DNA of 64,000 nucleotides from Mesorhizobium amorphae (GTDB taxonomy: Bacteria; Pseudomonadota; Alphaproteobacteria; Rhizobiales; Rhizobiaceae), in the NCBI RefSeq assembly GCF_014843845.1, contig NZ_JHQS01000007.1, positions 62,001 to 126,000 on the forward strand, read 5' to 3'. The position numbers and the translations under genes are program-made. The notes under the pieces were generated by a model that ran no database searches, had not been told where the DNA came from, and saw only the letters and a program-made list of their open reading frames with translations. Shown here piece after piece: positions 1-64,000 of this stretch. Position 1 is the stretch's first letter. Every line of letters begins with the position of its first letter.

Positions 1-447
1 GAAGGCATACGGGATCGAATGGAACGGCTCGGTCGGGTCCTCGCCAAGCGTGCCGCGCACGCGAAACAGCTGCTCGGCTTTCGAATACCAGGGCTCGAAC
101 TCGTCATAGGAGAACGGCCAGGCCGGCGACACGCCGCCGAAATGCTCCATGGTCGAAAAGTCTTCCTTGCGGTAGCGGATCAGCACCGCACCATAGAATT
201 TCGAATTGCCGCCGACATAGTAGTAGTTGCCCGGATTGAAGGCAGCAGCGCCGGCCTCGCGCCACATCTCCTTCGGCCGATAATGGCCGTCGACGAAGAT
301 GGCGCGGGTGTCGCGCGTCTCGGGCGTCGCCGGCAGCTTCTCGCCGCGCTCCAGCATCAGGATCGAAGCACCGCTGCCGGCAAGGCCGGAGGCGATCGTG
401 GCGCCGCCGATGCCGGAGCCGATGATGACGATATCGGGGTTTGCCAT
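1..447 (-). CDS. GMC-family FAD-dependent oxidoreductase, N-terminal part (cut by window edge)
   Basis: The N-terminal 149 codons of a flavoprotein whose 3' end lies outside the window. The start ATG at 447 is followed at once by a dinucleotide-binding motif (DIVIIGSGIGGATIA, residues 5-19). A GMC-like stretch with GGNSKFYGAVL follows near residues 79-89. GMC enzymes oxidise alcohols or sugars using FAD, and rhizobial members include glycoside 3-dehydrogenase catalytic subunits. It starts 5 nt after the ABC ATPase gene on the same strand, so it is probably co-transcribed with the importer and may act on the imported sugar. The substrate cannot be read from this fragment. Confidence 0.85.
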   Translation of the reverse strand, partial: MANPDIVIIGSGIGGATIASGLAGSGASILMLERGEKLPATPETRDTRAIFVDGHYRPKEMWREAGAAAFNPGNYYYVGGNSKFYGAVLIRYRKEDFSTMEHFGGVSPAWPFSYDEFEPWYSKAEQLFRVRGTLGEDPTEPFHSIPYAF

Positions 448-452
448 GGCCG

Positions 453-1568
453 TCAGAGAATGCGCTTCTCGGTCGCCGGATCGAAGAACACTGCCTTGGT
501 CAGGTTGAAGGCGAGCGGCGTGATGGTGCCCGGCTGGATCTTGGCATCGGCGCGCAGCCGCGCCACCACGGCCTTGCCGCCAAGATTGGTGACCGCGAAC
601 GTGTCGGAGCCGGCCGGCTCGATCACTTCGATGTGGCAATCGGCGGTGGCTATGTTCGACGCATTGCGCTCGGCGCCCTCCGGATCGGTCAGCGCTTCCG
701 GGCGAACGCCGAAGATGATCGGCTTGTCCTTGAACGCCGACAGGCCTGTTGGCGCACCGGCGAGCGGCAGCGAGATCGGCTCACGCCCGTCGCGTTGCAG
801 CACCACCGACAAGGCAGAGCCATTGCCGCCTATCGTCGCCGGCACCAGATTCATCGCCGGCGAACCCATGAAGTCGGCGACGAAGATGTTGGTCGGGTTG
901 TTGTAGATCTCGGCCGGCGTGCCGAATTGCTGCACCTCGCCGTCGCGCATGACAGCGATCTTGGTCGCCAGCGTCATCGCCTCGATCTGGTCGTGGGTGA
1001 CGTAGACGATGGTCGTGCCGGTGGTTGCGTGCAGGCGCTTGATCTCGATGCGCATGTCGACGCGCAGCTTGGCGTCGAGGTTCGAGAGCGGCTCGTCGAA
1101 CAGGAACAGTTTCGGATCGCGCACCAGCGCCCGGCCCATGGCGACGCGCTGGCGCTGGCCGCCGGAAAGCTGGCTCGGCTTGCGCAGCAGCAGGTGGCCG
1201 ATCTGCAGCACCTTGGCCACCTTGTCGATCGCCTTCTGGCGCTCCTCGGCCGGTACACCGCGCATCTCCATGCCGAAGGAGATGTTTCCGGCCACGGTCA
1301 TGTTCGGATAGAGCGCATAGCTCTGGAACACCATGGCGATGTCGCGCTTGGACGGGTGGAGATCGTTGATCGCCCGGCCGTCGACGCGGATCTCGCCCTC
1401 GGTGATGTTTTCCAGCCCGGCGATGGTGTTGAGCAGCGTGGACTTGCCGCAGCCCGACGGGCCGACCAGCACCAGGAAGCCGCCTTTTTCGAGCTCGACA
1501 TCGATGCCCTTCAGGATCTCGACCGTCCCGAAACGCTTCCTCAGCCCATCAATTTCCAGAAAAGCCAT
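453..1568 (-). CDS. Sugar ABC transporter ATP-binding protein (MalK/UgpC type)
   Basis: A 371-residue ATPase subunit of a CUT1-type carbohydrate importer. Visible motifs are Walker A GPSGCGKST (36-44), signature LSGGQRQR (about 134-141), Walker B LFLFDEP (about 155-161) and the switch-histidine segment VTHDQ (about 190). The C-terminal ~120 residues form the MalK-like regulatory/OB domain, including GVRPEAL. The length is normal for the family. It follows the second permease gene by 4 nt and has an AAGGA ribosome site before its ATG. With the two permeases and the binding protein it makes a complete importer, and it corresponds to GtsD of Pseudomonas-type glucose systems. Confidence 0.93.
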   Translation of the reverse strand: MAFLEIDGLRKRFGTVEILKGIDVELEKGGFLVLVGPSGCGKSTLLNTIAGLENITEGEIRVDGRAINDLHPSKRDIAMVFQSYALYPNMTVAGNISFGMEMRGVPAEERQKAIDKVAKVLQIGHLLLRKPSQLSGGQRQRVAMGRALVRDPKLFLFDEPLSNLDAKLRVDMRIEIKRLHATTGTTIVYVTHDQIEAMTLATKIAVMRDGEVQQFGTPAEIYNNPTNIFVADFMGSPAMNLVPATIGGNGSALSVVLQRDGREPISLPLAGAPTGLSAFKDKPIIFGVRPEALTDPEGAERNASNIATADCHIEVIEPAGSDTFAVTNLGGKAVVARLRADAKIQPGTITPLAFNLTKAVFFDPATEKRIL

Positions 1569-1572
1569 CAGA

Positions 1573-2520
1573 TTATCCTTTGACCGCGCCGGCCATCAGC
1601 CCGCGCACGAAATAGCGGCCGGCGACGACGTAGACGAGAAGGGTGGGGAGGGCGGCGATCATCGCTGCCGCCATGTTGACATTGTATTCGACGACGCCGG
1701 TCGAGGTGTTGACGACGTTGTTCAGCGCCACCGTCATCGGCATTGCGTCACCGGTGCCGGCGTAAGCGGAGGCGAACAGGAAGTCGTTCCAGATGTTGGT
1801 GAACTGGTAGATGACGGTGACGACGAAGATCGGCATCGAGTTCGGCAGCATGATGCGCCGGAAGATCTGGAAGAAGGAGGCGCCGTCGACCTGCGCCGCC
1901 TTGATCAGTTCGGTCGGAAAAGCCTCGTAGTAGTTGCGGAAGAACAGCGTGGTGAAGCCGAGGCCGTAGACGACGTGCACGAAGACGAGGTTGACCGTCG
2001 GATTTCCGAGACCGAACGACATGCCGGTCGCGTTTTGCAGCGTCACACCGAAGCGGCCGAGGCTGCCGAGGATCGTCGCCATCGGCAGCAGGACCGACTG
2101 GAACGGGATGAAGCAGGCAAACAGCATCAGCCCGAACACCAGCGTGTGGCCGCGGAAGCGCCATTTGGTCAGCACGTAACCATTGAGCGCGCCGAGCAGG
2201 GTCGAGATCAGCACCGCCGGCACCACCATCTTGATGGAGTTCCAGAAATAGCCCTTGATGCCGGCGCAGGTCAGGCCGACGCAGGTCTCTCCCCAGGCCT
2301 TGAACCACGGTTCGAGGGTCGGCGCCTTGGGCAGTGCCAGCATGTTGCCGTTCTGGATCTCGTCCATGGTCTTGAACGAGGTGACCAGCATGACGAACAG
2401 CGGCATCAGGTAGAACAGTGCGAACAGCGCCAGCAGCCCGTAGATGACGATGCGGTTCAGGGTCCTGGTGCTGATGATGCCGCCGGTGCTCTGGCGGTCG
2501 GGAGTGGCAACGGCGCTCAT
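1573..2520 (-). CDS. Sugar ABC transporter permease (MalG-like)
   Basis: A 315-residue inner-membrane permease of the MalG group. Six hydrophobic segments are visible, the first at about residues 24-48 (VIYGLLALFALFYLMPLFV). The EAA cytoplasmic loop that docks on the ATPase reads EAFPTELIKAAQVDGAS near residues 200-216. The ATG at 2520 overlaps the TGA of the preceding permease (ATGA), which implies translational coupling. The insertion between the first two helices (about residues 60-85, CVGLTCAGIKG) is a feature of GtsC-like glucose permeases. Substrate assignment rests on the partner binding protein. Confidence 0.92.
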   Translation of the reverse strand: MSAVATPDRQSTGGIISTRTLNRIVIYGLLALFALFYLMPLFVMLVTSFKTMDEIQNGNMLALPKAPTLEPWFKAWGETCVGLTCAGIKGYFWNSIKMVVPAVLISTLLGALNGYVLTKWRFRGHTLVFGLMLFACFIPFQSVLLPMATILGSLGRFGVTLQNATGMSFGLGNPTVNLVFVHVVYGLGFTTLFFRNYYEAFPTELIKAAQVDGASFFQIFRRIMLPNSMPIFVVTVIYQFTNIWNDFLFASAYAGTGDAMPMTVALNNVVNTSTGVVEYNVNMAAAMIAALPTLLVYVVAGRYFVRGLMAGAVKG

Positions 2521-3476
2521 CGCGGCTTCTCCCTGAGTTCGGAATAGAGATAGGGCACGATGATCGCGGTGATGGCCATCAGCATGATCACGGCGCTGGC
2601 AGAGCCGACGGCCATCTCGTTGCGCTTGAAGGTGTACTCATACATGAAGTTGGAGGGCAGCCAGGCCGAGCCGCCCGGCCCGCCGCTGGTCAGCGCGACG
2701 ACAAGATCGTAGGACTTGATGGCGAGGTGCGCGAGCACGATGAAGGCCGAGAGAAACACCGGCCGCAGCAGCGGGATGACGATGCGGCGATAGAGCTGGA
2801 AGGTGGTGGCGCCGTCGATCTGCGCCGCCTTCATGATCTCGCCGTCGATGCCTCGCAGGCCGGCCAGGAACATCGCCATGATGAAGCCGGAGGCCTGCCA
2901 GACGCCGGCGATCACCACCGTGTAGATGACGAAATCCTTGTTCTTGATCCAGTCGAAATGGAAGCTCGTCCAGCCCCATTGATGCATTGTCTGCTCGAGA
3001 CCGAGGCCGGGATCGAGGAACCATTTCCAGGCAACGCCGGTGACGATGAAGGACAGCGCCATCGGGTAGAGGTAGATCGGCCTCAGCATGCCTTCGCCGC
3101 GGATCTTCTGGTCGAGCAGGATCGCCAGGAACAGGCCGAGCGCCAGGCAGATGAAGATGTAGAGAAAGCCGAAAATGCCCATGTTGATGATCGATGTGTA
3201 CCAGCTCGACGGGGGATCGCTCTCGAAGGTCCAGCGCCACAGCCGCTGATAGGCGCGCGGCCCGGTGAGCGCATAGGACGGGAAGGTCTTGGAGTTGGTG
3301 AAGGACAGGTAGATCGTCCACAGGATGAAGCCGTAGACGAAGACGACGGTGGCCGCGAAGCTTGGCGCCAGCACGATCTTTGGCAGTGCGTCCTGCAGAC
3401 GCGAACGCATGGAGGCACCAGGGCGGGCGTTATGCTCCGGTGTCAGCTTGATCTGGCTTGTCGCAACCGTACTCAT
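2517..3476 (-). CDS. Sugar ABC transporter permease (MalF-like)
   Basis: A 319-residue inner-membrane permease of the MalF group. About six hydrophobic helices are visible, the first at residues 36-57 (IVLAPSFAATVVFVYGF). The EAA-type loop includes GEIMKAAQIDGAT near residue 215. The ATG at 3476 has a strong GGGAGGAG ribosome site directly upstream. It overlaps the next permease by 4 nt and lies 149 nt after the binding-protein gene, a gap that holds a strong stem-loop. It is expected to form the heterodimeric channel with the adjacent MalG-like protein. Confidence 0.92.
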   Translation of the reverse strand: MSTVATSQIKLTPEHNARPGASMRSRLQDALPKIVLAPSFAATVVFVYGFILWTIYLSFTNSKTFPSYALTGPRAYQRLWRWTFESDPPSSWYTSIINMGIFGFLYIFICLALGLFLAILLDQKIRGEGMLRPIYLYPMALSFIVTGVAWKWFLDPGLGLEQTMHQWGWTSFHFDWIKNKDFVIYTVVIAGVWQASGFIMAMFLAGLRGIDGEIMKAAQIDGATTFQLYRRIVIPLLRPVFLSAFIVLAHLAIKSYDLVVALTSGGPGGSAWLPSNFMYEYTFKRNEMAVGSASAVIMLMAITAIIVPYLYSELREKPR

Positions 3477-3582
3477 GAGCTCCTCCCGTTCGGCAGTCCG
3501 TCCTTCACCGCCGGGCGGGAGAACGGCCCCGTATAGACGGGGTTTTGATCGACGCGAGGCCGACCATATCAGCGGATTGGAA

Positions 3583-3608
3583 ACCTTCCCCGCCGGAGCG
3601 GGGAAGGT
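3583..3608 (-). other. Stem-loop between binding-protein and permease genes
   Basis: A perfect 10-bp inverted repeat (ACCTTCCCCG / CGGGGAAGGT) with a 6-nt loop, 17 nt after the stop of the binding-protein gene. The run of T after it on the minus strand is only three long, so full termination is unlikely. Such hairpins in ABC operons often protect the upstream mRNA or cause partial termination, so that the binding protein is made in excess over membrane subunits. That role is inferred from position. Confidence 0.7.
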
Positions 3609-3625
3609 CTCTTCGTGCGCGGTTC

Positions 3626-4879
3626 TTACTTGGCGTCGTCGATCGCCTTGACCAGTTCGGTCACGGCTTCGTCGGAGGTCTTGATCTGACCATGGACGAA
3701 CTTCGAGACGACGTCCTTGTAGGCGTTGGCGACCGCCGGAGGTGCACCATAGCCTTGTGCGAGCGAGCCGAACAGCGTGCCGCCGTCATTGGCAGCCTTC
3801 AGATCGGCAATGCCCTTCTTGCCGCAAGCGTCGAAGTCGGTGTCAGGCACGTCGGTGCGGGCTGGAACCGAGCCCTTGACGACGTTGAAGGCCGACTGGA
3901 AGCTCTTCGACAGGGTGGCGGTGGCCAACGCTGCCTGGGCGGCCTTGCGGTCGTCCGGAACGTTGAACATGCCGAACATGTCGGAGTTGTAGACCACTGA
4001 GCCGTCGGTGCCCGGGAAGCGGTAGCACAGGAAGTCGGTGCCCGGGGTTTTCTTGGCGGCGTTGAACTCGCCCTTGGCCCAGTCACCCATGACCTGCACC
4101 AGGGCATCGCCCTTGATGACCATGGCGGTGGCGAGGTTCCAGTCGCGGCCCGAGAAGTTCGGGTCGACATAGGTGACGAGTTTGGCGAGGTTGTCGAACG
4201 ACTTCTTCATCGTGTCGGACTTGAGCGATTCCTCGTCGAGGTCGTTGAAGGCCTTCTTGTAGAACTCAGGCCCGCCGGTCGACAGCACGACCGAGTCGAA
4301 CATAGTGGCTTCCTGCCAGTTCTGACCGCCGAGCGCGAGCGGGATGACACCCGCCGCCTTGGCCTTGTCCAGCAGCGCGACGAAGTCGTCGAAGGTCTTC
4401 GGCTCGGTGCCGCCGATCTTGTCCATCACCGCCTTGTTGATCCACAGCCAGTTGACCGAGTGGACGTTGACCGGAGCCGCGACCCACTTGCCGTCATAGA
4501 CGGAGAACTTCTGCAGGGCCGCCGGAACGGACTTGTCCCAGCCTTCCTTCTTGGCCGTTTCGGTCAGGTCGCCCATCACGCCGGCTGCGGCATAGTCGAG
4601 CACGGTGTAGCCGAGCATCTGTGAGGCGGTCGGGTAATTGCCCGCCGCGACCATCGCCTTCAGCGCGGTCATGGCAGCGTCGCCGCCACCACCAGCCACC
4701 GGCACGTCCTTCCAGGCATAGCCTTCCTTGGACAGATCTTCCTTGAGCACGTTCAGGGCAGCGGCCTCGCCACCCGACGTCCACCAATGCAGCATCTGGA
4801 CTTCCTTGACGTCCTCGGCATGGGCCGCGAACACAAGGCCCGATGCGAGAGCCGTTCCGATAAGCAGTTTGCGCAACAT
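3626..4879 (-). CDS. Sugar ABC transporter substrate-binding protein (GtsA-like)
   Basis: A 417-residue periplasmic solute-binding protein. Start ATG 4879 was chosen because AGGGAGGAAG sits just upstream and a clean signal peptide follows ([21 protein letters not shown], cleavage about residue 21). The mature start ([13 protein letters not shown]), [11 protein letters not shown] and [15 protein letters not shown] match my recollection of the GtsA-type glucose/mannose-binding proteins of Pseudomonas and Thermus. It is the first gene of the transporter block, 58 nt after the aldehyde dehydrogenase gene. An upstream TTG at 4936 would add 19 residues before the signal peptide and was rejected. 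The ligand here is unproven: a hexose is the family expectation, but the catabolic neighbours suggest something more specialised. Confidence 0.9.
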
Positions 4880-4937
4880 GTACTTCCTCCCTTGTTGCAT
4901 GCACATAACCGGCGGATGTCCGCCGGGGTCTCCCAAC

Positions 4938-6449
4938 TCAGCCGACCCACCATCCGGTGCGCTGGCCGCGATGAAACTGGATTGTCTTTTCCTCTGTATA
5001 GTCCTCGACTGCGCGCTTGCCGAGTTCGCGTCCGAGACCGGACTGCTTGTAGCCGCCGAAAGGCAGTTCGGGATAACCTTCCATGAACGTGTTCACCCAA
5101 ACGGTCCCCGAACGCACATTCCGCGCCACCGACATGCAGGTGTCGATACTGGCACTCCACACGCCTGCCGACAAACCATAGGGCGTGTTGTTGGCGATGT
5201 GCAATGCCTTTTCAATCGATTCAAAAGTCAGCACGGAAAGCACCGGGCCGAACACTTCTTCGCGCGCGATCGCCATGTCCTCGGTCACGCCGCGAATGAT
5301 GGTTGGGTCAAGGTATTGGCCGGTATTGGACGCCAATTGCTTGCCGCCGCTGTAGACGATGCTGCCGTCGCTTGCCGCCGCCGTTACATAGCCGGCTACC
5401 TTGGTGAGATGGTCGGACGAGATCATGGCGCCGACCTTGGTGCGGTCGTCGAGCGGATCACCGACCGTCACCATGGCAGTGAGCGATTTCACGGCGGCGA
5501 GGAAGTCTTCGGCGATCGCTTCATGCACGATCAACCGACTGCCGGCGTTGCAGCATTCGCCGGCGTTGAAGAAGCCGCCGAATACGGCCGCGTCGGCGGC
5601 AGCTGCGAGGTCGGCATCCGGGAAGACGATCTGGCCGTTCTTGCCGCCGAGTTCCATCGACACTTTCTTCAGCGAGCTGGCCGCGGAGGCCATGGTCATC
5701 TTGCCGACGCGGGTGGAGCCGGTGAAGGAGACCATCTCGACGAGGGGATGGCTGACCATCGGCGCGCCGACATCGCCGCCGAGACCGGCAAGGATGTTGA
5801 CGACACCATTTGGCAGGCCCGCCTGCATCAGGATATCGCCGAGAACGAAGGTCGAGGCCGAGGTCATCTCGCTCGGCTTGAGGACCGCCGTACAGCCGGC
5901 GGCGAGCGCGAAGGGCAATTTCTGGCTGACGATGAGGAACGGGAAATTCCATGGCGTGATGATCGAGACGACGCCGATCGGCTCGCGCAGCACCACACCC
6001 AGCATGGCGTCACCGAGATTGGCGTAGCTCTCGCCGTGCAGCGTGCGGGCAAGCGAGGCGGCATAGCGCCAGATGTCGACGGCGCCGCCGATCTCGCCGC
6101 GCGCCTGGGCGATCGGCTTGCCGGATTCCAGCGCATCGAGCCTGGCGATGTCCTCCAGCTGAGCCTCGATCAGGTCGGCGGCCTTGAGCAGGATCGCGGC
6201 GCGTTCGGCGGCCTTCATGCGCGGCCAGGGGCCGGTCTCGAATGCCTTGTGCGCGGCCTGGACCGCCGCCTCGACTTCCGCCTCGCCGGCCTGCGCATAG
6301 CGCGAAACAATGAAGCCGTGGCCGGGGCTGTTGCGCTCAAGCGTGCGGCCGTCGCGGGCGTCGGCATGCTTGCCGTCGATCAGCAGCCGGTAGCTCTTCG
6401 GCGCGGCGGATGCCTCGGCGGGCATGGCGATGTTGAGAGGCGCGTTCAT
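4938..6449 (-). CDS. NAD(P)-dependent aldehyde dehydrogenase
   Basis: A 503-residue member of the aldehyde dehydrogenase superfamily, which oxidises an aldehyde to an acid. The oxyanion Asn (N168 in PWNF), cofactor Lys (K191 in KPSE), general base Glu (E266 in MELGGKN) and nucleophile Cys (C300 in GECCNAG) are all present. The C-terminus ([15 protein letters not shown]) is typical of betaine-aldehyde/ALDH2-like enzymes. It starts 17 nt after the enoyl-CoA hydratase-type gene and precedes the importer genes. Its substrate is probably an aldehyde formed in the pathway this operon encodes. Confidence 0.93.
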
Positions 6450-6466
6450 AGGATTTCCACTCTTGT

Positions 6467-7235
6467 CTAGGATCGCGAAAAGGCTGGCTTCTGTTTGGTC
6501 TTGAAGGCGCCAACGCCGGCCTTGAGGTCGCCGGTCAGGGCGATGAAGCCGCTGGCCAGCGCTTCGGTCGCGGCAGCGCTTTCCTCGCCTTCGGCGACCG
6601 CGACCATCAGCTTGGCGGCTTCAGTTGCCAGCGGCCCGCGCTCGGCGATTTTTTCTCCCCAGGTTTTCGCCGCATCGAATGCCTTGCCGGTCTCGACAAC
6701 CTTATCGACAATGCCCAAAGCGAGTGCGTCAGAGGCGAGAAAAACCTCGCCGCCGAGCGCCATGCGCCGCACCGTCTGCGCGCCGAAGCGGCGCACGGCG
6801 CGCTGCGTTCCGGACCAGCCGGGAACGACGCCGATCGAAGTCTCAGGGAAGCCAAGCTTCACCTGCGTTTCCGCGACGCGGAAGTCGCAGGCGACCGCCA
6901 GTTCCAGCCCACCGCCCAGCGCATGGCCGGACAGCACCGCGATGGTCGGCTGCCTGAGCCGCGCCAGCCGGTCGAAGACGCGGTGGCCGTAGCGGACCCA
7001 TTGCACCTGGAAATCGGCGGCGCTCATCTGTGCCCAGGCCTCGACATCGCCGCCGGCACAGAAGCCCTTGCCTTCGCCACGCAGCAACACGACGCGAACG
7101 CCGTCGGCCATCTCCGCCTCGTCGATCGCCATTTCCAGCGCCCGCAGCATCGGGATATCGAGGGCGTTGAATTTCTCCGGCCGACGCAGCGTGACGATGC
7201 CGATGGCGCCGTCCTGCTCGAAGGTGACAAGATGC

Positions 7236-7243
<8 letters not shown>
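6467..7243 (-). CDS. Enoyl-CoA hydratase/isomerase (crotonase) family protein
   Basis: A 258-residue crotonase-fold enzyme. The CoA-binding and oxyanion segments are visible: KGFCAGGDVEAW near residues 60-70 and SGHALGGGLELAVACDFR near residues 107-124, followed by GFPETSIGVVPGWSGTQR. Crotonases act on acyl-CoA thioesters (hydration, isomerisation or retro-aldol cleavage); which reaction applies is unknown. The ATG at 7243 was chosen because GGAGG lies upstream, and it overlaps the end of the CoA-transferase gene by 8 nt. A start 9 codons earlier lacks such support. Its place after a CoA-transferase suggests that the product of that enzyme is its substrate. Confidence 0.9.
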
Positions 7244-10890
<3,647 letters not shown>

Positions 10891-10927
10891 CCAGATGCGT
10901 CCTCCCGATATTTTTGGTCGAATTTAT

Positions 10928-10939
10928 TGGAACGTTCTA
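10928..10939. promoter_or_regulatory. LacI-type operator 1 (TGGAACGTTCTA)
   Basis: A near-perfect 12-bp palindrome around GAACGTTC, 38 bp upstream of the LacI gene start. It shares its core and left flank (ATTTATTGGAACGTTC) with the site at 11093. It abuts or overlaps a weak minus-strand promoter candidate (TTGACT at 10963-10958, 17-bp spacer, TTAGAA at 10940-10935), which fits autorepression. Confidence 0.65.
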
Positions 10940-11083
10940 ATCATCATCGGGAATAGGAGTCAATCCGGATTTTTCTCGCTTGCGAAAAATTGATCGAATC
11001 CCATTGAAATGCCCCTCCGGACAAGGGTTCCTGTGTTGCGATGCAGCATCCGGTTGCGCTGGGTAGGAGAATCATAAAGGTCC

Positions 11084-11111
11084 TTGATTTATTGGAACGT
11101 TCCATTTATAG
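11084..11111 (+). promoter_or_regulatory. Candidate promoter of the DUF993 gene
   Basis: TTGATT (11084-11089), a 16-bp spacer and TTATAG (11106-11111) resemble a sigma-70 promoter. The spacer contains the palindrome at 11093-11104, so a bound LacI protein would block RNA polymerase. The distance to the ATG at 11133 leaves a short leader of about 15 nt. Assigned by eye only. Confidence 0.4.
11093..11104. promoter_or_regulatory. LacI-type operator 2 (TGGAACGTTCCA)
   Basis: A perfect 12-bp palindrome 28 bp upstream of the DUF993 start, flanked by TTTAT on both sides. Its centre is about 165 bp from that of operator 1, close to a whole number of helical turns, so looping by a tetrameric or dimeric regulator is possible. 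The adjacent LacI gene is the obvious candidate ligand. Confidence 0.7.
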
Positions 11112-11132
11112 GCGCGACAAAGGGAGAGTTTC

Positions 11133-12287
11133 ATGGACATCACCTTGCCCGAAGAGGGCGGTCGTCGCGCCAGCTACCGGCTGGTCGGCCTGCCGGTGCA
11201 GACAGTGGCCGACGCGCGGTTTTCGCGCATCGCCTATGCCGCGGCCCATGTCGTTGCAGATCCTCTGGCGATGACCGATCCGTGGTCGCAACCCGTCGTC
11301 GACTGGGACAGGACGATGGCGTTCCGCCATCATCTGTGGGCGCTCGGCTTCCGCATCGCCGAGGCGATGGACACCTCGCAGCGCGGCATGGGTTTCGACT
11401 GGGCAAGCGCGAAGGAATTGATCCGGCGTTCGATCGCCGAGGCGCGCACGGTGCCGGGTGCCGACCTCGCTTCGGGCGCCGGCACCGACCATCTGGCACC
11501 TGCAGCCGCAAATACGCTCGACGATGTAATCCGCGCCTATGAGGAGCAGTTCGCCTTCATCGAAGGCGAGGGCGGCAAGGCCATCATGATGGCCAGCCGC
11601 GCGCTGGCGGCCGTCGCGAACGGACCGGACGACTATGCCCGCGTCTACGACCGCATCCTCTCACAGGCCTCCGGCAAGGTCATCCTGCACTGGCTGGGCG
11701 ACATGTTCGATCCGGCACTGAAAGGCTATTGGGGCAGCAACGATTTTGAGGCGGCGCTCGACACGGTCGTCGCCATCATCGAGCGGCATGCCGGCAAGGT
11801 CGAGGGCATAAAAATATCGCTGCTCGATGCCGGCAAGGAGGTGTTGCTGCGCGACCGGCTGCCGGAAGGCGTCGTGATGTTCACCGGCGACGATTTCAAC
11901 TATCCAGAGCTGATCGCCGGCGACGGCAGGAGACATTCACACGCGCTGCTCGGCATCTTCGACGCCATCGCGCCGGTCGCCAATGCCGCGCTGGCGAAGC
12001 TCGCCGATGGCGATCATGCCGGCTACGACGCGCTGATGGCTCCGACCGTGCCGCTGTCGCGAAAAATCTTCGAAGCACCGACCGAATATTACAAGGCCGG
12101 CATCGTCTTCATGGCCTGGCTGAACGGCCACCAGGACCATTTCTCAATGGTCGGCGGCATGCAATCGGCGCGCGGCATCCTTCACTATGCCGATGTCTTC
12201 CGGCTCGCCGATCGGGCCGGGTTGCTGGCCGACCCGGAGCTTGCCGTCGCCAGGATGAAGCACCTCTGCGCCGTCGCAGGCGCCTGA
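11133..12287 (+). CDS. DUF993 protein, dihydrodipicolinate-synthase-like aldolase fold
   Basis: A 384-residue protein that I recognise as the DUF993 family, related to the class I aldolases/lyases of the dihydrodipicolinate synthase superfamily. K227 in [10 protein letters not shown] lies where those enzymes carry the Schiff-base lysine. Other conserved-looking segments are [17 protein letters not shown] and [13 protein letters not shown]. The ATG at 11133 follows AGGGAGAG. It is transcribed away from the LacI operon under what look like shared operators, so it probably catalyses an aldol or lyase step in the same pathway. The exact reaction is unknown. Confidence 0.85.
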
Positions 12288-12384
12288 GCACACCGGCTTC
12301 GTCTCTCCCCTTGGCCGATGTTCCGATTTGCCTTGCTTGGGCAAATCTGTATTCGCTATGGCCCATGGGAGGGACGAGCAGGGC

Positions 12385-13455
12385 ATGACCGACAAAGTAG
12401 CTTTGATCACCGGCGTGACCGGCCAGGACGGCGCCTATCTGGCACAGTTGCTGCTGCAGAAGGGATATGTCGTGCATGGCGTCAAACGCCGTTCTTCTTC
12501 CTTCAATACAGAGCGCGTCGACGACATCTATGTCGATCCGCATGAGCATGGCGCCCGTTTCTTCCTGCACTATGGCGATCTGACCGACTCGACCAATTTG
12601 ATCCGCCTGGTGCAGGAGACGAAGCCGGGTGAAATCTACAATCTCGGCGCCCAGAGCCATGTCCAGGTGAGTTTCGAGACACCGGAATACACCGGCAATG
12701 CCGATGCGCTCGGCACGCTCAGGCTGCTGGAGGCGATCCGCATCCTTGGCCTCGAAAAGTCGGTGCGTTTCTATCAGGCGTCGACATCGGAGCTTTACGG
12801 TAAGGTTGCCGAAACCCCGCAAAACGAGACCACGCCCTTCTATCCGCGCTCGCCCTATGCGGCGGCCAAGCTCTACGCCTACTGGATCACGGTCAACTAC
12901 CGCGAGGCTTATGGCATGTTTGCCGCCAACGGCATCCTGTTCAACCATGAGAGCCCGACGCGCGGCGAAACCTTCGTCACCCGCAAGATCACGCGCGCCG
13001 TCGCCGCGATCCATCGCGGGCTGCAGGACACGCTCTATCTCGGAAATATCGACGCCAGGCGCGACTGGGGCCATGCGCGCGACTATGTCGAAGGCATGTG
13101 GCGCATCCTGCAGCATAGCGAGGCCGATGACTTCGTGCTGGCGACGGGCGAGATGCACTCCGTGCGCGAGTTCGTCGAACTGGCTTTTTCCGAGACCGGA
13201 CGCACCATTCGCTGGCAAGGCCAAGGCGTCGACGAAGTCGGTGTGGATGCCGGTTCGGGCGCCGTGCGGGTGCGCATCGACCCGCGCTACTTCAGGCCGA
13301 CGGAGGTCGAGATCCTTGTCGGCGACGCATCCAAGGCGCGGGCCAGGCTTGGCTGGTCGCACACGATTGGCTTCAAGGAGCTGGTTGCGGAAATGGTGCA
13401 GGCCGACCTGGTCCGCTCCGTCGACGACATCCGACGCAACGGCCACCAGTCATAG
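12385..13455 (+). CDS. gmd: GDP-mannose 4,6-dehydratase
   Basis: A 356-residue extended SDR enzyme converting GDP-D-mannose to GDP-4-keto-6-deoxy-D-mannose, the first step to GDP-L-fucose and related sugars. The NADP motif [12 protein letters not shown] is at residues 9-20, [13 protein letters not shown] follows, the catalytic Ser/Glu segment is STSELYGK (near 130) and the YxxxK motif is YAAAK (near 155). ATG 12385 matches the family start ([10 protein letters not shown]); two in-frame ATG-type starts upstream were not used. It lies 9 nt before fcl. The product probably feeds surface polysaccharide; use for Nod factor cannot be judged here. Confidence 0.95.
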
Positions 13456-13464
13456 GATGCAGCG

Positions 13465-14427
13465 ATGAGTTTCGAGCTACGGGGCAAGCGGGTTTTTGTC
13501 GCCGGACATTGCGGTATGGTCGGTTCGGCAATCGTGCGCCGGCTGGCGGCCGAGGATTGCGAGGTCCTGACCGTGCCGCGTGAGCAGCTAGAACTTCTCG
13601 ACCAGGCCGGCGTGCGGCGCTGGATGGCCGACCGCAGGCCGGACGCGGTGGTGATGGCGGCGGCCAAGGTCGGCGGCATCCTCGCCAATGACAGGTTCCC
13701 GGTCGATTTTCTGCATGAAAATCTCGTCCTGCAGACCAACGTCATCGAGGCCGCCTTTCGCAACGGAGTGGAGAAACTCCTGTTTCTCGGCTCGTCCTGC
13801 ATCTATCCGAAGCTCGCGTCGCAGCCGATCCGCGAAGACGCGCTGCTGACCGGCCCGCTCGAGCCGACCAATGAATGGTATGCGGTCGCCAAGATCGCCG
13901 GGCTGAAACTCGCCCAGGCCTACCGCCGCCAGTATGGCGTCGATTACATCTCGGCGATGCCGGCCAATCTTTATGGTCCGGGCGACAATTTCGACCTCTC
14001 CACCAGCCACGTCGTGCCGGCATTGATGCGCAAGGCGCATGAAGCCAAGCGCACCGGCAGTAAGACGCTGGAGGTCTGGGGATCGGGCACGCCGATGCGC
14101 GAGTTCCTGCATGTCGACGACGCCGCCGACGCCCTGGTCTGGTTGCTGAAAAATTATGCCGGAGACAGCCATGTCAATGTCGGTTCGGGGCAGGAGGTCA
14201 GCATTGCGGACCTGGCCCGCACCATCGTATCCGTCGTCGGCTCGGAGGTAGCGATCGCATTCGATCCGACGAAGCCGGACGGCACGCCGCGCAAGCTGAT
14301 GGATGTGTCGCGCCTGTTTGCCACGGGCTGGCGTCCGGGCTACCCGCTTCGCAGTGGATTGGAACAGACCTATGCGTGGTTTCTCCAGCATGTTGAGAAA
14401 GGTGATGTCCGCCTCGGCGCGGTCTGA
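13465..14427 (+). CDS. fcl: GDP-L-fucose synthase (epimerase/reductase)
   Basis: A 320-residue SDR enzyme turning GDP-4-keto-6-deoxymannose into GDP-L-fucose. The NADP motif GHCGMVGSA is at residues 14-22, LGSSCIYP with its catalytic Ser/Cys is near 110, and YAVAK with the catalytic Tyr/Lys is near 140. PANLYGPGDNFDL is typical of the family. It starts 9 nt after gmd and is probably in the same operon. The same enzyme is called NolK in rhizobia where it serves Nod-factor fucosylation, but no nod genes are visible here, so an O-antigen or capsule role is more likely. Confidence 0.95.
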   Translation: MSFELRGKRVFVAGHCGMVGSAIVRRLAAEDCEVLTVPREQLELLDQAGVRRWMADRRPDAVVMAAAKVGGILANDRFPVDFLHENLVLQTNVIEAAFRNGVEKLLFLGSSCIYPKLASQPIREDALLTGPLEPTNEWYAVAKIAGLKLAQAYRRQYGVDYISAMPANLYGPGDNFDLSTSHVVPALMRKAHEAKRTGSKTLEVWGSGTPMREFLHVDDAADALVWLLKNYAGDSHVNVGSGQEVSIADLARTIVSVVGSEVAIAFDPTKPDGTPRKLMDVSRLFATGWRPGYPLRSGLEQTYAWFLQHVEKGDVRLGAV

Positions 14428-14544
14428 ACCTCGATCGGCGCTGATTGCCGCCACGAGAGATGACGGTCTGGGCGGCCGTCTCCTGTCGAAGCTGCGGTCG
14501 CGGCTCTGGAAAGCCGCTGTAAGAGTCTGACTGTTTGTTTTTGC

Positions 14545-14588
14545 GCAATTCCGGACGGAAAACCGCTACGCACTTTTCCTGGAATTGC
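14545..14588. repeat. Rhizobial-type short palindromic repeat (GCAATTCC...GGAATTGC)
   Basis: A 44-bp imperfect palindrome with 8-bp arms GCAATTCC/GGAATTGC and an inner GACGGAAAACCG segment. I recognise this sequence type as a common dispersed intergenic repeat of Mesorhizobium and relatives. It ends right at the stop codon of the minus-strand gene at 14589 and lies 117 bp after fcl, in a 161-bp gap that holds nothing else I can name. Confidence 0.65.
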
Positions 14589-16862
14589 TTAGGCCCTCCT
14601 CCACATCCAGAACGGAGCGATGCCTTCGTCCGGGTGGAAGACGGGCGTGACGGTCTGCACCTCGGCGTTGGGGATCGTTGCTTCGGGATCGTGGCGCGCA
14701 AGATCGAGCAATAGCGGCCAAAGCCGGTGCGGATCGACCGCATCCATCGGCGTGGTGTCATGGCTGTCGATATTCGCCGCCAGCCAGCGCAGGGCACGGA
14801 CCAGTCCCTGTCCTTCGCCAGCACGATGCTGCCAAAGATCGTCGCCGACCGAGGACAGGATGCGCGCCAGCGTCGTCCAGCCCTGCAAGGTAAACAGTGT
14901 GTAGTGTCTGGGCCGGGTGCGCGACGATTCCCTCGGCAGCGAGCCGTCGGGCGCGATCTGATCCGTCAGTCTCTCCCTGGCGCGACGGCTGATGCCGGCC
15001 AGCGTTGCGCTTTCCGCCAGAAATGCGGCGATCGACGCCCGCTGCAGGTCAAAGAACACACCGTGGTTGTTGAGGCGCTTGGACGCCGCCACCGCGGCCG
15101 GCGCCGTGTCCAGCCATTGGCGGTATGAACCAAGCCAGGATCTGAATGCTTCACCTTCGCTTGCGTCCAACACGCCTGTACGTTCAATCAGACGAACCGC
15201 GTCGAGGAAGAAATAGAGATCCTTGAGCTCGATGATACCTTGCCCCTTGCCTTCGTTGTCGTCGTGACCGAACCGCACCTGCGCGTAGCGCATATGCGGG
15301 TTCATTCTTGTCGCGGGATCGATGAACCATGTGCGGATGAGCCCGGCGGCGTGGCCGGCATAGTGCTGTTCGCCAAGCACGGTCGCCGCCAGGGCAAGCA
15401 CGGTGGTATCGTCCAGCAATCGCTGCAGGCGCGTACGATCGTAGGCTTCGCTGCCTGCTTCATACATTGTGGTGCCGGGTGCGCGTTGGCCGTCGCGCCC
15501 GACAAAGGGAAGTCCGTCAGGCTTGTCGGGATCGGGCCACCAATAGGGCGCCGGCTGGAAATAGTCGTGCGGATCGCCGCTTGGTGCGGTGCCGGTCTTA
15601 TCCGTCACGCTGAACGGACCGCGGGTCAGCGCCTGGTCGGCGCAGATCCGCAAATGCCGCTGAAGATCGGCGTTCTTGTTTCCGGACGCGGCGGTGAGCG
15701 CGTCCTCGTCGTAGAAGGCCAGGCGCGACGGATCGAGCCTGGCAGAGACCGCCCTGGCGTCACAGCGGTCGAGCATGTCGACGATCGCCTCGTCGCGGCT
15801 GGTCCAGCGGGCGAGGAAGCCTGCCTTGCCGATTTCAAGATGCGAGCGCCCTGAATCCAGGCGCGCGACCCAGCCGGCATTCTGGAAAAGCCCGGCGGTG
15901 GGCGAGAGGGGTCGACGCGGGAAATCCCACCGGTCGTCGCGGAACCGGTCCCACTGCCCGGGAACGCCAAGCCGCCACAGCATTTCGACCTTCGGCCGGC
16001 GTCCATAGGGATAGTTTTCGTCGAACAGTTCGGTCGTATCGGTTCGAAATATGATTTGCGGCTCTTCGTTTGCCTGCGGCTTGAAGGCCGCGTCGAGCAG
16101 AACTGCGTTGTCGACGATGCGCGCCATCGGCACCACGACATAGTGGAAATGCGGGTTTTCTCCGGTTGCCGCGCGGATCTGCTGGTAGGCCGACATTGTC
16201 AGGTAGCAGTTGCCGTCCCACGGCATCAGCCACTTGGCCCGCCCGCGGGCGATCTCAAGCGCCGTGTTGCGCGCGCCGTTGTTGTTCATCACATAGAGGT
16301 TCTTGCCGCGCCGGATGTGCGTTTCATAACGCGCGGCATTCGGCTCGGCCGATCGGACGCTGTCCGAAGACCTGAACAGGCCCGTGGCCAGTTCGTCCAT
16401 GTTCCAGGGAATTTGCCGATAGGCATCGAGGTCGAAAGGGATCCTGTCGAAGTTCTGGTTCCGGCTTTCCAGCAGGCCGATGATGCGGGCCTCTTCCTCG
16501 GGGTCCGTTATCCGGTTGACGATCCAGAATTTCTCGCAGTCCGGGAAGGCGGGTTCGTTGTCCAGGATGAACAGGGCGTTGTCGTATGACTGGCCCTTGC
16601 GGTGTCGCGGCTCGAGGTCATTGCCGATGATACGGACAAGCATGAAGCTGTCCTTCACGCGCGAAATCGGCGAGGCCGCGTAGCCGTCACGCGCCGCCTT
16701 TATGCGCAGCCTCACGACATGCCGGTGTTCGAACCTGCGTTTTGCCGAAACCAGCACCGCGCCAAGGCTCGTGAGCGGCGACTTGAGATGCTTTTTCGAC
16801 CGCTCGAGCTCGAGGAGTATTCGTTGCCAGGTGGACCGTCGCTTGGCTGGAACTGGGGTCAT
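14589..16862 (-). CDS. Fusion protein: glycosyltransferase-like N-terminus and alginate-lyase-like C-terminus
   Basis: A 757-residue protein with two regions. Residues ~74-345 (LVRIIGNDLEPRHRKGQS, then NNNGARNTAL 193-202 and MPWDGNCYLT 213-222) look like an uncharacterised glycosyltransferase-type domain handling polysaccharide. Residues ~400-757 resemble the alginate lyase (PL5-like) alpha/alpha toroid: YWWPDP (440-445), NNHG (598-601, catalytic Asn/His in relatives) and RPRHYTLF with the likely catalytic Tyr654. No signal peptide is evident, which is odd for a lyase. The start is uncertain: ATG 16862 has no clear ribosome site, whereas ATG 16643 (Met74) is preceded by GAAGGA and begins exactly at the conserved region. 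It sits beside the gmd-fcl pair, so it may act in the same surface-polysaccharide pathway. Confidence 0.75.
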   Translation of the reverse strand: MTPVPAKRRSTWQRILLELERSKKHLKSPLTSLGAVLVSAKRRFEHRHVVRLRIKAARDGYAASPISRVKDSFMLVRIIGNDLEPRHRKGQSYDNALFILDNEPAFPDCEKFWIVNRITDPEEEARIIGLLESRNQNFDRIPFDLDAYRQIPWNMDELATGLFRSSDSVRSAEPNAARYETHIRRGKNLYVMNNNGARNTALEIARGRAKWLMPWDGNCYLTMSAYQQIRAATGENPHFHYVVVPMARIVDNAVLLDAAFKPQANEEPQIIFRTDTTELFDENYPYGRRPKVEMLWRLGVPGQWDRFRDDRWDFPRRPLSPTAGLFQNAGWVARLDSGRSHLEIGKAGFLARWTSRDEAIVDMLDRCDARAVSARLDPSRLAFYDEDALTAASGNKNADLQRHLRICADQALTRGPFSVTDKTGTAPSGDPHDYFQPAPYWWPDPDKPDGLPFVGRDGQRAPGTTMYEAGSEAYDRTRLQRLLDDTTVLALAATVLGEQHYAGHAAGLIRTWFIDPATRMNPHMRYAQVRFGHDDNEGKGQGIIELKDLYFFLDAVRLIERTGVLDASEGEAFRSWLGSYRQWLDTAPAAVAASKRLNNHGVFFDLQRASIAAFLAESATLAGISRRARERLTDQIAPDGSLPRESSRTRPRHYTLFTLQGWTTLARILSSVGDDLWQHRAGEGQGLVRALRWLAANIDSHDTTPMDAVDPHRLWPLLLDLARHDPEATIPNAEVQTVTPVFHPDEGIAPFWMWRRA

Positions 16863-17145
16863 GGCTGTCCGCCAGGGAGCAGGCGGAGCCGATCGGGATC
16901 ACATGTCATCATGGACCATCCGATTGCCGCCATCTCCTGCTTCTCTCCTGCAAACCTTCAGTCGTCTCCTAGCCTTTTGCACGTCGTGCGTCACGGCTCA
17001 ATTCGGCCTCTGGCGCTATCGGTGCACTTGCCTGTTCGGGCAACGAGAAAAGTTCCGCAGACTATTTTTTCGTTCCTTTGAACCAATCGCTCGCGGCGCG
17101 CGACCAAGCGCTGCGCAACAACGTGGTTCATCAAGGAGAACATCC

Positions 17146-17349
17146 ATGTTTATTCGATCAAGAAGCGTCGTGCTTGCCGCCATTGCCGTCTCGGTGCTGG
17201 CCGGCTGTCAGACGACGGCACCAAGAGATTGCGACAAGACAAAGCCCGGTATCACCCACAATGCCAAATGCTGCGGCATCGGCGACGCGCCTTGCAAGGA
17301 AGGCAGGAACGGCGACAAGTCGCCTTCACCCGATCCGGAACCTCAATGA
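17146..17349 (+). CDS. Small putative lipoprotein
   Basis: A 67-residue protein with a short basic start, a hydrophobic core and a lipobox VLAGC (Cys at about residue 21), so it should be exported and lipid-anchored. The mature part is short, Cys/Lys-rich (DCDKTK, AKCCGIGDAPCKEG) and ends in a Pro/Asp-rich tail. AAGGAG lies 7 nt before the ATG. A CCCGGC/GCCGGG hairpin at 17370-17385 follows the stop but lacks a strong T-run. I do not recognise a family beyond small rhizobial lipoproteins. Confidence 0.75.
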   Translation: MFIRSRSVVLAAIAVSVLAGCQTTAPRDCDKTKPGITHNAKCCGIGDAPCKEGRNGDKSPSPDPEPQ

Positions 17350-17516
17350 GTTGACCACGCCGTGCCTGTCCCGGCTCAGGCCGGGATGGGTTTGCGGAGT
17401 GTCCACAACGACCCTTTGCCGGGGTCGCAAAGCATACGGTACAGCCCGAACAGCATCATCATCTCGCGGGATGGCGTTGACTGGCTGGACATTTCAGAAG
17501 TCGACGGGCAAAACTA

Positions 17517-17608
17517 GTTCGCAGCGCTCGGCATGCCGGCCGAGACGCTGGACAAGGTATATGGCCATCATCACGTCGACTTTCAGAAGAAGCGCGGCCG
17601 AGGTCTAA
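17517..17608 (+). pseudogene. Tyrosine recombinase (phage integrase) C-terminal remnant
   Basis: One frame reads FAALGMPAETLDKVYGHHH and then VDFQ, which is the C-terminal signature of tyrosine recombinases: the YGHHH tyrosine is the nucleophile. It is preceded in frame by a TAG (17514-17516), and no earlier integrase box (R..HxxR) is seen. After VDFQ the expected ending RSAAEV-stop is found in another frame, so a small indel has shifted it. The remnant lies 240 bp from the 3' end of tRNA-Val, a classic integration target. The rest of 17350-17848 shows no other recognisable gene remains. Confidence 0.7.
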
Positions 17609-17803
17609 GTGCGCAGATTCCTGAGCAGCTTCCCACCATTTTCCGATCCGAAGGGGTATCTCTGGTGTTGCGCGATTTGCTTCGGCCTTGTTTGCGGGAG
17701 CTTTCTTTGGCTTGGCGCGCCAGTGGAATTAGCTTCGATGGCGGGAATGATCGCCGGCGTGAGCATTGCGCTGGCCATACTGCTAACCGCACTGGGCCGG
17801 TAG
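17609..17803 (+). CDS. Possible small two-helix membrane protein
   Basis: A 64-residue reading frame starting at a GTG just after the recombinase remnant. Two hydrophobic stretches are clear (GYLWCCAICFGLVCGSFLWL near residues 16-35 and AGMIAGVSIALAILLTAL near 45-62), with a basic start. There is no convincing ribosome site or homologue I know, and it lies in decayed DNA, so it could be chance coding. Kept because the hydrophobic pattern is more regular than random sequence. Confidence 0.3.
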   Translation: MRRFLSSFPPFSDPKGYLWCCAICFGLVCGSFLWLGAPVELASMAGMIAGVSIALAILLTALGR

Positions 17804-17848
17804 TTTCCGTGCCAGACAGTGGTGACTAGCGGCAAATCTTTGAAAGGA

Positions 17849-17923
17849 TGGTGGGCGTGACAGGGATTGAACCTGTGACCCCTGCAATGTCAATGCAGTG
17901 CTCTCCCGCTGAGCTACACGCCC
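17849..17923 (-). tRNA. tRNA-Val (anticodon GAC)
   Basis: A complete cloverleaf on the minus strand: 7-bp acceptor stem GGGCGTG/CACGCCC, D-arm with AGCTCAGCGGGAGAGC, anticodon stem CTGCA/TGCAG with loop TTGACAT (anticodon bases 17891-17889), T-arm with GGTTCAATCC, discriminator A and encoded CCA. Its 3' end points toward the recombinase remnant. Confidence 0.97.
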
Positions 17924-18038
17924 ATCCGAAGCCGCGCATACACCACTTTTGATCCAGCGCGTCAATAGGTCGAAAAGGGAAAGAAAGGCTCGTTTTGTCG
18001 CGCCGCCGAGGTGGCGCCGGGATCGAGCCGGAAGGGCT

Positions 18039-18404
18039 TCAGGCGGCCTGCAGCATCTTTTCGACCTCGTTGACGAGGTCGCGCAGGTGGAACGGCTTCG
18101 ACAGGACCTTGGCGTCCTTCGGGGCCTTTGAATCCGGATTGAGCGCAACGGCGGCGAAACCGGTGATGAACATGACCTTGAGGTCGGGATCGATCTCGGT
18201 GGCGCGGCGGGCAAGCTCGATGCCGTCCATCTCTGGCATGACGATATCGGTCAGCAGCAGTGAGAAAGGCTCCTCGCGCAGTCGCTCATAGGCGCTGGCG
18301 CCATTGTCGAAATCGCTCACCTGGTAGCCGGCTCGCTCCAGCGCCTTGACGAGGAACCGGCGCATATCGTCATCGTCTTCCGCCAGCAGAATGCGTGCCA
18401 TCAT
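18039..18404 (-). CDS. cpdR: Single-domain response regulator, CpdR-like
   Basis: A 121-residue receiver domain without an output domain. The acidic pocket AEDDDD (8-13), phosphoacceptor Asp53 in LLLTDIVMPEMDG, Thr in FITGF (near 80) and Lys in LSKPF (near 103) are all present. In Caulobacter and Sinorhizobium, CpdR controls ClpXP localisation and CtrA proteolysis during the cell cycle. Assignment rests on length, the MARILLAEDD start and overall resemblance. Two tandem ATGs (18404, 18401) could serve as start. A TTAACCAT element lies 47 bp upstream. Confidence 0.85.
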   Translation of the reverse strand: MMARILLAEDDDDMRRFLVKALERAGYQVSDFDNGASAYERLREEPFSLLLTDIVMPEMDGIELARRATEIDPDLKVMFITGFAAVALNPDSKAPKDAKVLSKPFHLRDLVNEVEKMLQAA

Positions 18405-18450
18405 ATCCCGTCCGAATCACCCGCCCCGACATTGGCGCCGGGCAAGCCCG

Positions 18451-18458
18451 TTAACCAT
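18451..18458. promoter_or_regulatory. Possible CtrA half-site (TTAACCAT) upstream of cpdR
   Basis: TTAACCAT matches the half-site form of the CtrA box known from Caulobacter and relatives. It is 47 bp upstream of the cpdR start. An 8-mer can occur by chance, so support is positional only. Similar elements occur at 37377-37384 (minus) and 53923-53930. Confidence 0.35.
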
Positions 18459-18564
18459 CCTGTATATGAGGAGGTGACGGTAAACATCAAGTGAACGATG
18501 GCGGCATTATCCTGACTTTGGCTGGCTGTGAGGGTGCTGAAATGCTGGACATGCGGCTGGCGAG

Positions 18565-19506
18565 ATGGCACTTTCAAATCATGATGCAGTGCTGTTTCCG
18601 GGTTCGCTCAATTTGAAGACGGCAGCCGAGGATTTTTCGGTCGTTCCACCCTTCGAAATCCGATCGGGCGCCGAGCAGCGCGTTCCCTTCCTCTTCAACT
18701 CGCCGCACAGCGGTCGCTACTATCCCGACCGCTTCCTGGCCATGGCGCGGCTCGACCGCAACGCCATCCGCCGGTCCGAGGATTGCTATGTCGAGGAACT
18801 GTTCGGCGGCGCCGTAGCGCTTGGCGCGCCGATGCTGGCGGCGAATTTCCCGCGCGCCTATCTCGACGTCAATCGAGAGCCCTGGGAACTTGACCCGCGC
18901 ATGTTCGCCGAACCGGTGCCGTCCTTCTGCAACATCCGCTCGGCGCGGGTGGCGGGAGGACTTGGCACCGTGCCGAAGCTGGTGGGGGAGGGGCTCGACA
19001 TCTATTCCGGCCGCCTGCCGCTGGCCGAGGCCGTGGCGCGTATCGAGACCGTCTACAAACCCTATCACGAGACGCTGAAGCGGCTTTTGACCAGGACCCA
19101 TGCGCGGTTCGGGTATGCCGTGCTGATCGACTGCCATTCGATGCCCGCCAGCATCAGGGTCGGCGACAATGGGGTGCGGCCGGACTTCATCATAGGCGAC
19201 CGGTTCGGCATCTCCGCCACGGCCGCCTTGACCGAGACGGCGATCGGTCTGCTTACCGGCATGGGCTATACCGTCGCCCACAACAAGCCCTATGCCGGCG
19301 GCTTCATCACCGAGCATTACGGCCGGCCTGCGCGCCATCTCCACGCGCTGCAGATCGAGGTCAATCGCGGGCTTTACATGAATGAGCGGACGTTCCAGAA
19401 ATCCGCTGGCTTCGATGCGCTTGCCGACGATTTGGCGCGGTTCTCGGCCGACCTGATGGCGATGCCGGATCACCATTTCATCGACCTGCCGCTCGCCGCC
19501 GAATAG
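18565..19506 (+). CDS. N-formylglutamate amidohydrolase family protein
   Basis: A 313-residue metal-dependent amidohydrolase. Characteristic segments are FNSPHSGRYYP (about 45-55), RSEDCYVEELF, NREPWELDPRMF, DCHSMP near 191-196 and GRPARHLHALQIEVNRGLYM near 252-271. Family members hydrolyse N-formylglutamate, the last step of one histidine-degradation route, but paralogues outside hut clusters may have other substrates, and no hut genes are seen here. The ATG at 18565 has only a weak ribosome site (GGCGAG); no better start is in frame. Confidence 0.88.
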   Translation: MALSNHDAVLFPGSLNLKTAAEDFSVVPPFEIRSGAEQRVPFLFNSPHSGRYYPDRFLAMARLDRNAIRRSEDCYVEELFGGAVALGAPMLAANFPRAYLDVNREPWELDPRMFAEPVPSFCNIRSARVAGGLGTVPKLVGEGLDIYSGRLPLAEAVARIETVYKPYHETLKRLLTRTHARFGYAVLIDCHSMPASIRVGDNGVRPDFIIGDRFGISATAALTETAIGLLTGMGYTVAHNKPYAGGFITEHYGRPARHLHALQIEVNRGLYMNERTFQKSAGFDALADDLARFSADLMAMPDHHFIDLPLAAE

Positions 19507-19555
19507 GTTTGGCACCAGGCAGCACAGGTCAACGCCGCGCGCCGGTGTCGCGGCC

Positions 19556-19641
19556 AAAAAAAGACCGCATCGTTTGCACGACACGGTCGAAGTCTAGGGA
19601 GGAAACGCCCAAGGAGGGCATGGACAGGAAAACCTGTCCGA
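19556..19641 (-). ncRNA. mmgR: MmgR-like sRNA (suhB-motif / alpha-r8 family)
   Basis: A predicted transcript of about 86 nt on the minus strand. It holds hairpin GGACAGG-TTTT-CCTGTCC (19622-19639), CU-rich unpaired-looking stretches (CCCTCCTTGGGC, TTTCCTCCC) that could pair with ribosome-binding sites, and a strong terminator hairpin GACCG..CGGTC (19563-19588) followed by seven T. A perfect TTGACA -35 precedes it. It lies between an N-formylglutamate amidohydrolase gene and an inositol-monophosphatase-type gene, the context I recall for the alphaproteobacterial suhB motif. MmgR of Sinorhizobium limits polyhydroxybutyrate accumulation. Ends are estimates. Confidence 0.75.
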
Positions 19642-19646
19642 GAACA

Positions 19647-19674
19647 AATCTATTGTGCGCTGCACAAATGTCAA
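19647..19674 (-). promoter_or_regulatory. Promoter of the MmgR-like sRNA
   Basis: TTGACA (19674-19669), 16-bp spacer and TAGATT (19652-19647) on the minus strand give a good sigma-70 promoter; the start site would be near 19641. The spacer is almost filled by the palindrome at 19653-19667. Confidence 0.65.
19653..19667. promoter_or_regulatory. Operator-like palindrome TTGTGC-GCT-GCACAA
   Basis: A perfect 6-bp inverted repeat with 3-nt spacer lying between -35 and -10 of the sRNA promoter. Its TGC-rich form is reminiscent of sites of the PhaR/AniA polyhydroxybutyrate regulator, which would suit an MmgR gene; that link is inference from memory, not proof. Confidence 0.5.
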
Positions 19675-19837
19675 CCGACTTGCGGCTTTTTTAATTCACT
19701 ATGAAGTGGAAATTGCGTTTCGATGACGCTTGCGTGACATTCGGGCAACAGTGCTCGTGACGCCGGAGGGCTCCCAAGCCCTTGCTCCGGCGCGAAATCA
19801 CCGGCAATGACGACATGCTGCAACGCGGGAGAATCAG

Positions 19838-20611
19838 TTGGACATTAGCATCGATTTCATGCGGCGCATCGCGGATGCCGCCGCCGCCGAGACGTTGCCG
19901 CGCTTCCGTAGCCGAGGCGCCGTCGCCAACAAGGAGGCGGGCGGCTTCGACCCGGTCACCGAGGCCGACCGTGAGGCCGAGCGGGTGATCCGGGCGCTGA
20001 TATCGGCGGAATATCCCGATCATGGCATTTTGGGCGAGGAGCATGGCAGCGAGAACATCTCCAGCAGGCATGTCTGGGTGATCGATCCGATCGATGGCAC
20101 GCGCGCCTTCATCTCCGGCCTGCCGGTCTGGGGAACGTTGGTCGGGTTCACGGTCGACGGCGATGCCGTCGCCGGCCTGATGTCGCAGCCCTTCACCGGC
20201 GAGCTGTTCTACGCCAACGCCTCCGGGTCCCACTATGAGGGGCCGGGCGGGCCGCGCAAGCTTGCGACGCGCAAGACGACGGAGCTCAGCAAAGCGACGC
20301 TGTTCACCACCACGCCGGCACTGTTCAAGGGCGAGGCGCGCACCCGCTACGACCAGTTCGAAAAGCGGGTCCAGCTCGCCCGCTACGGCACCGATTGCTA
20401 TGCCTTCGCCATGGTCGCGGCGGGAAGCGTCGACATCGTCGCCGATCCCGGGCTGAAGCCCTACGACATCGTGGCGCTGATCCCGATCATCGAAAAGGCC
20501 GGCGGCGTCGTCACCACCTTCGACGGCGGACCGGCGGAAAAAGGCGGAGATATCCTGGCGGCTGCAACACCCGAGTTGCACGCTGCCGCGATGGCGGCGC
20601 TGCGCGGCTGA
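19838..20611 (+). CDS. hisN: Histidinol-phosphatase, inositol-monophosphatase family
   Basis: A 257-residue Mg-dependent phosphatase of the IMPase fold. The metal-binding motifs are GEEHG (residues ~66-70) and DPIDGTRAF (~83-91), with KPYDIVALIPIIEKAGG near residue 210. Related rhizobial proteins are annotated as HisN (histidinol phosphate to histidinol) or SuhB; the sequence alone does not fully separate these. The start is TTG at 19838 with GGGAG 9 nt upstream; the next candidate, Met8, would cut into the first helix. It is divergent from the sRNA gene. Confidence 0.82.
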   Translation: MDISIDFMRRIADAAAAETLPRFRSRGAVANKEAGGFDPVTEADREAERVIRALISAEYPDHGILGEEHGSENISSRHVWVIDPIDGTRAFISGLPVWGTLVGFTVDGDAVAGLMSQPFTGELFYANASGSHYEGPGGPRKLATRKTTELSKATLFTTTPALFKGEARTRYDQFEKRVQLARYGTDCYAFAMVAAGSVDIVADPGLKPYDIVALIPIIEKAGGVVTTFDGGPAEKGGDILAAATPELHAAAMAALRG

Positions 20612-20715
20612 GCCGGGCAAGGCCCCCGTCTTTTCGCCATGCCTGCCCAATCCTCCTGACAGATAGGTGTCAGTACCCTTCCGCTATAAGGATTTCACCT
20701 GAGGGAGGATCGCAT

Positions 20716-21228
20716 ATGCGGACGCAGACAACAGCCAGCCGTTCCGACAAAGATCCGGCGGACGGCCGCAACGATTTCGATTTCTTCCACGGACGCTGGT
20801 CGGTCAGCCATCGACGGCTGCGCACGCGGCTGGCTGGCGACACCAACTGGGACATGTTTGGCGGGACGTGCGACGTGCGCCCGATCCTCGGCGGTCTCGG
20901 CAATGTCGACGACAATGTGATTGAATTGCCCGGCGGCACCTATCGCGCCGCCACGGTCCGGACCTTCGATCCGGCGACGAAACAGTGGTCGATCTGGTGG
21001 ATCGACGGCCGCAATCCGCTGACCATCGATGTGCCGATGCGCGGGTCGTTCGAGGACGGCGTCGGCACGTTCCTGTGCGACGACGTTTTCGAGGGCCGCC
21101 CGATCCGGGTGCGCTTCCTCTGGTCGGGGATCACCGAAAAGTCTGCGCGCTGGGAGCAGGCCTTTTCGCCGGATGGCGGCAAGAGCTGGGAAACTAACTG
21201 GATCATGGAATTCGCCCGCCAGGCCTGA
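20716..21228 (+). CDS. DUF1579-like protein of unknown function
   Basis: A 170-residue soluble protein with no signal peptide or membrane segment. The opening DFDFFHGRWSVSHRRL, then WDMFGGTCDVRPILGG and TFDPATKQWSIWWIDGR, suggests the beta-rich lipocalin-like fold of DUF1579-type proteins. Function is unknown. GGGAGGA before the ATG at 20716 is a strong ribosome site. It follows hisN by 104 nt and is convergent with the hydrolase gene. Confidence 0.7.
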   Translation: MRTQTTASRSDKDPADGRNDFDFFHGRWSVSHRRLRTRLAGDTNWDMFGGTCDVRPILGGLGNVDDNVIELPGGTYRAATVRTFDPATKQWSIWWIDGRNPLTIDVPMRGSFEDGVGTFLCDDVFEGRPIRVRFLWSGITEKSARWEQAFSPDGGKSWETNWIMEFARQA

Positions 21229-21262
21229 TCTCCGACGGGCCGCGCCTGCAGATTGCTACCGC

Positions 21263-22219
21263 TCAGACGTCGTCACCGGTGCCGGGGATGAAGGCATCGA
21301 AGGCGGCGAGGAACTGCTCGCGATACATGTCGGCCTCCTGCAGGATTTCATGCTGTGCGCCGTCGATCATCAGCAGCGAGCCGAGTCGCAAGCGCCTTGC
21401 ATAGGCCTCCACCGCTTTGGTCGAAACGACTTTGTCGGCGCCGGCGGCAATCACCAGCATCGGGACCTGGATCGCGGCGACAAAGTCCGGATCGCTTACG
21501 GCTTCGGACGCCTGCGCGGCGGCTTTCAGCCAGCGGATCGTCGGGCCGCCAAGCGCCAGTTGCGGATAGGCTTCGTAGATCCCCGTGTTGCGCCGGTAGC
21601 GTTCCGGATCCGATGTCACCTTGTTGACGGCGAAGGGGGTGGTCTGCTTCGGCCGCGGTCCCCATGCGGCATAAAGCCGGCCGAGGCCCAGAAGGCAAAA
21701 CAGTGTGCAGACGCGGCGAACGGTCGTTATCGAGACCGGAAGGTCGGGCAAGGTCAGGAAAGGGGCGATCAACACCATGCGGCGCACCCGGTTGACCATC
21801 GAAGGCGCGGCAAGCAGGGCGACGACGGCCCCTGCCGAGTGCGCAAGGATGTAATAGGGCCCGCGGCAATCGGGCAGCACGATCTCTTCGAAGAACTGCT
21901 CGAGATCGCTGGCGTAGTCGCGAAAACTGCGGACATAGCCGCGCTGCCGGTCGCGGATCAGCCGGTCGGAACCGCCCTGACCGCGCCAGTCGAGGGTGGC
22001 AACGCCAAAGCCTCTTTCGGTAAGGTTGCGGATGGTCTCGAAATACTTCTCGGTGCACTCGTTGCGGCCGGTCAGCACCACCACCGTGCCCTTGATCGGG
22101 CGGGTTACGGCGCCAAAGAGGCCGTAGCGGATCCGCTTGCGGTCGTGGGTGGTGAAGTAACCGCCTGCCGCGTTTACCGGTGACGGATTGCCTGGAAATT
22201 CGTGGAAGAGGTCCGTCAT
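21263..22219 (-). CDS. Alpha/beta hydrolase, lysophospholipase/monoacylglycerol lipase-like
   Basis: A 318-residue serine hydrolase. The nucleophile elbow is AHSAG (near residue 126; the usual first Gly is Ala), the acid is Asp in GADKVV (near 263) and the His is in GAQHEIL (near 289). TVVVLTGRNECTEKY and TLDWRGQGGSDR are typical of the PldB/MGL group, which cleave lysophospholipids or monoacylglycerols. No signal peptide is visible, so it probably works in the cytoplasm or at the inner membrane. Confidence 0.85.
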   Translation of the reverse strand: MTDLFHEFPGNPSPVNAAGGYFTTHDRKRIRYGLFGAVTRPIKGTVVVLTGRNECTEKYFETIRNLTERGFGVATLDWRGQGGSDRLIRDRQRGYVRSFRDYASDLEQFFEEIVLPDCRGPYYILAHSAGAVVALLAAPSMVNRVRRMVLIAPFLTLPDLPVSITTVRRVCTLFCLLGLGRLYAAWGPRPKQTTPFAVNKVTSDPERYRRNTGIYEAYPQLALGGPTIRWLKAAAQASEAVSDPDFVAAIQVPMLVIAAGADKVVSTKAVEAYARRLRLGSLLMIDGAQHEILQEADMYREQFLAAFDAFIPGTGDDV

Positions 22220-22344
22220 TCGGCGTTTTCGTTTTTCGTGTCGTGCCCGAACCTAGCGAGGCGTGGCACGGTGATAGACGCCAACGTGGCAAAAGCAAAG
22301 GGCTTCCGGCTGGAAGGGGAAGGCAGCAACTTCCGGTAACGAAT

Positions 22345-22380
22345 GAGGCCGGAAGCAGCTTGCGGCGTGCTTCCGGCCTC
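22345..22380. other. Perfect 13-bp stem-loop in a divergent intergenic region
   Basis: GAGGCCGGAAGCA (22345-22357) and its exact complement (22368-22380) flank a 10-nt loop. It sits in the 469-bp gap between the hydrolase gene and the Hsp20 gene, 174 bp before the heat-shock promoter. There is no T-run on either strand, so it is not an obvious terminator. The rest of 22220-22550 shows no gene I can support. Confidence 0.6.
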
Positions 22381-22553
22381 TGTCGATCCGGGAGGAAGGG
22401 ACGTTACACCCGGTTCGGCCTCGTCGCGGCGCATTATCTGGTGCCGCTTGTTCTTGATGCTGGCTGCACGCTAGCGCTGCCTGCCTGAACGGGCGCCGAA
22501 GCAGCGGTTCATCTGCCGTTCATCGAAGCGCGAATTCGCCGTCCGGCAAAAAT

Positions 22554-22582
22554 CTTGAAATGCGCTTTTGCGCTCCCCAAAT
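22554..22582 (+). promoter_or_regulatory. Sigma-32 (RpoH)-like heat-shock promoter
   Basis: CTTGAAA (22554-22560), 14-nt spacer and CCCCAAAT (22575-22582) closely match the heat-shock promoter consensus (CTTGAAA / CCCCATnT). It lies about 100 bp upstream of the Hsp20 start. Confidence 0.75.
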
Positions 22583-22585
22583 GTT

Positions 22586-22688
22586 GGATGCGGTCGCCAA
22601 TGTCGGGGCCGCTGGCCCATCCGGAACGCCGCTCAAGGGTTTCGCACCGGCCAAACGCAAACCATGTTGCTCAACAGGAGAACACCTC
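22586..22688 (+). promoter_or_regulatory. ROSE-like RNA thermometer in the Hsp20 leader
   Basis: A leader of about 100 nt with stacked hairpins: GGATG/CATCC (22586-22590, 22618-22622) around GGGCC-GCT-GGCCC, and GGTTT/AAACC (22638-22642, 22659-22663). The last small hairpin pairs TTGCT (22667-22671) with the ribosome site AGGAG (22676-22680) across a CAAC loop, leaving one G opposite G. UUGCU pairing with the Shine-Dalgarno is the defining feature of rhizobial ROSE elements, which open at high temperature and let small heat-shock mRNAs be translated. Confidence 0.72.
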
Positions 22689-23156
22689 ATGCGTCACGTT
22701 GATTTTTCCCCGCTTTATCGCTCCACCGTCGGCTTCGATCGTCTCTTCACCATTTTGGATTCGCTTGCCCAGCCTGAGAGCGCGCAGACCTATCCGCCCT
22801 ACAACATCGAGCGCACCGGCGAGGACGCCTATCGCATCTCGATGGCGGTTGCCGGTTTCTCGGAAGACGAGATCTCGATCGAGGCCCACCGCAATGTGCT
22901 GACCGTGAAAGGTGAGCGCAAGGAAGAGGGCAATGGCGAAGGTTCCGAGCTGCTCTATCGCGGTATCGCTTCGAGGGCCTTCGAGCGCCGCTTCCAGCTT
23001 GCCGACCATGTCGATGTCGTCGGCGCCACGCTGAAGAACGGCCTGCTCTTCGTCGACCTCAAGCGCAACATCCCCGAGGAGCTGAAGCCGCGCAAGATCG
23101 CGATCACCGCGTCTTCGGCCAAGGCCAAGCAGATCGAGGCCAAGACCGCTGCGTAA
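22689..23156 (+). CDS. Small heat-shock protein, Hsp20/IbpA class A
   Basis: A 155-residue chaperone that binds unfolding proteins. The start MRHVDFSPLYRSTVGFDRLF is typical of rhizobial class A Hsp20s, and residues ~37-135 form the alpha-crystallin domain (YRISMAVAGFSEDEI, then LLFVDLKRNIPEE). The ATG at 22689 is 8 nt after AGGAG. An RpoH-like promoter and a ROSE-like leader precede it, and a strong terminator follows, so it is a single-gene unit under double heat control. Confidence 0.95.
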   Translation: MRHVDFSPLYRSTVGFDRLFTILDSLAQPESAQTYPPYNIERTGEDAYRISMAVAGFSEDEISIEAHRNVLTVKGERKEEGNGEGSELLYRGIASRAFERRFQLADHVDVVGATLKNGLLFVDLKRNIPEELKPRKIAITASSAKAKQIEAKTAA

Positions 23157-23191
23157 TGCAGGCTGACTACAAACCGTCTCCTCCCGAGACG

Positions 23192-23219
23192 AAAGCGGCG
23201 CCGAAAGGCGCCGCTTTTT
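23192..23219 (+). terminator. Rho-independent terminator after Hsp20
   Basis: An 11-bp stem (AAAGCGGCGCC / GGCGCCGCTTT) with GAAA loop, ending in five T, 35 nt after the Hsp20 stop. Confidence 0.92.
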
Positions 23220-23318
23220 GTTTGCCTCGATGTCTGTGCCATCCCCAACCAAGGATACTGGCCCTTTCGCGGCAAGCCTCGCTGAACGAGGTTTTCGTCC
23301 TGCGAACGGATCGAGGGC

Positions 23319-24071
23319 ATGTCTGATTTTTCCCTGGTGCTGACGGGCACTATCGGCATCACCTTCCTGCTGGCCGGCATCGTCAAGGGTGTCACCGGCA
23401 TGGGCCTGCCGACGCTGGCAATGGGGCTTCTCGGCACCGTCATGCCGCCTGTCACGGCCGCGTCGCTGCTGATCGTCCCGTCCTTCGTCACCAATGTCTG
23501 GCAGCTGTTCGCCGGCCCGAGCTTTGCATCGATCCTGCGCCGGCTGTGGCTGATGATGGCCGGCATTCTTATTGGCACTGTCGCCGGGGCAAGGCTGCTG
23601 GCCAGCGACAACGTCAAATGGACGACCGCTGGCCTTGGTGCCGCGCTGGTCCTTTATGCCGCCTACACGCTACTGGCCCGGCAGCTCAGCATTCCGACCA
23701 AGGCAGAGCGCTGGTGGTCGCCGGCCATCGGCTTCCTCACCGGCCTTGTCACCGGCGGCACAGGCGTGTTCGTCGTACCGGCGGTGCCCTACATCCAGGC
23801 GCTGGGGCTGAGCCGGGACGACCTGATCCAGGCGCTGGGTCTTTCCTTCACGGTGTCGACCATTGCGCTGGCAGTCGGCCTCGCCTCGCATGGTGCATTC
23901 GAGGTCGAGCATATCGCGATGTCGGCGCAGGCCGTGGCACCGGCCTTGCTCGGCATGTGGCTCGGCCAGTTGCTCAGGCAGAGGATCAGCCCGGCGACCT
24001 TCCGGCGCTGGTTCCTGATCTTCCTGATCCTGCTCGGCCTGGAACTGCTGGCGCGGCCCTTTCTGGCCTAG
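23319..24071 (+). CDS. TauE/SafE (TSUP) family membrane permease
   Basis: A 250-residue integral membrane protein with about eight hydrophobic segments. The first half has FLLAGIVKGVTGMGLPTLA and the second GFLTGLVTGGTGVFVVPAVPY, the repeated glycine-rich boxes of sulfite/organosulfonate exporter-type TSUP permeases. The transported substrate is unknown. GAGGGC precedes the ATG. Its TAG stop overlaps the stop of the convergent ltaE gene in the shared sequence CTAG. Confidence 0.88.
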   Translation: MSDFSLVLTGTIGITFLLAGIVKGVTGMGLPTLAMGLLGTVMPPVTAASLLIVPSFVTNVWQLFAGPSFASILRRLWLMMAGILIGTVAGARLLASDNVKWTTAGLGAALVLYAAYTLLARQLSIPTKAERWWSPAIGFLTGLVTGGTGVFVVPAVPYIQALGLSRDDLIQALGLSFTVSTIALAVGLASHGAFEVEHIAMSAQAVAPALLGMWLGQLLRQRISPATFRRWFLIFLILLGLELLARPFLA

Positions 24072-25132
24072 TCATTTCCTTGCCCGATAAGCAAATGACC
24101 GATGTGGTCGACCTCCTCTGTTGTCGTCGCGAAGCTGGCGACGAAGCGGTAGATCGCTTCATTGTCGCCGAGGTGGCCGTCGAAGCCTTGGGGTACGCCC
24201 CATTCGTAGAATTTAGCGCCGGCCGCCTGCAGATTTTCGGCACTGGGGCGGTCGAGGATTGCGAAGACTTCGTTTGCCTGCGGCAGCCAGGCCAGTCGGC
24301 CGGCCGGTGCGTCTTCGATCGTCTCGGCCAGTCGCGCGGCCATGGCGTTGGCGTGGCGCGCCATCCTCAGCCAGAGATCGTCGGTGAAATAGGCTTCGAA
24401 CTGGGCCGAAATGAAGCGCGCCTTCGAGAAGGTCTGTCCGGCGCGCTGGCGCAGCAGGCGCAGATCATGTCCAATGTCGGGGTTGAGGACCACGACCGCG
24501 TCGGCCATCCAGCAGCCGTTCTTGGTGCCGCCGAAGGAGATGACGTCGACGCCGCTCTTCCAGGTCATTTCCGCAGGCGAAATGTCGGTCGCGGCAACCG
24601 CGTTGGCGAAGCGCGCGCCGTCCATGTGCAGAGGCAGCCCATGGCGGCGAGCCACCTCAGACACGGCTTTGACATCGTCTACGGTGTAGACGGTGCCGAC
24701 CTCGGTCGCCTGGGTGATCGTCACCGCCATCGGCTGGCCGGCGGGTGCGAGGTCCTGCGAATAGCGTGTGATGGCGCGGTCGAGAGCCTGCGGATTGATG
24801 CGCCCCAATGGCCCAGGGACCGGCGACATGCGCGCTCCACCGGTATAGAAGCCCGCGGCACCGAATTCATCGACGTTCATATGCGCCTCGGATTGGCAGA
24901 AGGCGACGCCGCCGATACGATTGCATGTCGCCATGGAGAGCGCGTTGGCCGCCGTGCCGGTGGCGACGAAGAACACCGCGACCTCCCGTTCGAAAATCTC
25001 GCTGAAGCGCCGGTAGACGGCGCGGTCGAGTTCGCCGTCGCCATAGGCGGTCGCGATGCCCGCGGCGTGCCGGGACAGATTGGCCGAGATGTCGGGATGG
25101 ACGCCCGCCCAGTTGTCGGATGCAAAGAACAT
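24068..25132 (-). CDS. ltaE: Low-specificity L-threonine aldolase
   Basis: A 354-residue PLP enzyme cleaving L-threonine/allo-threonine to glycine and acetaldehyde. Visible are SDNWAGVHP at the start, YGDGELDRAVYRRF, the stacking His in SEAHMNVDE, the PLP-binding Asp in HMDGARFANA and the Schiff-base Lys in SFGGTKNGCW (near residue 205). ATG 25132 gives the usual family start (MFFASDNWAG); a TTG 72 nt upstream would add 24 unconserved residues. Confidence 0.9.
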   Translation of the reverse strand: MFFASDNWAGVHPDISANLSRHAAGIATAYGDGELDRAVYRRFSEIFEREVAVFFVATGTAANALSMATCNRIGGVAFCQSEAHMNVDEFGAAGFYTGGARMSPVPGPLGRINPQALDRAITRYSQDLAPAGQPMAVTITQATEVGTVYTVDDVKAVSEVARRHGLPLHMDGARFANAVAATDISPAEMTWKSGVDVISFGGTKNGCWMADAVVVLNPDIGHDLRLLRQRAGQTFSKARFISAQFEAYFTDDLWLRMARHANAMAARLAETIEDAPAGRLAWLPQANEVFAILDRPSAENLQAAGAKFYEWGVPQGFDGHLGDNEAIYRFVASFATTTEEVDHIGHLLIGQGND

Positions 25133-25327
25133 TGAGAGGTCCGTATCTGGTTTGAAAAACGGGCGGGACCATGGCTGCTTCGGGGTTTGACGCGCAAGGG
25201 CCAAGCGCTGGAAAAGCAGTAAAGCCAGCCAAGCCAGGGCCGCGCGGGTGGCGATTGAAGGTTACGTTTGTGCCCTCCCATGCGTAATTTTCTGTCGCAA
25301 AGCGCTCGAGATTTTTGTGAATCGGTC

Positions 25328-25380
25328 TTGTGCACGCCTGCGATTTCTGCCATAAAAATTTAGGACAGTAGTGCTGTCTT
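25328..25380 (+). promoter_or_regulatory. Candidate gltB promoter with overlapping inverted repeat
   Basis: TTGTGC (25328-25333), 17-bp spacer and CATAAA (25351-25356) form a plausible sigma-70 promoter. An inverted repeat AGGACAG-TAGTG-CTGTCTT (25362-25380, one wobble pair) begins at the predicted start site and could be an operator or a 5' RNA hairpin. The leader to the gltB ATG would be about 250 nt; the remaining part of 25133-25613 shows no gene I can support. Confidence 0.4.
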
Positions 25381-25613
25381 ATTTTGTCGCACAAATCAGG
25401 CTGGATTGGCGTATCATTTGGGCCACTCCGGCCGTTGCCGCGAGCGACGGGTAGACGGCTCGGCTCTGGCCTGTACGATACCGGATACGAACCGGGCGGC
25501 GCGCCGCATGGTTCGGCAAGGATTTCGCAAGACGTGCAGCAAGGATGAAGGGGAAGCAACGCGCTTCCCGAGGCAAACCAGCGCCTGAAGGGCTGGGAAC
25601 GGAGGACAGGACG

Positions 25614-30350
<4,737 letters not shown>

Positions 30351-30492
30351 GCTTTGGGCGTTGTCGGGGAGCAAGGCTTCCCGGCCGACACCTCATCAAC
30401 AATCCTGACCTCGGACTGAAGGTTGCCATGGCTGCCTTATGAGGTTAACGGGTGCGCCGACGAGCGTGCCTTCGGACAGCAGGGACTGGACT

Positions 30493-31947
30493 ATGGGCAA
30501 GGTAACAGGCTTTCTCGAGATCGACCGGCAGGTGCACAAGTACCAGCCGGCCTCCGACCGCATCCGGCATTTCCGCGAATTCACGCTGCCGATGTCGGAC
30601 AAGGAGGTCGAGAAACAGGCCGCGCGCTGCATGGATTGCGGCATTCCGTTCTGCCACGGGCCGACCGGCTGCCCGATCCACAACCAGATCCCGGACTGGA
30701 ACGACCTCGTCTACAATGGCGACTGGGACAATGCGATCCGCAACCTGCATTCGACCAACAATTTCCCGGAGTTCACCGGCCGCATCTGTCCGGCACCCTG
30801 CGAGGAAGCCTGCACGCTGAACCTCGAGGACATTCCGGTCGCCATCAAGACCGTCGAGCAGGCTATCGCCGACAAGGCTTACGAGACCGGCCATATCCGG
30901 CCCTATCCGCCGGAGAAGAAGACTGGCAAGCGTGTTGCCGTCATCGGCTCCGGCCCGGCCGGCATGGCGGCCGCGCAGCAGCTCGGCCGCGCCGGTCACG
31001 ACGTGCATGTCTATGAGCGCGAGAGCCGCCCGGGCGGGCTGATGCGCTACGGTATTCCCGACTTCAAGATCGAGAAGCACTATATCGACCGCCGCATCGA
31101 GCAGATGCAGGGCGAGGGCGTGACCTTCCATTGCGGCGTCAATGTCGGCGTCGACAAGCCCGTGGCTGAACTGCTCGCCGAGTATGACGCGGTGCTCTAT
31201 TGCGGCGGTTCGGAAACGCCGCGCGCCGCCAGCATCCCCGGTGACGATCTCGGCGGCGTCTACGACGCAATGCCTTACCTGGTGCAGCAGAACAAGCGCG
31301 TCGGCGGCGAGCCGATCCAGTCGGTTGCCTGGCCTTCGCATCCGATCATCGCCAGCGGCCAACATGTCGTCGTCGTCGGCGGTGGCGATACCGCATCCGA
31401 CTGCGTCGGCACGGCCTTTCGCCAGGGCGCGGTCCGCGTCACCCAGCTCGACATCCGGCCGCAGCCACCGGAGAAGGAAGACAAGCTCGCGGTCTGGCCC
31501 TATTGGGCGACCAAGATGCGCACCTCGTCGTCGCAGGCCGAGGGCGCTGAGCGCGAATTCCAGGTGGCGACGCTCGAATTCATCGGCGAAGAAGGCCAGC
31601 TGACCGGAGTCAGGTGCTGCGAGGTCGACGACAAGCGCAAGCCGATCGCCGGCACCGAATTCGTCATCCGCGCCGATCTTGCCTTCATCGCCATCGGCTT
31701 TGCCGGGCCTGCAGCCGCTGGCGTGGTCACGGAACTCGACGGGCAGATGAAGATCGCCACCGACAGCCGGCGTTCCAGGAATGTCGAGGCCAATGACCTC
31801 GATTACAGGACCAGCGTCGACAGGCTCTACGCGGCGGGCGATGTGCGCCGCGGCCAGTCTCTGGTGGTCTGGGCTATTCGCGAAGGCCGCCAGGCGGCGC
31901 GTTCGATCGACGAGGCGCTCATGGGATCGAGCGTTCTGCCCCGCTAA
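30493..31947 (+). CDS. gltD: Glutamate synthase (NADPH) small subunit
   Basis: A 484-residue flavoprotein that passes electrons from NADPH to GltB. Cys clusters for [4Fe-4S] centres are near the N-terminus ([18 protein letters not shown], about 45-62; [10 protein letters not shown], about 99-108). The FAD motif [10 protein letters not shown] is near 155 and the NADPH motif [11 protein letters not shown] near 298. ATG 30493 matches the family start ([12 protein letters not shown]). It probably shares a transcript with gltB. Its TAA stop overlaps the stop of the convergent SGNH-fold gene. Confidence 0.96.
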
Positions 31948-33170
31948 GGAGTGATTGCCGTCGTCTTGTCGGTCACGACGGCAGCCGTGGCGGGCGGGAT
32001 TTTCGGTGGCGAGGAGAAATCGTCGGCGCGGCCGGGCGAGGCGTCGGGCGCCTTGCCTTCGATGACAAGTTTTTCGCCGGGCAAGTTCGGGTTGCCCTTT
32101 ACCGGCGGCGCGGCGCCGAGAAGCTCGGAGCCGCCGTCGAGCGCCGGATCGCCAAGCAGCATTGGCGGGGTGCGGTCGACCACGATCGGAGCGGCAGCCG
32201 GCGCTGGCGCTTCGACCGGGGCGCCAGCGGGGGCGGAGGCTGTCACCGCGCCTCCCGGCGCGGTGATGCCAAGAATCTTCATCAGCGGCTTTTCCGTATA
32301 GAAGGCAAGCTTGCGCTTGCCGGCCTTCGACACGTTGATGCCGTCGTCGGAGCGCAGGCGCACCGGCTGGCCGTTGATGTCGGGGCCGCTGGTGACGAAG
32401 GCGCCGTTCTCGTCGACGAAGCCGTCCCAGACATCGACGAATTCGCCGCCATGCTTTTGCGCCGCCGAGTGGTAGATGTCGTTGAAGGCCAGCATGTCGG
32501 AGGTCATTTTCGAGACCCGGAACGCCGGCATGCCGACCCACAGGAACGGCACCTTGGCGGCGGCGATGGCGCTGCCGAATGCATCGGTCCGACGTTCATA
32601 TTCCTTGGTCCAGTTCTCCGATCGCGGCTGCTCGCGCACGTCGGCGACCTTCATCTGCTGGCGATCGTTGGAGCCGAGCATGACGACCACGGCTGCCGGT
32701 TTTTCGGTGTCGATCAGCGATCTGATCTGTTCGGGCCAGTTGTAGAAGTCGTCGCGCACGAAACCGGATGAGCCGTTGCTGCGCGCGACAATCCTGACGC
32801 CGGGATTCTCGGCAAAGGCGGTATCCAGACCTTCGGCGAGACCCGCCGCCATGAAATCGCCGACCACCAGGACGACGCGGGCATCCGGCGTCTTTTCCAC
32901 GATCGGCGTCGCCGGTTCGGCCGGAAGGCGGGGCCGGGATTTTTTCGCCTTGGACTTCGGCCTTGCCTTCTGGATGTCGAGCGGTGGTTCGACCCGCTCG
33001 CTGCGGCGCGGAAACAGGAGATCGCGCAGTGACCAGCCGCGATTTTGCTGTTCCTGCGCCAGGGCCGGCGTGTGAAAGGCACTGGCCGCCGCGACAGCCA
33101 GGACGGCGATCGCCAGAATCAGGATCGGCATGCGGCGAAGGATCACCCGGATACGCGCAACCGAAACCAA
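31944..33170 (-). CDS. DUF459 SGNH-fold periplasmic protein lacking catalytic residues
   Basis: A 408-residue exported protein. An N-terminal signal/anchor (ILILAIAVLAVAAASAF, residues ~15-31) is followed by a basic Pro/Lys linker, an SGNH-hydrolase-like domain (~96-300) and an Ala/Pro-rich tail. The block I motif reads GDFMAAG where active enzymes have GDS; block III GSND is intact; block V reads DGIN where a catalytic His is expected. So Ser and His of the triad seem to be missing. The start is TTG 33170 behind a G-rich stretch, or ATG 33131 (Met14). Many relatives lie near peptidoglycan genes, and the next gene is a lytic transglycosylase. Confidence 0.8.
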   Translation of the reverse strand: MVSVARIRVILRRMPILILAIAVLAVAAASAFHTPALAQEQQNRGWSLRDLLFPRRSERVEPPLDIQKARPKSKAKKSRPRLPAEPATPIVEKTPDARVVLVVGDFMAAGLAEGLDTAFAENPGVRIVARSNGSSGFVRDDFYNWPEQIRSLIDTEKPAAVVVMLGSNDRQQMKVADVREQPRSENWTKEYERRTDAFGSAIAAAKVPFLWVGMPAFRVSKMTSDMLAFNDIYHSAAQKHGGEFVDVWDGFVDENGAFVTSGPDINGQPVRLRSDDGINVSKAGKRKLAFYTEKPLMKILGITAPGGAVTASAPAGAPVEAPAPAAAPIVVDRTPPMLLGDPALDGGSELLGAAPPVKGNPNLPGEKLVIEGKAPDASPGRADDFSSPPKIPPATAAVVTDKTTAITP

Positions 33171-33197
33171 GTATTCCCCCCGTTTCTAAGTCGGCTT

Positions 33198-34421
33198 CTA
33201 CTTTTGCCGGAGCGATTTGAGCACTTCCATGCTTGGATAGCCGTCCTGGGTCAAGCCGGTCTTTGCCTGGAAGGCCAGGATGGCAGCTTTCGATCCGTCA
33301 CCGATCTTGCCGTCGAACTTACCGTCATAGTAGCCATGCTCGGAAAGCCGTTGCTGAAGCTCCTGCCTTTCCTCGAAGGTGAGCTTGGTGAAAGGCCGTT
33401 TCCAGTCCTGCACCAGACCGCCATAGCCGGCGATTTCGTCGGCAAGAAGGCCGACGGCGAGCGCGTACTTGTCGGCGTTGTTGTAGGCTTTGATGACCGA
33501 GAAATTCTTGACCATCAGGAAGGCTGGCCCGCCACGGCCATCCGGCACCTTCAAAGTCGCCTTGTCGGAGCCGTTCTTGAAAGGCTTGCCGCTGGCCCTG
33601 ACAACGCCGAGCGCCTGCCATTGCGCCAGCGTCTTGGAGCCGCCGGGAAGTTTGCCGGCCGGCAAGGTGACCTCATAGCCCCAGGTCTTGCCGGCCTGCC
33701 AGCCATTCTTCCTGAGCAGGTTTGCGGCTGTCGCCAGGGCGTCTGGAATCGAATTCCAGATGTCGCGCTTGCCGTTGCCGTCCATGTCGACCGCATAGGC
33801 CTGATAGCTGGTCGGGATGAACTGGGTGTGGCCCATCGCGCCGGCCCAGGAGCCGCTCAGATGGCTTTCGTCGATATCGCCCCTCTGCAGGATCTTCAGT
33901 GCCGCGATCAGCTGGGTGCGGGCGAATTTCGATCGCCTGGGATCCGCATAGCCGAGCGTCGCCAGCGAGCGGATGACATTGCGCATGATGTCGTCGCGCT
34001 TGAGGATCTCGCCATAATTCGATTCCATCGACCAGATGGCGAGCAGAATGTTGCGGTCGACACCGAATCTGGCCTCGATCCTGTCCAGCCAAGGCTTCCA
34101 TTTCCTGGCCATCTGTTGGCCGACGGCGACCGACTGGTCATGGACGCGGTTGTCGAAATAGTCCCAGGCGGGAGCGGTGAATTCGGGCTGGGTACGGGCC
34201 TTCTCCAGCACCACGGGGTCGATATCGTTGATATTCTTGAAGGCCTGGTCGTAAAGCGCCCCGGAAACGCCGCTCTGCACCGCCGTAGCGCGGAAGCTGG
34301 CAACCCATTGCCGAAACCCGGCATCGGCGAAAGCGGGCCCAGCGGGCATCAGCAGGGCAAGCGAGAGGCTGGCCGCCGTCACGGCGCTTGCCAGGCGCTT
34401 TGCGGTGCTGCGAACGGACAT
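33198..34421 (-). CDS. Lytic murein transglycosylase, MltB type, with peptidoglycan-binding domain
   Basis: A 407-residue periplasmic enzyme cleaving the glycan strand of peptidoglycan. It has a signal peptide (SAVTAASLSLALLMPAGPAFA, residues ~12-32), a catalytic domain with Glu in IWSMESNYGE (near 133), GAMGHTQFIPTSY (near 195) and a C-terminal PG_binding_1 domain (from about residue 345: LQQRLSEHGYYDGKFDGKIG). ATG 34421 was chosen for its perfect AAGGAGGAAAAG ribosome site. It is followed by the SGNH-fold gene on the same strand. Confidence 0.92.
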   Translation of the reverse strand: MSVRSTAKRLASAVTAASLSLALLMPAGPAFADAGFRQWVASFRATAVQSGVSGALYDQAFKNINDIDPVVLEKARTQPEFTAPAWDYFDNRVHDQSVAVGQQMARKWKPWLDRIEARFGVDRNILLAIWSMESNYGEILKRDDIMRNVIRSLATLGYADPRRSKFARTQLIAALKILQRGDIDESHLSGSWAGAMGHTQFIPTSYQAYAVDMDGNGKRDIWNSIPDALATAANLLRKNGWQAGKTWGYEVTLPAGKLPGGSKTLAQWQALGVVRASGKPFKNGSDKATLKVPDGRGGPAFLMVKNFSVIKAYNNADKYALAVGLLADEIAGYGGLVQDWKRPFTKLTFEERQELQQRLSEHGYYDGKFDGKIGDGSKAAILAFQAKTGLTQDGYPSMEVLKSLRQK

Positions 34422-34628
34422 CTTTTCCTCCTTCGTCATATCAGGAAGATCATTCTTCGCCGAACCCGGTTAGCATTTAGTTTACCATAGGTGGGGTCGG
34501 GAACGAAAAGACGCCTCGATGCTTTACGCACTGCAATGTTCAGCCCTGCTCTTGTCCAGGTCTCGATTCCGGCGCGAAAATGTCAGAACGGGATTGCGGA
34601 GCAGGCCCTCAAACGGATAATTGACAGC

Positions 34629-35534
34629 ATGAAGAGAGTTCGCAAGGCAGTCTTCCCGGTCGCCGGCCTCGGCACGCGGTTCCTCCCGGCCACCAAGGCC
34701 ATCCCGAAGGAAATGCTGACGGTCGTCGATCGGCCGGTCATCCAATATGTGGTCGACGAGGCGCGCGATGCGGGGATCGAGCACTTCATCTTCGTGACCG
34801 GCCGCAACAAGGCGGTCATCGAGGACCATTTCGACGTCCAGTTCGAGCTCTACGACACGCTTGCGCAACGCGGCAAGGACGACCAGCTTGCTCGCCTGCA
34901 ACGGCTGCAGCCGGCGCCGGGCCAGACCAGCTTCACCCGCCAGCAGGTGCCGATGGGGCTTGGCCATGCCGTCTGGTGCGCGCGCGAACTGGTCGGCGAC
35001 GAGCCATTCGCGCTGCTTTTGCCCGACATGATCATGCAGTCGGAAAAGAGCTGCATGAAGGACATGGTCGAGCTCTACGCCGAGACCGGCAACAACATCA
35101 TCGCGGTGCAGGAATGCGATCCGGCCGAGGCGCATAAATACGGCATCGTCGGCCGCGGCGAGGATACGCATCACGGCTTCCGCATCACCGGTATGGTCGA
35201 GAAGCCGAAGGCCGGCACCGCACCGTCCAACCTGTTCATCAACGGCCGCTATATCCTGCAGCCGGAGATCTTCGGCATCCTCGAAAGCCAGGAACGCGGC
35301 GCCGGCAACGAGATCCAGCTTACCGACGCGATGCTGAAGCTGGAAAAGCAGCAACCCTTCTACGGCTACCACTATCAGGGCCGCACCTTCGATTGCGGTT
35401 CGCCGGAAGGCTTCGTCGAGGCCAATGTCGCCTTCGCCCTGTGGCGCAACGACATGAATGAGAACATGCGCGGTGTCATCCGCACCTTGCTCGATGAGAT
35501 GAAGCCATCGGAGCGGCGCGGCGCCGCCCTCTAA
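34629..35534 (+). CDS. galU: UTP-glucose-1-phosphate uridylyltransferase
   Basis: A 301-residue enzyme making UDP-glucose for exopolysaccharide, LPS and cyclic glucans. The nucleotide-binding loop [19 protein letters not shown] is at residues 12-30; [13 protein letters not shown], then MVEKPKAG and [16 protein letters not shown] are family signatures. ATG 34629 gives the standard start [13 protein letters not shown]; earlier in-frame starts would add 46 unconserved residues. The ribosome site is weak (GGATAA). Its stop lies 1 nt from the stop of the convergent outer-membrane gene. Confidence 0.96.
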
Positions 35535-35535
35535 G

Positions 35536-37317
35536 TTACCGCTGCACCTTCACGCCAAGGAAGATGCTGTTGGCCGTGTAGTCGCGGCCAGGCAAGTTGC
35601 TGGTCAGTTTCTCGGTCCTGACCCGGGTGGTGAGGCCGGCGTAGCGGTTCAGCCACCATGTCAGGCTGCTCTCGGCGCTCAGCACCAAATCATGACCATC
35701 GATGCCGACATAGTCGCGCCAGTCGACGCCGAGTGCCGCGTTCGCCGTCAGATTGGCGCGGATCTGCCGCTCGCCGGTGAGCCGGCCGGAATAGAGGATG
35801 TCGCCGCTTTGGGCGGCGGTCGTGGTGTCCTCGATGGTGGTCTGGCCGGTCAGTCCGATCGTGGTGCCGCGCTCCGGCGACCATTTGAGATCGGCGTTCA
35901 CCGTCGGGCCTGAAATCGCTTCCAGGCTATTGTCGTCGATCGCCTCCCGCAGCCAGCCGGCCGAGAATTCGCCGGCAAGCTTGTCGCCCATGTCGATCTC
36001 AAGGCCGGCGCGCGCGCCAAGCCGCGTCGAGGAGCGTTCGAACCCATTGCTGTCTGAGCGCAGATCATAGTCCCTGCGCCCGACCTCGATCTCAGTGAAC
36101 GGGATGAGGGCCGGAGAGATTTCGTAACCGGCGCGCAAGGTCGCGGTGTAGAGGGTGGAGTCGCGGTCCTTCTGCGACAGTGAGGTGCCGTCTGAAAGAT
36201 CGGCGTCGCCGTAGAAATCGTGCGTCACCGCGCCGGTCAGCGTGTAGCGCATCTTGCCGACATCCTTCTCAATGCCGAGGCTGCCGTTGACGGTCTGGCG
36301 CAGCGGCTGCGAGGAGACCCCGGCAATGGCGTCCGGCGAGGAGGCCGATTCCGGCACGGCTTCGTAACCGAGCTTGGCGATGGCGCGCAGCTCGTTGTCG
36401 AGATCGACGTTGAGCGTTCCCTCGATCCGCCCTTGCGCGTCGGAGACCTCGTCGCCGGATACGGTCTTGCGGAAGCTGCCATAGCCGTTGATGAGCGCCG
36501 AATTCTCACGCCAGTCGGAGGCGGCGGAAAAACGCAGCGCCGTTTCCGAAAGCAGCGCCGGTGCGCCGCCGCTGCTGGAATCGGCATTGGACGACGACGT
36601 CAGGCCTTGCTCCAGCGTTGGCCGGATGAGGAAGGAGCCGACCTTGATGCCGGTCGCGGCGAAGGGGTCGTCCTCGGGTTTCTTGTCCTGCCCTTCGATG
36701 GAGCCGGTGCGTTCGGCGCCAGGGTCAAGTTTTTGCCTGTCGGCGCTGTCGACCGTAACGGCGCGGCGATTGGCCGTATCCTGCTCGGCGTCGGTGGTCT
36801 CGGTGTCGTCCGTGCCGGTTGTGCTCGCTGTCGCGTCAGTGGTCTTCTTCGCCTTCTTCTTGTCGGCGGCCTTGGCCTTGGCGTCCTTGACCTTGTCCTG
36901 GTCGGCGGCGCGCTGTCGTGCGGTCGAGAGCCGGCGGGGCTTAACCGGAGCCGCCTCGTCGGCCGATGTGTCGTCGGTGGCAGCGGGCTGATCGAAAATG
37001 CTGGTTGCGCCTGTCGCGTCGGTGTCGTCAGGCACCGCGCCGGGGCTGGCCGGTTGGTAGGTGTCGGCCGGCGCGTCGTCCATTGCGGCTGCGTTCGCTT
37101 GCGCCTGCTGATCCTGGGAACTGGCCATGCCCAGTTGCCTGGCCCTGCGCTGCTGGTCGGCCAGGATCGCCGATTCCGAAACCTCGCCGCGCAGCTCGGT
37201 TTCCTGGGCGTAAAGCGGTATTGGCCGCAGCAAAGCCAGGACACTGGCCGCCAGCAGCAAGGTGCTGACGGTTTTGTCCCTGAGACCTCGTTTCGTTTCA
37301 GGCTGGGCCCGCGACAT
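35536..37317 (-). CDS. Outer membrane beta-barrel protein (BBP2-like)
   Basis: A 593-residue exported protein: signal peptide (about 1-38, LLLAASVLALLRPIPLYAQ), a ~150-residue low-complexity segment rich in Asp, Thr, Ala and Lys, then from about residue 200 a C-terminal half of alternating amphipathic strands (GIKVGSFLIRPTLEQG, TLRAGYEISPALIPF, LGARAGLEIDMGDKL) typical of the BBP2 barrel family. Function is unknown; relatives sit with envelope genes. The start is uncertain between ATG 37317 and ATG 37353 (12 residues longer); neither has a strong ribosome site. The reading frame continues open far upstream but would overlap kdsD. Confidence 0.8.
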   Translation of the reverse strand: MSRAQPETKRGLRDKTVSTLLLAASVLALLRPIPLYAQETELRGEVSESAILADQQRRARQLGMASSQDQQAQANAAAMDDAPADTYQPASPGAVPDDTDATGATSIFDQPAATDDTSADEAAPVKPRRLSTARQRAADQDKVKDAKAKAADKKKAKKTTDATASTTGTDDTETTDAEQDTANRRAVTVDSADRQKLDPGAERTGSIEGQDKKPEDDPFAATGIKVGSFLIRPTLEQGLTSSSNADSSSGGAPALLSETALRFSAASDWRENSALINGYGSFRKTVSGDEVSDAQGRIEGTLNVDLDNELRAIAKLGYEAVPESASSPDAIAGVSSQPLRQTVNGSLGIEKDVGKMRYTLTGAVTHDFYGDADLSDGTSLSQKDRDSTLYTATLRAGYEISPALIPFTEIEVGRRDYDLRSDSNGFERSSTRLGARAGLEIDMGDKLAGEFSAGWLREAIDDNSLEAISGPTVNADLKWSPERGTTIGLTGQTTIEDTTTAAQSGDILYSGRLTGERQIRANLTANAALGVDWRDYVGIDGHDLVLSAESSLTWWLNRYAGLTTRVRTEKLTSNLPGRDYTANSIFLGVKVQR

Positions 37318-37512
37318 CGTCACCACTGCTTGCGCGGCGCATGCGCGCGCCATACTTACCGAACCGTAAATGGGGATGGTTAACGGAGGGTTGAGGCGGT
37401 GGCGTCCAGCACGGTCTGGTGGCACGATTTCGAAGTCCGCGCGGTTCGAGATCGGGACGCTAACAGCCATTTCTGTTGGACAGGCGTGCGGCAAAGCGCT
37501 AATCGCATCGGC

Positions 37513-38514
37513 ATGCATGCGGGGTCCCCAGAAAAGAAGCAGCCGGACAGGCAGGCCGCGATCGATTCGGCGTTGAGAACGGTGGCGACCGAGCAGGCCG
37601 GTGTCGAGGCGCTTGCCGCGGCGCTCGAAGACGGACTGGCCGAGCCGTTCGCGCGGGCCGTCGCCATCGTCTCGCGGATCGATGGCCGCGTCATCGTCAC
37701 CGGCGTCGGCAAGAGCGGCCATATCGGTTCGAAGATCGCCGCGACGCTTGCCTCGACCGGCACGCCCGCCTTCTTCGTCCATCCGGCCGAGGCCAATCAC
37801 GGCGATCTCGGCATGATTGCCAAGGACGATGCCATCATCGCCATGTCATGGTCCGGCGAGAGCAAGGAATTGATGGGGATCGTCGCCTATTCCCGGCGCT
37901 TTTCGATCCCGCTGATCGCCATCACATCCGGCGCGACATCGGCGCTGGCGCGCGCGGCCGACGTGGTGCTGCTCTTGCCGCCGGCGCCTGAAGCCTGTCC
38001 GCATGGGCTAGCGCCGACGACGTCGACGCTGCTTCAGCTGATCATGGGCGATGCGCTGGCCATCGCACTGCTCGAGGCGCGCGGCTTCACGCCGGATCAT
38101 TTCCGCACCTTCCATCCCGGCGGCCAGCTCGGCGCCAACCTGACGCAGATCCGCGAGATCATGCATGTCGGCGACAGGCTGCCGCTGGTGCCGACGGGCA
38201 CCGGAATGCAGGACGCGATCCTCGAATTGTCGCGCAAGGGGTTTGGCTGCGTGGCGATTACGGCCGTGGACGGCGCGCTGATAGGCATCATCACCGACGG
38301 CGATATCCGCCGTCATATCGCCAATGATCTCTTGGCAATGAGCGTCGATCAGGTGATGACCAGGAAGCCGAAGACGGCGAGCCCGGACACCCTGGTGGCG
38401 ACGGCGCTGCAGACCATCAACACTTCGGCCATCACCAGCCTGATGGTGATCGAGGGCGGACGCCCGGTCGGGCTCGTCCACCTGCATGACCTGCTGCGCA
38501 TCGGCGCAGCCTAG
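37513..38514 (+). CDS. kdsD: Arabinose-5-phosphate isomerase (KpsF/GutQ family)
   Basis: A 333-residue enzyme converting ribulose-5-phosphate to arabinose-5-phosphate for KDO synthesis in LPS. The SIS domain (residues ~45-180) has VTGVGKSGHIGSKIAATLAS and MSWSGESKEL, and two CBS domains fill the C-terminal third (MHVGDRLPLVP near 220, DQVMTRKPKTASPDTLV near 280). ATG 37513 was chosen to give normal family length; an upstream GTG-type start would add 38 residues. It is divergent from the barrel protein gene. Confidence 0.92.
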   Translation: MHAGSPEKKQPDRQAAIDSALRTVATEQAGVEALAAALEDGLAEPFARAVAIVSRIDGRVIVTGVGKSGHIGSKIAATLASTGTPAFFVHPAEANHGDLGMIAKDDAIIAMSWSGESKELMGIVAYSRRFSIPLIAITSGATSALARAADVVLLLPPAPEACPHGLAPTTSTLLQLIMGDALAIALLEARGFTPDHFRTFHPGGQLGANLTQIREIMHVGDRLPLVPTGTGMQDAILELSRKGFGCVAITAVDGALIGIITDGDIRRHIANDLLAMSVDQVMTRKPKTASPDTLVATALQTINTSAITSLMVIEGGRPVGLVHLHDLLRIGAA

Positions 38515-38576
38515 GCTTGTCGATCTTCAGGTGATGCCGGCCTGACCTGAATCTCAACACACCCCAAACCGTCGAC

Positions 38577-39041
38577 TCATACAGCTTCGACGGTCAGCTC
38601 CAGATCGGTATCGGCAGCACCCGTCACCCGCACCTGCGTGCCGACCGGCAAATCCGGGCCGGAAACACGCCACAGCGTGTCGCCGAGCTTGATGCGGCCG
38701 CGGCCGTCCTTGATCGGCTCGGCAAGCGTGGCCATCTTGCCGACCATCTGCGCGCCGCGGCGGTTGAGCAGCGGCTGGTCGGTCGCGTCATGACGCCCGC
38801 CAACCAGTTTCTTGCCGACGAAGGCCGAGACCAGCGACAACGCCAGGAAGGCGAGGACCTGGACTTCCCAGGTCCAGAAGCTTGCATCCCAGATGAGCAG
38901 GGAAACCAAGCCGATCAGCAGCGCGGCGATGCCGATCCACAGCATGAAGATGCCTGGCGCTATGACCTCCATGACCAGGAGGACGAAGCCCAGAACCATC
39001 CAGTTCCACGGACCAAGTTCGGAAATGATGCGGTCGAGCAT
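38577..39041 (-). CDS. NfeD family membrane protein
   Basis: A 154-residue protein with three to four N-terminal membrane helices (NWMVLGFVLLVMEVIAPGIFM to about residue 75) and a C-terminal OB-fold domain (GKMATLAEPIKDGRGRIKLGDTLW). NfeD proteins partner SPFH/stomatin proteins in membrane microdomains. The gene follows the SPFH gene by 37 nt on the same strand, so the two are probably co-transcribed. A weak hairpin (38526-38551) lies between its stop and that of kdsD. Confidence 0.9.
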   Translation of the reverse strand: MLDRIISELGPWNWMVLGFVLLVMEVIAPGIFMLWIGIAALLIGLVSLLIWDASFWTWEVQVLAFLALSLVSAFVGKKLVGGRHDATDQPLLNRRGAQMVGKMATLAEPIKDGRGRIKLGDTLWRVSGPDLPVGTQVRVTGAADTDLELTVEAV

Positions 39042-39078
39042 CGGAGTGTACTCCTATGATCTCAGTTGTCGCCTGATC

Positions 39079-40029
39079 TCAGTTATCGCTTGGGCGAACC
39101 ACCGGAGGGCGGGCAGCCTGCCGCGCGGCGCCGGCAGTGCCTTCGCTGCGAAACACCTCTTTGGCAATCTCGCCAATGCCGCCCAGCGTGCCGATCAGCG
39201 ACGAGGCCTCAAGCGGCATCAGCACGATCTTGCTGTTGGTGGCCGAGCCGATCCTGGTCAGCGCTTCGGTGTATTTCTGGGCGATGAAGTAGTTGAGCGC
39301 CTGGACGTCGCCCTTGGAGATCGCCTCCGACACCACTTGCGTCGCCTTGGCTTCGGCCTCGGCCGAGCGTTCGCGCGCCTCTGCATCGCGGAAGGCGGCT
39401 TCCTTGCGGCCCTCGGCCTCGAGGATCTGCGACTGCTTGAGGCCTTCGGCGGCGAGGATTTGCGCGCGCTTGTTGCGCTCGGCGGTCATCTGCCGGCCCA
39501 TCGATTCAATGAGGTTGGCTGGCGGATTGATGTCCTTGATCTCGACGCGGGTGATCTTGATGCCCCACGGATGCGCCGCCTCGTCGACGACACGCAGCAG
39601 GCGTTCGTTGATGGCGTCGCGGTTCGACAGGAGTTCGTCGAGGTCCATCGAACCCATGACGGTACGGATGTTGGTCATCGTCAGGTTCAGGATGGCGTTT
39701 TCAAGTCCAGAGACCTGGTAGGCGGCCTGCGCCGCATTGAGGATCTGGTAAAAGGCGATGCCGTCGACACCCACTATGGCGTTGTCGCGGGTGATGATTT
39801 CCTGGCTCGGAACGTCGAGCACCTGCTCCATCATGTTCATCTTGGCGCCGATGCGGTCGACGAACGGCACGATGAGGTTGAGGCCGGGGCTCAGTGTCTT
39901 GGTGTAACGGCCAAAGCGCTCCACCGTATAATTGTAGCCTTGCGGGATTGTCCTGATGCCTTTGATAAGAAGCACCAATACCAGAAAGGCAAGCGCACCA
40001 ATCGCAATACCGAAACCACTGAAGTCCAT
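39079..40029 (-). CDS. SPFH/Band 7 (stomatin/QmcA-like) membrane protein
   Basis: A 316-residue protein with one N-terminal helix ([19 protein letters not shown], residues 7-25), the SPFH domain (~28-200; [18 protein letters not shown]) and a coiled-coil rich in Glu/Ala/Lys ([20 protein letters not shown] to about residue 235). Such proteins scaffold membrane microdomains and can modulate FtsH. GAGGGAGAT precedes the ATG. It is the first gene of a two-gene unit with nfeD. Confidence 0.93.
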
Positions 40030-40176
40030 TTAAATCTCCCTCAGATGCCGGCCATGGCGTTGATTCCATGCAACCGACTTCACCAAAGACTTATGTATGT
40101 TTCAATAACGTTACAATCAGGTGATCGCGGATTATTAGTGCATAGACTTTTTCACAGCGGCCGGAGATGGGCCACT

Positions 40177-41235
40177 TCAGACCCAACCCGCCAGCTCGCG
40201 CCGTACCATCGCCTCGATCACGGCCATGCCCTCGGCGCTGTCGTTGAGGCAAGGGATGTGGGCGAATTGCTCGCCGCCGGCGTGATGGAAGGTTTCGGCG
40301 GCCTCGCGGCCGATCTCGTCCAGCGTCTCGATGCAATCGACGGAAAAGCCGGGATTGACGATGGCGATCGACTTCACGCCGTCACGCCCGAGTTTCTCTA
40401 CCGTCTTGTCGGTATAGGGCTGCAGCCATTCCTGCGCGCCGAAGCGCGACTGGAAGGTGGTGATAAGTCTGTCGTCGCTCCAGCCGAGCTTTTGGCGCAG
40501 CAACCGCGTCGTCTCCAGGCAATGGGCCTGATAGGGATCGCCCTTGTCGGAATAGGGTTTCGGGATGCCGTGATAGGAGGTGATGACCACCTCCGGCTTG
40601 AAGTCGAGGGTCGCCAGGTGTCGCTCGATCGAGCGGGCGAGCGCGTCGATGTAGACAGGTTCGGCATAGTAGGGCGGAACGCTGCGGATCGCGGGTGCCG
40701 CCCGCATCTTCATCAGCGCGCGAAACAGCTGGTCGTTGGCGGTCGCCGTCGTCGTTGCCGAATATTGCGGATAGAGCGGGAAGGACAGAATGCGGTCGCA
40801 GCCCTGCTCGACCAGTCTTTGGGCGACGCTCGCGGTCGAGGGGTTGCCGTAGCGCATCGCCCACTCGACGACGACGTTGGGTAGATCGCCAAGGGCCTCG
40901 GCAAGCTTCTCAGCCTGGGCGCGGGTGTAGGTGCGCAGCGGCGACTCGTTCTTCTCCCGGTTCCAGATCCTGGCGTAGTTGGCGCCCGATTTCTTCGGCC
41001 TGGTGGTGAGGACCAGACCATAGAGGATCGGATACCAGATTGCCTTATTCAACTCGATCACCCGCGGATCGGAGAGGAATTCCCTCAAATAGCGCCACAT
41101 CGGCGTGAAGTCGGTCCCGTCGGGCGTGCCGAGATTGATCAGCATGACGCCGATCTTGCCCGCCTTGACCGGCGCATGACCCGCCGGGGCAGGCGCCTTC
41201 GCGGCTTTGGAATCGGCGGGGCTGGAAAGCGTCAT
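40177..41235 (-). CDS. hemH: Ferrochelatase
   Basis: A 352-residue enzyme inserting Fe2+ into protoporphyrin IX, the last step of heme synthesis. VMLINLGTPD is near residues 30-39, the catalytic His is in ITSYHGIPKPY (near 217-227) and the conserved Glu lies in the C-terminal third (SVDCIETLDEI). ATG 41235 was chosen for a GGAG 8 nt upstream and family length; a GTG 24 nt earlier is possible. It follows the nucleotidase gene across a terminator, so it probably has its own promoter. Confidence 0.95.
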   Translation of the reverse strand: MTLSSPADSKAAKAPAPAGHAPVKAGKIGVMLINLGTPDGTDFTPMWRYLREFLSDPRVIELNKAIWYPILYGLVLTTRPKKSGANYARIWNREKNESPLRTYTRAQAEKLAEALGDLPNVVVEWAMRYGNPSTASVAQRLVEQGCDRILSFPLYPQYSATTTATANDQLFRALMKMRAAPAIRSVPPYYAEPVYIDALARSIERHLATLDFKPEVVITSYHGIPKPYSDKGDPYQAHCLETTRLLRQKLGWSDDRLITTFQSRFGAQEWLQPYTDKTVEKLGRDGVKSIAIVNPGFSVDCIETLDEIGREAAETFHHAGGEQFAHIPCLNDSAEGMAVIEAMVRRELAGWV

Positions 41236-41350
41236 AAAGGTCTCCGGACACTGCGCCACACCGGCGGTGTCGCGGCGAACCTAACGATGCCGCGCCGGTT
41301 TTCAAATGCTGCGTCTGGCCGCACCTTAGCTCGTTCCCGCCTGAAAGCAG

Positions 41351-41380
41351 AACACCCGCCTGGTGTCCCAGGCGGGTGTT
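41351..41380 (-). terminator. Terminator hairpin after the nucleotidase gene
   Basis: A perfect 13-bp stem (AACACCCGCCTGG / CCAGGCGGGTGTT) with a 4-nt loop, 20 nt past the nucleotidase stop. The T-tract on the minus strand is interrupted (TT then CTGCTTT), so it may not be fully efficient. Confidence 0.7.
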
Positions 41381-41399
41381 GTAAGTTTCTACGAAAGGA

Positions 41400-43460
41400 C
41401 TATTTCGCCGCAGGCGGAATCGTCAGGGTCGCGCCGAGCGGCAGCCGGCGTGGCTCGTAGCCCTTGTTGGCTTCGGAAATCGCCTTCCACTTGGTGCCGT
41501 CGCCATAGGCTTTCTTGGCCAGATCCCAATAGGTGTCGCCGGCGACGATGACATGGCCGGCTTCGGCTGGCGCGGCAGCCTCTGCCGGTTTGGCGGGTTC
41601 CGCGGCCGGGGCAGGGGCCGGTGCCGCTTCTGCGGGTTTGGCCGGCTCCGCCGGTGCAGGCGCCGCAGGAGCAGTTTCGGCCGGGACCGTCGGCGGGGTC
41701 GTGGCGATGTCGCCAGAGTTGTCCGGCAAGGCTGGCATCGCCGGCTCGGCGGGAGCTGCTTCCGCGGGCTTTGCCGGTTCCGCTGCCGGAGCCGGTGCTG
41801 CAGGCTCGGCTGGCTTGGCCGGCTCTGCCGCGGGAGCCGCCGCAACGGTCGCGGCGATCTCGGTGATGCGGCCGTCGAGCTTCGGCGTATAGGGCCGGTG
41901 TGCACCAAGATAGTCAGCCACCACCTGCTCGAGGCCCGGACCGTAATCATAGGCATTCTGGGCCTTTTCGGCGAACACCTTGTAGCCGTCGCCACCCTGG
42001 CGGACATAGTTGTTGGTGGCGACCAGATAGTCCTTGTCGGGATTGAGCGGCGTCCAGGCGCCACCCTCCATGACTTCGACAGACTTGACGCGTCCGGCGT
42101 TCGGCGCGACCGACTTGTCGAAGGAATATTTCAGGCCGGCGACCTGCGGGAAGCGCCCGGCGCCGTCCTCGATCTGGCTGAGGCCACTTTCCAGCCCGGC
42201 CACCAGATCCTTGCCCGAGATCTTGAATGTCGCCAGCGTGTTCTGGAACGGCAGCACGGTCAGCACTTCGCCCATGGTCACGGTGCCCTGGTCGATCGAG
42301 GCGCGCAGTCCGCCGCCGTTCGAGATGACGATCTCGACGCCCTGGCCCTTGACGCGATCGAGGATCGCGTCGGAGACGAGATTGCCCATCTCGCATTCGC
42401 GGGTGCGGCAATTCTCACGGCTGCCGTCGATCGGCTTGGTGGTTTCGGCCACCTCCTTGTTCTTCAGTTCCTCGATCGGCGCGCCGAGTTCCTTGATGCG
42501 GGCCAGCACGGCGGGATCGGGCGTGATCGACTTGTCGAGAAAGATCGGATCGCCGCTGGCTTCCTTGACGACGCCATTGTCGTCGAACACGACCTTGAAC
42601 TCGCCGAGATATTTCGAATAGGACGCCGCCTGCACGACCGGCACCTTATAGCCGTCGGGGTTGTCGACCATCGTCGGATAGGGGCCCGCCGCCTTCGGAT
42701 CGGTGTTCGACAAAAGCGTATGGCTGTGGCCGCCGACCACCACGTCGATGCCGGGGATCTTGGCGATGACGTCGCGCTCGCGGTTGTAGCCGATATGGGT
42801 CACCGCGATGATCTTGTTGACGCCTTCGCCCTTCAGCTTCTCGACCTCTGATGTGATCGACTTGACGTCGTCCTCGATGGTGATGTTGGGGCCAGGCGTA
42901 GCCAGTTCCGGCGTGTCGTTGGTGACGGCACCGATGATGCCGATCTTCTGGCCGCCGACTTCGACCACGATCGATGGCTTGACGCGGTCGCCGAGCTTGG
43001 ATTGCGCGTTGGCCTTCACATTGGCGCCCAGCACGGGGAACTTGATCATGTCGAGGAACGGAGCAAGTGCGGTCTCGCCGTCGTCGAACTCGTGATTGCC
43101 GAGCGCCATGGCGTCGAATTTCATCTCGTTGAGGAACTCGCCTTCGACCTTGCCCTTGTAGGTGGTGTAGAACAGCGAGCCCTGGAAATTGTCGCCGGCG
43201 CTGAGCAGGAGCACGTTCTGGCCTTCCAGCTTCTTGCGCTCCTGCGCGATCGCGGTGATCAGGCGGCCGGCGCCGCCGATGCATTCGCCCTTGGTCTCCT
43301 CTTCGGCCGAACAGGTCGACTCGTATTTGTTGTTGCCCTCGATGCGGCTGTGCCAGTCGTTGATATGCAGGATGTTCAGTGTGTAGTCGGCAAAGGATGC
43401 GCCGGCCGACAGGCCAAGCGTGGATGCCGACAGGGCGGCAATGGCGGCAAACTTCTTCAT
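41400..43460 (-). CDS. 5'-nucleotidase/2',3'-cyclic phosphodiesterase-like protein with C-terminal LysM
   Basis: A 686-residue exported phosphoesterase of the UshA type. It has a signal peptide (~1-24), a metallophosphatase domain with the metal ligands ILHINDWHSR, SAGDNFQGS, GNHEFDDG and GGHSHT, and a 5'-nucleotidase C-terminal domain (~330-510; ISNGGGLRASI, TNNYVRQGGDGY). Then follow a ~100-residue Ala/Pro/Glu/Lys repeat linker (AAEPAKPAE units) and a LysM domain (~635-682; HVIVAGDTYWDLAKKAYGDG). LysM binds peptidoglycan, so the enzyme is probably tethered to the wall while salvaging nucleotides. ATG 43460 follows GGGAG. Confidence 0.9.
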   Translation of the reverse strand: MKKFAAIAALSASTLGLSAGASFADYTLNILHINDWHSRIEGNNKYESTCSAEEETKGECIGGAGRLITAIAQERKKLEGQNVLLLSAGDNFQGSLFYTTYKGKVEGEFLNEMKFDAMALGNHEFDDGETALAPFLDMIKFPVLGANVKANAQSKLGDRVKPSIVVEVGGQKIGIIGAVTNDTPELATPGPNITIEDDVKSITSEVEKLKGEGVNKIIAVTHIGYNRERDVIAKIPGIDVVVGGHSHTLLSNTDPKAAGPYPTMVDNPDGYKVPVVQAASYSKYLGEFKVVFDDNGVVKEASGDPIFLDKSITPDPAVLARIKELGAPIEELKNKEVAETTKPIDGSRENCRTRECEMGNLVSDAILDRVKGQGVEIVISNGGGLRASIDQGTVTMGEVLTVLPFQNTLATFKISGKDLVAGLESGLSQIEDGAGRFPQVAGLKYSFDKSVAPNAGRVKSVEVMEGGAWTPLNPDKDYLVATNNYVRQGGDGYKVFAEKAQNAYDYGPGLEQVVADYLGAHRPYTPKLDGRITEIAATVAAAPAAEPAKPAEPAAPAPAAEPAKPAEAAPAEPAMPALPDNSGDIATTPPTVPAETAPAAPAPAEPAKPAEAAPAPAPAAEPAKPAEAAAPAEAGHVIVAGDTYWDLAKKAYGDGTKWKAISEANKGYEPRRLPLGATLTIPPAAK

Positions 43461-43596
43461 ATTCGTCTCCCGGATGAACCTGACCAGAGGCATTTAACGC
43501 CCTTGCTTGACTGGGGCATAACAGCCAGCTTTTGCGTCATGTTCACATCGCGTTTTCATCGATGCAAGCGGAAATCAGGAAGATGTTTGCCGGCAT

Positions 43597-43628
43597 AAAA
43601 AAGACGGCGGCTCGCGCCGCCGTCTTTT
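43597..43628 (-). terminator. Rho-independent terminator after omp10
   Basis: An 11-bp stem (AAGACGGCGGC / GCCGCCGTCTT) with a 4-nt loop. On the minus strand it is followed by six T; the plus strand also has four T, so it could work both ways. It lies 81 nt past the omp10 stop. Confidence 0.9.
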
Positions 43629-43708
43629 GGATGGATCGATGTCGTACCAGGCTATTTCAGCCGCATTTCATACGACGCCAAGTGAATTCACCTGGGCTGC
43701 AAAATGCT

Positions 43709-44086
43709 TTAGGCCCGGCGCGTCAGCACGAAATTCTGCCCGGCCGCGCTGGTGCAGTTGAGCTGGCTGGTGGAGACCATCAGGCAATTGAAGCTGACCG
43801 GCGTCTGGCGGATCAGCGAGGTGCCGTGGATCTCGACCGAGGTGGCGCCGGTCATGGTGTAGCTGCCCTCGGCGAGCTTCTGGCCGGTATCGGTCGCGAC
43901 GGTGGCGAAGCTGCCGGCCGCGAAGGTCGACAGGCCGGTGCCTTTGGCATCGATCCAGGAGCCTTCAACGCCCTTCGGTCCAGACGCCATCGGCGGCGCC
44001 TCGGGGCCGCCCGTCATGCAGCCGGCAAGCATCGTCGCCAGGGCGCCCGCGGCGCCCACAGAAAGAACTTTGCGCGCAATCGTCAT
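43709..44086 (-). CDS. omp10: Omp10-like outer membrane lipoprotein
   Basis: A 125-residue lipoprotein with signal peptide and lipobox MLAGC (Cys near residue 23). The mature domain has GVEGSWIDAKG, TDTGQKLAEGSY and SQLNCTSAAGQNFVLTRR, closely resembling Brucella Omp10 from memory. It belongs to the AprI/Inh-like lipoprotein fold; the role is in envelope integrity but not precisely known. ATG 44086 lies behind GGAGAGG; upstream in-frame starts run through a repeat element and were rejected. Confidence 0.88.
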   Translation of the reverse strand: MTIARKVLSVGAAGALATMLAGCMTGGPEAPPMASGPKGVEGSWIDAKGTGLSTFAAGSFATVATDTGQKLAEGSYTMTGATSVEIHGTSLIRQTPVSFNCLMVSTSQLNCTSAAGQNFVLTRRA

Positions 44087-44106
44087 TTCTAAAAACCTCT
44101 CCTCAA

Positions 44107-44201
44107 GCATCGGCCCGAAAATCGATGCGATTTTCGGAAAGCACGATGCGTGCATCCAAAGTGCTAGAGCGTACTTTCCAAATGGAGGCACGTCGCTCTA
44201 G
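44107..44201. repeat. Rhizobial intergenic repeat with two hairpins
   Basis: The first hairpin is perfect: CCGAAAATCG-ATG-CGATTTTCGG (44115-44137), flanked by GCAT..GATGC. The second pairs CTAGAGCG (44164-44171) with CGCTCTAG (44194-44201). I recognise both modules as parts of a dispersed Mesorhizobium repeat. It occupies most of the gap upstream of omp10. Confidence 0.65.
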
Positions 44202-44267
44202 GCCGCATCCCTTCAATCGCCCGATTTCCGGGCGATTGCAAGGCAGTCGGACATGCTGGTGGAACCG

Positions 44268-45713
44268 CTATCGCACCAGGATGTTGCGGAATTGCCACGG
44301 GTCGTTGTGGTCGAGATCCTCTGGGAAAAGCCCCGGGCGATTATCGAGCGGCGTCCAGTCGGTGTAGTAGCCCTTGACCGGCCCGAGATAGGGCGACTGC
44401 ACTTCCAGGCAGCGCTTGTAGTCCATCTCATCGGCCTCGACGATGCCGGCCTCAGGGTTTTCCAGCGCCCAGACCATGCCGGCGAGCACCGCCGACGTGA
44501 CCTGCATGCCGGTGGCGTTCTGATAGGGCGCCAGCTTGCGCGCCTCGGCCAGCGACAGCTGCGAGCCATACCAGTAGGCGTTCTTATCGTGGCCGTAGAG
44601 CAGGACGCCAAGCTCGTCGACGCCGTCGACCAGCTCGTTCTCGTCAAGCACGTGATGCACGGGTTGCGACTTGCCGGCGGCGCCGAACATCTCTTGCAGC
44701 GACAGCACGGCGTCATTGCAGGGATGATAGGCATAGTGGCAGGTCGGGCGGTACTGCACCTTGCCCTTCTTGCCGCGCACGGTGAAGAAATCGGCGATCG
44801 AGATCGCCTCGTTATGCGTCACCAGGAAGCCATATTGCGGGCCGGGCGTCGGGCACCACGAGCGCACGCGCGTGTTGGCGCCGGGCTGCTCCAGATAGAT
44901 GGCGGCCTTGGAGCCGTGCTTGTGCTTCTTACCGTTCTTCGGCATCCATTTTTCATGCGTACCCCAGCCGAGCTCGGCGGGCTGCAAGCCTTCCGAGATG
45001 AAGCCCTCGACCGACCAGGTGTTCCAGAACACGTTCATCGGCTTAGGCTTTTTGGTGCGCTGGGTGTCGCGCTCGGCGATGTGGATGCCCTTGACGCCGG
45101 CCTTCTTCATCAGCCTGGCCCAGCCTTCGCGGTCGTCCTGCACCGGCTCGGGAAATTCGAGGCCGAGATCGGTGGCGAGGTTCAGCAGCGCCTGCTTGAC
45201 GAACCAGGAGACCATGCCGGGATTGGCGCCGCAGGTCGAAATCGCCGTCGCACCGCCGGGCTTCTCATGCTTTTCCCTGATCATCGCTTCGCGCAGCGCA
45301 TAGTTGGTGCGGCTGGCATTGTCGGCCTTGGCATCGAAATAGAAACCGAGCCAGGGTTCCACGACCGTGTCGATGTAGAGCACGCCGAGCTTGCGGCAGA
45401 GCCGCATCAGGTCCACCGAGCCGGTGTCCACCGACAGGTTGACGCAAAAACCCTGGCCACCGCCATTGGTCAGAAGCGGCGTCAAGAGCTTCTTGTAATT
45501 CTTCTCGGTCACCGCCTCCTGGACGAAAGCGATGCCGCGCTCGTCGAGTAGCTTGCGGTCGGTGTCGCGCGGGTCGATGACCGTCATGCGCGACTTGTCG
45601 AACTTGAAATGGCGCTCGATCAGCGGCAGCGTTCCCCGTCCGATCGAGCCGAAGCCGACCATCACGACCGGGCCGGTGATTTCACCGTAAACGGGCCAGT
45701 TTTCATTCGCCAT
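44268..45713 (-). CDS. hss: Homospermidine synthase
   Basis: A 481-residue NAD-dependent enzyme joining two putrescines to make sym-homospermidine, the main triamine of many rhizobia. The dinucleotide motif VGFGSIGRG is near residues 18-26; TVVEPWLGFYFD, then STCGANPGMVSWF and HNEAISIADFF are family signatures. ATG 45713 matches the family start (MANENWPVYGEITGP), with AAGGAG 13 nt upstream. It appears to be a single-gene unit. Confidence 0.94.
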   Translation of the reverse strand: MANENWPVYGEITGPVVMVGFGSIGRGTLPLIERHFKFDKSRMTVIDPRDTDRKLLDERGIAFVQEAVTEKNYKKLLTPLLTNGGGQGFCVNLSVDTGSVDLMRLCRKLGVLYIDTVVEPWLGFYFDAKADNASRTNYALREAMIREKHEKPGGATAISTCGANPGMVSWFVKQALLNLATDLGLEFPEPVQDDREGWARLMKKAGVKGIHIAERDTQRTKKPKPMNVFWNTWSVEGFISEGLQPAELGWGTHEKWMPKNGKKHKHGSKAAIYLEQPGANTRVRSWCPTPGPQYGFLVTHNEAISIADFFTVRGKKGKVQYRPTCHYAYHPCNDAVLSLQEMFGAAGKSQPVHHVLDENELVDGVDELGVLLYGHDKNAYWYGSQLSLAEARKLAPYQNATGMQVTSAVLAGMVWALENPEAGIVEADEMDYKRCLEVQSPYLGPVKGYYTDWTPLDNRPGLFPEDLDHNDPWQFRNILVR

Positions 45714-45828
45714 TTTATCGAACACTCCTTCAGTACATAGACAAAGCCGGGCAAAACACGGGGGCAAAGCCGGGCATTTGCGCCGGACGGCCAAGCGCTA
45801 CACCACAGATCATTGTCATAAACCAGTG

Positions 45829-45862
45829 AAAAGCGCCAACCGCCGGCCAGGCCGGCTTGCGC
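45829..45862 (-). terminator. Candidate terminator after the demethylase-family gene
   Basis: On the minus strand GCGC..GCCGGC..GCCGGC..GGCGC forms a two-part stem followed by four T, directly after the stop at 45869. The stem has unpaired bases, so support is moderate. Confidence 0.5.
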
Positions 45863-45868
45863 ATTTGG

Positions 45869-46801
45869 TTAAGCCATCTTGGCCATGTCGTCGAGGAAGG
45901 CGACCAACCGGTCGCGGTCGGCGGTCAGCCCCTTGTAGTCGAGCTGGGCCTGGTCGAGTTCCTGAAGCTGCGCGGCGAAAGACACACCCAGCGCCTGCCT
46001 GTCGGGATGGCTGGCTAGCACCTTGAGCGGATCGAGATGGATGCGGATGGTGAACAGCACGTCGCGCGAGACGGGCAGCTTCCTGAGCGTCTGCCGCTCG
46101 ACGCGGATGAAGGCGTGGGCGTCGACGTCGCCGTCGGGGAAGCGCGTCGGGCGGCTGGTGGCGCGGTCGATGCGCTCAACGTTGGAGAGTGGATGGTAGA
46201 GAGCGTCGCCTGCCTGGATCGACCAGTTGTAGCGCTCGACCGCCTGACCCTGGAGGCCGTCAAACATGCGGTTGATGAGATCGGCCGGACGCGTGCCCGG
46301 GCCGAAACCCGGCACCGGCGCGTGGATCTGCTGCAGCGGCTTGCCGAACTTTTCGGTGAGCGACCATGACGAGGGAAAGCAAAGCGATCCAGCGACGAGG
46401 CGCCAGCCGCTTTCGTCTCGCCGCATCAGGATCAGGTCTTCCTGGACGAGCAGGGACGCCGCGATGAGCGGCGCGTGTCGAAAGCCTGCATCAAGCCCGT
46501 CAAATTTCCCGGCGCCAACCACCTCGATCCCGTCGCCGGAGCGCCGATAGATGTCAGGATGCTTCGTCAGCAGATGCTCGCCGAGCAGGTCGAGCACTTC
46601 GCGCTGCGCGTCGCGAGTACCGTCTTCCTCGACAAAGACCCTTTCGGGGATTTCCGCATAGAGCCGGCGTTTCTCGGCGAGATGCGGCAGCAGATGTTCG
46701 TCGACCTCGATCCACCGGTCAGGGTCGAGCGGCTTCAGCCCAATGGTGAAGAGTTTGGACGAACCGTCATAGGGCGTATGGGTGGGCTGGCGAGAGGTCA
46801 T
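45869..46801 (-). CDS. DUF3445, heme-dependent oxidative N-demethylase-like protein
   Basis: A 310-residue soluble protein. FTIGLKPLDPDRWIEVD near the start, QEDLILMRRDESGWRLVAGSLCFPSSWSL (about 140-170; only part shown matters: SLCFPSSW) and the later FIRVERQTLRKLP are hallmarks of the HdmA/DUF3445 family, which uses heme to demethylate amines such as dimethylamine. The ATG at 46801 overlaps the TGA of the YciI-like gene (ATGA), so the two are translationally coupled. Substrate is not known here. Confidence 0.85.
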   Translation of the reverse strand: MTSRQPTHTPYDGSSKLFTIGLKPLDPDRWIEVDEHLLPHLAEKRRLYAEIPERVFVEEDGTRDAQREVLDLLGEHLLTKHPDIYRRSGDGIEVVGAGKFDGLDAGFRHAPLIAASLLVQEDLILMRRDESGWRLVAGSLCFPSSWSLTEKFGKPLQQIHAPVPGFGPGTRPADLINRMFDGLQGQAVERYNWSIQAGDALYHPLSNVERIDRATSRPTRFPDGDVDAHAFIRVERQTLRKLPVSRDVLFTIRIHLDPLKVLASHPDRQALGVSFAAQLQELDQAQLDYKGLTADRDRLVAFLDDMAKMA

Positions 46802-47085
46802 GCTTCGTTGAAGGCGTCCAACCCGGCGGCGGTCATCCTCGCGGTGAATTCGGTGACGTCGTAGTCGGCGACACCCGCCTTGGCGAACGGGTCGGCTGCC
46901 AGCCTGGCATCCAGCACATCGCGCGGACCGCGCGCGATGATGACGCCGCCAGTCCTTGGGTTCTTCGGTCCGGACGCGACAAAGATGCCTTCGACGTAGC
47001 AGGCCTTCAGCCATTCGACATGCGCCGGCGCCAATTTGTCGATCTCGGCGAGCGGCACCTTGTAGTTCAGCGAAACGACGAACAT
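46798..47085 (-). CDS. YciI-like protein
   Basis: A 95-residue protein of the YCII-related ferredoxin-like fold. The conserved His sits in LAPAHVEWLKACY (near 18-30), with FVASGPKNPRTGG and the C-terminal DPFAKAGVADYDVTEF. Family members are thought to have hydrolase-like or decyclase activity. It is 18 nt downstream of pabC on the same strand and overlaps the following demethylase-family gene by 4 nt. Confidence 0.9.
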   Translation of the reverse strand: MFVVSLNYKVPLAEIDKLAPAHVEWLKACYVEGIFVASGPKNPRTGGVIIARGPRDVLDARLAADPFAKAGVADYDVTEFTARMTAAGLDAFNEA

Positions 47086-47103
47086 CGCTACCTCCCGCCT
47101 GCG

Positions 47104-47766
47104 TCAGGCCAATCTGGCCGGGATCAGCCCGCGCAGCGAATTGCCGACGTAGATCGCCCTGGCCGATTTCAGATCGTCAAAGCTGTAGATCGCTTCGGCG
47201 GCGCGGCCTTCGTCCAGGAACTCGCCGCGCAATACGCCAGGCAACAGGCCGCAATCGAGGCGGGGCGTCATCAGCACGCCGTCGCCGAAGTCGGCGAAGA
47301 GATTGGTGATCGTGCCCTCGCAGAGTTCACCGCGCTCGTTGGCTAAAAGCACCTCGTCGGCCTGGGTGATGAGATATTCGGCGCGGGCATGGGTGTAGGT
47401 CTGTCGCCGGCTGGTCTTGTGACGCAGCAGTGTATCGCCGGTATCGAGCCGCACCCGCGCTAGTTGCAGCCTCCAGACCTTGTCGGCCGCGAGCGGTTCG
47501 TAAGGCTGCACCGAGGCCGTCGCCTCGCCATTGCGCGCCAGGACAAGGCGGGTGCGCAATGCCGTCTCCTGTCGGCCAACCGTATTCATGAGCACTTCGC
47601 CGACCCGTTGCGGATCGCATGCAAAGCCCAGCTCCGCAGCCGAGCCATAAAGCCGTGCGAGATGGCGATCGAAGCGCAGGAAGCCCGCGCCGGGTTCCCA
47701 GCGCATGGTCTCGATCAGCTCGAAATCGGCGGCGTTCCCGTCGCGAAGCGTGCTTTCAGCAGACAC
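47104..47766 (-). CDS. pabC: Class IV aminotransferase, aminodeoxychorismate lyase-like
   Basis: A 220-residue PLP enzyme converting 4-amino-4-deoxychorismate to p-aminobenzoate and pyruvate in folate synthesis. RFDRHLARLYGSAAELG, the PLP Lys in LLRHKTSRRQTY (near 130) and ELCEGTITNLFADF (near 163-176) are typical. No ATG gives a full-length protein; the best start is GTG 47766 with AGGAG 8 nt upstream, lying inside pabB, so the genes overlap by 52 nt. Context with pabB supports the role. Confidence 0.87.
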   Translation of the reverse strand: MSAESTLRDGNAADFELIETMRWEPGAGFLRFDRHLARLYGSAAELGFACDPQRVGEVLMNTVGRQETALRTRLVLARNGEATASVQPYEPLAADKVWRLQLARVRLDTGDTLLRHKTSRRQTYTHARAEYLITQADEVLLANERGELCEGTITNLFADFGDGVLMTPRLDCGLLPGVLRGEFLDEGRAAEAIYSFDDLKSARAIYVGNSLRGLIPARLA

Positions 47767-48860
47767 TCCCGATACTCCTCTTCGGCCGTGGAATCGAAGA
47801 CGACGCCACCGCCGACATTGTAGACGGCCTCGCCGCTGGAAAAGAGCGAGATGGTGCGGATCGCCACGGAAAAGCGCATCGTGCCGCCGGGCGCGATCCA
47901 GCCGATGGCGCCGCAATAGACGTCGCGCGGCACGCCTTCCAATTCGTGCAGTATCTCCATGGCGCGTATTTTCGGCGCGCCGGTGATCGAGCCGCAGGGA
48001 AACAGCGCCGCCAGGATCTGGCGGATGCCGACATCCGGCAGGAGCTTCGCCCGCACACGGCTCACCATCTGGTGCACCGTCGGATAGGTCTCGATGCGGA
48101 ACAGTTCGGGCACCTCCAGCGTACCGACCTCGCTGATCAGCGAAATGTCGTTGCGCAGGAGGTCGACGATCATCCGGTTCTCGGCCTGGTTCTTCTCGTC
48201 GTTGCGCAGGAACGCCTTGAGCTTGGCGTCCTCGGCCTTGGTCGCACCGCGCGGCGCCGTGCCCTTCATCGGATGCGTCTCGATCATGGCGTCGGCGTCG
48301 ATCTCGAAGAACAGTTCGGGCGAGCGCGACAGCACGATCGGATTGCCGAGCGCAACCAGCGCGCCGTACTTCACCGGCTGGCGCTCGGTCAACGCATTGA
48401 AGGCGGCGAGCGGATCGCCCGACCATTGCGCGTTGACCGGAAAGGTCAGGTTGCCCTGATAGCAGTCGCCCTTGCGGATGTGGTCATGCAGCCGTGCGAA
48501 ACGTCTGGCGTAATCTTCGGCGGACCATGCGGCCCTGGCGTCGAAGATCGGTCCATTGTTGGCCGGCGCAGTGTTTTGCGGCAAGGTCTGCTCGAGCGGG
48601 GCATCGAAGACGCCGAGGCAGACCAGCGGCGCGCGCCGGCCCTCGGGCAGCAGCGGCACCAATTTCGGCTCGAGCAGGTAACCCGCCTCGTAGGAGAAAT
48701 AGCCGGCCAGCCATTTGCCTGCGTCGCTCGCCGCCTGCGCGGCTTCCAGCGCCGGCAGGAAATCGCGCGCTTCATGCGCCGTGATGATTTCGGCCGGATG
48801 GTCGAAGACGAGCTGACGCGCGCTCGCATCATTGCGGAAGATGGCGGAGGGCAGGGACAT
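47715..48860 (-). CDS. pabB: Aminodeoxychorismate synthase component I
   Basis: A 381-residue chorismate-binding enzyme making 4-amino-4-deoxychorismate with a glutamine amidotransferase partner. Conserved segments are KGTAPRGAT, ENRMIVDLLRND, the active-site GSITGAPKIRAMEI (near 305) and GAIGWIAPGG. ATG 48860 (MSLPSAIF) was chosen by family length; 46 further residues upstream look non-coding. It overlaps pabC by 52 nt, and the two form a folate operon with YciI-like and demethylase-like genes downstream. Confidence 0.92.
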   Translation of the reverse strand: MSLPSAIFRNDASARQLVFDHPAEIITAHEARDFLPALEAAQAASDAGKWLAGYFSYEAGYLLEPKLVPLLPEGRRAPLVCLGVFDAPLEQTLPQNTAPANNGPIFDARAAWSAEDYARRFARLHDHIRKGDCYQGNLTFPVNAQWSGDPLAAFNALTERQPVKYGALVALGNPIVLSRSPELFFEIDADAMIETHPMKGTAPRGATKAEDAKLKAFLRNDEKNQAENRMIVDLLRNDISLISEVGTLEVPELFRIETYPTVHQMVSRVRAKLLPDVGIRQILAALFPCGSITGAPKIRAMEILHELEGVPRDVYCGAIGWIAPGGTMRFSVAIRTISLFSSGEAVYNVGGGVVFDSTAEEEYRECLLKARFATGTPPISS

Positions 48861-48968
48861 TGGGGCTCGGATGCTGCGGTCTGTGACGCCAGCGATCGCT
48901 CTATATGGGGGCTCGCCCGCGTGCAATCGAGGGAGCGGCGTCCAAGGACGCAAAGGTTGCACGGCTGC

Positions 48969-49001
48969 AAAAACAATGGCGGCACGGGGCGCCGCCATTG
49001 T
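48969..49001 (-). terminator. Rho-independent terminator after the helix-hairpin-helix gene
   Basis: An 11-bp stem (ACAATGGCGGC / GCCGCCATTGT) with a 7-nt loop, followed on the minus strand by a run of five T overlapping the stem base. It is 21 nt past the stop at 49022. Confidence 0.88.
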
Positions 49002-49021
49002 GGCCCGCAGGCTGAATACGC

Positions 49022-49762
49022 TCAGGTGTTGTTGGCGGTTCCCGCGGTCGGGAAGCGTCGGGCGAATTCATTTTCGTCGCCGGCGGCCAAAAGCTTCGCC
49101 TGGTCGATCCACTGCTCTCGCGCGATACGACCGTCGAAATTCAGCACGTCCTCGATCCGCTTGACGTCGGCTTCCGTCCAGGCGGCGATCTGGGCGTAGC
49201 TTGTGACCCCTAGGCCCTTCAGCAGCTTTTCGTTGACCGGGCCGATGCCGATCAGGCGACGCAGATTATCGGCCTTGCCGGCTGCCGCCTTGGCCGGGGT
49301 AGGGGCTGCTTTCTTCGCCGCGGCTGGCTTTGGCGCAGCAGGCTTCGGTGTAGCAGCCTTGGGGGCGGCGGCTTTCGCTGCCGGCTTTGGCGCGGCTGCC
49401 GACTTGGCAGCGGCGGGTTTCTTGGCCGCAGCAGCGGGCTTGGTGGCAGCGGGCTTAGCGGCGGGCTTGGCGGCGGCGGATTTGGCCGGAGCCGTTGCGG
49501 GTGTCGATATCAGCGCGGCAGGTGCCTGCCCGGCGGCCTTCGCGGTGCCGGATGCGGCGGGCGCTTCGCGCAGCTGGCGCTCGAGATCGGCGCGGGCGCG
49601 GCCACATGCATCCAGCTCGGCACGAAGCTTGTCACGTTCGCCGCGCGTGCGGTCCAGATCGCCGCGCAAACTGTCGAGCTCGCCGCGCAGGCGACCCCAG
49701 AGGAACCAGCCAACCAACACACCTACAACGAACGCTAGGAGCATGTAGAAAAAAGTGCCCAT
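49022..49762 (-). CDS. Membrane-anchored protein with coiled coil, Ala/Lys/Pro linker and helix-hairpin-helix domain
   Basis: A 246-residue protein: one N-terminal membrane helix (FFYMLLAFVVGVLVGWFLWG, residues 4-23), a charged coiled coil (about 24-65, LRGELDSLRGDLDRTRGE), a ~110-residue linker of AAKPAAKPAA-like units, and a C-terminal helix-hairpin-helix domain (DNLRRLIGIGPVNEKLLKGLGV, about 167-188). The C-terminal domain resembles those seen in DUF4332/L21-fusion proteins and could bind nucleic acid or protein. GGAGAGAGACA precedes ATG 49762. Function unknown. Confidence 0.82.
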   Translation of the reverse strand: MGTFFYMLLAFVVGVLVGWFLWGRLRGELDSLRGDLDRTRGERDKLRAELDACGRARADLERQLREAPAASGTAKAAGQAPAALISTPATAPAKSAAAKPAAKPAATKPAAAAKKPAAAKSAAAPKPAAKAAAPKAATPKPAAPKPAAAKKAAPTPAKAAAGKADNLRRLIGIGPVNEKLLKGLGVTSYAQIAAWTEADVKRIEDVLNFDGRIAREQWIDQAKLLAAGDENEFARRFPTAGTANNT

Positions 49763-50135
49763 TGTCTCTCTCCACTCCGATCCGTCTGCCGTGGCCGGAG
49801 TGATGACCTTGGCGCAAGGACCATTCAAAGGTGGTTCCGCGGTTGACGGAACTGCCGGCTTCAATCGAGCTGTCGGCGATCGGGTTTTGCGCACCCATGG
49901 CCAACGGCCGCCATCGCATTCGCCAAGGCGCCACGACCGGCCGAGATTGTCCCCTGGCCTGAGCGGTGCGTCCGGCTGAGCTTGAGGCGGGACGCTATCA
50001 TACGGCCTGCGGAAAGCTAACGGAAAAATTCCACCGAGAGTTGTTCAAGAACAGATATTTAGGACAAGAATAGAACGGTCCCAACATACGCTTCGGCTAA
50101 TCTATTTTGATTAAGCCGAGCTTCGAGACCGCCTG
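49763..50135. other. Intergenic region with one imperfect hairpin
   Basis: A 373-bp gap between two minus-strand genes. It should hold the promoter of the helix-hairpin-helix gene and the end of the pepF transcript. A hairpin TCGGCTAATC / GATTAAGCCGA (50093-50119, one bulge) lies 17 nt past the pepF stop without a T-run. An AT-rich stretch occurs at 50050-50080. No gene could be supported. Confidence 0.5.
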
Positions 50136-51974
50136 TCATTTGTCCAGCGCTTCCAACTCGTCGATCAGGCCGCCGATCACGCTGAGCCCGATCTGCCAGA
50201 AGGCGGGATCGGTGGCGTCGAGGCCGAAGGGCGCCAGAAGCTCGGAATGGTGCTTGGTGCCGCCGGCGCGCAGCATCTCGAAATACTTCTCCTGAAAGCC
50301 GCGCTCGGCATTCTGGTAGACCGCATAGAGCGAGTTCACCAGGCAATCGCCGAAGGCATAGGCATAGACGTAGAAAGGCGAATGGATGAAGTGCGGGATG
50401 TAGGTCCAGAACACTTCGTAGCCATCGCGCAGCTTGATCGCCGGTCCGAGGCTTTCGGCCTGCACCTCCAGCCAGAACTGGCCGAGCCGGTCGGAGGTCA
50501 GTTCGCCGTTCTTGCGCTCGGCATGCACCTTGCGCTCGAACTCGTAGAAGGCGATCTGGCGCACGACCGTGTTGATCATGTCCTCGACCTTCTGGGCGAG
50601 CATGGCCTTGCGCTCACGCCTGTCGGTGGTCTGGTCGAGCAGCGAACGGAAGGTCAGCATCTCGCCGAAGACGGATGCCGTCTCGGCAAGCGTCAGCGGC
50701 GTCGAGGCCATCAGCGCACCCTGGCCGCCGGCCAGCACCTGGTGGACGCCATGGCCAAGTTCGTGCGCCAGCGTCATGACATCGCGGGGCTTGCCCATGT
50801 AGTTGAGCAGCACGTAGGGATGCGCCGACGGCACGGTTGGATGGGCGAAGGCGCCGGGCGACTTGCCTGGCCTTACCGGCGCGTCGATCCAGTTGCGGTC
50901 GAAGAAGGTCCGGGCGATTTCCGCCATGTCGGGCGAAAAGCGCTGATAGGCCGACAGCACCGTGTCCCTGGCGTCGTCCCAGCGGATGACCGCCTGCGGG
51001 GTCTCGGGCAAGGGCGCGTTGCGGTCCCAGTGGTTCATCACCTCCATGCCCAGCCAGCGCGCCTTCATCGCATAGTAGCGGTGCGACAGGCGCGGATAGG
51101 CCTCGCGTACGGCTAAAGCCAGCGCGTCGACGACGCTGCGCTCGACGCGGTTGGCGAGATGGCGTGAATCGGCGATGTCCTCGAAGCCACGCCAGCGGTC
51201 GGAAATCTCCTTGTCCTTGGCCAGCGTGTTGGTGATCAGGGTGAAGGTGCGCAAATTCTTGCGGAAGGTGGCGGCCAGCGCTTCGGAAGCCTGGCGCCGC
51301 ACCTCGCCGTCGGCATCCTGCAGGCGGTTCAGCGCCGGCTCCAGCGCCAGTTCCTCGCCGTCGACGTCAAAGCGCAGATCCGTCATCGTCTCGTCGAACA
51401 GCCGGTTCCAGGCGCCGCGCCCGGTGATCGACTTTTCGTGGAAGAGCTGCTCGACCCGGTCTTCGAGCTGGAATGGCTTGTCCTTGCGCAGGTCGAGCAC
51501 CCAGGGCCGGTAATGGGCGAAGCCAGCGTCGGCTGCGAGCGCGCTCTCGATCACGGCATCGTCGATCAGGTTCAATTCGAGCGCGAAGAACAGAAGATGC
51601 GCGCTGGCGTCGGTCATCTTCTCCTGGATATCGCCATAGAGCTTGGCGCGCTGCGGATCGGCCGTGTTGCCGGCATAGACCAGCCCGGCATAGGAGACGA
51701 TGCGGCCGATCAGTTCCTCCAGTGCCTCATAGGTGCGCAGCGCTTCGCCCAGCCTGCCGGCGCTGCCGCGCTCGGCCTCGGCGGCCAGCGTTCCCTTCCA
51801 GCGGCTCTCGAAGGCGGTGGCATCGCTTGCGGCGCTCGCAATGTCGCGCTTCAGTTCGGGAGCCTCCATGCCGGAGTAGAGATCGGCGAGGTTCCATTCC
51901 GGCAGATCGCCCAACTCGGACGCGCCGTGACCGATTGCTGGCGCCGCAAGCCGCCGATCGAACATCATGCGCAT
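50136..51974 (-). CDS. pepF: M3 family oligoendopeptidase F
   Basis: A 612-residue zinc metallopeptidase degrading oligopeptides in the cytoplasm. The zinc site HExxH is in TLAHELGHGVHQ (near residue 393) with the third ligand in AETASVFGEML about 25 residues later. FFALELNLIDD and YIPHFIHSPFYVYAYAFG are typical of PepF. ATG 51974 follows GGAAGG by 8 nt; a TTG two codons earlier is too close to the ribosome site. Confidence 0.94.
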   Translation of the reverse strand: MRMMFDRRLAAPAIGHGASELGDLPEWNLADLYSGMEAPELKRDIASAASDATAFESRWKGTLAAEAERGSAGRLGEALRTYEALEELIGRIVSYAGLVYAGNTADPQRAKLYGDIQEKMTDASAHLLFFALELNLIDDAVIESALAADAGFAHYRPWVLDLRKDKPFQLEDRVEQLFHEKSITGRGAWNRLFDETMTDLRFDVDGEELALEPALNRLQDADGEVRRQASEALAATFRKNLRTFTLITNTLAKDKEISDRWRGFEDIADSRHLANRVERSVVDALALAVREAYPRLSHRYYAMKARWLGMEVMNHWDRNAPLPETPQAVIRWDDARDTVLSAYQRFSPDMAEIARTFFDRNWIDAPVRPGKSPGAFAHPTVPSAHPYVLLNYMGKPRDVMTLAHELGHGVHQVLAGGQGALMASTPLTLAETASVFGEMLTFRSLLDQTTDRRERKAMLAQKVEDMINTVVRQIAFYEFERKVHAERKNGELTSDRLGQFWLEVQAESLGPAIKLRDGYEVFWTYIPHFIHSPFYVYAYAFGDCLVNSLYAVYQNAERGFQEKYFEMLRAGGTKHHSELLAPFGLDATDPAFWQIGLSVIGGLIDELEALDK

Positions 51975-52118
51975 CAACAATACCTTCCGGAATCAAGGGG
52001 AAAGGAGAAGCCGGTCAAATCCTAAGGAATTCGTTCACCGGGTTTTTTGAAACCTTGTTTAGAACCCTGTGCCAAGATGATCCATGGGGAATTTCTCAGG
52101 CGGGCATGCAAGACAGTC

Positions 52119-53663
52119 ATGACAGGTTCCATACTCATAGTCGATGACGATCCCGTGCAGCGCAGGCTGCTCGAGGCGGCGGTGACGAAATTCGGCCACG
52201 GCGCGATCGTCGCCGACGGCGGCGAAGCCGGTCTCGGCGTCCTCGACGGGCCCAATGCACGCGAGGTCTCGGTTGTCATCCTCGACCTGGTCATGCCGGG
52301 GCTCGACGGTATCGGCGTGCTCAAGGCGATGCGCGAGCGCGGCATCCATGTGCCGGTCATCGTGCAGACCGCGCAGGGCGGCATCGAAACCGTCGTTTCG
52401 GCGATGCGCCATGGCGCGTTCGATTTCGTGGTCAAGCCGGCCTCTCCCGACAGGCTGCAGACAGCGATCGGCAACGCGCTCAAAGTCGAGGCGGTCGAGG
52501 ACGAGATGAAGCGAACGTCGCGGCGGCGCGGCGGCCATCTGACCTTCAAGGACATGATCACCCACAGCCCGGCGATGGACCGCGTGATCCGCCTCGGCCA
52601 GAAGGCGGCGGCGTCCAACATCCCGATCCTGATCGAAGGCGAATCGGGCGTCGGCAAGGAACTGGTGGCGCGTGCCATCCAGGGCAGCGGCGACCGCCGC
52701 TCGAAGCCTTTCGTCACCGTCAATTGCGGCGCCATCCCCGACAATCTGGTCGAATCGATCCTGTTCGGCCACGAGAAGGGCTCGTTCACCGGCGCCACCG
52801 AAAAACACACCGGCAAGTTCGTCGAGGCGCATTCGGGCACGCTCTTCCTCGACGAGATCGGCGACCTGCCGCTCGACGTACAGGTCAAGCTGCTGCGCGC
52901 CGTCCAGGATGGTGAGGTAGATCCGGTCGGCGGCCGCTCAACCGTCAGGGTCGACATCAGGTTGATCTCGGCGACGCACCGTAACCTCTTGCAGCAGGTC
53001 AAGGACGGCAAGTTCCGCGAGGATCTGTTCTACCGGCTGAACGTCTATCCAATCTTCGTGCCGCCGCTGCGCGACCGCCGCGACGACATTCCCTATCTGG
53101 TCAGGCACTTCATGGAGAAGGTCGCGCCGGCCGATCCGCGCCGTCGCCTGCACGGCATTTCGGCCAAGGCGCTTGCCATGCTGGAGGCCTATGACTGGCC
53201 GGGCAACATCAGGCAATTGGAAAACGCCGTCTTCAGGGCCTCGGTGCTCGCCGAGGGCGATGTGCTGACGGAAGAGGAATTCCCGCAGATCCGCGCGCAA
53301 CTGGAAGGCACGGTCAATCTCGATGCCGAGGTCGCGATGCCCGGTCCCGGCCCGGCTTCTGACGATTCGCCACGCGCCAACGGTGTTGCGGCCGCCGATG
53401 AAGGATTTGCGGTCGGCGAAGCTGATCCGCCTACCAGGCTGCAGCCGCGTTTCGGTACGCTCAGGGCGCTGGACGAGCGCGGCAATGTGCGCGCGCTGGC
53501 CGATGTCGAACTTGAAATGATCAAGCTGGCAATCGATCACTATAACGGCCAGATGAGCGAGGTCGCGCGCCGTCTCGGCATCGGCCGCTCGACGCTGTAC
53601 AGGAAGCTCAAGGAATACGGTATCGACCCGGAAAGCGGCCGCATCGAACGGCTCGCTTCCTGA
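52119..53663 (+). CDS. Sigma-54-dependent response regulator (NtrC type)
   Basis: A 514-residue regulator: receiver domain (2-120, phosphoacceptor Asp56 in VVILDLVMP), AAA+ domain (~145-375) with Walker A GESGVGKE (174-181), sigma-54 contact loop GSFTGA (221-226; usually GAFTGA) and Walker B LFLDEIGD, and a C-terminal Fis-type helix-turn-helix (MSEVARRLGIGRSTLYRKLKE). About 60 residues between AAA+ and HTH are Ala/Asp-rich and variable. No sensor kinase is adjacent, so its signal and regulon are unknown. ATG 52119 (MTGSILIVDDD) fits the receiver start. Divergent from pepF. Confidence 0.93.
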   Translation: MTGSILIVDDDPVQRRLLEAAVTKFGHGAIVADGGEAGLGVLDGPNAREVSVVILDLVMPGLDGIGVLKAMRERGIHVPVIVQTAQGGIETVVSAMRHGAFDFVVKPASPDRLQTAIGNALKVEAVEDEMKRTSRRRGGHLTFKDMITHSPAMDRVIRLGQKAAASNIPILIEGESGVGKELVARAIQGSGDRRSKPFVTVNCGAIPDNLVESILFGHEKGSFTGATEKHTGKFVEAHSGTLFLDEIGDLPLDVQVKLLRAVQDGEVDPVGGRSTVRVDIRLISATHRNLLQQVKDGKFREDLFYRLNVYPIFVPPLRDRRDDIPYLVRHFMEKVAPADPRRRLHGISAKALAMLEAYDWPGNIRQLENAVFRASVLAEGDVLTEEEFPQIRAQLEGTVNLDAEVAMPGPGPASDDSPRANGVAAADEGFAVGEADPPTRLQPRFGTLRALDERGNVRALADVELEMIKLAIDHYNGQMSEVARRLGIGRSTLYRKLKEYGIDPESGRIERLAS

Positions 53664-54055
53664 CGGGCAAGGCCTTGTCCCGCAAGGTCCGGGCCAGCTT
53701 GCACCCTTAGTTGTCGTGACGAGATCGACGGTTCGACCGGGCAAGGCGCTGGCCGGGCATAGTGGCGGTTGCGTTCACGCATTAAGGCTGGCGGTAACAG
53801 ATCGTGTTTCGATCGGAGGCGGAATAATGATCTAAACCAGCAGTTTACCAAGAAACCCCGTGCATTATTTTTGACGGGATATCGCCACGGTGTTACCGCA
53901 TTTCGGCTTCAATAAGCGATGATTAACCATTAGGATCGATATTCGGATGTGATCAACCACGCATCCGTTTGGGCAAATCCGGGGACAAACGGCAGCCTGC
54001 AAGGCCTTTTGATTTGAACAAAGTCGAACGACACAAAGACGGGCGGCACTATCAC
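53664..54055. other. Intergenic region with a possible CtrA half-site
   Basis: A 392-bp gap before the DUF882 gene. It contains TTAACCAT at 53923-53930, matching a CtrA half-site, and an AT-rich stretch around 53865-53885. Part of it may be coding if the DUF882 gene starts at an upstream TTG (54013 or 53969). Nothing else was recognised. Confidence 0.4.
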
Positions 54056-55912
54056 ATGAGCGTCTGGCCGAGATGGCTGGCAGCGGTGATCCTTGCTGTT
54101 TCGTTCCTGTCCGCAGCCGCGACCGGCGCAAGCGCCGATACACGTTCGCTGAAGCTTTATCACCTCCACACGCACGAAAAGGCCGAGATCGTCTACAAGC
54201 GAAATGGCCGCTACGTTCCGGAGGGTTTGCGAAAGATCAACATCATCCTGCGCGACTGGCGCCGCAACGAGCCGACCAAGATGGACCCGCGCCTGCTCGA
54301 TCTGGTGTGGGAAGCCTATCGGCAGAGTGGTGCCACCGACTATATCCAGGTGGTCTGCGGCTATCGCTCGCCGTCGACGAACTCGATGCTGCGCAGCCGC
54401 AGCCGGGGCGTCGCCGAGAAAAGCCAGCACATGCTCGGCAAGGCCATGGACTTCTACATTCCAGGCGTGCCGCTGAAGAAGCTGCGCGACATCGGCTTGA
54501 GGATGCAAGGCGGCGGCGTCGGCTATTATCCGTCGTCGGGCTCGCCCTTCGTGCACATGGATATCGGCAATGTGCGTCATTGGCCGGGCATCAGCCGCCA
54601 GGAACTCGTCAGGGTATTTCCCAACGGCAAGACGCTGCATGTGCCGAGCGATGGCAAGCCGCTGCCTGGCTATCAGCAGGCCTTGGCCTCCTACAAGGCG
54701 CGCAAGGGCTCCGGCTCTCCCGCCATCGAACTGGCCAGCGCCGGCGGCAGCTACAAGAAATCCGGTGGCTTCCTTTCTGCCTTCTTTGGCGGCGGCGACG
54801 ACGAGGCCGACGACAGTGCCGATGTGGCGAGCGCGGCGCCCGCGCCCAAGCCGAAGACCACAAAGCCGGCGGCGAGCGCCAAGACGAGCAATTTGCCTGG
54901 CATAGCCATCGTGTCGCCGAAGGATGCGCAGCGCGCCAACATCCCGCAGCTTGCCGACGAGAACGCAGCCGAACCGGAGCCGCAGCAGGATACGCCGGAG
55001 ACGATCATCGCGGCGCTGCCGGCCAAAGAGATTCCGCTGCCTGACTTCGCCCCGCGTCCGAAGGCCGACGTTGGTGCGCAGACACCTGAAAACGTTCCAT
55101 TCGGCACGGCGGAAACCACCGCCAGCACCGAGCAGGCGGTGGCGACTGCGCATGCGCCGGTCAATGTTCCGTTCGGCATGACCGACCCGGCCAATGCAAC
55201 CGATGCCAACGCGACTGCCGCCGACCCGGCACAGGTTGCGGTCAACAACATTCCGCTGCCGTCCTGGCGTCCGGACCTGCCGGCCGATCTCGCACCGCAG
55301 GACAAGAACGTTCTGCTGGCGCTGGCCGATACGGCCCAGCACAACACGACCGCGACCGACGCGTTCTCGGTTCTGCCGTCCGCGCGTCCGGATGAGGTCA
55401 AGCCGGATCAGGTCGGGCAGGATGAGGTCAAGGCGGTTCTCGAACGGGTCAGCGCAACGAGTGATGCCGCTGCGGGCAGCGACTATCAGGTCGCCTCGCT
55501 CTCCGAGCCGCGTTCGGCATTCAACGATCCGGCCGGTGTCGATGCGGCATCGCCGCGTGATGCCATTGTTGCCCGCCCCGCCGGCACCGATCCCGCACTG
55601 GCGATCGGCGCTGGCGTGAAGACGACGCGCAAGGAAGCCAGGGCCACCGCCCGCGACCTGAAGCCCGACCCGAAAGCGGTGGTGGTTGCCGCCGCGCCGC
55701 AGGCGGCGCGCTGGGCGCTGAACAGCAACGAATACGTCGCCACCGTTTCCAGCCCAACGACAGCGCCGCGCTATGCCTACAACATCGTGCATACGCCGCC
55801 GAGCGAGGTCTATACGGCCGGCTTCCAGCCGGACAGCGAGACGGTGGATCCCAACCGCTTCACCGGCAATGCGGTCAAGTTCCTTTCGGTCGCTCGCTTC
55901 CAGACGAAGTAA
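54056..55912 (+). CDS. DUF882 (MepK/YcbK-like) murein endopeptidase domain protein with long acidic tail
   Basis: A 618-residue exported protein. The signal peptide is WLAAVILAVSFLSAAATGASA (residues ~7-27). The domain (~28-190) is M15-like: VCGYRSPSTNSML, the zinc ligands in SQHMLGKAMDFYI and VHMDIGNVRHW. From about 225 on the chain is low-complexity, Ala/Asp/Pro-rich, with repeated short motifs (NVPFG twice; IPLPDF/IPLPSW). Family members cleave peptidoglycan cross-links. ATG 54056 was chosen; the frame is open upstream and TTG starts at 54013 or 53969 are possible. A terminator follows. Confidence 0.83.
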   Translation: MSVWPRWLAAVILAVSFLSAAATGASADTRSLKLYHLHTHEKAEIVYKRNGRYVPEGLRKINIILRDWRRNEPTKMDPRLLDLVWEAYRQSGATDYIQVVCGYRSPSTNSMLRSRSRGVAEKSQHMLGKAMDFYIPGVPLKKLRDIGLRMQGGGVGYYPSSGSPFVHMDIGNVRHWPGISRQELVRVFPNGKTLHVPSDGKPLPGYQQALASYKARKGSGSPAIELASAGGSYKKSGGFLSAFFGGGDDEADDSADVASAAPAPKPKTTKPAASAKTSNLPGIAIVSPKDAQRANIPQLADENAAEPEPQQDTPETIIAALPAKEIPLPDFAPRPKADVGAQTPENVPFGTAETTASTEQAVATAHAPVNVPFGMTDPANATDANATAADPAQVAVNNIPLPSWRPDLPADLAPQDKNVLLALADTAQHNTTATDAFSVLPSARPDEVKPDQVGQDEVKAVLERVSATSDAAAGSDYQVASLSEPRSAFNDPAGVDAASPRDAIVARPAGTDPALAIGAGVKTTRKEARATARDLKPDPKAVVVAAAPQAARWALNSNEYVATVSSPTTAPRYAYNIVHTPPSEVYTAGFQPDSETVDPNRFTGNAVKFLSVARFQTK

Positions 55913-55931
55913 CGGATCGATCAAACTAACC

Positions 55932-55963
55932 AAAGCCGCGCTGGGCAACCCGCGCGGCTTTTT
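55932..55963 (+). terminator. Rho-independent terminator after the DUF882 gene
   Basis: A 10-bp stem (AAAGCCGCGC / GCGCGGCTTT) with a 10-nt loop and a tract of five T, 19 nt after the stop. Confidence 0.92.
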
Positions 55964-56057
55964 GCTTTTCAGGACGCGGCCTGCTGTTGCAGACAGGCAG
56001 CACCGTCACAGCCTCGCTGGCTTTCGTTGCATCGAGATGCTAACCAAGCTCAACTTC

Positions 56058-56131
56058 TCCCGCTTCGTCTAATGGTAGGACAGCGCCCTTTGAAGGCGTG
56101 AATCGTGGTTCGAGCCCATGAGCGGGAACCA
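56058..56131 (+). tRNA. tRNA-Gln-type (anticodon TTG), atypical sequence
   Basis: A full cloverleaf: acceptor TCCCGCT/AGCGGGA, 4-bp D-stem GTCT/GGAC with a 7-nt loop, anticodon stem GCGCC/GGCGT with loop CTTTGAA (anticodon 56090-56092), variable loop GAAT, T-arm CGTGG-TTCGAGC-CCATG, discriminator A, encoded CCA. Anticodon TTG reads glutamine codons. The body differs from the TGGGG-starting tRNA-Gln usual in bacteria. Confidence 0.85.
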
Positions 56132-56209
56132 GCCGGCAACAGCAATCATCCAGGGGCTGACTGAGGCCCGAACCGGCAAGATCACGGCGGACAAAACTTC
56201 TCGTGATGG

Positions 56210-56234
56210 CGGAACAGCACACTCTTCTCCGGGT
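56210..56234 (+). promoter_or_regulatory. EcfG-like (general stress) promoter
   Basis: GGAAC (56210-56214), 16-nt spacer and GGTT (56231-56234) resemble the alphaproteobacterial EcfG consensus GGAAC-N16/17-CGTT with one mismatch. The predicted start site near 56240 leaves a leader of under 30 nt to the ATG at 56268. Confidence 0.5.
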
Positions 56235-56267
56235 TAGAATGCGTGCGTTCCAACCTCGGGGATATTC

Positions 56268-56444
56268 ATGAAGAACATTCTATTCGCATCAGTCCTGGCT
56301 CTGGCTGCCGTTTCCGCGGCTGTCGCTCCCACGCAGGCCGAGACGGTGATCATCAAGACCGGCAAGCATCACTGCAGGACCAAGCTGGTCACGCACTGGG
56401 TGCATCACCACAAGGTCGTTGAAAAGGTCAAAGTCTGCCACTGA
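56268..56444 (+). CDS. Small secreted His/Lys-rich peptide
   Basis: A 58-residue protein: clear signal peptide (ILFASVLALAAVSAAVAPTQA, last part at residues ~12-24) and a ~34-residue mature part rich in His, Lys and Val with two Cys (HHCRTKLVTHWVHHHK). The residues could bind metal or form one disulfide after export. GGGGAT precedes the ATG. An EcfG-like promoter lies upstream and a strong terminator downstream, so it is a self-contained gene. I know no named family. Confidence 0.75.
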   Translation: MKNILFASVLALAAVSAAVAPTQAETVIIKTGKHHCRTKLVTHWVHHHKVVEKVKVCH

Positions 56445-56470
56445 TCCTGTTCGCGGCAGGAAACCCTGAC

Positions 56471-56499
56471 CCCGGTCGGCGCAAGCCGGCCGGGTTTTT
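56471..56499 (+). terminator. Rho-independent terminator after the small peptide gene
   Basis: A 10-bp stem with one G-T pair (CCCGGTCGGC / GCCGGCCGGG), GCAA loop and five T, 26 nt after the stop. Confidence 0.92.
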
Positions 56500-56521
56500 C
56501 CATTCCTTCGGGAGAAGAGCG

Positions 56522-57160
56522 TTATCGGCCGAGCTTGCTCGCCGCACGCGCAAGGGCTTCGATCTCGTCCCACTTGCCGGCCTTGACCAAATCGTCCGGC
56601 GCCACCCAGGAGCCGCCGACGCAGATGACATTGGGCAAAGCGAGATAGTCGGCGGCGTTCTTGCCGGTGATGCCGCCGGTCGGGCAGAATTTCACGTCGG
56701 CGAGCGGCGAGGCGAAGGCTTTCAGCGAGGCGATGCCGCCGGACTGTTCGGCCGGGAAGAATTTCAGGAAGCGCAAGCCGGCTTCGCGCGCGGCCATGAT
56801 CTCGCCGGGCGTGATGGCTCCGGGCAGCAGCGGCACGGCACTGTCCTTTGCCGCCGCCAGAAGCTGGTTCGTGATGCCGGGGCTGACGATGAATTTAGAG
56901 CCGGCGCTGGCCGCTTCGTCGAACTGACGGGCATCGAGAATGGTGCCAGCGCCGACGACGGCGCCCTCGACTTCGCCGGCCACGCGGCGGATCGCTTCCA
57001 GTGCGTCGGCGGTCCTGAGCGTGATCTCGATCGCCGGCAGGCCGCCTGCGGTGAGTGCACGTGCCAGCGGCACGGCGTCCTTGACGTCGGCGATCTTCAG
57101 CACCGGGATGACCGGCTGGCCATTGAGGAGCGACAGGAGCTTTTCGGTCTTGCTGGGCAT
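56522..57160 (-). CDS. eda: KDPG/KHG aldolase
   Basis: A 212-residue class I aldolase splitting 2-keto-3-deoxy-6-phosphogluconate to pyruvate and glyceraldehyde-3-phosphate, the last Entner-Doudoroff step. The general base Glu45 (EITLRT) and Schiff-base Lys133 (RFLKFFPAE) fall at the same positions as in E. coli. PTGGITGKNAADYL is also typical. It is a lone gene here, without edd next to it. The ATG at 57160 gives the normal length. Confidence 0.95.
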   Translation of the reverse strand: MPSKTEKLLSLLNGQPVIPVLKIADVKDAVPLARALTAGGLPAIEITLRTADALEAIRRVAGEVEGAVVGAGTILDARQFDEAASAGSKFIVSPGITNQLLAAAKDSAVPLLPGAITPGEIMAAREAGLRFLKFFPAEQSGGIASLKAFASPLADVKFCPTGGITGKNAADYLALPNVICVGGSWVAPDDLVKAGKWDEIEALARAASKLGR

Positions 57161-57331
57161 TCGCTTGTCTCTCCGGTTTCGATAATTTCAACCGATTAGC
57201 AGAAGGCAGATTCCGAGTCCACGAAACGAGGCGTGTCGCGATGTCACGCGCACCGGGCCGCTTGCAACGCCCAAGGCTGTGCTGTTCGCTCTGCCTTGAA
57301 TTGGCTTTCAGCAAAGTTTAGTGGCTTGGCG

Positions 57332-58261
57332 ATGACAATTTCCATCCAAGATCAACCCCTCCGCGTTGCCGCGCTCTACAAATTTGCCAGGCTCCACGGC
57401 TTCGAGGCGCTGCGTGCGCCGCTCGCCGCCTTCTGCTGCGGACGCGGCATCAAGGGTACGCTGCTGCTTGCGCGTGAGGGCATCAACGGCACGGTTGCCG
57501 GCAGCGAGGCCGATATCGCCGCGCTGATCGATCATCTGCAATCGATCGAAGGCCTCGCCGGCCTTGAGGTCAAATACAGCAGCGCAGCCGAGATGCCCTT
57601 CCACCGCATGAAGGTGCGGCTGAAGCGTGAGATCGTCACCATGGGCGTTGAGGATATAGACCCGGCAGCGAGTGCCGGCACCTATGTCGCGCCGGCCGAC
57701 TGGAACGCGCTGATCTCGAACGCCGACACCGTCGTCATCGATACGCGCAATGCCTACGAAGTGTCGATCGGCACATTCAAGGGGGCCGTCGATCCGGCGA
57801 CATCGAGTTTTCGCGAGTTCCCGGCCTGGGTGGAAAAGCATCGGGAAGAGCTGGAAGGGCGCAAGGTCGCCATGTTCTGCACCGGCGGCATACGCTGCGA
57901 GAAGGCGACGGCCTATGTGAAGTCGCTCGGCTTCGAGGACGTGTTCCACCTCAAGGGCGGCATCCTCAAATATCTCGAAGAGGTGCCGGCCGAGGAGAGC
58001 CTGTGGCAAGGCGAATGCTTCGTCTTCGACGAGCGTGTCTCGGTATCGCATGGCCTCGCCGAGGGCGAGGCTGAGCTCTGCCGCGCCTGCCGGCATCCGC
58101 TGATCGCGGAGGACCTGCTGTCGCCGCGCTATGTCGCGGGCATCTCATGCCAGCATTGCTTCGACGCGCGCTCGGATGAGGATCGCGCCCGCTACGCCGA
58201 GCGCCAGCGCCAGGTCGAACTGGCTGAGGCGCGTGGTGACGGTCCGCATATCGGCGGATAG
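57332..58261 (+). CDS. trhO: tRNA uridine(34) hydroxylase TrhO (rhodanese family, YceA)
   Basis: A 309-residue enzyme that hydroxylates U34 of tRNA using oxygen. It has an N-terminal ferredoxin-like domain ([18 protein letters not shown], near 50-67), a rhodanese domain with active Cys in [20 protein letters not shown] (near 186-205), and a C-terminal Cys-rich segment ([15 protein letters not shown]) that may bind zinc. ATG 57332 (MTISIQDQP) was chosen over an upstream start that adds 33 unconserved residues. Confidence 0.93.
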
Positions 58262-58296
58262 CACCTGTGTAACAACTGTTGCCGGCTTCGGCTGCA

Positions 58297-58659
58297 TCAC
58301 CACGCGACGGAGTAGCGGTCGATAACCCAAAGCCAAGTGCCATCGTCCTGCCGGCGGGCGACCTCGGTGGTTATGCTCCCGTCAGGTAGCTTGGTTGAGG
58401 TGAGCGCCAGGTCGCCATTGATGAGGGCGGGGCGCTGCTCTCCGGCGGCGAATTTCCGGCCCGTCGCGGTGATCTCCGCGAAGAGCGTTCGGATTGCCTC
58501 CCGGCCACGCGTCAACTGACCTTCGCCGCTGTCGACAACGGCGTCGGGATCGAACAGCGCTATCATCCCGTCAATGTCGCCCACCCATTGGCGGGCGATT
58601 AGTAAGCGCTCCAGATCCTGCGGATCACGCGCCGGCGCGCGGTCTGGTTCATCGGTCAC
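58297..58659 (-). CDS. SnoaL/NTF2-like small protein
   Basis: A 120-residue protein of the NTF2-like fold: ARQWVGDIDGMIALFDPDAVVDSG (near 23-46), then RGREAIRTLFAEI and TWLWVIDRYSVAW at the C-terminus, as in SnoaL-like/DUF4440 proteins. Such proteins bind small ligands or act as isomerases; nothing more precise can be said. GTG 58659 was chosen because GGAGGAG lies just upstream; no ATG is as well placed. Confidence 0.8.
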   Translation of the reverse strand: MTDEPDRAPARDPQDLERLLIARQWVGDIDGMIALFDPDAVVDSGEGQLTRGREAIRTLFAEITATGRKFAAGEQRPALINGDLALTSTKLPDGSITTEVARRQDDGTWLWVIDRYSVAW

Positions 58660-58855
58660 TGTGAACTCCTCCCTCGTCTGCAAGGCCGCGACACTAGCCG
58701 AAGCCGAGGGCGGTTTCGACACAGCGGTTTCACATTGCGCCGCTGCCGGCATTTCCGACAAAGCGACCACCCGTCATTGTAATGTCAATGTGCGGGCCCT
58801 ACGTCTTCGACGTTCGAAACCTGCCCGTTCGGCCGGGCAAATTCTGGAGGCACTG

Positions 58856-59587
58856 ATGTTCGATCCCAAGAAGCTCCTCGACGATCTGCTGGGCTCGCAA
58901 ATCCCCGGCACAAGCGGCACCGTCCGCGACAAGGCGGGGCAGGCCGTGCAGATGGCCAAGGACAATCCGCTGGCGGCCGGCGCGCTGGCCGCGGTGCTGC
59001 TTGGAACCGGCGCCGGCCGGCAGGTCACCGGAACGGCCGTGAAGCTTGGCGGACTGGCCGCCATTGGCGGCCTCGCCTACAAGGCCTACCAGAATTACAA
59101 GGCCGGCAACGCGCCGGCGCAAACGCCTGCCGCCGGCGAGCCGGAATTGCTGCCGCCGCCCGCCGACACCGCTTTCCATCCATCACAGGCGCCGCAAGGC
59201 GAGGACGAATTCACGCTGACGCTGGTGCGGGCGATGATCTCGGCGGCGAAAGCCGACGGCCATGTCGACGACGAAGAACGCCAGAGGATCGCCGGCAAGC
59301 TCAGCCTGTCCGGCATCGGCACGGAAGCGGAGCAATTCCTGATGGCGGAACTGGAAAGCCCGCTCGACCTCGATACGCTGGTCGCCGGCGCCAAGACCGA
59401 TGCGCAGAAGCTCGAACTCTACACGGCCTCGCGCCTCACCATCGATCCCGACACTCGGACCGAGCGCGGCTATCTCGACTTGCTCGCCGGACGTCTCGGC
59501 CTGCCGGACGCGCTGGTCGATCATGTCGAGGCGACGGTGTCGGCGGCGAAGGTGCCGGCCGGAACTTCGCCCAATCCGCGCTGGTAG
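58856..59587 (+). CDS. DUF533 (YebE-like, TerB-fold) protein
   Basis: A 243-residue inner-membrane-associated protein. The start MFDPKKLLDDLLGSQIPG and a glycine/alanine-rich hydrophobic region (GLAAIGGLAYKAYQNYKAG, near 70-88) are followed by a Pro-rich linker and a C-terminal TerB-like helical domain (VRAMISAAKADGHVDDEERQ, near 125-144). Function is unknown; E. coli YebE is linked to envelope stress. CTGGAGG precedes the ATG. Confidence 0.88.
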   Translation: MFDPKKLLDDLLGSQIPGTSGTVRDKAGQAVQMAKDNPLAAGALAAVLLGTGAGRQVTGTAVKLGGLAAIGGLAYKAYQNYKAGNAPAQTPAAGEPELLPPPADTAFHPSQAPQGEDEFTLTLVRAMISAAKADGHVDDEERQRIAGKLSLSGIGTEAEQFLMAELESPLDLDTLVAGAKTDAQKLELYTASRLTIDPDTRTERGYLDLLAGRLGLPDALVDHVEATVSAAKVPAGTSPNPRW

Positions 59588-59713
59588 CTTCGAGCGAGCA
59601 CTTGCTGGCCGCCGAGGTGGACGCCATTGCGTTAGTGCCTCGTTAACCGAGCAAGCGCATCATTCTAAGCAGTCGGACCGGCTTCTCCTCCTCCCAAGCC
59701 CGGTTCAGATCAG

Positions 59714-59740
59714 GGGCGGTCGCCAATGACCGCCCTTTTT
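59714..59740 (+). terminator. Rho-independent terminator
   Basis: An 8-bp stem (GGGCGGTC / GACCGCCC) with a 6-nt loop and five T, 126 nt after the DUF533 stop and before the SDR gene. The long distance leaves room for a 3' UTR. Confidence 0.88.
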
Positions 59741-59830
59741 GTTGAACCGATCACGAATGGTTCGGCTTGCCATGGGAGCCGTCATTTGCGATGGCACATG
59801 TTCTTCCAGCCATGATCAGGGAGGACGGCG

Positions 59831-60592
59831 ATGACAGCCATCACAGAGAAAACCGCCATCGTCACCGGCGCCGGCACGGGCATCGGCAAGAGTGTTGCCA
59901 CGGCATTGCTCAAGGCGGGCTGGAACACGGTGTTCTGCGGCCGCCGCAAGGCGGTGCTGGAGGAGGCGATCGCTGAGGCCGGGAAGACGGACGCCAAGGC
60001 GCTGGCGGTTGCCTGCGACATCAGCAAGGCCGACCAGGTCGACGATCTCTTCGAGACGGTGCTGGAGGCGTTCGGCCGTGTCGATCTGCTCTTCAACAAT
60101 GCCGGCATGGGTTACAAGTCGACGCTGATCGACGAGATCCCGGTCGAGGTGTGGACCGACATCGTCGGTGTCAATCTCACCGGCTCTTTCCTGTGCGCGC
60201 GCGCCGCCTTCGGCGCCATGCGCCGGCAGCGGCCGATGGGTGGCCGCATCATCAACAACGGCTCGGTGTCGGCCTATGCGCCGCGGCCTGGCTCGGTGCC
60301 TTACACCGCGACCAAGCACGCCATCACCGGGTTGACCAAGACGCTGGCTCTGGACGGAAGGCCCTATGACATCGCCTGCGGCCAGATCGACATCGGCAAT
60401 GCGCTGACCGACATGGCGCAAGCGATGACGGTCGGCGTGCCGCAGGCCAACGGCTCGATCGCCGCCGAAGCGGTGATGGACGTCGAGCGCGTCGCCGATG
60501 CCGTGGTCCACATGGCGAGCCTGCCGCTCGATGCCAACGTGTTGTTCATGACCGTGATGGCGACCAAGATGCCGTTCGTCGGGCGGGGGTGA
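59831..60592 (+). CDS. Short-chain dehydrogenase/reductase
   Basis: A 253-residue classical SDR. The cofactor motif is TGAGTGIGKS (12-21), with NNAG near 89-92, the catalytic Ser in NNGSVSAY (near 140) and YTATK with Tyr/Lys (near 156-160). The Arg pair in CGRRK (near 36-39) suggests NADP preference. The substrate is unknown. The ATG at 59831 has a GGGAGGAC-type site upstream. Convergent with the aminotransferase. Confidence 0.9.
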   Translation: MTAITEKTAIVTGAGTGIGKSVATALLKAGWNTVFCGRRKAVLEEAIAEAGKTDAKALAVACDISKADQVDDLFETVLEAFGRVDLLFNNAGMGYKSTLIDEIPVEVWTDIVGVNLTGSFLCARAAFGAMRRQRPMGGRIINNGSVSAYAPRPGSVPYTATKHAITGLTKTLALDGRPYDIACGQIDIGNALTDMAQAMTVGVPQANGSIAAEAVMDVERVADAVVHMASLPLDANVLFMTVMATKMPFVGRG

Positions 60593-60614
60593 GCGGTCGG
60601 TTCGCGTAAGCGAA

Positions 60615-60639
60615 TTCATCGTGCCAGTGGCACGATGAA
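60615..60639. other. Perfect 11-bp stem-loop between convergent genes
   Basis: TTCATCGTGCC / GGCACGATGAA around a 3-nt loop, 22 bp past the SDR stop and 58 bp from the aminotransferase stop. No T-run follows on either strand. It may act as an mRNA end-protecting hairpin for both genes or be part of a dispersed repeat. Confidence 0.6.
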
Positions 60640-60696
60640 AGGCCAGCGAACGCCGGGACGCTGCGAAGCACCGGGGACCCGGCTGGGCGACCTTGC

Positions 60697-61881
60697 TTAC
60701 TTCTTCAAAAACGCCTCGATCCGCTCCAGCGCGCGCAGGATGTTCTCCTCGGAGTTGGCGTAGGAGAGCCTGATATAGCCTTCGCCGAGAATGCCGAAAT
60801 CGGGGCCGCCGATCAGCGCCACGCCGGCATCCTCGAGCAGCGCCGAGGCGAGTTTTTTCGCTTTCCAGCCGGTCTTGGAGACATTCGGGAAGGCATAGAA
60901 GGCGCCTTTCGGCGCGATGCAGGAAACGCCGGGCAGAGCGTTCAGCCCCTCGACCACGACCTTCCTGCGGTTGTCGAAGGCGCGCATCATCTTGTCGACG
61001 TCGTCCTGCGGCCCGTCGATGGCGGCGATGCCGGCGAACTGGCTCGGCGCGTTGACGCAGGACCAGCAATTGACCGCCAGCTTGCGTACCTTGTCGTAGA
61101 GATGGGCGCCCTTGTCGCCGTTCGGCCAGATCGACCAGCCCATGCGCCAGCCGGTCATCGCCCAGGTCTTCGACCAGCCGTTCAGCACGATCAGCCGGTC
61201 GCGGATTTCGGGGAAGGTGAGCAGCGAGCAATGTGTCTCGCCGTCATAGGTCATCACGTCGTAGATCTCGTCGGAGAGGATGGCGACATGCGGGTGGGCT
61301 TCCAGTCCTTTCACGAGTTTCTCGATCTCGGCCCGCGGCGTCACACCGCCGGTCGGATTGGCCGGCGAGTTGAGGATCAGGAGCCTGGTCTTCGGCGTGA
61401 TCAGCGCCAGCGTCTCCTCGGCCGGGAAGGCAAAGCCGTTCTGTTCGCGGATCGGCACCGGAATAGGGGCCGCTCCGGTGAATTCGATCATCGAGCGGTA
61501 GATCGGAAAGCCGGGGTCGGGATAGAGGATTTCCGTCCCCGGTTCGCCGAACATCAGGATCGCCGCGAACATGGTCGGCTTGCCGCCGGGCAGGATCATC
61601 ACGCTCTCCGGCGAGACCTCGACGCCGGTGGTGGTCAGCGTGCGGCGTGCCACCGCCTCGCGCGTCGCCAGCAGGCCGTTGGCCGGTGTGTAGCCATGGT
61701 GGCCGTCGCGCAGCGCCTTGATCGCCGCCTCGACGATGTGCTGCGGCGTCTTGAAGTCGGGCTGGCCGATGCCGAGATTGACGATGTCGCGGCCCTGGTG
61801 CGCCAATGCTGTCGCCCGCGCGAGCACCGCGAAGGCATTTTCCTCGCCGAGACGGTCGAAGGCCGAAATCGTGTGGAGCAT
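60697..61881 (-). CDS. Class I/II PLP-dependent aminotransferase
   Basis: A 395-residue fold-type I enzyme of the aspartate-aminotransferase group. NLGIGQPDFKTP is near residues 36-47, NSPANPTGG near 170-178, the PLP Lys in NGWSKTWAMTGWRMGW (near 236) and the substrate Arg in YIRLSYANSE near the end. Substrate not resolved: aspartate, alanine or aromatic amino acids are all possible. ATG 61881 has GGGACGGG upstream; starts further up run into the palindrome and were rejected. Divergent from the GNAT gene. Confidence 0.92.
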   Translation of the reverse strand: MLHTISAFDRLGEENAFAVLARATALAHQGRDIVNLGIGQPDFKTPQHIVEAAIKALRDGHHGYTPANGLLATREAVARRTLTTTGVEVSPESVMILPGGKPTMFAAILMFGEPGTEILYPDPGFPIYRSMIEFTGAAPIPVPIREQNGFAFPAEETLALITPKTRLLILNSPANPTGGVTPRAEIEKLVKGLEAHPHVAILSDEIYDVMTYDGETHCSLLTFPEIRDRLIVLNGWSKTWAMTGWRMGWSIWPNGDKGAHLYDKVRKLAVNCWSCVNAPSQFAGIAAIDGPQDDVDKMMRAFDNRRKVVVEGLNALPGVSCIAPKGAFYAFPNVSKTGWKAKKLASALLEDAGVALIGGPDFGILGEGYIRLSYANSEENILRALERIEAFLKK

Positions 61882-61918
61882 TTTTCCCGTCCCTGTGGTT
61901 CTTTCACTCTGCGTGCGT

Positions 61919-61942
61919 TTTTGTGAGCGTCCGCTCACAAAA
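61919..61942. promoter_or_regulatory. 24-bp operator-like palindrome between divergent genes
   Basis: TTTTGTGAGCG-TC-CGCTCACAAAA: two perfect 11-bp arms around a 2-nt spacer. It lies midway in the 83-bp gap between the aminotransferase and GNAT genes. The GAGCG-NN-CGCTC core is the form bound by dimeric TetR-type or LacI/GntR-type repressors. No regulator gene is adjacent within the window. Confidence 0.6.
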
Positions 61943-61964
61943 GTCAAACGGATTGGAGCCTTGC

Positions 61965-62651
61965 GTGTCGGATAGTCTTGAGAATTGGCAGCCGCGTCCG
62001 CGGCCCGAACGCAAGGTGCTTGAAGGCCGCACCGTCAGGCTCGAGCCGCTGAGCGCCGCAAAGCATGGCGACGGCCTCTACGAAGCGTCGTCTGTGCCTG
62101 ACGTCGGCGGCCGCTTCGCCTGGCTGCCCGACTATCCGCCGGAAACCCGCGCCGAGTTCCAGCCATGGCTGGACAAGGTGGAAGCGAGCGAGGATCCGCT
62201 GTTCTTCACCGTCATCGACAAGGCCAGCGGCAAAGTCGCCGGACGCCAGACGCTGATGCGCATCGATCCGGCCTATGGCGTCATCGAGATCGGCAACATC
62301 TATTGGGGGCCAATCATCTCGCGCAAGCCGGCGGCGACCGAAGCGCAGTTCCTGTTCATGAAGTACATCTTCGACGAGCTCGGCTATCGCCGCTACGAAT
62401 GGAAATGCAACAACCGCAACGAACCGTCGAAGCGCGCGGCCGATCGTTTCGGCTTCAAGTTCGAGGGCATTTTCCGCCAGCATCTTGTCGTCAAGGGTGA
62501 AAACCGCGATACCGCGTGGTACTCGATCATCGACAAGGAATGGCCTGATCTGCGCAGAGCCTATGAGGCATGGTTGGATCCGGCCAATTTTGATGCTGAA
62601 GGCCAGCAGAAGCGGCGGCTCGAGGACTTTCGCGCCGAGTTCGGCGCCTGA
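61965..62651 (+). CDS. GNAT-family N-acetyltransferase (RimJ/RimL-like)
   Basis: A 228-residue acetyltransferase. The core spans ~20-195: GRTVRLEPLSAAKHGDGLY near the start, then RQTLMRIDPAYGVIEIGNIYWG and the acetyl-CoA helix region RRYEWKCNNRNEPSKRAADR (near 138-157) with RFGFKFEGIFRQH. The target is unknown. The start is GTG 61965 with GGAG 7 nt upstream; an in-frame ATG-type start further up would cross the palindrome. Confidence 0.87.
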   Translation: MSDSLENWQPRPRPERKVLEGRTVRLEPLSAAKHGDGLYEASSVPDVGGRFAWLPDYPPETRAEFQPWLDKVEASEDPLFFTVIDKASGKVAGRQTLMRIDPAYGVIEIGNIYWGPIISRKPAATEAQFLFMKYIFDELGYRRYEWKCNNRNEPSKRAADRFGFKFEGIFRQHLVVKGENRDTAWYSIIDKEWPDLRRAYEAWLDPANFDAEGQQKRRLEDFRAEFGA

Positions 62652-62698
62652 ACCATGATCCCGAAAAGTGGAAACCGGTTTTCGGACAAGATCATGGT
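62652..62698. repeat. Rhizobial palindromic repeat (ACCATGATC...GATCATGGT)
   Basis: A 47-bp imperfect palindrome with 9-bp perfect ends and an inner CCGAAAAGTGG/CCGGTTTTCGG segment, a sequence type I recognise as a very common intergenic repeat in Mesorhizobium and relatives. It starts immediately after the GNAT stop codon. Confidence 0.7.
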
Positions 62699-62711
62699 CA
62701 AACAAGAAGTT

Positions 62712-62751
62712 AGAGCTTCCATCCCGATTTTGTCGGGATGGATCAGGCTCT
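62712..62751. repeat. Second hairpin of the repeat region (AGAGC...GCTCT)
   Basis: A perfect 10-bp stem TCCATCCCGA / TCGGGATGGA with a 5-nt loop, enclosed by AGAGC/GCTCT ends. Similar TAGAGC..GCTCTA ends occur in the repeat at 44164-44201. It ends 16 bp before the CDF gene. Confidence 0.6.
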
Positions 62752-62767
62752 AGCAGGAGTTACATGT

Positions 62768-63748
62768 ATGGCGCATAGCCATGATCATGGTTCGCAAGGG
62801 TACGCCCACGGCCACGGCGCTGGCCATGTGCACGGCTCGACCGACAAGAAGCGGGTGCTGATCGCCGCTTGCCTGACGGCAGGCTTCATGGTCGCGGAGG
62901 CGCTTGGCGGCCTGCTGACGGGGTCGCTGGCGCTGCTCGCCGATGCAGGCCACATGCTCGCCGATTCGATCGCGCTCGGCCTTGCCTGGTATGCCTTCCA
63001 TCTCGCCGGGCGGCCGGCGACAGTCCGGCTCACCTATGGTTTCGGCCGCGTCAAGACTTTGGTCGCCTACACCAACGGCATCGCCATCTTCGCCATCGCC
63101 CTGTGGATCGTCTACGAGGCCTGGGGACGCCTGCTGACGCCGGCGCCGGTGCTTGGCGGACCGATGCTGGTGGTGGCGATCGTGGGCCTGCTGGTGAACA
63201 TCGGCTCGTTCTTCGTGCTTCATGGCGGCGACCGTGATAGCCTCAACATGCGCGGCGCCATTCTGCATGTGCTGGGCGACCTGCTCGGCTCTGCGGCGGC
63301 CATCGTCGCGGCCCTGGTCATCCTGGCGACCGGCTGGACGCCCATCGATCCGATCCTGTCGGTGCTTGTCTCGCTGCTGATCTTGTCGACGGCGTGGTCG
63401 CTGATGCGCGAGGCCGCCCATGTCTTGCTCGAAGGCGTGCCGGCGAGCCTTGATCGCGATGTCATCGCCAAGGATATCGAGGGGACGGTGAAGGGCGTAC
63501 GCGAGGTGCATCACATGCATGTGTGGTCGCTCGACGGCTCGGCCAACATGGCGACGCTGCACGCCTGCCTCAATGACGGGGTCGATGCCCATACCGCCGT
63601 CAGTGCCATCAAGAAACGGCTTGCGGCCGAGCACGGCATCAGCCATGCCACTGTCGAACCTGAATTCGGGCATTGCGCCGATGACGAGCATGACCACGAC
63701 CATGACCATGCACACGGTACGGCGCCGCATCACGGCCACTATCACTGA
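62768..63748 (+). CDS. Cation diffusion facilitator (CzcD/ZitB-type metal exporter)
   Basis: A 326-residue inner-membrane antiporter exporting Zn/Co/Cd-type ions. His-rich N-terminus (HSHDHG, then YAHGHGAGHVHG) and C-terminus (HDHDHDHAHG), six hydrophobic helices, and the metal-site motifs of helices 2 and 5 (DAGHMLADS near 58-66; HVLGDLLGS near 162-170). A cytoplasmic domain follows (~210-300). ATG 62768 was chosen, with GGAG 9 nt upstream. A 13-codon frame follows the stop at once. Confidence 0.93.
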   Translation: MAHSHDHGSQGYAHGHGAGHVHGSTDKKRVLIAACLTAGFMVAEALGGLLTGSLALLADAGHMLADSIALGLAWYAFHLAGRPATVRLTYGFGRVKTLVAYTNGIAIFAIALWIVYEAWGRLLTPAPVLGGPMLVVAIVGLLVNIGSFFVLHGGDRDSLNMRGAILHVLGDLLGSAAAIVAALVILATGWTPIDPILSVLVSLLILSTAWSLMREAAHVLLEGVPASLDRDVIAKDIEGTVKGVREVHHMHVWSLDGSANMATLHACLNDGVDAHTAVSAIKKRLAAEHGISHATVEPEFGHCADDEHDHDHDHAHGTAPHHGHYH

Positions 63749-63761
63749 CGCAGGGAGTCCC

Positions 63762-63803
63762 ATGACATTGGCAACGAAGTTTCGCCGCGTCGGGCGCGCG
63801 TGA
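63762..63803 (+). CDS. 13-codon mini reading frame (possible leader peptide)
   Basis: MTLATKFRRVGRA-stop with a good ribosome site (AGGGAG) directly before it. Its TGA overlaps the ATG of the next gene as TGATG, an arrangement typical of translational coupling. It may only serve to bring ribosomes to that gene. It is too short to judge as a functional peptide. Confidence 0.4.
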   Translation: MTLATKFRRVGRA

Positions 63804-64000
63804 TGGATCGCGACACGCGCAATGCGCTGATCGCGGCGGCGTGGATCATGCTGCTATTCGGCCTCGCCGCCTATTGGCTGCCAACGGTGATGCTGGCGGT
63901 CGGCAGCGTCTCGACCGTTCTTGCAGTCCTTGTCGCGGCTGTCTTCCTGCTGGCGTTGTTCATCGTGTTCTGGCTGCGCGGCCGCAGCCAACGCAAAAAG
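63803..64000 (+). CDS. Small membrane protein, 3' end cut by window edge
   Basis: 66 codons remain open to the end of the window. Two hydrophobic segments are clear (ALIAAAWIMLLFGLAAYWL, residues ~9-27, and VLAVLVAAVFLLALFIVFWL, ~40-59) followed by a basic end (RGRSQRKK), so it may stop just beyond the edge. It has no ribosome site of its own and overlaps the mini frame by 1 nt. Family not recognised. Confidence 0.6.
   Translation, partial: MDRDTRNALIAAAWIMLLFGLAAYWLPTVMLAVGSVSTVLAVLVAAVFLLALFIVFWLRGRSQRKK

Follow-up and report, generated by a model that had tools for sequence, protein, structure and literature searches.

How is the small heat-shock gene in this 64,000-nucleotide stretch of the Mesorhizobium amorphae genome (hereafter the window) controlled, and does the RNA ahead of its start codon take part in sensing temperature? 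A preliminary description proposed double heat control, in which a sigma-32 promoter and a ROSE-like RNA thermometer would act on the same Hsp20 gene. The promoter and the ROSE-like leader stand by conservation, anatomy and gene context, but the proposed pairing register at the Shine-Dalgarno sequence and a stabilising helix near the 5' end do not. We consider it very probable that the mRNA depends on RpoH and that its leader acts as a diverged RNA thermometer of the ROSE type.

The gene (22689-23156, plus strand) encodes an Hsp20/IbpA-like small heat-shock protein of 155 amino acids. It scores 168 bits with the IbpA model, below the model cut-off of 212, and the nearest named protein among the matches listed is from M. 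amorphae (99% identity). A hairpin followed by a T-run, read from the sequence at 23195-23219 (plus strand), resembles an intrinsic terminator and would leave Hsp20 as a single-gene unit. About 3 kb upstream of the gene, on the minus strand at 19549-19626, lies an mmgR/suhB-type small RNA (RF00519, 66.6 bits), which also precedes the Hsp20 gene in 10 of 13 scanned relatives. The stretch that separates the Hsp20 promoter from the neighbouring gene holds an inverted repeat at 22343-22381, with perfect 13-bp arms (GAGGCCGGAAGCA / TGCTTCCGGCCTC), for which Rfam gave sub-threshold matches only.

RpoH-dependent promoters follow the consensus CTTGAAA and then, at a fitting spacing, a CCCCATNT-like -10 box. 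The element CTTGAAA-N14-CCCCAAAT of the preliminary description was confirmed at 22554-22582 (plus strand), with the -35 box at 22554-22560 and the -10 box CCCCAAAT at 22575-22582. It is the sole match to CTTGAAA-N12-17-CCCCAWAT in the 64 kb (0.00 expected from shuffles), and it is conserved. Of the genus loci, which are the best 80 of 505 relatives, 78 had a strict RpoH-like pattern that no control stretch from these loci showed (0/480); outside the genus the pattern was present at 36 of 66 order-wide loci (controls 0/396). At 28 of the 30 order-wide loci missed by the strict pattern, CTTGA stands at the right place. CTTGA alone, starting 30-34 nt 5' of the leader, was found at 64 of these 66 loci versus 14 of 396 controls, a count for which the frame was moved by 30 nt at three loci whose model match was out of register. 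Across the genus loci (again the best 80 of 505 relatives) the spacer between the boxes varies and the boxes themselves are fixed; a GCGC-TTTT-GCGC inverted repeat in the spacer, considered as an operator, was dropped because the spacer is not conserved. The genome encodes one RpoH above the family cut-off and another candidate that, at 274 bits, falls short of it. In its motifs and their conservation the element corresponds to an RpoH (sigma-32) promoter, and we infer that RpoH uses it.

The 5' leader of the Hsp20 mRNA would span 22588-22688 (plus strand), taking transcription to start about 6 nt past the -10 box. This leader of about 100 nt was found at all 80 loci from the protein search (the best 80 of 505 relatives). 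A covariance model built from it (R1) scores the window leader at 134 bits, as expected of a model built from that leader, and at E up to 0.01 found a match in 75 of the 397 genomes sampled in the order, including 9 from the genus. All 66 R1 matches outside the genus lie directly upstream of an Hsp20 gene that is 57-85% identical to the one in the window. Among 385 genomes of the class, R1 gave 11 further matches outside the order, 10 of which lie upstream of Hsp20. The eleventh, in another family of the class (L239), has no Hsp20 gene in the 3.1 kb examined and may be either a chance match or another target. Two small genomes of the same family (L155 and L170; 1.5 and 1.6 Mb) keep the leader at a leader G+C of 44% and 37%, and carry a promoter-like GTTGAAA in place of CTTGAAA.

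Structure was evaluated by taking the minimum-energy fold and scoring it on an alignment of 78 rows (A1: the window plus 77 of the 80 genus loci, with L025, L030 and L036 omitted as near or exact duplicates). The resulting three-hairpin structure was paired in 98.3% of cells, with double changes at 12 of 33 pairs. None of 500 shuffles reached any of five measures, a count that should not be read as a probability because the shuffles do not keep the relatedness of the rows. When the partners were slid by one to three columns on the same alignment, pairing fell to 38-50%. Hairpin I (22590-22612, plus strand; GCGGUC-(G)-CC, loop, GG-GGCCGC, with G22596 bulged) was paired in 99.7% of cells and had double changes at 3 of 8 pairs. 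Hairpin II (22613-22653, plus strand) consists of an outer helix (22613-22617/22649-22653; 96.2% of cells paired, double changes at 3 of 5 pairs) and an inner helix with bulged G22628 (22622-22630/22637-22644; 98.2%, 6 of 8 pairs). Hairpins I and II thus bear the covariation within the genus, where the Shine-Dalgarno hairpin is invariant. The stabilising helix of the preliminary description, GGATG/CATCC, found no such backing: 65.8% of its cells were paired, a level reached by 181 of 500 shuffles, and the GGGCC/GGCCC that forms the inner part of that helix shares bases with the supported hairpin I.

The third stem may be extended in this genus by an outer helix, ACGCA 22655-22659 with UGCGU 22690-22694 (22655-22694, plus strand), which covers two bases of the start codon. 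Folding predicted this helix in one fold and 3 bp of it in another. It was paired in 96.9% of cells in the genus alignment, where it is near-invariant with a largely coding right arm, and none of the 78 rows contributed covariation. At least 4 nt of it are kept at 31 of the 66 loci outside the genus versus 15.9 expected from a mononucleotide shuffle control, and the start-codon helix is thus not general outside the genus.

Since the Shine-Dalgarno hairpin is invariant within the genus, its possible registers are indistinguishable there and we examined it on wider sets. The first comprised the window, 24 of the 80 genus loci, 62 of the 66 order-wide loci and a canonical ROSE element, L003 (A4, with L127, L141, L151 and L166 omitted); the second comprised 148 leaders (the window, 80 genus loci, 66 order-wide loci and L003). 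The preliminary description correctly placed TTGCT (22667-22671) and the Shine-Dalgarno sequence AGGAG (22676-22680, plus strand; read from the sequence) upstream of the ATG at 22689, and UUGCU, like the promoter, is conserved. It also paired the two with a G opposite G, and here the data favour another arrangement, UGUU-(G22669)-CUC with GAG-AACA (22665-22684, plus strand), in which the anti-Shine-Dalgarno motif UUGCU carries the bulged G. At 37 °C this hairpin has a free energy of -3.5 kcal/mol versus +1.1 kcal/mol for the UUGCU/AGGAG register. Over 87 distinct rows, 97.4% of its cells were paired and 4 of its 7 pairs showed double changes, in 34 cells, versus 83.0% of cells and 0 double changes for UUGCU/AGGAG. 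None of 500 shuffles reached its pairing, double changes or covariation score, and 27 of 500 attained as many further pair types. The outermost pair of the hairpin is broken in 15 of the 87 rows and gapped in 23. When the four-pair UUGCU/AGGAG register was slid by one column, 99.7% of cells were paired, again with 0 double changes. By pairing alone the shifted register would be compatible with these rows, but compensation was seen only for the bulged-G hairpin.

UYGCU is present in 146 of the 148 leaders and CUGCU in the remaining 2. With partners placed for best pairing in this set, each of the 32 C residues immediately 5' of the bulged G has G as its partner, and a U at that position is opposite A in 91 leaders and G in 25. 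G22669 itself is an invariant column in both alignments (A1 and A4), and it is bulged in the best-supported hairpin. In a register like that of the ROSE1 NMR structure, the base facing the conserved G is A in 34 of 88 rows and G in 54; in the window it is A22681, so that in this register the G-G mark would be absent there. A rival hairpin, UGUU-GCUC-AACA, was rejected as weak (-0.2 kcal/mol) and its second arm is not conserved. Energy and covariation together disfavour the UUGCU/AGGAG register, and we take the pairing over the Shine-Dalgarno sequence to be that of the bulged-G hairpin.

Kinship with canonical ROSE elements is remote, and a covariance search with ROSE models, as the preliminary description suggested, gave a split answer. 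The ROSE model of Rfam 15 (RF00435) did not match the window at its gathering score of 45 or even at E up to 10; with the latter limit it also missed all 13 diverged relatives searched, and at gathering it missed all 20 order-wide loci searched. In the other direction, R1 at E up to 0.01 matched 17 of the 40 canonical ROSE loci compared, always at the expected position; these 40 were drawn from 59 over-cut-off RF00435 matches listed, and at one of them, L199, located at a contig end, tblastn found no Hsp20. RF00435 at E up to 0.01 matched 55 of the 397 sampled genomes of the order (44 over its cut-off), and the two models share only one element (G144:C90), where the RF00435 score is below cut-off. 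The genome of the window has a canonical ROSE of its own (RF00435, 81.7 bits; L003 1281-1378 on contig C16), which precedes an ibpA-like gene and a second Hsp20 gene, and it therefore keeps both ROSE branches. R1 scores this canonical element at 24.8 bits when searched directly, little above the genome's best unexplained place. The other listed places in the genome scored at most 22.8 bits (E 0.075), with weak matches on contigs C4, C80 and C78, in a genome-wide listing that was not exhaustive, as its first look passed over the canonical ROSE.

The two groups of leaders differ in a defined feature. By taking minimum-energy folds and scoring a bulged G at 2-4 pairs below the loop, we found one in hairpin I at 78 loci of the genus (from the best 80 of 505 relatives), 63 of 66 order-wide loci and 25 of 40 canonical ROSE loci. 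The corresponding numbers for hairpin II were 75 of 80 (of the same best 80 of 505), 54 of 66 and 1 of 40, and 14 of 1241 shuffled segments having a hairpin showed a bulged G. A tree of 115 proteins (the window, 66 order-wide, 6 genus, 40 ROSE-type and 2 other Hsp20 proteins) requires one change of leader type, 73 versus 40 rows, in a sample that consists of genes with either leader plus two outsiders, as loci were picked by leader type. The branch on which the leader type changes has support of 95/78, the second value just below the tool's mark of 80, and was recovered in 98% of the 200 bootstrap replicates. Very long branches lead to ROSE_L199, ROSE_L212 and both outsiders. The window leader has the features by which ROSE elements are recognised, namely a location in the 5' UTR of a small heat-shock gene, UYGCU imperfectly paired with the Shine-Dalgarno sequence, a bulged G, and three stems in about 100 nt. 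We read the window leader and canonical ROSE as one superfamily with two branches, and on these comparisons the former appears to be a ROSE relative whose own mark is the bulged G in hairpin II.

The conservation of hairpins I and II, with the same bulged-G arrangement, could also reflect another role, in which the leader would serve chiefly to bind Hsp20 and free chaperone would repress its own translation until released onto aggregates. The window Hsp20 has R96, R100 and R101 within SRAFERR, at a spacing that equals, in a by-eye alignment, what we take to be the arginine/lysine sites of E. coli IbpA. Self-repression of IbpA through its 5' UTR needs R93, together with R97 and K98 (PMC10474464). 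The account in that source, in the text accessible, demonstrates chaperone self-repression for gamma-proteobacteria only, and the arginines are not peculiar to the window gene, since the other IbpA-like protein of the genome has LRSFARR. As the main function of the leader we think this unlikely, though a real possibility, and such binding could act alongside a thermometer. A further variant is a separate class of small heat-shock leaders, in which three tandem hairpins with a bulged G in the same place would form a motif read by the Hsp20 oligomer, integrating temperature (by melting of the last hairpin) with aggregate load (by release of Hsp20 from all three); this we consider distinctly improbable.

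Thermodynamic prediction neither supports nor refutes a thermometer. The folding energy of the whole leader is unremarkable (z of -1.2 and -1.0), and the evidence for structure is comparative. In ViennaRNA calculations the opening of the Shine-Dalgarno sequence in the window leader stayed flat between 20 and 55 °C (0.39 to 0.43), deletion of the bulged G made no change, and 72 of 100 shuffled leaders conceal the Shine-Dalgarno sequence at least as well at 37 °C. Such near-constant accessibility might be expected of a constitutive structure that stabilises the mRNA or tunes translation, with heat control residing wholly in the promoter, and heat induction would be obtainable from an RpoH-type promoter alone. 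However, canonical ROSE gave just as flat a curve (0.40 to 0.44), which leaves flatness with little weight, and the UYGCU motif with its bulged G, a hairpin I of ROSE topology and the site upstream of Hsp20 fit a thermometer; we regard a purely constitutive role as very improbable. That the resemblance arose by chance, or reflects common ancestry without RNA function, would agree with the unremarkable folding energy and the lack of an Rfam match, but is already contradicted by compensatory changes that exceed all shuffles and slid registers in a leader found in 75 of 397 genomes, and is scarcely credible.

The diverged ROSE-type thermometer that we prefer would operate as follows. At growth temperature, the 5' end would form a pair of G+C-rich hairpins with one bulged G apiece, and the third stem would pair UGUU-G-CUC with GAG-AACA over the Shine-Dalgarno sequence. 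In this genus, ACGCA would also pair with the start codon and the second codon, and the bulged G would hold the Shine-Dalgarno helix weak. Upon heat shock, RpoH would lift transcription from the predicted start, and the Shine-Dalgarno helix, opening in the heat-shock range, would let translation climb too.

Dual control by RpoH and ROSE is already known and is not new here. It is established for Pseudomonas ibpA, where a sigma-32 promoter precedes a ROSE-like leader with U(U/C)GCU placed against the Shine-Dalgarno sequence, as in the window; those short thermometers have two hairpins in 61-62 nt, in contrast to three in about 100 nt here (PMC3669281). The same source defines ROSE by U(U/C)GCU imperfectly paired with the Shine-Dalgarno sequence in the 3' hairpin, and the number of stem-loops in ROSE elements is put at two to four, over a length of 60 to more than 100 nt (as told in PMC10474464). 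In M. loti MAFF303099, a ROSE downstream of the promoter is stated for all four class A small heat-shock genes, three of which are highly heat-induced, and the S. meliloti counterparts of one M. loti operon of this kind are cited as RpoH-dependent (PMC3989490). These M. loti genes are of the same genus and gene class as the window Hsp20, and one of the four may be its orthologue. ROSE control is also described for Agrobacterium hspAT1 and hspAT2, with a bulged G opposite the Shine-Dalgarno sequence, and in the ROSE1 NMR structure the conserved G forms a syn-anti pair with a Shine-Dalgarno G (as told in PMC9450479). More than 40 candidates were predicted in older work on ROSE (cited in PMC3669281), and members of the branch of the window may be among them. 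We found no description of a hairpin II with a bulged G in the open-access passages and listings consulted, which included passages of PMC7143759 and PMC4432818.

Canonical ROSE, as recognised by RF00435 and present on contig C16, likewise lies 5' of an IbpA-like Hsp20 gene and behind an RpoH-like promoter. Its hairpin I (CGGYC-(G)-CC, loop, GG-GRCCG) shares the topology of the window leader, bulged G included, and its last hairpin likewise has UYGCU, a bulged G and CUC/GAG over the Shine-Dalgarno sequence. The window leader differs in that its hairpin II has the bulged G and an outer 5-bp helix, and in that its Shine-Dalgarno helix is Watson-Crick throughout below the bulge. It is missed by the Rfam ROSE model and sits on a separate Hsp20 gene clade. 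A broad branch that seems to belong to the same thermometer family escapes the curated ROSE model, and two leader types, each with its own Hsp20 clade and distinguished by the bulged G of hairpin II, coexist in one genome.
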